Of a DNA stretch of 35,330 nucleotides, positions 1 to 35,330 are shown piece by piece. The first letter of the stretch is position 1. Every line of letters begins with the position of its first letter. A program made the position numbers and the translations under genes. This DNA comes from Caldifarciminota bacterium (lineage in GTDB: Bacteria; Hydrothermota; Hydrothermia; LBFQ01; DSFT01): positions 1 through 35,330 of the forward strand of contig JALSOK010000094.1 in NCBI GenBank assembly GCA_026986535.1, in the 5' to 3' direction. Below the pieces are notes generated by a model. It was not told where the DNA came from. It ran no database searches and was given only the letters and a program-made list of their open reading frames with translations.

Positions 1-330
1 ATAGATGCCTGAGCGCGGTGATACCCTTTTTCCAGGGTAGGGACATAGCTTTTCCCACCACACTGAGGACAGTTTCTACATATTGCCTCTGGAAGACTTT
101 CCCCCTGCCAGAAGACTTCCCATGAGAATAATCCTCATCTTCAGGGATTTCCTCTCATAGAAACTGGCAGGATGGAAAATTTCGCTTTCCATAGTTTCTA
201 TTTTTAGCTCCTGTCCCTTTGGAAAATGTGATGGGAGCAATGGCAGGCATGTCAAAAGCCGCCGCTATCTCCAGCAGTGCACCGCTATCGCCTTCCATAT
301 CCCTTTTATCCCTTCTATTCCTTTCCTCAT
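1..330 (-). pseudogene. Possible frame-disrupted or decayed ORF running off the window edge
   Basis: On the minus strand coherent peptide stretches sit in different frames: MRKGIEGIKGI / (RD)MEGDSGALLEIAAAFDMPAIAPITFSKG / QELKIETMESEIFHPASFYERKSLK / ..WQGESLPEAICRNCPQCGGKSYVPTLEKGYHRAQAS (CxxCxxC, zinc-ribbon-like). A TTTAAT hexamer lies 7 nt before ATG 330. Confidence 0.3.
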
Positions 331-386
331 GCCCATAATTAAAAATTTTCGTTCAAGCACCTGCAAATTCCAGCCCTGCTCTGGTT

Positions 387-392
387 TAAAAT
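387..392 (+). promoter_or_regulatory. -10-like hexamer TAAAAT of the riboswitch transcript
   Basis: TAAAAT 8 nt upstream of the first base of riboswitch P1 (401). Confidence 0.55.
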
Positions 393-400
393 TTTCACTG

Positions 401-503
401 CCACACCGGGGGAGCTGGGGGCAACCCGGCTGAGAGTCCCGCTGGAGCGCGCGGGAGACCCCTCGAACCTGATCCGGGTAATACCGGCGCAGGGAAGGTG
501 TGG
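401..503 (+). promoter_or_regulatory. TPP (THI-box) riboswitch aptamer
   Basis: Conserved THI core: GGGGAGC...GGCTGAGAG...GACCCCTCGAACCTGATCCGGGTAATACCGGCGCAGGGA, closed by a perfect 7-bp P1: CCACACC (401-407) / GGTGTGG (497-503). Confidence 0.96.
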
Positions 504-573
504 GAGAAAAAATCTCCTCACCCTCTCTGTTCCACCCGCTGGTTCCCCCGGCAAAACGAGAAGGAGGTAAGCC

Positions 574-2676
574 ATGCTGGCCATAATGCTCATTGCAGGC
601 GATACCCTTCCCCGATACACCCTGCCCGAGGAGGTGGTGGTGGGGAAGGCGGAGAAGGAAACGCCGGTCTCCTATACGGAGATCGATACGGCGCGGATAG
701 GGGAAGTTTACAACTTTCAGGATGTTCCCAATCTCCTGAGGCAGATTCCCGGAGTGTTCGTCTATTCGGATGCGGGAAATGGCCTCAACTACAACTATAT
801 GTCGATAAGGGGCTTTTCCCAGAAGTACATATCCGTTCTCATCAACGATATTCCCACCGACGATGTGGAGAGCCACGACATCTACTGGATAGATTATCCG
901 GACATTCTGTCCTCCACCACATTCATACAGTTCCAGAGGGGGGTGGGAAGCATTCCATACGGATACTCTGCAATTGCGGGTGCCATCAATCTCGTTGGAT
1001 TTCCCTTCAGCGATGAGAGGAAGATAAGGATATACGGGGGATACGGCAGTTTCAAAACATACAGGCTCACAATGGATTATTCCTCCGGGTGGGTGGGAAG
1101 CTGGAACTTCTATACCAGGCTTTCGAAACTTAAGACGGATGGGTACAGGGAGAAATCCTGGAGTGACATGGGAAGTTATTATGTGGCTCTCCAGCACAGG
1201 GGAATGACTTCCAGAACGACCCTCGTTCTTCATGGGGGAAACGAGTACACACACCTGGCCTACTATGGAATCGATACCGCCACCCTGCGGACGAACCGCA
1301 GGTACAATCCCCTTCAGTACGATGGGGAAACGGATCTGTTCTTCAGGCCCCACTATGAACTGCACCAGGAGAATTTCATAGGGGATAACCTGTATGTGAA
1401 GAATACGCTTTACGCCATAATCGGCAGGGGAAGATTCAGGCAGTTGAGGAATGGAGAGTGGCGGGAGTACTTCAGGGAATACTGGGACAGGCCCGAAGGA
1501 GAGACCCCCTTTGATCTGATAAGGGAGAGGTGGGTGGATGAGAAGGATTTCGGGTATCTTCCCAGGATACTCTATACGCGCGGAGGCCTCACCCTTACGG
1601 CGGGTTCGGAGTTCCGCTTCCATACGGGGGACCACTGGGGCACCGTCGTCTGGGCCGATAACTGGCCCACAGATATTCCCATGGATACTGCGGATTACCG
1701 CTATTACTCCTACACCCTTGACAAGTATATTCTCTCTCCATTTGTGCACCTGGAACACGAAGTGAGGCCCGGGGTCACGCTTATGCTGGGTCTTCAGGTA
1801 CAGATGGCCAGCTATAGATTCCACAACGATATCGTCAGGAATTTGAGATGGAGTGCGGATTATGTCTTCCCCTCGCCCCGAGTCGGTCTGAGCTTTAGAA
1901 CCGGACCCAATTCCTACCTTTTCGTAAATTATTCGATGAACCACAGGGAGCCCGGAACCAGAGACATATACGATGCCCAGTATCCCTACTGGAACGACCC
2001 CGTCTACGATTTCGAATCGTGCGAAGCGCGGGCAGATGCCCTGGTTTGCTCCAGTCCTCGAAAGCTTCCCGAGGATGTCAGGGATGTGGAACTGGGATAC
2101 AGGTTCGACGATGGAAGATGGCGCCTGGACCTCAATCTATACAACATGGACTTTACCAATGCCCTGGTATATGGTGGTTCTCTGGTGGATGGAGTGCCAA
2201 TTCTGACCAATGCGGGGAGGACCCGTCACAGGGGTGTGGAATTCTACCTGCATACCCCTTCATTCAGGGGCCTGAGGTTCTATGCTTCCCTTTCCCTCTC
2301 GGATAACAGGTATGTGAAGTTCTCAGGGAGCGACTGGAATGGTCCGTTCGACTATTCCGGGAACATCATCGCCTTCTTCCCATCCTACACCGGATATGCT
2401 GCAGCGGAATACCGCCGGGACAGGTGGAGCCTCTACGCAGAGGGAATATTCGTGGGTTCCCGTTACATAGATCCGGAGAATACCTATGCCCTTCCTCCGT
2501 ATCAGGTTGTGAATCTCTACTTTAATTATGCTCTCAGGTCCGGTATAACTCTCCGCCTTCAGGTTAACAATCTCCTGAACGAAATTTATGAGCCCTTCGG
2601 TGTGAAGGACGGGGAGCCCTATCTGATTCCCGCCGCCACCCGCAACTTCTTCGTGGGTGTGGAATCGGTGTTCTGA
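574..2676 (+). CDS. TonB-dependent outer-membrane receptor, probable thiamin/thiamin-precursor transporter
   Basis: Plug-domain motif (VPNLLRQIPGVFVYSDAGNGLNYNYMSIRGFSQKYISVLINDIP..GVGSIPYGYSAIAGAINLVG), C-terminal barrel ending aromatic ..FFVGVESVF; SD AGGAGG and TPP riboswitch upstream. Confidence 0.92.
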   Translation: MLAIMLIAGDTLPRYTLPEEVVVGKAEKETPVSYTEIDTARIGEVYNFQDVPNLLRQIPGVFVYSDAGNGLNYNYMSIRGFSQKYISVLINDIPTDDVESHDIYWIDYPDILSSTTFIQFQRGVGSIPYGYSAIAGAINLVGFPFSDERKIRIYGGYGSFKTYRLTMDYSSGWVGSWNFYTRLSKLKTDGYREKSWSDMGSYYVALQHRGMTSRTTLVLHGGNEYTHLAYYGIDTATLRTNRRYNPLQYDGETDLFFRPHYELHQENFIGDNLYVKNTLYAIIGRGRFRQLRNGEWREYFREYWDRPEGETPFDLIRERWVDEKDFGYLPRILYTRGGLTLTAGSEFRFHTGDHWGTVVWADNWPTDIPMDTADYRYYSYTLDKYILSPFVHLEHEVRPGVTLMLGLQVQMASYRFHNDIVRNLRWSADYVFPSPRVGLSFRTGPNSYLFVNYSMNHREPGTRDIYDAQYPYWNDPVYDFESCEARADALVCSSPRKLPEDVRDVELGYRFDDGRWRLDLNLYNMDFTNALVYGGSLVDGVPILTNAGRTRHRGVEFYLHTPSFRGLRFYASLSLSDNRYVKFSGSDWNGPFDYSGNIIAFFPSYTGYAAAEYRRDRWSLYAEGIFVGSRYIDPENTYALPPYQVVNLYFNYALRSGITLRLQVNNLLNEIYEPFGVKDGEPYLIPAATRNFFVGVESVF

Positions 2677-2677
2677 T

Positions 2678-2693
2678 GGGGGGAGATCCCCCC
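2678..2693 (+). terminator. G-arm/C-arm hairpin shared by convergent genes
   Basis: GGGGGG-AGAT-CCCCCC starting 2 nt after stop TGA 2674-2676; no T-tract. Confidence 0.6.
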
Positions 2694-2701
2694 ATCACTC
2701 A

Positions 2702-2896
2702 CTATTTGATTTTCTTCCATCTATTGCTGAATACATCGTAGTAGTATCCGGGTTTGCAGCAGTTGTCCCTCACGAACTTGCCCTTGAAAGGGTCCCATCT
2801 GTAGTTGGGGTCCAGCGACTTCTCCCACCAGGACTTCTGCCTCCTGATGGGGTTCCCTATTCTCGGTCCTCTGCTCTTTTTGAATCCTTTCCACAT
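2702..2896 (-). CDS. Small basic, Trp/Tyr-rich hypothetical protein (64 aa)
   Basis: Strong SD (AAAGGAGGTGGAACC-ATG), TAAACT hexamer further upstream, compact ORF between convergent/tandem genes: MWKGFKKSRGPRIGNPIRRQKSWWEKSLDPNYRWDPFKGKFVRDNCCKPGYYYDVFSNRWKKIK. Confidence 0.7.
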   Translation of the reverse strand: MWKGFKKSRGPRIGNPIRRQKSWWEKSLDPNYRWDPFKGKFVRDNCCKPGYYYDVFSNRWKKIK

Positions 2897-3063
2897 GGTT
2901 CCACCTCCTTTCGCCCAACAGTTTATGGAAGGAACAGTATCACCTGCATGGTGGGAAAGCAGGGTGGGACCAGATTTTTATCCCTCAATCACATATACAT
3001 GATAATGCAGAAAAGGGCATGTAATTCGTATGAAAATTTCCCGGGTGCAATATGACAACATGG

Positions 3064-3083
3064 GGGCGGTGGATTCACCGCCC
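3064..3083 (-). terminator. Stop-codon-proximal hairpin
   Basis: GGGCGGTG-GATT-CACCGCCC on + (8 bp, 4-nt loop) overlapping the last base of the minus-strand TAG; no U-tract. Confidence 0.55.
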
Positions 3084-3775
3084 TATCTCACGATGAGCTT
3101 CCCCGACATCTTTAATTCGTCCGAAGAGATCCGGTAGATATACACTCCCGAAGGCAAATCGATTCTCTCATGATTTTTAGTAATTTCTCTGCTGAGAATC
3201 AGTTTTCCCCTCCCGTCGAATATCAGCATGCTGGCAGTCCCCGCAAGCTGTACGGGAATGAACAGCCGGCCCCCATCGGACACTATATCCACGCTCCCTA
3301 TGGCGGGTCCGCTTCCGGAGTCCACCTCCCTGGAATTCAGGGAATAGGTGGTCTCGTAGATGTACAGAGCGCTGTCCGTCCTCACCACTATATCGATGTA
3401 CTGGTCCCCATCGTAATTGGTGGGGTAAAGATAACCCGAGTTGCTGTAGTTGAAGAGGGGAGAGGTGTATACAGGACTGGTCAGGTCCTCGTATATTCTA
3501 AACTGCATCTGGCCATCGCTGTAGTTGTAGTAGTACAGAAGTACGGTCCGGTATGCAATCCGGTAAAGGACGATGTTATATCCGGCGGGGGCCCTGTACC
3601 CGGCTATGGGGGTGGAGGAGAGGCCGTCGTATATGACCACAGAGTCGTTTCCGTAGAAGGCGTATGCGTCCAGCACCCCATCCCCGGAAAAGTCCGAAGT
3701 AATACCCACCCATGAGGCTCCCGGGTAATCGTTCTGGGCGATGAGATTCACCTGCGTAAAAATCATCCATACCAT
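3083..3775 (-). CDS. Secreted repeat protein with C-terminal T9SS type-A sorting-like domain
   Basis: FG-GAP/VCBS-like D-x-D-G repeats (SDFSGDGVLDAY, YDGDQYIDIV) and C-terminus ..MLIFDGRGKLILSREITKNHERIDLPSGVYIYRISSDELKMSGKLIVR; SD present. Confidence 0.8.
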   Translation of the reverse strand: MVWMIFTQVNLIAQNDYPGASWVGITSDFSGDGVLDAYAFYGNDSVVIYDGLSSTPIAGYRAPAGYNIVLYRIAYRTVLLYYYNYSDGQMQFRIYEDLTSPVYTSPLFNYSNSGYLYPTNYDGDQYIDIVVRTDSALYIYETTYSLNSREVDSGSGPAIGSVDIVSDGGRLFIPVQLAGTASMLIFDGRGKLILSREITKNHERIDLPSGVYIYRISSDELKMSGKLIVR

Positions 3776-3826
3776 GGATATTCCCTCCTGCTCTTTTCGA
3801 AAGGGCCGAATAGTTTAAGGGGGAGG

Positions 3827-3843
3827 GAGGGGCACAGCCCCTC
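3827..3843 (-). terminator. Stop-codon-overlapping hairpin at the end of the suf operon
   Basis: + GAGGGGC-ACA-GCCCCTC; overlaps the TGA of sufD; no U-tract. Confidence 0.5.
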
Positions 3844-5053
3844 ATTTCCATTTTTCCTCTATGAGATTTACGAGCCTTTCTTTCGCTTCCTTTATGGGTA
3901 TCTTCTCTATTGCGAATTCGAAGAAGCCCATGACCAGCATTTTTCGGGCATCATCGTGGGGAACGCCCCTGCTCTGCAGGTAGAAGATTTTCTCCTCTTC
4001 CAGCTCTCCCACTGTTGCCGAGTGGGTGCACCGGACATCGTTGGCTTCTATCTCGAGGCCCGGAATGGCGTCGCTGCGGGCACCCGGATTGAGGAGAATG
4101 GTGTGCTCCTCGAGGAATGCGTTGGATCTCTGGGCGCCGTGGTATATCCTTATGAGTCCGTCGAATATACTGTGGGCCCTGTCTTTCAGAGCCCCTCTCA
4201 CCAGAACATTCCCCCGGCTGTCGCCGGACCTGTGCAGGAGGCGGGTGGTCAGGAAGTGGGTCTGATGATCCCTTCCGAAGAAGATCTGGGTATCCTCTCC
4301 CTCTGCTCCGGGGGCGTCCATCAGCAGTTCCATGTGGTTTGTGTTCACCCTGCCCCCGATCCAGCCGTGGTTGATGTCTATATAGGCGTTGCGGCCAACG
4401 ACCCCCCTCTTCCTCCCGTAGGAGAGCACATTTTCGTTCATGTTGAATATGGATGAGAAGTACACGCGGGCCTCATCCAGAGCGAATATCTCCACGACGG
4501 GATTGAAGAATCCGGAATGCTCCTCATCTATGGAGAAGGCCTCTTCCAGGTATGTGAATCGGGATGACCTGTCCGCCAGTATTATGATGTGGGGGTGCAT
4601 GGAGGCTTTATCGGAAGAGTGAATATAGAGCACATGAAAAGGCTTTTCCACTCTTGCTCCTGGTGCTATGTGTATCAAAATGGCTTCCTCAAGAACGGAA
4701 TAGTGGTATGCTGTGAACCTGTCTGAAGTGGGGCTCACTGCCTTCGAAAAATACTTCCTGAAGTTTTCGTTCTTATCTGCATCCCTTATATCGTAGATGC
4801 TTATACCATCGTCCAGTATGCGAAAGTGGGTCATTACATTATCGATGAAAACGATAAATCCCGAGACATTCTCTTTACTTATTCGGGATTCGGCATCTTC
4901 CACGGGAGTGTAGGCATCAAGAGAGAACTGCTCCGGCTTAATGAGGTCCAGGTTTATGTACTTGTTGCGGGGTGCCGGAGCCCCTTTGTAAAATTCCCGG
5001 GCCTCCTCTTTTATCTCCATGAACCACCGGGGAAGGGCAGTTATTCCTTTCAT
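3842..5053 (-). CDS. sufD: Fe-S cluster assembly protein SufD
   Basis: SufB/SufD family sequence (..IHIAPGARVEKPFHVLYIHSS.., ..DARKMLVMGFFEFAIEKIP), directly downstream of sufB, SD AGGAGG. Confidence 0.9.
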   Translation of the reverse strand: MKGITALPRWFMEIKEEAREFYKGAPAPRNKYINLDLIKPEQFSLDAYTPVEDAESRISKENVSGFIVFIDNVMTHFRILDDGISIYDIRDADKNENFRKYFSKAVSPTSDRFTAYHYSVLEEAILIHIAPGARVEKPFHVLYIHSSDKASMHPHIIILADRSSRFTYLEEAFSIDEEHSGFFNPVVEIFALDEARVYFSSIFNMNENVLSYGRKRGVVGRNAYIDINHGWIGGRVNTNHMELLMDAPGAEGEDTQIFFGRDHQTHFLTTRLLHRSGDSRGNVLVRGALKDRAHSIFDGLIRIYHGAQRSNAFLEEHTILLNPGARSDAIPGLEIEANDVRCTHSATVGELEEEKIFYLQSRGVPHDDARKMLVMGFFEFAIEKIPIKEAKERLVNLIEEKWK

Positions 5054-5065
5054 ACTTTTCCTCCT

Positions 5066-6481
5066 CTATCCAACGCTTCCTTCCATCTCGAGCTCTATGA
5101 GCCTGTTGAGCTCAATGGCGTATTCCATCGGCAATTCCTTGGAAAGGGGCTCTATGAATCCCATGACTATGAGGGTTGTGGCTTCCTGCTCTGTAAGGCC
5201 CCTGCTCATGAGGTAGAACACCTGGTCCTCTCCAATTTTGCCCACCTTCGCCTCGTGGGCGATGTTGACCCTGTCGGCTTCGATTTCTATGTAGGGGTAT
5301 GTGTTGCTGACCGAGTCCTCATCCATTATCAGGGCGTCGCATGACACTGATATGCGGGCCCTCTCGGCATCCGGAAGGACCTTGACCAGTCCCCTGTAGG
5401 TGCTTATGCCCCCACCCTTCGATATGGATTTGGAGGTAATGGTGGCCCTGCAGTCCGGAGCCATGATTATGACTTTCCCTCCCGTATCGTGGTGCATTCC
5501 GGTGTTGGCGAAGCTCATGGACAGGATGTCGGTCCTCGCGCCCCTTCCCCTGAGTATGGAGGAGGGATACTTCATGTTCCTTCCGCTTCCCAGCTCACCG
5601 GAGATCCACTCCATGAAACCCCTCTCCTCCACCACGGCCCTCTTGGTGACCAGGTTCAGGACATTTCTGGACCAGTTCTGTATGGTGGTATATCTGACAT
5701 GGGCACCCTTCTTCACTATGACCTCCACCACTGCGGCGTGGAGGGTGTGGGTGTCGTATATGGGGGCTGTGCACCCTTCTATGTAATGGACGAACGAATC
5801 CTCCTCAGCGATTATGAGGGTCCTCTCGAACTGTCCGAGGTTCTGAAGATTTATGCGGAAGTACGCCTGTAGAGGGATGTCCACCTTTACACCCTTCGGA
5901 ACATATACGAAGGTTCCACCGGACCACACTGCCGTGTTGAGGGCGGCAAATTTATTATCGGATGGAGGGACCACCGTGCCGAAGTACTTTCTGACCAGCT
6001 CGGGATATCTCTTCAGCGCCTCGTCCATGGACATGAAGAGGATACCCTTCTCTTCCAGCTCCTTCCTCATGCGGGAATATACCACCTCGGAGTCGTACTG
6101 GGCTTCCACCCCTCCCAGGTATTTCCTCTCGGCTTCGGGTATTCCCAGCCTCTCGTATGTCCTTCTTATATACTCGGGCACTTCATCCCAGGAGTCGGCC
6201 ACTTTTCTCGTGGGTCTTGCGTAATACACGATGCTGTCGAAGTCGATGTCGTCCAGTTTAACTCCCCAGGTGGGCATGGGCTTTTCCAGGAAGATCCTGT
6301 AGGCTTTCAGGCGGATTTCGGTCATCCATTCGGGCTCCCCCTTCAGTCTGGATATGAGTTTGATCTTCTCTTCGTCGAGCCCGGGCTCGCTAACGAAATC
6401 GTAAACGGCGTCTTCATCTTTGAATCCATACTTGCTGTAATCGAAATCCAGAAGGGCTTCCTGTTCCTTCCTGTCCGCCAT
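5066..6481 (-). CDS. sufB: Fe-S cluster assembly scaffold SufB
   Basis: SufB signature regions ([59 protein letters not shown]). Confidence 0.96.
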
Positions 6482-6482
6482 A

Positions 6483-7241
6483 TCACACCTCCTCGGCTAC
6501 GCCGTAGCGGGCATAACCTTCCTTTTCCAGAGTCTCTGCCAGTTCGGGTCCCCCTTCCTCCACTATCCTTCCGTCCACCATGACATGCACATAATCCGGA
6601 ACGATGTAGTTGAGGATTCTCTGGTAGTGGGTTATGAGGATGACCCCCATCCCGGTCTCCTGTTTAATCCTCTTTACATTCTCCGCCACTATGCGGACCG
6701 CATCGATGTCCAGCCCCGAATCTATCTCGTCCAGGATTGCAATCTCGGGCTTCAGAATGGCCATCTGGACTATTTCAGCCCTCTTCTTCTCCCCTCCGGA
6801 GAATCCCACATTCAGGTACCTGTCGGTCATATTCTCAGGAAGTCCCAGATTCTTCAGCCACTGGCGGAGCTCCTTCCTGAACTTTATTATGTCGGGCTTC
6901 CTGCCGTTTCCGAACCTGTGGGAATAGGCCTGCCAGAGGAAGGTGGAGAATCGGACCCCGTCTATCTCCAGTGGATGCTGAAACGCAAGGAACAGCCCTG
7001 CCTGTGCCCTCTCGTGGGGTTCCATGTCCAGCAGGTTCCTGTCGTTGAATATCACCTCACCCCCGTACACTTCATAGGAGGGATGTCCCATTATGACCAG
7101 TCCCAGCGTCGATTTTCCCGAACCGTTGGGCCCCATTATGGCATGTATTTCCCCCTTTCTAACCGTAAGATTAATTCCCCTGAGTATTTCCTTTCCCTCT
7201 ATCCCTGCCTTCAGGTCCCTTATTACCAGCGTGTCCTTCAT
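6483..7241 (-). CDS. sufC: Fe-S cluster assembly ATPase SufC
   Basis: ABC ATPase with Walker [10 protein letters not shown], signature FSGGEKKR, Walker [12 protein letters not shown], as in SufC. Confidence 0.96.
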
Positions 7242-7263
7242 GGTTCACCTCCTTGTGCTGGAA

Positions 7264-7309
7264 ATTATAAAGTATTTCCGAGTAGATTAAGCGATTTTTT
7301 ATCATTATT
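7264..7309 (-). promoter_or_regulatory. sufCBD promoter with Fur-box-like element
   Basis: TATAAT on minus (7264-7269); AATAATGATAAAAAATCGC at 7291-7309 (minus) matches the classical 19-nt Fur box at 13/19 positions by hand alignment. Confidence 0.35.
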
Positions 7310-7396
7310 GGTGAATTTTATTGAATTTGCGAATAGTTTGCTTTTGCCCGATAGAATGACTGCAAAAAGTTTTTCAAAATCTCTATAAAATTCCTG

Positions 7397-7425
7397 TATA
7401 ATTTTCCTACCTATTAAGTAGGAAA
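7397..7425 (+). promoter_or_regulatory. Promoter plus perfect dyad in front of cytochrome c-FTR1 gene
   Basis: TATAAT (7397-7402) immediately followed by TTTCCTAC-CTATTAA-GTAGGAAA (8-bp perfect inverted repeat, 7403-7425). Confidence 0.55.
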
Positions 7426-7439
7426 TAGGAGGTGAAACC

Positions 7440-9131
7440 ATGCTGACCTTTCTGATATTTAACCTTAAGATGCTGGAAGCCATCAATATCGTGGATTACA
7501 TGATGGCCGATTATCCACTGGCCATCCGGGACTCTTTCGAGTGGGAAGAGATGAGGGAATTCTCCCGGCGGTTGAGGGAGCTCATCCCCCACAATAGGAC
7601 TCTGGCGGATTCCCTGATACTTCTGGTGGACAGGAGGGCCGATACGAATGCGGTTCGCGGCATCCTGGAGAATATCAGAAGGGGGTTGATATCGGAGTCG
7701 AATCTGAGGATGTTCCCCGATGGGGTGGTGTCGCTGGAAAGGGGAAAGGACCTCTATGCGAGGGAATGTGCGGTCTGCCACGGCCACAGGGGGGATGGAA
7801 GGGGAACGGTGAGGGGCCTCGATCCGCCCCCTGCCAGTTTTGTGGAGAGGGATGACCTTTCACCATTTCGGGTTTATACTGTGCTCCACTTCGGTGCGGC
7901 GGGAATGCCTGCATTTCATCACCTGAGCGACGGGGATAAGTGGGATGTCGCGTTCTATGTGCTGTCGCTCCGCCACGAGGGTCTGCCCGGAGACACCTTC
8001 TACCTGCCCCTGGAATTGGCTTCCGTGTGGAGCGACCGGTACATGAGCAAAATGGGTATAGAAAAGGGGGAAGTGGCTTTTATAAGGCATAATCCCGGCA
8101 CCGGAGATACTCTATCCCTGATATTGAATACCCTGGATCTCATTGAACGGACCGCCCGCTCGGGGAACTTTACGGATGCTTTATCTATACTCAATGGCCT
8201 CTACGCCCGGTATATAGAGCCCGTGGAGAAGAGGATGACAGATGCCGGCCGCATGGAGATGGATGTAATGAGGCTCAGGCGGGCTCTGGAGGAGGGGAGG
8301 ACTGAGCGTGTGGGCAGACTTGTGGCCTCCCTTAAGGAGCACTTTCTGTCCGATGAAGGAGATTCCCCCTGGCATGCCCTTATTGGATCTTTCGTTATCC
8401 TGTTTCGGGAGGGACTGGAGGCCATCCTGGTCATCGCAATCATGCTTTCCGTTGCCTCCATATATGGAAATCGGAGGGTCGTGGGGGCTGTGCATGCGGG
8501 GTGGGCAGTTGCCATACTCTCCGGATTCATCACCTGGGGGATCTTCAGGAAGGTGCTTTCTGGACTGCCTGTTTATGGTGAAATTCTGGAGGGCCTGACC
8601 TCCTTTGTGGCGGCGGCAATTCTTCTGTATATAGCCCTGTGGTTCTCATCCGGGGCTGTGGAGAATATCAGGAGGAAGATGAAGGAGGCCAGCCAGCGCC
8701 GGGCGTGGATCGGTGCTTTCGCCCTTTCATTTCTTGTGGTCTACAGGGAGGCATTCGAAACTGTCCTCTTCTATTCTGCCCTCTACGAATCCGCCGACAG
8801 GGGCGGAGTTATAGGGGGATTTCTGATGGGCTTGATAACCATCATCCTTCTGGGCATCGCGGTATTCCACCTGCACAGGCGCCTGCCCCTAAGGCAGATA
8901 TTTACCGTTACTTCCTGGATGCTCCTTGCCCTTGCGGTGGTGTTCATCGGGAAGGGAATAAGGGAGATTCAGGAAGTGGGCATGCTTCCCGTTCACTTTC
9001 TGGATTATGCCCCCCACATAGACCTTCTGGGCATATATCCGACCCTCGAGGGACTCGTTTCGCAGGGCGCAGTGGCTCTCTTGTCCATTTATTTGATAGC
9101 GAGGAGGCTGAGGTTATCGGAGGATTCCTGA
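7440..9131 (+). CDS. Cytochrome c-FTR1 family iron permease fusion
   Basis: N-terminal heme motif CAVCH (ECAVCHGHRGDGRG); two RExxE motifs (REGLEAIL, REAFETVLF) typical of FTR1; multiple TM helices; SD GGAGG. Confidence 0.92.
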   Translation: MLTFLIFNLKMLEAINIVDYMMADYPLAIRDSFEWEEMREFSRRLRELIPHNRTLADSLILLVDRRADTNAVRGILENIRRGLISESNLRMFPDGVVSLERGKDLYARECAVCHGHRGDGRGTVRGLDPPPASFVERDDLSPFRVYTVLHFGAAGMPAFHHLSDGDKWDVAFYVLSLRHEGLPGDTFYLPLELASVWSDRYMSKMGIEKGEVAFIRHNPGTGDTLSLILNTLDLIERTARSGNFTDALSILNGLYARYIEPVEKRMTDAGRMEMDVMRLRRALEEGRTERVGRLVASLKEHFLSDEGDSPWHALIGSFVILFREGLEAILVIAIMLSVASIYGNRRVVGAVHAGWAVAILSGFITWGIFRKVLSGLPVYGEILEGLTSFVAAAILLYIALWFSSGAVENIRRKMKEASQRRAWIGAFALSFLVVYREAFETVLFYSALYESADRGGVIGGFLMGLITIILLGIAVFHLHRRLPLRQIFTVTSWMLLALAVVFIGKGIREIQEVGMLPVHFLDYAPHIDLLGIYPTLEGLVSQGAVALLSIYLIARRLRLSEDS

Positions 9132-9225
9132 GGGGTTTTGCGGCGGGAATTTCCTATGGGCGGAATAGGTTTCTTTCAGTCTTTTAATTTGAATGATTAT
9201 GGTTTCCCTCTTCAGGAGCGGAGTT

Positions 9226-9264
9226 TTTATCGGGTGCCGGCGGGCCCTGACTTCCCGATAAACT
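9226..9264 (+). promoter_or_regulatory. 9-bp perfect inverted repeat overlapping a -10-like hexamer
   Basis: TTTATCGGG (9226-9234) ... CCCGATAAA (9254-9262); TAAACT at 9259-9264, 9 nt before ATG 9274. Confidence 0.5.
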
Positions 9265-9273
9265 TTCTCTGCC

Positions 9274-9636
9274 ATGTACGATTTCGATGAGAGGGAAGCA
9301 TTCGATAGGGCCCGGAGGATGGGCGAAAATGTGGGTCCGGAAGAACTGGGAGGTATAGTGGATAGAGTAGTGGAGAAGCTGTCTTCCAGCCTGCCGGAAT
9401 CCCTGCGCAGCGCCCTTATTCATCTGGTAAAGGTTGCCAGGGCGATCGCCAGCGGGTGCTATAAGCCCGGAGCAGGGACCATAGCGGCAGTTGCCGGAGC
9501 ACTTCTGTATTTCCTCATGGTGGTGGACCTGGTTCCCGACTTCATCCCTATAGCAGGGTGGTTGGATGATGCAGCGGTTGCCACGACCGCCCTCTCCCTC
9601 CTGAGTCTGGATGTGGATGAGCTTGACTGCGATTGA
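9274..9636 (+). CDS. YkvA-like DUF1232 family membrane protein
   Basis: Central motif VAGALLYFLMVVDLVPDFIPIAGWLDDAAV typical of DUF1232. Confidence 0.85.
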   Translation: MYDFDEREAFDRARRMGENVGPEELGGIVDRVVEKLSSSLPESLRSALIHLVKVARAIASGCYKPGAGTIAAVAGALLYFLMVVDLVPDFIPIAGWLDDAAVATTALSLLSLDVDELDCD

Positions 9637-9640
9637 AGAT

Positions 9641-9658
9641 AGGGGGAGTCCTCCCCCT
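9641..9658 (+). terminator. Hairpin shared by convergent genes
   Basis: AGGGGGA-GTCC-TCCCCCT, 4 nt after stop TGA 9634-9636 and 7 nt from the minus-strand stop at 9666; no T-tract. Confidence 0.55.
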
Positions 9659-9665
9659 GATTCCC

Positions 9666-10166
9666 TCACTTCATCTGTATGTTGCTGAAGCGGAAGATGT
9701 ATTCGACTCCGAAGCTGTCCGTGGCCCTTATTTCCAGGACCCTGTAGTCCTTCGCATCCAGCACGAACCGGGCCCCTTCGAAGACATCCGAATCTCCCTT
9801 CACATCGATGTAAATTTTCCCATTTTCCTCTTTTATGGTCTTTTCGAACTGGTCGCTCTTCTCCGTCAGAAAGGCGTATGGGTTGAATACCTGGTCCCCT
9901 TCCAGCTCCTTTACCATGGTATCGGCCCCCATGATGTAAATCATCCTGTTCTCCTCCACTATCATCTTCTGCTCCTGAGGATAGGTGATGTGAAATACGG
10001 CCCTGTTGGGGGCGAAGTATTCGAGGGTGCCCCTGAACTTCTGCTCTTCATCCATTCGCGGATTCCTTACGATTTCCACGAAGTCGGCTTTCAGATATTT
10101 TATGTTCAGGTATTTCTGCCGGATGGCCTCCTCCAGACCGGTGGCCAAAAGCACAAATGCAATCAT
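9666..10166 (-). CDS. lolA: LolA-like outer-membrane lipoprotein carrier
   Basis: LolA-like sequence (FRGTLEYFAPNRAVFHITYPQEQKMIVEENRMIYIM); start moved from TTG 10172 to ATG 10166 because TAAACT lies exactly 6 nt upstream; in-frame TAA just upstream. Confidence 0.75.
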   Translation of the reverse strand: MIAFVLLATGLEEAIRQKYLNIKYLKADFVEIVRNPRMDEEQKFRGTLEYFAPNRAVFHITYPQEQKMIVEENRMIYIMGADTMVKELEGDQVFNPYAFLTEKSDQFEKTIKEENGKIYIDVKGDSDVFEGARFVLDAKDYRVLEIRATDSFGVEYIFRFSNIQMK

Positions 10167-10172
10167 GGACAA

Positions 10173-10198
10173 AGTTTACAGGTTTTTCACTGTAAAAT
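10173..10198. promoter_or_regulatory. Divergent leaderless promoter pair (lolA / CPBP protease)
   Basis: Minus TAAACT (10173-10178) and plus TAAAAT (10193-10198), each 6 nt from its ATG; TTTACAG-N8-CTGTAAA perfect inverted repeat at 10175-10196. Confidence 0.55.
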
Positions 10199-10204
10199 TG
10201 ACCC

Positions 10205-11062
10205 ATGGGATGGAGGAGGGTGGCCCTTTATCTGCTGATTTCCTACGGATTCAGCTGGACTGTTGCTTCCTTTCTTTACTTTTCTCATGAGAGGGCCCTT
10301 ATGACCATAATCGCCCCCATTTACATGTTCGGTCCTCTGGTGGCGACCGCTGTCCTCATGTGGAGATATGGAGACTTCTCCTGGAGGGATATAGGCGTAA
10401 GCCTGAGGTTCAACCGGTGGTGGGTGGTGGGCTGGTTATTCCCTGCTGTCTTCGTTATCCTGACCACCCTTGTGAGCCTTGTGATTCCCGGTGTGGATTT
10501 CTCCCCTGATATGATGGGATTTCTGGAAAGGCTTTCCAGGTACGCTTCCCCCGAGGAGCTGGAATCCGCCCGCTTCCAGCTCAGGCTCATGGGCGGGAGT
10601 ATGGCAGTCGCCCTTTTCATCATCGCCATGCTGGTGGGTGCCACCTTCAATGCCCTGTTTGCGTTCGGGGAAGAGGCGGGGTGGAGGGGCTTTCTTTATA
10701 TGGAAATGAGACAATGGGGGTTCTGGAAGATGTCGGGGATGGTTGGTATCCTGTGGGGGCTGTGGCATGCCCCTCTGATTCTCAGGGGGCTGAATTATCC
10801 GGAACATCCCCTTCCGGGCATCGTGATGATGACCCTGTTCACCACCCTCCTGAGTCCCATTTTGTTCTTCCTGAGGGAGAAATCCGGCACTGTTCTGGTT
10901 CCGGCCATCTCCCATGGCACCCTCAATGCTCTGGGGGCCTTTGCCCTCGTGTACATAAGGGGTGGAAATGACCTGACGACAGGTGTAACGGGACTGCCCG
11001 GCCTTCTGGTGCTTCTGTTAATTAATGTGGCTCTATGGATTTACCGGGGCCGTTCGGATTGA
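10205..11062 (+). CDS. CPBP family intramembrane metalloprotease
   Basis: Motifs EEAGWRGFLY, LWHAPL, SHGTLNALGA and multiple TM segments. Confidence 0.88.
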   Translation: MGWRRVALYLLISYGFSWTVASFLYFSHERALMTIIAPIYMFGPLVATAVLMWRYGDFSWRDIGVSLRFNRWWVVGWLFPAVFVILTTLVSLVIPGVDFSPDMMGFLERLSRYASPEELESARFQLRLMGGSMAVALFIIAMLVGATFNALFAFGEEAGWRGFLYMEMRQWGFWKMSGMVGILWGLWHAPLILRGLNYPEHPLPGIVMMTLFTTLLSPILFFLREKSGTVLVPAISHGTLNALGAFALVYIRGGNDLTTGVTGLPGLLVLLLINVALWIYRGRSD

Positions 11063-11063
11063 G

Positions 11064-11082
11064 GGAGGGGAAATTCCCCTCC
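11064..11082 (+). terminator. Hairpin shared by convergent genes
   Basis: GGAGGGG-AAATT-CCCCTCC, 1 nt after stop TGA 11060-11062; no T-tract. Confidence 0.55.
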
Positions 11083-11087
11083 ATGTA

Positions 11088-12500
11088 TTATTTCACCTTC
11101 TCGCTGACCCGTCCGGGGGTGGTCATCAGTATGGGGTCGAGGAGCCTTTCCGCTTCCTCGGGGCTCAGGTAACCCAGTTCCACGACCACTTCTTTTACGG
11201 TTCTGCCCTCCGAGAGGGCCTTTTTCACCACTTCTGCGGCTTTGTCGTATCCGATTATGGGGTTGAGGGCTGTTGCCAGAATGGGATTGCGCCCGACGAG
11301 GTTCTCTATCCTCTCCCTGTTCACTTCGAATCCCTCTATTGCCCTGTCTGCCAGAACCCTGGAGGCGTTGGCTAGTATCTTGATGGACTGGAGAATGTTG
11401 TGGGCTATGAGGGGCAACATCACATTCAGCTGAAAGTCTCCCAGTGCTCCTCCCCATGTGATGGCAGCATCGTTTCCGAACACCTGGGCGGCCACCATCC
11501 TGACTGCTTCGGGGATGACGGGATTCACTTTTCCTGGCATTATGGAGGAACCGGGCTGGAGGGCGGGGAGTTTCACTTCTGAGAGGCCAGCAATGGGTCC
11601 GCTGTTCATCCATCTGAGGTCGTTGGCAATCTTCATGAGGCTTGCCGCTACAGTTTTGAGGGCTCCGGAGAGCTCCACTATGGCATCCTGCGCGCTCTGG
11701 GCCTCGAAGTGGTTCTTCGCTTCCGTGAATGGGTGCCCCGTGAGCCTGGACAACTCTTCAGCCATACGCTTTCCAAATTCCGGATGGGTGTTTATTCCCG
11801 TTCCAACAGCAGTTCCGCCTATGGCCAGTTCTGCAACGCGAGGCAGAGCATCTTTAATCCTCTCTATCCCCAGTTCTATCTGGCGGGCCCATCCGGACAT
11901 CTCCTGATATAGGGTCAGGGGCATGGCGTCCATGAGGTGGGTCCGGCCGGTTTTGACCAGATCCCTGTATTGCTCTGCCTTCTTCAGTATGGTGTTCCTC
12001 AGATGTTCCAGCGCAGGAAGCAGTTTTTCCACAGTTTCGGAATAGGCCGATACATGTATTGCTGTGGGAATCACATCGTTGGACGACTGACCCATATTCA
12101 CATGGTCGTTGGGATGCACCGGGTTCTTGGTGTGCCTGTCCCCCGTGAGGATTTCGTTGGCTCTGGTGGCGATTACTTCGTTGGCGTTCATATTGGTGGA
12201 GGTTCCGGAGCCCGTCTGGAATATGTCCACGGGGAACTGGTCGTCGAATTTGCCATCGGCCACTTCTCTGGCCGCCTGCATTATCGCCTTTGCCTTTTCT
12301 TCATCCAGATAGCCCAGTTCCCTGTTCACCTTTGCCGCCGCGTACTTTATGAGTCCGAGGGCCTTTATGAAGGGTCTGGGAAATCGGATGCCGCTTATGG
12401 GAAAGTTCTCTATGGCTCTCTGAGTCTGGGCCCCCCAGTATGCATCTCTGGGGACCTTAACCTCTCCCAGCGAATCTTTTTCTATTCTGTATTCACCCAT
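11088..12500 (-). CDS. fumC: Class II fumarate hydratase
   Basis: [15 protein letters not shown] signature, [34 protein letters not shown]. Confidence 0.95.
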
Positions 12501-12576
12501 AGCAAAATATTAATGCCGGGAGGCGGGGAAATTCAAGTGAGTTCTGGCCTTTAAAATTAGTAAAAGGATACAGGAA

Positions 12577-15321
12577 ATGCTCCTTCCGATACTCTTTGCC
12601 TCTTCGGGACCGGTTTATGTGGACGACCGCGTTCTTGAATGTGTGGAGCAGGGGGACAGTGTCTGCATTCTGTCGTACGATTATGTTTTGAAGGCCCCGA
12701 AACTACTGGAGAGGGGTCTCGTGGATTCGGCCCGAACCCTCCTGTGGAAGGGCTATGCTCTGGTGAGGAATAGGGGAGATTTACCCCTGTGGAGGGCCTA
12801 CACTCTGGCCCTCTATATGGCCTTTCTGGGCAATGAGCTCATGTGGTTCGATGCCGGTGCGATGGACAGGGCGGACAGGAGGGCATACATGGACACCCTC
12901 CTGGCCACAGCCCGCGGCAGTCCCCTTTCCCTGTATGCGCGAGTCATTTACAATAGCATTGCGGTTCAGCTGGATGCCGTGCCCGGAGATAAATACAAGA
13001 CACTTTTAGGGCGTGGTGTTCAGAATGTTCTATTTCACGAGGAAATGCCAGTTGCCTTTGTAGGGATGAACACTCTGATGGATACCACCCCTCTCACCTA
13101 TGTATTAATTTTTGGATGGGTGGAGTTGGATTCCGTTTATCTGAACCGCGTAAGGCCCTATCTGAACCATTCGGACCCCACGATAAGGGCCCTGGCCATG
13201 AAGAAGGTTGCCCAGTACTATTCAGAGCACAATATGCCCATTCTCGGATTCCGCTACATATCGATGCTGGACTCCACTGCTTCCACCCTGAGGAGCCCCT
13301 TCGTTCGGGTTGGGCTGTACCTTACGCTGAGCTATTACTTTAACTATGTAAATCCCCGGAGGGCGGGCTCCTATTATGCCCGGAGGCTTTATGAAATACT
13401 GGATTCCCTCCACAGATACGCCGGGGTATCGGGTTTGCTGTGGCTCTATGGACTGAACGAGTATGGTATTTCTGCTCCGGATGATTCTGTGGGGCTGAGG
13501 GTTCTCAGGAGGGCTCTGGCGGCCCACATGGAGCACTACGGCCTCTATAGTGATCACACGGCCAATGTTATGGCCAATCTGTCGAGAAGATTCTTACATC
13601 TGGGTGTGCTGGACAGCACCGCCTATTACATAAAGAGGGTTATAGATGTAAGACGGAAACTGCGGGGGGATGACCTGTATGTATTTGGCGAGCGCATGGG
13701 CCTGGCCTGGCTGTACCTGTACGCGGGGGACAGCGCGAGGGCCCGTTCTGTGGCAAGGGAGGCTTTGGATAGGCTTAATCTCGATTCAGACTATTTACCT
13801 GTTCCAGTTTATATATACTTTACGAGAATTTCTTACGCGTACGAGATTCTGGGTAAAATGGACTCTGCGTTGCTCTGGATGAGGGCCCTGGTGGATTCTG
13901 CTCCCGATAATATCTCCTTCAGGATAACTCTCGCACGCCTTCAGGTTCTGACCGGGGATACGGCAGGCGCCGCCGCCAGTCTGGATAGCGCATTTCTATA
14001 TGTCCGCTCCGGAAGGATTTCGAGCGTTATGGGGGCCACGCGGGGCCTTTACGGTAAACTCCTCCGGGTGTGGACGGAAAACATCCCTTACTTTCTCGGA
14101 GCGGGTCTGGATGGCAGGGTAGCCCTATACAGCGAACTTTTGAAGGGCCGCTCCCTTCTGGAAGAAATGGATCTATCTAAGGACAGGGTGGTGGATTCCC
14201 TCATCAGACTGCTCAATTTCTATGCGGATATGAATATGCCCCTGGACAGTCTCATCGCTCTGGAGAGGAGAGTTCACGAATATGTGGAGAGAAAGAAGCT
14301 TTCCTTCATATCGGAAAATGCACCCCATCTGCCGCGGGGGACTGCACTGCTGGGTTATGTGGTGGGCAGAAAATACCTTTTAGAATACCTGGTTTCTCCT
14401 GAAGAGACCGTCGTGGTGCTCAGGAGGGCATCGAGGGATAGTCTCGAGAGTATGGTAAACGGGCTTTTATCGGCGCCGGGTTTCAGTAGAGCTGTATCCG
14501 AAAGATTGTGGAGGATCCTCATAGAGCCCTTCGACACCCTGCTCCGGAAGTACCGGAGGGTGGCCATCTCTCCCCACGGTATTCTGACCCGTATGCCCTT
14601 CTCCATCCTCCACGACGGGAGAAGTTATCTGGTGGAGGCACCGTATTCCATCTACAGGGTATTTTCCCTCTGGAGCTTTGCCCTTCCATGCGGGGTAAGG
14701 GGGCCCGCGCTGGCGCTGGGCCGGAACGATTACGGTTATAATGTGGTCCTTTCCAGAAGGAACATAGGAAATCTCCGTTATGCGGAGGATGAAGCGAGGG
14801 CTGTTGTGGAGAAGGTCGGAGGTGTTGCTCTGGTGGGGGAGGAAGTATCGGAGGAGAAGCTGTATCATATTCCTCTGAGGGAATACCCCATACTCCACTT
14901 TGCCACTCATGCAATAGTGGATTCCTCCAGCATGATCATCCTGGGTCCCCCCGGTGATACAGTTCCGTCGAGGGATAACCTTCTGCGTGTGGGTGAAATC
15001 TATTCCCGGATGAGGGTAGGAAGTCTCATAGTTCTGAGCGGTTGCAGGACCGGAATGGGCAGGTTGATAAACGACTGGGAGGGCATCTTCAACCTGACCC
15101 GCAGCTTCATATACACCGGCGGAAGATGCATAATCACCACCATGTGGGACCTGAGCGACGCCGCCTCCTATCTGCTCATGGAAAAGATGTACGGGTACCT
15201 GTCGGACGGGGACCCTGTGGATATGGCCCTGAAGAGAGCCCGGCTCTACCTCTTGAGGAACACAGGCATGGACTCCCCTCTCTTCTGGGGGGCCTTCGTT
15301 CTGACTGTGTACGGCAGGTAA
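12577..15321 (+). CDS. TPR-containing CHAT-domain (caspase-like) protein
   Basis: C-terminal CHAT catalytic motifs His (ILHFATHAIVD) and Cys (IVLSGCRTGMG), GGRCIITTMWDLSD; helical repeat-rich N-terminal part. Confidence 0.9.
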   Translation: MLLPILFASSGPVYVDDRVLECVEQGDSVCILSYDYVLKAPKLLERGLVDSARTLLWKGYALVRNRGDLPLWRAYTLALYMAFLGNELMWFDAGAMDRADRRAYMDTLLATARGSPLSLYARVIYNSIAVQLDAVPGDKYKTLLGRGVQNVLFHEEMPVAFVGMNTLMDTTPLTYVLIFGWVELDSVYLNRVRPYLNHSDPTIRALAMKKVAQYYSEHNMPILGFRYISMLDSTASTLRSPFVRVGLYLTLSYYFNYVNPRRAGSYYARRLYEILDSLHRYAGVSGLLWLYGLNEYGISAPDDSVGLRVLRRALAAHMEHYGLYSDHTANVMANLSRRFLHLGVLDSTAYYIKRVIDVRRKLRGDDLYVFGERMGLAWLYLYAGDSARARSVAREALDRLNLDSDYLPVPVYIYFTRISYAYEILGKMDSALLWMRALVDSAPDNISFRITLARLQVLTGDTAGAAASLDSAFLYVRSGRISSVMGATRGLYGKLLRVWTENIPYFLGAGLDGRVALYSELLKGRSLLEEMDLSKDRVVDSLIRLLNFYADMNMPLDSLIALERRVHEYVERKKLSFISENAPHLPRGTALLGYVVGRKYLLEYLVSPEETVVVLRRASRDSLESMVNGLLSAPGFSRAVSERLWRILIEPFDTLLRKYRRVAISPHGILTRMPFSILHDGRSYLVEAPYSIYRVFSLWSFALPCGVRGPALALGRNDYGYNVVLSRRNIGNLRYAEDEARAVVEKVGGVALVGEEVSEEKLYHIPLREYPILHFATHAIVDSSSMIILGPPGDTVPSRDNLLRVGEIYSRMRVGSLIVLSGCRTGMGRLINDWEGIFNLTRSFIYTGGRCIITTMWDLSDAASYLLMEKMYGYLSDGDPVDMALKRARLYLLRNTGMDSPLFWGAFVLTVYGR

Positions 15322-15344
15322 TTATCACACCTTAAACTTTTCCC

Positions 15345-16718
15345 GTGCTCCTTTCCAAGACGCGCTTTCGCAGGCTGCACTTCGTCGGGATAGGGGGGTC
15401 GGGGATGTCCGGTATCGCCGAACTCCTCCATAATATGGGATTCGACATATCGGGTTCCGACATAAAGAGGAGCAGGACCACCCGCCGCCTGGAGGAAATG
15501 GGCATAAGCATCTCATACGAGCATCGTCCTGAGAATGTGGAGGGGAAGGATATAGTGGTGTACTCCTCGGCCATTGGCTTCGACAATCCGGAGATTATTC
15601 GGGCTCAGGAGCTGGGAATTCCCATAATTCCCCGTGCGGAAATGCTGGCCGAGATCATGAGGGTGAAGTTCTCCATCGCTGTTTCCGGCTCCCACGGCAA
15701 GACCACCACCACATCCATGACCGGTTATGCTATCAGGTCCCTCGACCCCACCATAGTGGTGGGCGGTATCCTCAAGGGGATAGAAAGCGGTGCCCGGATA
15801 GGCAGGAGCGACTTCCTGGTGGCGGAGGCGGATGAGTCCGACCGCTCCTTCCTGAAACTCTACCCCTCCATTGCGGTTATTACGAACATCGATGCGGAGC
15901 ACCTGGACACATACAGGAATCTGATAGAAATCAAGAAGGCCTTTCTGGATTTTGCCAACAGCGTTCCCTTTTACGGCAGCGTCATCGTCAATGTGGACGA
16001 CAGGAACACCCGGGATATAATCCCCTTCATCGAAAAGAGATACATAACCTACTCCCTGCTGGAGGAGGCCCACCTCAGCGCCCGCAACATCGAATTCTCC
16101 GGCCTTTCTTCTTCCTACGACCTCTATGTGGAGGGAAAGTTCGCGGGGAGGGTCAGGCTGAGCGTCCCTGGAAGCCACAATGTGAGCAATTCCCTCGCGG
16201 CCCTTGCTGTGGCATACGAACTGGGGATCGATATGGAGGAGGCGATGAAGAGCCTGGAGGAGTTCACGGGGGTAAGGCGCAGGTTCGAGATAAAAGGAAG
16301 AACGGGGAAAGCCACGATAGTGGATGATTACGGGCACCATCCCACGGAGATCGAAAAGGTTTTGATGACGGCCCGAACCTATCACAGGGGGAGAATCGTG
16401 GTCGTGTTTCAGCCCCACCGTTATACCAGGACCAAGTTCCTCTGGAAAGAGTTCGCATCCGTCCTGGCATCTGCTGATGAAATCATTCTCCTGCCCATCT
16501 ATCCCGCAGGGGAGAGGCCAATCAGGGGGGTGTCGTCGGAGCTCATATACAATCGCCTCAGGGAGATGGGGGTGAAGTCCGTTCATCTGATGAGGGACAA
16601 GGAGGAAGCAGTGGAATTCCTCAGGAGGTATGCGGATGAGGATGCCCTGATAATCACCCTGGGGGCCGGGGATGTGTACCGGGTGGGGGAAATGCTGATG
16701 GAGGGTGGTGGAAAATGA
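15345..16718 (+). CDS. murC: UDP-N-acetylmuramate--L-alanine ligase
   Basis: HFVGIGGSGMSGIAELL, SGSHGKTTTTSM, DDYGHHPTEI, FQPHRYTRT; GTG start with TAAACT 6 nt upstream. Confidence 0.96.
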   Translation: MLLSKTRFRRLHFVGIGGSGMSGIAELLHNMGFDISGSDIKRSRTTRRLEEMGISISYEHRPENVEGKDIVVYSSAIGFDNPEIIRAQELGIPIIPRAEMLAEIMRVKFSIAVSGSHGKTTTTSMTGYAIRSLDPTIVVGGILKGIESGARIGRSDFLVAEADESDRSFLKLYPSIAVITNIDAEHLDTYRNLIEIKKAFLDFANSVPFYGSVIVNVDDRNTRDIIPFIEKRYITYSLLEEAHLSARNIEFSGLSSSYDLYVEGKFAGRVRLSVPGSHNVSNSLAALAVAYELGIDMEEAMKSLEEFTGVRRRFEIKGRTGKATIVDDYGHHPTEIEKVLMTARTYHRGRIVVVFQPHRYTRTKFLWKEFASVLASADEIILLPIYPAGERPIRGVSSELIYNRLREMGVKSVHLMRDKEEAVEFLRRYADEDALIITLGAGDVYRVGEMLMEGGGK

Positions 16719-17815
16719 TTCTGCCCTTTCCCCGGAAGCTGGACAGGTATCTGGGGGGTCTGTTTTCCCGGCTGGTCGTGATAATTCTCATCGGGGTCGT
16801 AGCCCTCTTCGTAATCGTCAATTTCTTCGAGAACATAGATAAATTCATCTCCCACGGATTTCGTCTGGGGGCCATCGCCCGGTACTACCTGTATCAGGTC
16901 CCCTATATAGCCGTCCTCATGATGCCCGTTTCCCTCCTTCTTGCCACCTTCTTCTCCATCGGGGAGCTTTCCGCCACATTCGAAATCATGGCCGTGAAGG
17001 CCTCCGGTATCAGTATGAGGAGATTCGTGGTCAGCATATTCATCATATCCGCCCTCTTTACCGCCGGCTCCATGTATCTGAATATGTACATCGTGGGGAC
17101 CTGGATGAAGAAAGCAGAGACGGTCATGGCGGTGGAGATAGAGGGCAGGAAGGTGCCCCGGAGCCGCACTTTCGCCAACGACCTTACCTTTATCAGCGGG
17201 AACAGGGTGTATTACTTTCGCAGTATAAGTGCCCTTTCCAGTAGGGCCGATGCAATAGTCATGGTGGAGCTGGAGGGGGAGGGGAGGGTCAGGAAGAGAG
17301 TGGATGCCCTTTACGGGACCTACGATACCCTGAGGGGACAGTGGATTCTCCACAGGGCTTCGGTTAGAAATTTCAGGGCCGATACTGTGGAGTATGCCTA
17401 CTTCGACCGCAGGGTTTTCGAAGAGATAACCCAGAGCCCCTTCGATTTCCTGAGGGATGAGAAGGACCTGTTTCAGATGAATGTTAATGAGTTGCGCCGC
17501 AGGATAGAAACCCTCAGCAGGAGCGGTTTCGAGGTGTATGCGGAGCTGACGGAACTGTACAGCAGGTATTCCTTTCCCTTCATGAACCTCATAATCATAA
17601 TATTCGCTGTCCCCGTTGCGGCTGCCATGAAGAGGAGGGGCAAGGCGTGGGGTTTCGGCATAAGCGTGATGCTGGTATTCATCTACTGGGGTCTGTCGGA
17701 GGCCTTCAAGACCCTGGGGGCTGTTGGAAAGATAGACCCGATGCTGGCGGCATGGATTCCCAACCTCTTCTTCCTGATCATCGGCATCCCCATGTGGTTC
17801 AGAATAGAGTACTGA
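16715..17815 (+). CDS. LptF/LptG family LPS-export permease
   Basis: YjgP/YjgQ architecture: N- and C-terminal TM bundles with a periplasmic domain, LDRYLGGLFSRLV...VLMMPVSLLLATFFSIGELSATFEIMAVKASGIS; 4-nt ATGA overlap with murC. Confidence 0.88.
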   Translation: MILPFPRKLDRYLGGLFSRLVVIILIGVVALFVIVNFFENIDKFISHGFRLGAIARYYLYQVPYIAVLMMPVSLLLATFFSIGELSATFEIMAVKASGISMRRFVVSIFIISALFTAGSMYLNMYIVGTWMKKAETVMAVEIEGRKVPRSRTFANDLTFISGNRVYYFRSISALSSRADAIVMVELEGEGRVRKRVDALYGTYDTLRGQWILHRASVRNFRADTVEYAYFDRRVFEEITQSPFDFLRDEKDLFQMNVNELRRRIETLSRSGFEVYAELTELYSRYSFPFMNLIIIIFAVPVAAAMKRRGKAWGFGISVMLVFIYWGLSEAFKTLGAVGKIDPMLAAWIPNLFFLIIGIPMWFRIEY

Positions 17816-17822
17816 TTTACTC
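17807..17822 (+). terminator. Short hairpin spanning both stop codons of convergent genes
   Basis: GAGTA-CTGATT-TACTC around TGA (17813-17815) and minus-strand TAA (17817-17819). Confidence 0.3.
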
Positions 17823-18719
17823 CCCCCGGTAATCCCTGCACCTGTCGTTGGTGTATGAGATCATCTCCCCCAGGAACCCCATGGCCAGCAGGAGCAGTCC
17901 TCCCAGGAGGAAGAGCATGGTCAGGTAGATGAGGGGCCTGTATCCCAGGTCAAAGGCGAATCTGAGGACCAGGGCGATGGTTCCCACCACCAGCCCCAGG
18001 AACAGGGATACGAATCCCAGAGTTCCGAACAGGAGCAGGGGCTTTTCCATGAAAGTGAGCAGGAACCGGACGGCCAGGAGATCCATAAACCCGATCAATA
18101 TACGCAGTTTGCCCCTGTACTTACTCTCCCCCGCCCTGCGGGGATAAAGCTTTACGGGAATCTCTGTTATGGTGAAGCCGTAGTGGTGGGCTATGGGGAT
18201 GATGTACCTGTGCCACTCCTTCCTGAGGGGAATGACCTCCAGAACTTCCCTCCTCATCCCCTTGAGGGCATTCATGTCCCTCACTTTGACCCCGAAGAAG
18301 AGGCGGGAGAGCAAATTATAGACCGACGATACGAATTTCTTCTCGTACTTTCCCACCTTGTACCCGGCCACCAGATCCCACCCCTCCTCCAGCTTATCCA
18401 CAATACGCTTCACATCCTCGAAGGAAAACTGCATGTCGGCGTCGAATATGATTATGTACCTGCCGGACGAGACCCGGAATCCTTCCCTGATCGCATCTGT
18501 CTTTCCCCTGTTGACCGGCAGGCGAACCACCTTCACATTCTTCAGATTCCTGGAATGCTTCAGGGCTTCCTCGTAGGTCCTGTCCTTCGAGCCGTCGTCC
18601 ACTATTACCAGCTCCCAGTCCCTCAGGTTGTTCTTCTGCGTGAAGCTGACGAATTCCTCTATAAGGGGCTTTATATTGGGCTCTTCGTTGTATGCGGGGG
18701 CTATCACGGATACCTTCAT
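17817..18719 (-). CDS. Family 2 glycosyltransferase (DPM1/polyprenyl-phosphate type) with C-terminal TM helices
   Basis: VSVIAPAYNEEPNIKPLIEEF, VIVDDGSKDRTYE, IIFDADMQFSFEDV, two C-terminal hydrophobic segments. Confidence 0.9.
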   Translation of the reverse strand: MKVSVIAPAYNEEPNIKPLIEEFVSFTQKNNLRDWELVIVDDGSKDRTYEEALKHSRNLKNVKVVRLPVNRGKTDAIREGFRVSSGRYIIIFDADMQFSFEDVKRIVDKLEEGWDLVAGYKVGKYEKKFVSSVYNLLSRLFFGVKVRDMNALKGMRREVLEVIPLRKEWHRYIIPIAHHYGFTITEIPVKLYPRRAGESKYRGKLRILIGFMDLLAVRFLLTFMEKPLLLFGTLGFVSLFLGLVVGTIALVLRFAFDLGYRPLIYLTMLFLLGGLLLLAMGFLGEMISYTNDRCRDYRGE

Positions 18720-18741
18720 GGGCTGGAGAAATTTTAATGGG

Positions 18742-18760
18742 GAGGGGCAGATAGCCCCTC
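18742..18760 (-). terminator. Stop-codon-overlapping hairpin
   Basis: + GAGGGGC-AGATA-GCCCCTC; overlaps minus-strand TGA (18759-18761); no U-tract. Confidence 0.5.
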
Positions 18761-20219
18761 ACTGAACTATTACTTTCTTCGAATACGAACCGCTGTGCAG
18801 AATGTAGATGCCGGATTTCAATGGAACGAATGCTTCCCCCGGAGGCATGGAACGGATGAGCCTTCCCGAAGCGGAGAAGATTTCCACCTGCTCTCTGCTG
18901 TTGATCATGATACCCCCCGGCATGATGAAAACGGCAAATGGGATTTTGCCCTGCGAGAATTCGGCCAGTTCGACGGGATTCGAATAGGCGAATAGCACAT
19001 GGCCGCCGTCCTCATCGAAGAAGTCGTTTCCCCAGGCGGCATACAGGATTCCATCGTCTATAAACCAGCCGAGGTAGTCGTGTCCGGAGGGATTTTCCCT
19101 GAATCCGTAGTTTCGACTGCTTACCCTGTAGGGCTGGGACCAGGTATTGCCCCAGTCGGGAGAGAAGAGCCATCCGGTTGCCCATTCCCCCACGGGACTG
19201 CTTCCGCAATAGCCGTAGTCCCCGATTCTGCCCTGGTACATGAGGTAGATGTAGTTTCCATACGAGGCCAGCATGGGCAGAATCTGTTCGGTTCCCCCCA
19301 TGTCGGGAGATACCTGCTGGACCCCCAGCGGGGTGGTCCCCTGCCATGTGGCCACATTTACGAGGCAGTAGTCATCAGTGAATGCTATGGCCACCTTCCC
19401 GCTGGATGCAGTTATGTGGTCGTGAATCTTTGCGGGGCGGGCATCGTGGGGGCAGGCCGTGCTCTGGCTCCCGGCGATGGAGAAGAAGACTTCTCCTCCG
19501 AGGTTGAAGGAATTTCCTCCGTCTGTGGAGTATAAAAAGCCTGCTCCAATTTCGTAATTGCTTTCTACATTGCTGAAATCATTGAAGGACATATAAATTG
19601 TATTTCCATCCTTTGCCCAGTATCCCACGGTCGAGATAAAATTCAGGTAGCCTATCCCATTCCAGGTTGCTCCGTCATCCGTGGTCTTGTACACGAAGAG
19701 GTTGTTGTCTCCGTACATGTTGCTCGTAAAGTTGACCAGGACGGTGCTTCCTCCCAGAGGAAGGAGCCACTCCTTATCCTTGAAGTAGGTCCAGTAGTCG
19801 TTCTGCCCCACATATGTGCACGACCAGTTGGATGCGCTGGAGCATCCGGCTCCGGCACTGCATGTGCAGAACCACACCTCCCCCCTGACATCGTTCTGTC
19901 CACCGCTTCCCTGACAGTACTCGATTCCTGCAAAGTAAATCTTGTTGGGGTTGTCTGGCTGGATTGCGACTGCAGGATCTCCCACCCAGCAATCCGTATA
20001 ACTGGGACCGTATCCGATGGAGCTCCAGGAGTTGCCCCCATCGAAGCTCATCATGAGCACATTGGCATTGTACTCCTCGGAGATGTATGCGACCAGTATG
20101 GTATTGCCCTGTTTTGCCATCGTCACTTCTTCATCTATGGTGCACGAGGACACATCCCTGCCGGAAAGGTCGAACTCGGGGTTGAAAGGGGGGTCCATCA
20201 AAAGGAACATCAGCATCAT
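18759..20219 (-). CDS. Secreted sialidase/BNR-repeat-like protein with C-terminal T9SS type-A sorting-like domain
   Basis: Repeated SxDGGxTW-like units (MSFDGGNSWSSIG, TTDDGATWNGIG, STDGGNSFN, SPDWGNTWSQP) and C-terminus VEIFSASGRLIRSMPPGEAFVPLKSGIYILHSGSYSKKVIVQ; SD present. Confidence 0.85.
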   Translation of the reverse strand: MMLMFLLMDPPFNPEFDLSGRDVSSCTIDEEVTMAKQGNTILVAYISEEYNANVLMMSFDGGNSWSSIGYGPSYTDCWVGDPAVAIQPDNPNKIYFAGIEYCQGSGGQNDVRGEVWFCTCSAGAGCSSASNWSCTYVGQNDYWTYFKDKEWLLPLGGSTVLVNFTSNMYGDNNLFVYKTTDDGATWNGIGYLNFISTVGYWAKDGNTIYMSFNDFSNVESNYEIGAGFLYSTDGGNSFNLGGEVFFSIAGSQSTACPHDARPAKIHDHITASSGKVAIAFTDDYCLVNVATWQGTTPLGVQQVSPDMGGTEQILPMLASYGNYIYLMYQGRIGDYGYCGSSPVGEWATGWLFSPDWGNTWSQPYRVSSRNYGFRENPSGHDYLGWFIDDGILYAAWGNDFFDEDGGHVLFAYSNPVELAEFSQGKIPFAVFIMPGGIMINSREQVEIFSASGRLIRSMPPGEAFVPLKSGIYILHSGSYSKKVIVQ

Positions 20220-20234
20220 GGCTCTTCCTCCCTT

Positions 20235-20726
20235 TTACTCGAGGACGAAGTTGCTGACTTCAATTTCGAAGGATTCATCCAGGGGAACGAAGACTATGCG
20301 GAGGGGATCCTGGCCGCCGTGCTGGGTGATGGCGATGGCTCCGGACAGGTCCAGGGTTATGGTGTCTGCATCCTGTGAGAGTTCCACCTTTCTGGATACG
20401 AATCCGGCTGCGCTATAGACCGATATCCTGAATTTGCCTTTCCCCCTTGCTAAGAATCGGAGAATTCCCTCCTTTATCCCCGAAATGGAGCTCTGGTAGT
20501 ATATCGTGCAGTTGTCCTTCCTGAGGGGACTGCCCGCCTTTTCGCACTTCCCTTCGAATCGGGCGGGCTTCCCGAATATCCTCTTCCCTTCTGCCCTGAG
20601 CATGAGCGGGCTTTCCTGCATGTGGATTTTTTCCACGGGATAGTACCACTGGTCCAGCTTTATTTCCTTCGGGGCTCCGTGCCTCTGCCCCAGAAGGGCA
20701 ATCTGCATTATAGCTATCCACATCAT
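20235..20726 (-). CDS. Hypothetical exported protein, first gene of the operon with the BNR protein
   Basis: Open frame followed after 15 nt by the BNR gene; N-terminus MMWIAIMQIALLGQ hydrophobic; no recognised family. Confidence 0.6.
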   Translation of the reverse strand: MMWIAIMQIALLGQRHGAPKEIKLDQWYYPVEKIHMQESPLMLRAEGKRIFGKPARFEGKCEKAGSPLRKDNCTIYYQSSISGIKEGILRFLARGKGKFRISVYSAAGFVSRKVELSQDADTITLDLSGAIAITQHGGQDPLRIVFVPLDESFEIEVSNFVLE

Positions 20727-20863
20727 ATCCTTTAAATTATGGCAGTTCCCGGGGAGGAGGAGCGAGTTTAAGGTTTTAATCTTCAGTGATTTATCCCCTT
20801 TGCATCCGGTTTTGCCATATTTTTCCCAAAATTTTACTTCCCCTGCCCCTTATACTTTGAGGG

Positions 20864-22165
20864 ATGGATGTGGTGGAGATCCTTACCAGTCTGATAGGTT
20901 TCAGGACAGTGAATCCCCCTGGAGATGAAGAGGAGGCAGTGCTCTGGATCAGGGACCTGTTTGAGAGGGAGGGGCTGGAGGGGGAGATATACGCCCTGGA
21001 TTCGAGGAGGCCCAATCTGCTGGTCCGCATTCCGGGAAAGAAAGGGGGAAAGCCCCTTCTGGTTTATGGGCATGTGGATGTGGTTCCCGTGGAGGGGCAG
21101 CAGTGGGATGTGGATCCCTTTGCGGGAGCAGTGAAGGATGGATATGTGTGGGGCAGGGGGGCTCTGGACATGAAGGGGCCCCTCGCAATATATCTGGCTT
21201 CCCTTCTGGAGACTTACAGGGAGGGCAGTCTTGCAGGGGATGTCATCTTCCTTGCCCTCAGCGATGAGGAGGGGGGAGGAGATTACGGTGCCCGCTATAT
21301 GGTGGAAAATCATCCCGAACTGTTCGATGGTGTGGAGTACGCGATAGGGGAATTCGGTGGTTTCAGCTTCGAGGTGATGGGAAGAAGGCTGTATCCGGTT
21401 ATGGTGGCTGAAAAGCAGATATGCTGGCTTAAACTCACCTTCGAGGGAAGGGGAGGACACGGTTCCCTGATGCACAGGGATACCGCAATGGAAAAGGTGG
21501 GAAGGGCCCTGGTTTCTCTGCACAGGGGGCGCTTACCCGTCCACATAACCCCCGCCGTCAGGCGGATGTTCCTCTCCATGGCCGACGCCCTCCCTTTTCC
21601 CGCTTCCCTTTTGATGAGGGCGCTTCTCATACCATCCATTACGGATGGACTTCTGTCCCTTCTGGGGGAGAGGATGGAGGTATTCAGACCCCTTTTCCAC
21701 AACACTGCCAGCCCCACCATCATCAGGGGCGGGAGCAAGGTGAATGTGGTGCCCTCCAGGGTGGAACTGGAGGTGGATGGGAGGCTTCTGCCCGGATTCA
21801 CCCCCGACCGGTTCATACGGGAGCTTGAGGACCTACTGGGTGTTCCATTCGAGGCCCGGGTCCTCAGGTACGATCCCTATCCGGACGATGTGGACTGGCG
21901 GCTTATGGGTGCGCTGGAAGAGGCGATAGGGATGGAGGATGGAGGGGGGCGGGTTATCCCCATGCTTCTGACGGGGGTCACGGATGGCAGGTTCTTTAAG
22001 AGGCTGGGGATACAGACCTATGGATTCGCCCCCATGAAGCTCCCCGCGCATTTCCCCTTCGGGGATTATATCCACGCCGAAAACGAACGGATACCCGTGG
22101 AAGCCCTGCACTTCGGTGTCAGGGTGATGAAGCATTTCTTCTCGAGGGGGGCGTGGACCCTTTAG
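20864..22165 (+). CDS. M20 family metallopeptidase (ArgE/DapE/ACY1-like)
   Basis: YGHVDVVPVEGQQWDVDPFAGAVKDGYVWGRGALDMKGPLA, LALSDEEGGGDYGARYM, GRGGHGS. Confidence 0.93.
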   Translation: MDVVEILTSLIGFRTVNPPGDEEEAVLWIRDLFEREGLEGEIYALDSRRPNLLVRIPGKKGGKPLLVYGHVDVVPVEGQQWDVDPFAGAVKDGYVWGRGALDMKGPLAIYLASLLETYREGSLAGDVIFLALSDEEGGGDYGARYMVENHPELFDGVEYAIGEFGGFSFEVMGRRLYPVMVAEKQICWLKLTFEGRGGHGSLMHRDTAMEKVGRALVSLHRGRLPVHITPAVRRMFLSMADALPFPASLLMRALLIPSITDGLLSLLGERMEVFRPLFHNTASPTIIRGGSKVNVVPSRVELEVDGRLLPGFTPDRFIRELEDLLGVPFEARVLRYDPYPDDVDWRLMGALEEAIGMEDGGGRVIPMLLTGVTDGRFFKRLGIQTYGFAPMKLPAHFPFGDYIHAENERIPVEALHFGVRVMKHFFSRGAWTL

Positions 22166-22174
22166 AAGGGGTCC
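22155..22174 (+). terminator. Inverted repeat over the overlapping stop codons of convergent genes
   Basis: GGACCC (22155-22160) ... GGGTCC (22169-22174); stops TAG 22163-22165 (+) and TAA 22162-22164 (-) overlap. Confidence 0.4.
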
Positions 22175-23007
22175 CGGACCAGACCCTCCACCTTTTCCTT
22201 CAGGAACTGGGGCAGTGCAAAGGCTCCCCTGTATATGCTTCTGTTAAAGTACCTCAATCCTGCGGGAATTTTCTGCCTCTCTCTTATCTCCAGCCCCCTA
22301 GTTGCCAGGGAGAATGCCCAGAATCCCCCCGGATATGTGGGAATGGGGGCCGTGTACATGTGCAGAATGGGAAAGATTCTGGAGAGCCTCAGTGCTATGG
22401 TTTCGATGGTGTCGAGATGATAGTAAGGGGATTCGGACTGTATGACCATAATCCCCCCGTCCCTGAGCGAGCGGAATACATTCCTGAAGAAGTCCTGGCC
22501 TATGAGGCCCTCGGCCGGTCCTATGGGGTCGGTGGAATCCACCACTACCACATCGAATTCCCCCTCGTGCCCCTTTATCCATTCTGTCGCGTCTTCCACA
22601 TGTATATGGAGCCTCTCGTCGTTCAGAGCGGATGAAATGGTGGGAAGGTACCTGCGGGAGGCCTCTATTACCATCCTGTCTATTTCCACCATGTGGACCT
22701 CTTCCACGGGGTACCTCAGCACTTCCCTCGCGGTTCCCCCATCCCCTCCGCCCACTATAAGGATTCTCCGGGGGGAGGGATGGGATATCATAGCGGGGTG
22801 GACTAGCATCTCGTGGTATATGAATTCGTCCCTCTCCGTGGTCATTACGAGTCCGTCGAGGGTCAGGACCCTCCCGAAGAAGCCGTTCTCGAAGATTTCT
22901 ATCTCCTGATAGGGGCTCTTATGCCGGTACAGTACCCTCTCTTTCTTCAGGAATATGCCTGAATGGGGTGAGTGGTATTCCCTGTATTCTTCCCCTTGCT
23001 TTACCAT
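22162..23007 (-). CDS. speE: Spermidine synthase-type aminopropyltransferase (canonical)
   Basis: YHEMLVHPAM, ILIVGGGDGGTAREVLRYP, VVVDSTDPIGPAEGLIGQDFF. Confidence 0.92.
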   Translation of the reverse strand: MVKQGEEYREYHSPHSGIFLKKERVLYRHKSPYQEIEIFENGFFGRVLTLDGLVMTTERDEFIYHEMLVHPAMISHPSPRRILIVGGGDGGTAREVLRYPVEEVHMVEIDRMVIEASRRYLPTISSALNDERLHIHVEDATEWIKGHEGEFDVVVVDSTDPIGPAEGLIGQDFFRNVFRSLRDGGIMVIQSESPYYHLDTIETIALRLSRIFPILHMYTAPIPTYPGGFWAFSLATRGLEIRERQKIPAGLRYFNRSIYRGAFALPQFLKEKVEGLVRDPF

Positions 23008-23474
23008 AGGGCCACTCCGGCGAACACGCTCGTGGGTCCTTCTATAAGGGCACTGGCGGACTTTACGATGATTTCCCTGATGGCTATTCCCCTGTGCCTC
23101 ATGGCTTCTATCGCCATCTTCCTGACGATTTCCCTGGCCTTCTCCTCCGGAGTATATCCTGAGAATTCCATTATGACACCCACATGCTTCTCGTCCTGCG
23201 GAAGGGCGACCGAAACTGCGGCGGAAATCACCTCCCCTTTATCGGTGGAACTTATGGAGCCGTAGGCTATGGGGAGCAGGGAGCCCCTGGGGACCTCTAT
23301 GGTCTGGCTCACCCTCGCACCGGGGGGCACTATGCTCGACACCTTGAGCAGATTGTAATCCCCCACCCCTGCATTGCGCAGGGCCTGGTCGAAGGCGGTC
23401 AGGAGGGTCTCCCCCCTACCCACACCGGCGCAGATGTACAGGTGTTCAAGCTTTCCAAATAAAGGGTGCGTCAT
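23001..23474 (-). CDS. Pyruvoyl-dependent arginine decarboxylase
   Basis: CAGVGRGETLLTAFDQALRNAGVGDYNLLKVSSIVPPGA including the VSS self-cleavage site region; length 157 aa. Confidence 0.92.
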   Translation of the reverse strand: MTHPLFGKLEHLYICAGVGRGETLLTAFDQALRNAGVGDYNLLKVSSIVPPGARVSQTIEVPRGSLLPIAYGSISSTDKGEVISAAVSVALPQDEKHVGVIMEFSGYTPEEKAREIVRKMAIEAMRHRGIAIREIIVKSASALIEGPTSVFAGVALW

Positions 23475-24357
23475 CTTTGATTATATCCCCCTTTGTCTCG
23501 AGGGCCTCTTTCACATAGGTGGGAATAACGAAGGAAGCTGTGTGCATACGGGGATAGTAGTAGGAGAACCTGCTGGAGCCGATTTCTTTCATCCTCTCGA
23601 GCACCTTTTCTTCATCGATGGTCTCCGGGTTGAGTTTCTTGCTGGCTATTATAAAAGCCCAGGGCAGCTGGAAGGAAAAGATGAAGGTCCAGTAAACATG
23701 CACGATGGGAAATACTGCTTTGAGGGTCCTGTACAGGCTTGCCAGGAAATCGGGATAGACAGGGTCTGCGCTTCCGGCCTGTGCCACGAATATGCCGTCC
23801 TCCTTCAGCCTGTTGAAGATGGTGGTGTAGAATTCCTTGGTGAAGAGCTTTATGGAGGGGCCCTCCTCTATGGGCTCCGTTAAGTCGGAGATGATGATGT
23901 CGTATGGCTCGAAATTGTTTTCCACGAATTCCCTTGCGTCTGTGAATATCAGGCGGGAGCGGGGATTGTCGAATGCTCCATCGTGCCACTCCTTCATGTG
24001 CTGGCGACATATATTGACGAGCTCCTCGTCTATGTCCACCATAATGGCTTCCTTCACGCTTCTGTGCTTCAGGACTTCCCTCAGGGTTGCCCCTTCTCCT
24101 CCTCCCAGTATAAGGACCCTTTCGGGGGAGGGATGGGTGAACATGGCCGGGTGGACCAGCATCTCGTGGTAAATGTGCTCATCTATCTGGGCCGATTGAA
24201 TCTTGTTGTCCAGAAACAGGGTCTTGCCGAGAACCTCCAGGTCCACTATGTCCACCTTCTGGAACTTGGTTCGCCCGTGGTAGATTATTCTCTCCACCCG
24301 ATAGTGGAATATGAGGTCGTCCGTGTGCTTTTCTATAAACCAGATTCCTTCTTTCAT
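23446..24357 (-). CDS. Second aminopropyltransferase, thermospermine synthase-like
   Basis: YHEMLVHPAMFTHPSPERVLILGGGEGATLREVLKH; IIISDLTEPIEEGPSIKLFTKEFYTTIFNRLKEDGIFVAQAGS. Confidence 0.88.
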   Translation of the reverse strand: MKEGIWFIEKHTDDLIFHYRVERIIYHGRTKFQKVDIVDLEVLGKTLFLDNKIQSAQIDEHIYHEMLVHPAMFTHPSPERVLILGGGEGATLREVLKHRSVKEAIMVDIDEELVNICRQHMKEWHDGAFDNPRSRLIFTDAREFVENNFEPYDIIISDLTEPIEEGPSIKLFTKEFYTTIFNRLKEDGIFVAQAGSADPVYPDFLASLYRTLKAVFPIVHVYWTFIFSFQLPWAFIIASKKLNPETIDEEKVLERMKEIGSSRFSYYYPRMHTASFVIPTYVKEALETKGDIIKDDAPFIWKA

Positions 24358-24407
24358 GGGCCTAAAATTTTACAGAAGAGGGGTCGTTTTTCCTTAAAAT
24401 TGTGGAG

Positions 24408-25526
24408 TTGAAGAAGGTTCTTGCCCTCGCCCCGCTTCCACCCCCGTATTCGGGACCGGAAATTTCCAGCGAGATACTCTTTTCCCGTCCTCTCGACCGG
24501 GTCAGAGTGGAGCTTATCAACATAAGCGTGAAGAGGGGAAAATCGGACAGGGGTTTCCTCACGGCGGGGGCTCTGGCCCGCTACAGCCGTATTTACCTCA
24601 GCTATTTGCTCCGGCTGATGCTCGGGAGACCCGATGGTATCTATCTTCCCATAACTGCCACCAGGATGGGGTGGATTCGGGACCTCTCCATCCTCTATCC
24701 GGCCCACATCCTGGGGAAAAAGACCATCCTCCACATGAGGGGTGGCCACTTCCACTTCTTTTACCGGATGCTGGATGGGGCCTTCAGAAAGCGGGTTCGA
24801 GGTGCGCTGGCCAGGGCGTCAGTCATAATCGTTCAATCTCCGTCCCTCATGAGGCAGTTCGATGGCATCGTTTCCCTGGAAAAGCTGAGAATTCTCCCCA
24901 ATCCGTATCCGCCGGATTTCGAGCGCATAGAATTCAGAAGGGACAGGATCCGGGTTCTTTTCGTGGGCCTGTTCTCCGCGGCCAAGGGGTATCACGACCT
25001 TGTGGATGTGGCCCGCGAAATACTCCGCTGGAGAGAAGATGTGGAATTTGTCTTCCTGGGCACCCCCATCAGGGGGGAGAAGAACATATTTTACAATCAG
25101 CTTACGGGGGAGCCCATCCCATGGAGGCCCTTCGTTCGCCTGCAGCACCCGGGGGCCCGATATATCGCTTCGGCCTACGGAAGGCAGAAGCTCCGCCTCT
25201 ACGAGGAGTGCTCCATATTCGTCCTTCCCAGCTATTCCGAGGGATTTTCCATGGCGGTTCTGGAGGGGATGGTGAGCGCGTGTGCAGTGATTACCAGCAA
25301 GGTTGGGGCCATGGTGGACATCATAGAGCATGGAAGGACGGGTGTTCTGATAAACCCCGGGGACAGAAAGTCCCTGAGGGAATGGCTCGTGCGCCTTATA
25401 GAGGATGAGAAGTTGAGGAGGGAGATGGGTATGAGGGCAAGGGAGTATGCCCTGCGCCACTTCAGCCCGGAGAAGGTTCGCAGGCAGATGGAAGAGATCT
25501 TCCTGGAGGCCCTTTCTCAGTCCTGA
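24408..25526 (+). CDS. Family 4-like (GT-B) glycosyltransferase
   Basis: LFVGLFSAAKGYHDLVDVA, IFVLPSYSEGFSMAVLEGMVSACAVITSKVGAMVDIIEHGRTGVLI. Start proposed at TTG 24408 (TAAAAT 7 nt upstream); the supplied ORF starts at GTG 24402. Confidence 0.85.
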   Translation: MKKVLALAPLPPPYSGPEISSEILFSRPLDRVRVELINISVKRGKSDRGFLTAGALARYSRIYLSYLLRLMLGRPDGIYLPITATRMGWIRDLSILYPAHILGKKTILHMRGGHFHFFYRMLDGAFRKRVRGALARASVIIVQSPSLMRQFDGIVSLEKLRILPNPYPPDFERIEFRRDRIRVLFVGLFSAAKGYHDLVDVAREILRWREDVEFVFLGTPIRGEKNIFYNQLTGEPIPWRPFVRLQHPGARYIASAYGRQKLRLYEECSIFVLPSYSEGFSMAVLEGMVSACAVITSKVGAMVDIIEHGRTGVLINPGDRKSLREWLVRLIEDEKLRREMGMRAREYALRHFSPEKVRRQMEEIFLEALSQS

Positions 25527-26896
25527 TAGACCATGGAAAAGTTAATGGAGAAGTGGGGTTTTATATCCCCCTCCAGGGTCATGCGGGTGCCCATCATGTC
25601 CTGTATTGCCCTGTATATATCCCCCACCAGGTTGGTTGCAACTCCGAATGTGAGCCGTACTTTTCCGGAATATACTATGGCGTTGAGGCCGATGGAGCTG
25701 TACTGGAACCATGTGTTTCTGGAGTAAATCCAGCTGGTGCTCAGGGCAAAGCGCGGCACAATAGGATACTCTACGGAAAATCCGGTAGCCAGATTGTTCA
25801 GAGCATTGTAGTTGAAAAACAGGGTTCCATCTGCTTTCCCCATCTGCCTGTGATATACGAGGCGCACGATTGGACTGGCTGGAATCTCGTAGGAGAATGC
25901 CCTGGTGGTATCCATTGTTGTGTCGCTGTATTCATAGTTCACATAAATCACACCGGAGCCCTCTATCTGGAGTTCTCCGTTGTCGTTCACAAAGGCATAG
26001 AGATTATTCCATCCGACGGTGTCGAGGCGGGTGGATATTGCGGAGTCACCCAGGGCGGTTATGTACTTTATTACATCCCTCACGGTGCCCTGAATCCTCA
26101 GGGGGGGCGAAAATCCGAGCTCCAGCAGAAGGTTACCCTTCCTGTATCCGGCCGAGAGGGCCCAGTGGCTTGCGGCGTTGATGGAGTATTCCCTCTGGAA
26201 GAGGAAGGGGGACGGGACCACGGGGATGCCCGTTATCATGCCGTACCACACCACATCCGCATCCCGGGGAATCACTCTGACCGCGGGGGTCAGTATGAAC
26301 ATGCGGGTATCGTAGTTTATTATGCCCCCTCCCTCTATTCTCCTGTACTGTAGATTCAGGAACCAGTTGCCCTTTATGAGCCTGAAGGACAGGGGTCTTG
26401 CCCTTATTCCTCCACTGCTCCTGGAGGATGTATAGTATGTTCTGTACAGGGAGTCCATGTCGTAAACCACCCTTATGCTCCTGTCCAGCCCCTTAATCTC
26501 CCCGGGATAGATAGTGTCCTCCACCTGACCCAATACCATGTCCAGGGTGTCGCACGCTCCGGGCCCGTACTCGTCGAAGGATTCGAGGGAAAGCTCCTCG
26601 TTGCCGAAGTAGGTGAATTCGATAGCCATGTCCTCCACCCTGTATCCGATGGATGCCCGCGTGATGCCTCCCAGGTCCTTTACGAATAAATCCGTGCGGA
26701 GGGCGGCATCCGGGGGAAGTATACCTTCGTGGGGAAATGTTAGGGATACGGGGGCCGAGTTGATCTGGTACGAGGAGTAATTGAGGGAGAAGTACCAGTA
26801 TCTGTAGTCCACAGTGTACTTTCCGTAAAGCAGGTCGTAAACCAGGGGATTTCGATAACCTATCGTCAGATGGGAGACCGCTATGGCAAGGAGCAT
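25517..26896 (-). CDS. Predicted outer-membrane beta-barrel protein
   Basis: Alternating amphipathic strands, aromatic girdle residues, very short hydrophobic N-terminus MLLAIAVS; no family recognised. Confidence 0.6.
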   Translation of the reverse strand: MLLAIAVSHLTIGYRNPLVYDLLYGKYTVDYRYWYFSLNYSSYQINSAPVSLTFPHEGILPPDAALRTDLFVKDLGGITRASIGYRVEDMAIEFTYFGNEELSLESFDEYGPGACDTLDMVLGQVEDTIYPGEIKGLDRSIRVVYDMDSLYRTYYTSSRSSGGIRARPLSFRLIKGNWFLNLQYRRIEGGGIINYDTRMFILTPAVRVIPRDADVVWYGMITGIPVVPSPFLFQREYSINAASHWALSAGYRKGNLLLELGFSPPLRIQGTVRDVIKYITALGDSAISTRLDTVGWNNLYAFVNDNGELQIEGSGVIYVNYEYSDTTMDTTRAFSYEIPASPIVRLVYHRQMGKADGTLFFNYNALNNLATGFSVEYPIVPRFALSTSWIYSRNTWFQYSSIGLNAIVYSGKVRLTFGVATNLVGDIYRAIQDMMGTRMTLEGDIKPHFSINFSMVYQD

Positions 26897-26925
26897 GGCC
26901 TAATTTTAAACGGAGTGGCTTTAGT

Positions 26926-27384
26926 TTACAGGAGCATGAGTATCAGACCCCCCTGCAGCAGGGCCACCAGCAGCAGGATCATGGCCATCCATACGATGGT
27001 TCTCCTGCTTTCCTCTCCCGTCTTTTTCCTCAGCAGGCCTATCTCCCGGGCAAGTTCTATAATCTCTCTCTTCAGGGATGAAATTTCGCTTTCCAGGGAT
27101 GTCAGCACCTTCTCGTCGGATATGGTCAGCTCCGCTTTTATGGATTCCATTCTGCTGAACAGGCTGGATTTCAACTCCTCCATTTTCTCCAGTATGTGGC
27201 CCCTGTTCTGAATGTCGCTGGATATGAGCTCGGACTTCAGGGCGTGCAGGCTCATGTAAACCGCATTGATCTCGCCGCGTATCCCCTGTATCTCTTTGAA
27301 GAGGAAGTCGTATGTTCCCTCCAGATGGGAAACCCTATCGGTCAGTTCTTTTACCATTGTTTCCATCGAATTCTTTGCCTTCAT
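26926..27384 (-). CDS. Coiled-coil protein with single C-terminal TM helix (tail-anchored-like)
   Basis: Heptad-rich acidic/basic helix followed by RRTIVWMAMILLLVALLQGGLILMLL at the C-terminus. Confidence 0.7.
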   Translation of the reverse strand: MKAKNSMETMVKELTDRVSHLEGTYDFLFKEIQGIRGEINAVYMSLHALKSELISSDIQNRGHILEKMEELKSSLFSRMESIKAELTISDEKVLTSLESEISSLKREIIELAREIGLLRKKTGEESRRTIVWMAMILLLVALLQGGLILMLL

Positions 27385-27449
27385 AATTCAATTTTACAGG
27401 CAGTGGATTCGTGGAGCTTATACTTATACCGCAATAGGAGTGTTTTACG

Positions 27450-28484
27450 ATGAAGGCGATTGCAATGGTGGGCTATGGAGATGTGGATGTTCTGAAGGAG
27501 ATGGATTTACCGGAGCCCTCGCCGGGCAGGGGGGAGGTTCTGGTCAGGGTCAGGGCTGTTGCCCTCAATCATCTGGATCTGTGGACGAGGAAGGGTATGG
27601 TGGGACACACCCACGAGTTTCCCCACATACTGGGCTCGGATGTGGCCGGTGTGGTGGAGGAGGTGGGGGATGGGGTGGAGGATATGAGGCCGGGGGATGA
27701 GGTGGTCCTCGCCCCTGCGAAGTCGTGCGGTGTATGCGAGATGTGTGCTCTCGGGGAGGATAACCTGTGCCCCCATTACAGCATCCTGGGGGAGCACATA
27801 AACGGTGGATATGTGGAGTATATGGTGATCGAGAGGAAGTATGTATTCAGGAAACCGAAGGGCCTCTCCTTCGTGGAGGCGGCCGCTGTTCCCCTGGCAT
27901 CCCTGACCGCATACAATGCCCTTATTCGAAGGGGAAACCTGCGGCCCACAGAAACGGTTCTCATCATGTCGGCGGGGGGAGGTGTGGGCTCCTTTGCGGT
28001 GCAGATTGCGAAGAATGTGGTGGGGGCGAGGGTTATAACCACTGTTGGAAGCGAATGGAAGGTAGAGAAGGCCAGGCGGCTGGGGGCCGACAGGGTGATT
28101 AACTGGAGGAAGGAGGATATACCGCAGGTAATAAGAAAGGAGTTCGGCAGAGTCGATATGGTCCTGGACCATACCGGAAGCATGCATCTGGACGGCCTCA
28201 TAAAGGCCACCAGGTGGGGCGGAAGAATCGTCATGTACGGCGCCACGAGCGGATACGATGCCCGCATTGACCTGAGGCACATCTTCTATCGGCAGGTGTC
28301 CCTGATTGGCTCCACCATGGGCAGGAGGGGGGATCTGTATCTTATATGGCGTCTGGTGGAAATGGGAAAGATAAGACCGGTGGTGGATTCCGTTTTCCCC
28401 TTTACACAGGAGGGGGTCCGGGAAGCGCACAGGAAGCTGGAAAGCGGTCAGGTTTTCGGTAAGGTGGTGATTTCCATGGAGTAG
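27450..28484 (+). CDS. Zinc-type medium-chain alcohol dehydrogenase / quinone oxidoreductase
   Basis: HILGSDVAGVVEEVGDGVEDMRPGDEV, structural-Zn-like CGVCEMCALGEDNLC, Rossmann motif SAGGGVGSFAVQIAK; SD AGGAG. Confidence 0.93.
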   Translation: MKAIAMVGYGDVDVLKEMDLPEPSPGRGEVLVRVRAVALNHLDLWTRKGMVGHTHEFPHILGSDVAGVVEEVGDGVEDMRPGDEVVLAPAKSCGVCEMCALGEDNLCPHYSILGEHINGGYVEYMVIERKYVFRKPKGLSFVEAAAVPLASLTAYNALIRRGNLRPTETVLIMSAGGGVGSFAVQIAKNVVGARVITTVGSEWKVEKARRLGADRVINWRKEDIPQVIRKEFGRVDMVLDHTGSMHLDGLIKATRWGGRIVMYGATSGYDARIDLRHIFYRQVSLIGSTMGRRGDLYLIWRLVEMGKIRPVVDSVFPFTQEGVREAHRKLESGQVFGKVVISME

Positions 28485-28499
28485 GGGCGGTTCCGCCCC
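28484..28499 (+). terminator. Hairpin shared by convergent genes
   Basis: GGGGCG-GTTC-CGCCCC beginning at the last base of TAG 28482-28484; no T-tract. Confidence 0.55.
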
Positions 28500-28503
28500 A
28501 TCA

Positions 28504-28968
28504 TCATTTCTTCTCCGGGGGCACCAGCTTGTTCCCCTTCTGGGTCCAGTCTATAAGGCTTCCGGCATACAGCTTCACATTCTTATATCCCATATCCCTG
28601 AGGGCGTGGTACGCGATTTTTGCCCTCCTTCCGCTCCTGCAGAATACCACTACAGTGTCCTCTCTGGGGTCTATCTTCAGCTGTTTGATACGACCTATGT
28701 ACCTGTAGTCTATGTTGTAATCCGTACCGGGGATGGTTCCGGCGTTGTATTCGTCCGGAGTCCTGACATCTATGATGATTACATGGGGAGCATTGGCTTT
28801 CTCCTTTATATAACTGGCATCTACCACCTCTTCTGTGACCTGATTGGCCGCCAGGGTCTGGCCCTGAGTGGCATTATTGCTCATCGGGGAAGGGGTCTGG
28901 GCATTGCCATTGCTGGAACATGCCACTGCTCCCAGCAGAATAATGGATGTTATGAGTATTCTCTTCAT
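28504..28968 (-). CDS. Rhodanese-domain lipoprotein
   Basis: Lipobox signal MKRILITSIILLGAVAC; rhodanese core HVIIIDVRTPDEYNAGTIPG, active-site VVVFCRSGRRA, MGYKNVKLYAGSLIDW. Confidence 0.93.
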   Translation of the reverse strand: MKRILITSIILLGAVACSSNGNAQTPSPMSNNATQGQTLAANQVTEEVVDASYIKEKANAPHVIIIDVRTPDEYNAGTIPGTDYNIDYRYIGRIKQLKIDPREDTVVVFCRSGRRAKIAYHALRDMGYKNVKLYAGSLIDWTQKGNKLVPPEKK

Positions 28969-29044
28969 GGTAAAAATTTTACGGCTTTAATTGTCGGAAT
29001 TCGAAATCGTCGGGAAATTTTCATTCCAAATGTAAAATTTTCGC

Positions 29045-30037
29045 ATGCTGGATATAATCAGAAGTCTTCCGGAGCAGTTAATAGGGGCCTCCCGCCTGGA
29101 GATTCCCGATATAACCCGGGCAGGGTACAGGAGGGTCCTGGTGGGGGGGATGGGGGGCTCTGCCATCGGTGGGGATGTGGCAAGGGATGTCTTCAGGGAT
29201 GTGGAGTTCTCCATAGAGACCATAAGGGATTATCATCTTCCCCCTTATGCGCTCCCCGGAGAGACCCTCTTCATTGCCGTCAGTTATTCGGGAAACACGG
29301 AGGAGACCCTTTCCCTCTTCGAGCAGGCCCTCGAGAGGGGCGTGGATACAGTGGCAATAACGAGTGGCGGCAGACTTGCGGAGATTTCCAGGCAGAAGGG
29401 GATTCCCCTCATAACCATACCCGGTGGATATCCCCCCCGTGGAGCCCTGGGGTGGATCTTCGGAGCCCTGTCCATGGTTATGGGTGGGGCGGGGTTGCTG
29501 GAGGGGGTCGAAGAATTACTGAACGAAACTGGCCGCTTTCTCACGGATATTGCGGAGGAGATAGAGGGGGAGGAGAGCCTATCCATGGATTTTGCCAGCA
29601 AGTTTTACAGGAGACTACCCATCCTGTATGCTCCCTCCGATATGCTGAGCGTTGCTCTCAGGTGGCAGGCCCAGATCAACGAGAACGCAAAGCAGATGGC
29701 CCATGTGAATGTCCTGCCGGAGATGAATCATAACGAGATAAACGGTATAAAGCACCCCCCCGAGGTTATGAGGAGGTCCTGGGTGGTTTTCTTCAGGGAC
29801 ATGGATACCCATCCCCGCATATTGAAGAGGATGGAAATAACCCGCAGTCTCATAGAGGAGGATGTTCTGGGAATCGATGAGGTGGAGTCCAGGGGCGGAA
29901 GCCGGATGGAGCGCATATTCTATTTGATATGGCTGGGCGATTTCGTCAGTTATTACCTGGCTGTTTACAACAGGGAGGACCCCCTGGCCATACCCCGGAT
30001 TTCCCATCTCAAAGAAGCGCTCGGGCGGGAGGGCTGA
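29045..30037 (+). CDS. SIS-domain bifunctional phosphoglucose/phosphomannose isomerase
   Basis: VLVGGMGGSAIGGDVARD, AVSYSGNTEETLSLFEQAL, PEMNHNEINGI. Confidence 0.9.
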   Translation: MLDIIRSLPEQLIGASRLEIPDITRAGYRRVLVGGMGGSAIGGDVARDVFRDVEFSIETIRDYHLPPYALPGETLFIAVSYSGNTEETLSLFEQALERGVDTVAITSGGRLAEISRQKGIPLITIPGGYPPRGALGWIFGALSMVMGGAGLLEGVEELLNETGRFLTDIAEEIEGEESLSMDFASKFYRRLPILYAPSDMLSVALRWQAQINENAKQMAHVNVLPEMNHNEINGIKHPPEVMRRSWVVFFRDMDTHPRILKRMEITRSLIEEDVLGIDEVESRGGSRMERIFYLIWLGDFVSYYLAVYNREDPLAIPRISHLKEALGREG

Positions 30038-30063
30038 TTCGAGAACCCCTCTAAAATTTTAAG

Positions 30064-32946
30064 ATGTTCAAGGATAGAGCGAGATGGATCATATTTGGCA
30101 TTATAACCCTTTTCGTTTCCCTCATCTACTTCCTCACTACAGCCCCGACGGTGGTCTTCTGGGATGTGGGTGAATTCCTCGCCGCTGCAAAGAATCTGGG
30201 TGTTCCCCATCCCCCCGGAACCCCCCTATATGTGATTCTGGCCAAGTTCTTTTCCATGCTGCCCCTTCCCCTTGCGGAAATAAGGTATCTCATATATCAC
30301 CTTCCCCAGGAACAGCATACCCTGCGGGTGACTCTCATTCCAATCCTTACGGGGGGGCTGACCGCCGGCGTTCTGTACCTCATGTTTCTGGATGTTGTTT
30401 CCTTCTTCAAAAACAGGGATGCCTATGACAGTGTATGGATTCACATATCTGCGGCCTTTGTGGCCCTCCTCTCCTCCTTCATCTACACCCAGTGGTTCAA
30501 CTCCATAGAGGCGGAGACATATACTCCCGCTTATTTCTTTGCCCTTTTCAGCACCTATCTGACCCTGATATGGCTCAGGAGGAGAAACGAGAGGGGCTCG
30601 GTCAGATACCTCCTGATGGCCGCCTACCTGGTGGCTCTGGGATCGGGAATCCATCTGGGAGCCCTTCTGGGTCTGATTGCGGTCGTCCTGTTCTTCCTCA
30701 TCTTCGAATGGAAGTTCTTCGTGGACGATGAGTTCTGGGCGGTCCTGTCCGTGGCTTTTGCCCTGATAGCCCTGTGGCTGAACTCCTACCATGTGGCCGA
30801 ACTGATGAATGCGAAGGCGGCCCTCAACTACATCTTCCTGCACCAGAGGGAAGTGGATGCTGTCCTCGTGAATCCGGAATTCCTGCGCCAGGAGATGGCC
30901 ACCATATCCGGAAGTATCCTCAGGTGGAATGTGGTGTATCTTCTGGCCGTCATAGGGATGCTCTGGATCATGTACAGAAAGGGCAAACTGGTCTTTAATA
31001 ACCTCTATTCCCAGGTGTTCGTCTTCTCCGCTTTCGTCAGCGTCATATCCATGTTCCTCTATGGCTCCACCATTACCCTGTTCGCCGCCCTGCTCTTCGG
31101 ATTCTTGGCCCTCGTGTCTTACTACCTTTACATGGATCTGCACAGGGGATGGAAGGGGGTGGCATTTCTGCTCATGCTCCTTGCGGTTGTGGTCGAATTC
31201 TGGCTCATTGCAAGGGCCTCCTTCCTCCACAGATTTCCGGAGCTGGTCCGCATAAACGAAGGGGATCCCTACACATGGGTGGCCTTCATGGATGTGCTGA
31301 CCCGCAAGCAGTACGGGCCCCTGGGCATATTCCCCAGGAGAATCCCCTTCGCGGAACAGCTTCAGGTTTTCTGGACATACTTCTCCTGGCAGTTCGCATC
31401 CATTCCATACTACACCAGGGCACAGGCGGTTCCCATCATGCATGCGGTGGTGGCCCTGATGGTGCTGGGTCTCTTCACCCATTACTCCGAGGATAGAAAG
31501 TCCTTCTGGCTGATTTTCATCTTTGCCCTGACGGTTAGCCTGGGATTGATTCTCTATCAGAATCCTGCCGATGTGCCTTCCCTTCCCGTTAATCCCGAGA
31601 ATGCGACCCCCAATCCTCTGACCGGTGTTCCCCGCATGGAGGTGAGGGACAGGGAATACTTCTATGTTCTGGGGTACATCATGATTATCTTCTATGCGGG
31701 TCTGGGCCTGATGGAGCTGCTGCGCATCCTGAAGAAATATGCCCGTGTTCCGAATATCGTTGCCGCCGCACTTGGTCTGGTATTTGCAGTTCCGGCTGTA
31801 GGGTACACCCTGATCCACAATTACAGGTTCAATGACAGGCACAAGAACTATATTGCAGAGGACTTTGCACATAACATCCTCTCTTCCCCCGCAAAGGGGG
31901 CCGTTATATTCACCAACGGGGACAACGATACCTTCCCCGTATGGTTTGCACAGGAGGTTCTGGAATACAGAAGGGATGTGGTTGTGGCGAATCTCTCCCT
32001 CCTCAATACCAACTGGTATGTGAGGCAGGTGAAGGCATGGGGTGCCCCCATGAACTTTACGGATGAGGAAATAGAGAAACTCCCCCTCTTCGTCCCCCTT
32101 CCCAAACCCTTCGAGAGGAACAAGCAGAAGATCACATATCTCCTTCTGAGGGATATAGCCATCAGGGATATGATAGCGGCCAGCGCGGGGTACAAACCGG
32201 ACAAATACATAAAGTTCCTGACGGATAAGGGGATAGTGGAGATTCCCGAGATTTACCTTGCCGATGACGAAACTTATCTCAGGGAGGTGGTTCTGGGGAA
32301 GAAGTTTTCCGTACCCATATACTTCTCCATGACCAGCGATCCCCAGGCCTATGCTTCTGTGAAGCCAACGATGGTCCTCGAGGGAATCGCGTGGAGGGTG
32401 ACCCCCGAGATCCAGTCCGTTATGCAGCAGGGATTCTGGGGGAAGGTGGATGTGGAGCGCACCGCATATCTTCTGCATGGGGACATGGACCCGGTGGACT
32501 ACCTGGAGAACTATGCAAAGCAGTACAGGATTTACAGGGAGGGGGTGTTCCGATACAGGAGCATATTCGATCCATCCGTATATAAGGGAGACCCTGCAAC
32601 AATGCGGGTCATAAGGAACTATGTGACCCTCTTCATGATTCTGGGAGATGCGTACCGCATCAGGGGTGAGTACGAAAAGTCCAACAGGGAGTATATGGCG
32701 GCCAGAATGTTCCTGGATGTATATGAGTCCTATAAGCCCGGCGACAGGGTATCCCTGAATCAGAGGTTGCTGATAGATATGAACATGGCTGATAATCTGA
32801 TGGATATGGGGAAGGTGGATGAGGCCCTTAAAATATTGAAGCCCTATGAAGGGACGGGTAATCCCCTGGCCAACCAGAGGCTGGCGAGGGCATATCAGAT
32901 GAAGGGGGATACAGCGAAGGCCAATAAGTTGATGGGAGGTTTTTGA
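30064..32946 (+). CDS. DUF2723 family multi-pass membrane protein (putative GT-C/O-mannosyltransferase-like) with C-terminal helical-repeat region
   Basis: TAPTVVFWDVGEFLAAAKNLGVPHPPGTPLYVILAKFFSMLPL typical of DUF2723; multiple TM helices; FTNGDNDTFPVWFAQEV; C-terminal TPR-like segment. Confidence 0.9.
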   Translation: MFKDRARWIIFGIITLFVSLIYFLTTAPTVVFWDVGEFLAAAKNLGVPHPPGTPLYVILAKFFSMLPLPLAEIRYLIYHLPQEQHTLRVTLIPILTGGLTAGVLYLMFLDVVSFFKNRDAYDSVWIHISAAFVALLSSFIYTQWFNSIEAETYTPAYFFALFSTYLTLIWLRRRNERGSVRYLLMAAYLVALGSGIHLGALLGLIAVVLFFLIFEWKFFVDDEFWAVLSVAFALIALWLNSYHVAELMNAKAALNYIFLHQREVDAVLVNPEFLRQEMATISGSILRWNVVYLLAVIGMLWIMYRKGKLVFNNLYSQVFVFSAFVSVISMFLYGSTITLFAALLFGFLALVSYYLYMDLHRGWKGVAFLLMLLAVVVEFWLIARASFLHRFPELVRINEGDPYTWVAFMDVLTRKQYGPLGIFPRRIPFAEQLQVFWTYFSWQFASIPYYTRAQAVPIMHAVVALMVLGLFTHYSEDRKSFWLIFIFALTVSLGLILYQNPADVPSLPVNPENATPNPLTGVPRMEVRDREYFYVLGYIMIIFYAGLGLMELLRILKKYARVPNIVAAALGLVFAVPAVGYTLIHNYRFNDRHKNYIAEDFAHNILSSPAKGAVIFTNGDNDTFPVWFAQEVLEYRRDVVVANLSLLNTNWYVRQVKAWGAPMNFTDEEIEKLPLFVPLPKPFERNKQKITYLLLRDIAIRDMIAASAGYKPDKYIKFLTDKGIVEIPEIYLADDETYLREVVLGKKFSVPIYFSMTSDPQAYASVKPTMVLEGIAWRVTPEIQSVMQQGFWGKVDVERTAYLLHGDMDPVDYLENYAKQYRIYREGVFRYRSIFDPSVYKGDPATMRVIRNYVTLFMILGDAYRIRGEYEKSNREYMAARMFLDVYESYKPGDRVSLNQRLLIDMNMADNLMDMGKVDEALKILKPYEGTGNPLANQRLARAYQMKGDTAKANKLMGGF

Positions 32947-32947
32947 T

Positions 32948-34066
32948 ATGGCACATGCATATACGCCCGGACTCAAGGTTTCGAAGTACACCGTTGTAAA
33001 GAAGGAGAGGAGGCTCCCCCTGAAGGGTGAGGTCCTGGTTCAGGAGGGTCAGGAGGTCAGGGCGGAGGATATCGTGGCCCGCACGGAGATCCCCGGAAAT
33101 GTAATGCTGGTAAATGTGGCTGCCAAACTGGGGGTGGATCCATCCGAGGTCCGCAGGGTGATGCTGAAGAAAGAGGGGGATCCGGTCAGCAGGGGGGAGG
33201 TGATAGCGGTGGCGAAGCTCTTCTTCGGCCTCTTCAAGTCGGAGCTCAAATCGCCCATAGATGGTTATGTGGAGAGCATATCGGAGGTGACCGGACAGGT
33301 GATTCTTAGGGAACCCCCAATTGCTGTGGAAATCAATGCCTTTATAGATGGGAAGGTGGTAAAGGTCTTTCCCCGGGAAGGGGTGGAGATAGAGACCACC
33401 GGAGCCTTTATTCAGGGGATATTCGGTGTTGGAGGGGAGAGGATAGGGAAGCTCAGGGTGGCGGTGGAATCACCGGATGAGGAGCTCACCGTGGACCATC
33501 TTTTAGAAGATGAGACGGGGAATATCATCGTTGGCGGTTCCTTCGTGACGGGAGAGGCCCTCCTGGAGGCCCAGAAGAGGGGGGCTTACGGTGTCGTGGT
33601 GGGCGGAATAGACGACACCAATCTTAAGGAGTATGTGGGATACGATATCGGTGTGGCCATCACCGGAAACGAGGATGTCAGTACCACTTTGATCATAACG
33701 GAGGGTTTCGGCAGGATCAGGATGGCCCAGAGGACATTCGAAATACTCAGAGCTCTCGATGGATACAAGACCTCCATATCCGGTGCCACCCAGATAAGGG
33801 CAGGTGTGATGAGGCCAGAAATCATAATACCCTACACATCCGACGAACCCCTGCAGACCCAGGAGGACGAGGGGACCCTCGAGATAGGGAGGCTTGTCAG
33901 GATTATAAGGGCTCCCTACTTCGGCCTGATAGGGAAAGTGGTGGAGCTTCCTCCCCAGCCCACGAAGATAGAGACGGAATCCACCACCAGGGTGCTCGTT
34001 GTGGAGCTGGAGAATGGGGAGAGAATAACCGTTCCGAGGGCAAATGTGGAATTGATACAGGAGTGA
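32948..34066 (+). CDS. Uncharacterised conserved-looking protein with barrel-sandwich/lipoyl-like N-terminus and KOW-like C-terminus
   Basis: LPLKGEVLVQEGQEVRAEDIVARTEIPG and FKSELKSPIDGYVESISEVTGQVILREPP; C-terminal APYFGLIGKVVELPPQPTKIETESTTRVLVVELENGERITVPRANVELIQ. Confidence 0.75.
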   Translation: MAHAYTPGLKVSKYTVVKKERRLPLKGEVLVQEGQEVRAEDIVARTEIPGNVMLVNVAAKLGVDPSEVRRVMLKKEGDPVSRGEVIAVAKLFFGLFKSELKSPIDGYVESISEVTGQVILREPPIAVEINAFIDGKVVKVFPREGVEIETTGAFIQGIFGVGGERIGKLRVAVESPDEELTVDHLLEDETGNIIVGGSFVTGEALLEAQKRGAYGVVVGGIDDTNLKEYVGYDIGVAITGNEDVSTTLIITEGFGRIRMAQRTFEILRALDGYKTSISGATQIRAGVMRPEIIIPYTSDEPLQTQEDEGTLEIGRLVRIIRAPYFGLIGKVVELPPQPTKIETESTTRVLVVELENGERITVPRANVELIQE

Positions 34067-34082
34067 GGGGGTCTCCCCCCTC
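34065..34082 (+). terminator. Hairpin shared by convergent genes, overlapping the stop codon
   Basis: GAGGGGG-TCTC-CCCCCTC overlapping TGA 34064-34066; no T-tract. Confidence 0.55.
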
Positions 34083-34084
34083 TT

Positions 34085-35302
34085 TCAGAAGGCCTTGTAG
34101 AAGAAGAGGTATCCCCCTATCTGATCCGGTGCATTGTCGAAATACGGGCCGGGCTTCCAGTAGCCCACCGTGAATCCGTATGTAAATATGCCCCTGTAGT
34201 CGTGGGTGATGAGCAGGGCAATCTCGTAGCCCATATCCCTGCTGCCTGAGGGGACATAGAATCTGCTGTATTTCCAGAGGTCCAGCCTCACATTCACCTT
34301 CCCGTATCCCGTTGAGAACCTGCGGGAGATGTATATGTCTGCATTCAGGGAGTTCTGCATTATGCTCTCGAATCCCACAAGGGCGAATCCGTATGGGGTT
34401 CTGAGCAGATGGGCCGGTCCGAATCCCACCCACCACTTGTAGAAGCCGTAAGTGTAGGGGCCATAGAGGGCATTCTCGTAGGTCCTGAGGGTCACCTTTC
34501 CTCCGGATGAGGTTGCCTGGCCGCCGGAGAATCCCACCGCACCCAGTCCGGCCTTCCAGCTTCCGGAGGAGTAGGAGAGTATTCCCTCGAATGCATAGGC
34601 GGACACCATAGTATCGGGGGCCATCCTGCCCGTCATGTATGCGAAACCCAGCTGGTAGTCCATTCCCTTCAGCCCCCTGCCACTGCTTCCTGCAAAGAGC
34701 CAGATGGGGAGACTACCCTTCTCCTCTCTTGCCATGGCCAGCAGTTCCACCTGTCCGAACGGGGGACTGTACTTGAGCGATAGCCCGTATAAGTTCATAT
34801 CCGGTTTTATATCAGCGGGGTCCCCCGCTCCGATGAATCCGGTTCCGCCCCCTTCCACCAGCCGGTAGGCGAAGGCCTCCGCTTCCACCTTTTCTGCCTG
34901 GTGGAATAACTTTATACCCCATGCTCCATCCTCTCCTCCATCGAAGGCCACCAGACCATTCCCTCCGTACAGGATGCGGTGCTTCCCTATGGAGATGCCC
35001 ACCGGACTTCCAAGAAAGTTGTCCACCCGGAGCCATCCGATGAGCAGGTGCAGGTCCCTGATCCCCTCGACCCCTTCTCCGCTTATGGGATGCATTCCGA
35101 AGGGTCCCCACATCCCCATCATTGCGTACAGGCTGACTTTATCATCGAACCGGGCATCCAGGGAGATATCGGCGTGCACATAGTAGTGGTTATCCGAGTA
35201 GGCCGCCGCGGTGTCCAGTACATTCTGCCAGAAGAACAAATAGGAGTACATGGTACCCCCCACCTTCACATCCACCGATGCCATCAAAAGGATCCCGATC
35301 AT
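34085..35302 (-). CDS. Predicted outer-membrane beta-barrel protein
   Basis: Repeated amphipathic beta-strands, C-terminal aromatic ..GGYLFFYKAF, SD AGGAGGTG, short hydrophobic N-terminus MIGILLMAS. Confidence 0.65.
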   Translation of the reverse strand: MIGILLMASVDVKVGGTMYSYLFFWQNVLDTAAAYSDNHYYVHADISLDARFDDKVSLYAMMGMWGPFGMHPISGEGVEGIRDLHLLIGWLRVDNFLGSPVGISIGKHRILYGGNGLVAFDGGEDGAWGIKLFHQAEKVEAEAFAYRLVEGGGTGFIGAGDPADIKPDMNLYGLSLKYSPPFGQVELLAMAREEKGSLPIWLFAGSSGRGLKGMDYQLGFAYMTGRMAPDTMVSAYAFEGILSYSSGSWKAGLGAVGFSGGQATSSGGKVTLRTYENALYGPYTYGFYKWWVGFGPAHLLRTPYGFALVGFESIMQNSLNADIYISRRFSTGYGKVNVRLDLWKYSRFYVPSGSRDMGYEIALLITHDYRGIFTYGFTVGYWKPGPYFDNAPDQIGGYLFFYKAF

Positions 35303-35330
35303 AACCCACCTCCTGTTTAAGCCGATTAAA

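Follow-up and report, generated by a model that had tools for sequence, protein, structure and literature searches.

The window, which is the whole stretch of DNA analysed (35,330 nt), contains a TPP riboswitch upstream of a TonB-dependent receptor gene, and the analyses make it probable that this element senses TPP and turns off translation of the mRNA for a receptor scavenging thiamin or thiamin phosphates in a thiamin-auxotrophic bacterium of candidate division WOR-3. The presence of the aptamer goes beyond chance, and so does, in the energy model, the coupling of P1 formation to the accessibility of the Shine–Dalgarno (SD) box. We infer TPP binding from the aptamer sequence and actual switching from the modelling, which supports the interpretation proposed in the initial annotation.

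The aptamer and the downstream gene

An Rfam search of the whole window returned a single RNA family, RF00059, at 398–513 of the plus strand, with a score of 75.3 bits (gathering cut-off 54.3, E 2.8e-13) and an alignment spanning the full model (positions 1–105 of 105). The conserved pyrimidine- and pyrophosphate-binding core is present and aligned (CUGAGA; GAACCUGAUC; AGGGA). The TPP riboswitch recognized earlier by reading the sequence was thereby confirmed, and its start given at 387, about 11 nt upstream of that of the Rfam match, is an immaterial deviation. The aptamer at 398–513 was the only match in the 1.74-Mb host genome (96% complete, 160 contigs), where no further TPP riboswitch was detected. 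The host belongs to candidate division WOR-3, not to Bacteroidetes, and its nearest named relative is a metagenome-assembled WOR-3 genome. The elements of the locus are listed below.

398–513, plus strand: TPP riboswitch aptamer (RF00059), full length
401–407, plus strand: 5′ strand of P1, CCACACC; 403–407 are paired in the Rfam alignment, 401–402 lengthen P1
497–503, plus strand: 3′ strand of P1, GGTGTGG, doubling as the 5′ arm of the anti-P1 hairpin (sequence, Rfam alignment and folding)
497–522, plus strand: anti-P1 hairpin of the predicted TPP-free state, 10 bp (probability 0.89 in the free ensemble)
513–518, plus strand: main predicted anti-SD, TCTCCT, with alternatives at 522–528 (pairs with 562–567 at 0.92 when P1 is forced)
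541–552, plus strand: anti-aptamer segment GGTTCCCCCGGC, predicted to pair with the aptamer 5′ strand (approximately 406–417) in the TPP-free state
562–567, plus strand: SD-box AGGAGG, 6 nt 5′ of the ATG, read directly
574–2676, plus strand: regulated gene, TonB-dependent outer-membrane receptor of 700 aa (Pfam Plug E 6e-12, TonB_dep_Rec_b-barrel E 3e-26)

All coordinates and pairings proposed in the initial annotation, including the 7-bp P1, proved to be exact on direct reading. The start of the receptor gene is fixed at the ATG at 574 by an in-frame stop codon at 568–570. Both the Plug and the β-barrel domains of its product scored above the cut-off, which agrees with its earlier designation as a TonB receptor. 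The receptor and its relatives have a very short hydrophobic N-terminus (MLAIMLIAG, 574–600) without the basic residues usual in signal peptides. Genes for ExbD are present in the host genome.

Alternative pairings of the leader RNA

The alternative hairpin described for the 3′ strand of P1 is present exactly as predicted and consists of the pairings 497–500/519–522 and 502–507/513–518, with a bulged U501, one G-U pair among the 10 bp and an AAAAA loop at 508–512. It can be extended outward by pairing of the 3′ core of the aptamer (approximately 489–495) with CUCUCUG (approximately 524–530). Folding of the free state revealed a second anti-aptamer arm that the initial annotation had not named: GGTTCCCCCGGC at 541–552 has the aptamer 5′ strand CCGGGGGAGCTGG as its partner, and their complementarity exceeded that found in shuffled leaders (p = 0.008 at the host locus). 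Taken by themselves, the complementarity of the leader to the SD-box (p = 0.73) and that to the 3′ strand of P1 (p = 0.22) were at the level expected by chance from shuffled leaders. Since the SD/anti-SD match alone is not distinguishable from chance, the argument for a switch rests on the coupling of the pairings. An intrinsic terminator, that is, a GC hairpin followed by a U tract, was not found in the 280–700 region, as had been stated earlier, and terminator-based control was rejected on this ground.

Predicted switching of SD accessibility

To represent the bound state, P1 was constrained to form and TPP contributed no binding energy; the values given here are predictions of the energy model. 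When the 395–600 segment was folded with nothing forced, the anti-P1 hairpin predominated and the SD-box was unpaired with a probability of 0.56. Forcing of P1 eliminated the hairpin, brought 513–518 into pairing with the SD-box and lowered the unpaired probability of the latter to 0.02, which corresponds to the OFF switch anticipated for constrained folding. The contrast was maintained over 25 to 60°C. Only three of 1,000 dinucleotide-preserving leader shuffles reached the observed contrast; an SD-box at least half open in the free state occurred in 36 and one at most 5% open with P1 forced in 128 of the 1,000 shuffled leaders. The contrast weakened once the coding sequence included exceeded 50 nt and faded at about 150 nt added: the SD opening in the bound state was 0.02, 0.14, 0.16, and 0.48 with the 3′-end of the fold at 600, 640, 680, and 720, respectively. 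Thus, the contrast is taken to characterize the leader RNA.

In silico mutations changed the picture of the ON state. Mutation of 546–548 decreased the exposure of the free SD-box from 0.56 to 0.23, and 513–518 then paired with the SD-box even in the TPP-free fold, suggesting that the ON state is held by two helices. Consequently, the earlier ON/OFF model stands in the computation as far as the hairpin frees and P1 hides the SD-box, but it has to be completed by the 541–552/~406–417 helix. Mutation of 515–517 left the SD-box covered in the bound state, as other C-rich stretches of the leader took over. The proposed anti-SD at 513–518 is thus the main partner of the SD-box in the model, but it is not uniquely required, and a reporter test addressing 513–518 alone could mislead. 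The 541–552 arm is the statistically strongest part of the platform, recurs across the class and is required for the ON state in silico.

According to the proposed mechanism, the aptamer would be dismantled from both sides in the absence of TPP: the 3′ strand of P1 would enter the 497–522 hairpin, which would hide the anti-SD as well, and the 5′ P1/P2 strand would pair with 541–552, so that the SD-box would stay open and the receptor would be made. Upon TPP binding P1 would close and the 497–522 hairpin could not form; the C-rich leader, mainly 513–518, would then pair with the SD-box and translation would stop.

Conservation of the platform

The congeneric genome G001 encodes a receptor 86% identical to that of the host (G000), and its aptamer and leader are nearly unchanged up to position 552; the sequence preceding the aptamer can hardly be aligned. 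The aptamers differ in one base located in the P3 loop. Within 504–552 the two genomes agree in all paired parts, and the differences are confined to the hairpin loop (AAAAA in one congener and TTCTTC in the other), the stem being identical. As 123 of the 252 fourfold degenerate sites (49%) differ between the two receptor genes, the probability of finding 44 unchanged positions at this rate is about 1e-13.

The MAFFT alignment of the four leaders of the family misaligned the platform past the aptamer, and the stems were compared by folding instead. The leaders of G002 and G003, which represent another genus of the same family, differ from that of the host, yet the anti-P1 hairpin is formed in both from other sequences. 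Their distal segment matches the aptamer 5′ strand (p = 0.002 each), and the anti-P1 3′ complementarity by itself was borderline in these two genomes only. The computed SD contrast was 0.69, 0.59, 0.55, and 0.79 in G000, G001, G002, and G003, respectively, the shuffled leaders averaging 0.02 to 0.08; it was reached by none of the 150 shuffles in G000, G002, and G003, and had p = 0.013 in G001. Thus, the same switch logic was computed for each of the family's four genomes. Of the four loci of the sister family f6, one showed a clear contrast and the other three a weak one.

On the scale of 16 genera, leaders were more complementary to the aptamer 5′ strand than their shuffles (9 of 16 genera below 0.05; Fisher p about 1e-9 for genus medians, a value only indicative because the genera are related). 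The complementarity to the 3′ strand of P1 or to the SD-box was not above shuffles in the same genera. In the 16 WOR-3 genera the leader from P1 to the start codon often contains a C-rich segment matching the invariant GGGGG(A/U)G of the aptamer 5′ strand. In two distant relatives (L022 and L028), a hairpin of the CAGG..CCTG type with a long U tract behind it was seen by eye after the aptamer; this arrangement looks like a terminator and stands before a THI4-like gene, which implies that the platform varies within the phylum.

These data bear on two other explanations of the leader. The class-wide pattern would be accounted for if the 497–522 hairpin and the anti-SD were incidental to a real aptamer, the working competition being that between 541–552 and P1/P2, with the SD-box covered by any C-rich stretch; only the aptamer 5′ strand complementarity beats chance across the class, and the bound-state SD-box stayed covered after the 515–517 mutation. 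This arrangement seems unlikely, as the hairpin has been kept in all four family members despite its changed sequence and drifting loop. The composition of the leader (20 C and 4 G among the 37 bases of 513–549) would also suit a mechanism acting mainly by Rho-dependent termination, in which TPP exposes the C-rich, G-poor segment (approximately 513–550) as a Rho loading site or the mRNA, when left untranslated, is terminated within the coding region. The riboswitches of Escherichia coli thiM, thiC, and tbpA hide the SD-box and also exert control that is Rho-dependent or acts on the mRNA level (PMC11487190), and such additional effects may operate at the WOR-3 locus too. However, a pure Rho mechanism has no need for an SD contrast, which lies far above that of shuffled leaders in four genomes, and we regard it as somewhat less plausible still than an incidental hairpin. 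The translational switch with the two-armed ON state described above is the reading we prefer.

Linkage of the receptor to TPP riboswitches and its probable substrate

The receptor was searched in 40 genomes of the class and was found in the host and in six others. In five of these six (G001, G015, G024, G032, and G036) a riboswitch is located directly 5′ of the receptor gene, and in G003 the receptor is the last gene of a riboswitch-led THI4-ThiC-receptor run. Thus, in each of the seven genomes having it the receptor is tied to a TPP riboswitch, albeit as the third gene of a run in one. In other WOR-3 genomes without ThiC (loci L009, L013, L018, L019, and L030), the riboswitch stands before apparent ABC transporter or THI5/NMT1-like binding-protein genes, which were judged by their N-terminal sequence only and may represent an alternative uptake route.

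ThiC, THI4, ThiE, ThiN, and thiamin pyrophosphokinase (TPK) were not detected in the host genome or in its congener G001; since the host genome is 96% complete and consists of 160 contigs, these absences are probable rather than certain. ThiC and THI4 are missing from six of the seven receptor-bearing genomes, G003 being the exception, and the residual THI4 matches are short, lie at the N-terminal end of the profile and are probably FAD-binding motifs. The genomes of family f6 carry thiamin pyrophosphokinase instead. ThiL is present in both the host and G001, and the host has a TPP-dependent 2-oxoacid:ferredoxin oxidoreductase (KorAB, named from sequence). By its gene content the host appears unable to make thiamin. 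The lack of detectable biosynthesis genes together with the presence of ThiL and a TPP enzyme points to scavenging as the probable role of the receptor, with thiamin or thiamin phosphates as a substrate deduced from the regulation and the pathway gaps. As ThiE, ThiN, and thiamin pyrophosphokinase were all undetected, the host genus may import TMP, which ThiL would convert to TPP, or TPP itself, provided that no thiamin kinase has escaped detection. We put forward only tentatively the combined proposal that WOR-3 TPP riboswitches share a platform principle, by which a C-rich leader segment pairs with the invariant GGGGG(A/U)G 5′ strand of the aptamer and strands are exchanged on either side of P1 in the ON state, and that the receptor of the host genus must import a phosphorylated form, TMP or TPP.

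The best PDB and NCBIfam neighbours of the receptor are siderophore-type receptors such as FecA, and a SUF operon and an FTR1 iron permease are found nearby, as would be expected if the receptor imported a non-thiamin compound, such as an iron chelate, with its riboswitch reflecting an indirect metabolic link. Nevertheless, the FecA-type matches score far below the family cut-offs and stem from the barrel common to such receptors, and the linkage to TPP riboswitches in every receptor-bearing genome, most of them without ThiC and THI4, makes a substrate unrelated to thiamin quite improbable.

Relation to known TPP-controlled systems

In E. coli tbpA (thiB) and thiM, an anti-P1 stem exposes the SD-box in the TPP-free state, and P1 formation upon TPP binding leads to SD sequestration (PMC11487190; PMC3280964). 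The WOR-3 locus resembles these in its RF00059 aptamer and in its computed platform, where an anti-P1 stem competes with P1 and the SD-box is sequestered when P1 forms and open otherwise. It differs from them by the second long-range helix of the predicted ON state (541–552/aptamer 5′ strand), by its lineage and by the gene controlled. Control of TonB receptors by TPP, quoted earlier as known from Bacteroidetes, is exemplified by OMthi (BT2390) of Bacteroides thetaiotaomicron, a TPP-riboswitch-controlled TonB-dependent receptor genetically implicated in thiamin uptake (PMC5613172); the likeness of the WOR-3 receptor to OMthi is drawn from regulation. Unlike the WOR-3 genome, which lacks detectable ThiC, THI4, ThiE, and TPK, Bacteroides is a thiamin producer with PnuT and a thiamin pyrophosphorylase. 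The same regulatory pairing extends beyond one phylum, as passages of two further papers describe omr/btuB-like receptors under THI elements in metagenomes (PMC2211319) and TonB-dependent receptors predicted to take up thiamin in marine bacteria (PMC3400609). Among the papers listed for WOR-3 in connection with thiamin or riboswitches, none contains the name WOR-3, and the relevant passages of PMC2211319 and PMC3400609 report no case from this lineage.

The expression platform and its lineage had been singled out as deserving attention. The lineage is indeed little studied, but the design is that known from E. coli tbpA and thiM, and with TPP-controlled TonB receptors also known, the locus represents a well-supported instance of a familiar type of control in another lineage. 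What is unusual is confined to the ON state with its two arms and to the phosphorylated form that may be the substrate. The results add candidate division WOR-3 to the lineages with outer-membrane uptake under TPP control and offer a conserved, predicted translational switch that is experimentally simple. Judging by the pathway pattern, some WOR-3 genera may depend on their neighbours for vitamin B1, and this pattern gives a testable prediction on the form of the vitamin taken up.

Other genes in the window

Downstream of the receptor, the minus strand contains a 64-aa ORF (MWKGFKKSRGPRIGNPIRR...) at 2702–2896, which has a good SD-box and no match in the relatives' loci compared. SufC-SufB-SufD and, after them, a gene with a weak match to a Por secretion tail lie on the same strand at 3083–7241. 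The FTR1 iron permease is encoded on the plus strand at 7440–9131, where it is fused to a cytochrome c domain. A 914-aa TPR-CHAT protein with a caspase-like peptidase architecture is encoded at 12577–15321 (plus strand), and two spermidine-synthase paralogues lie close together on the minus strand at 22162–24357.
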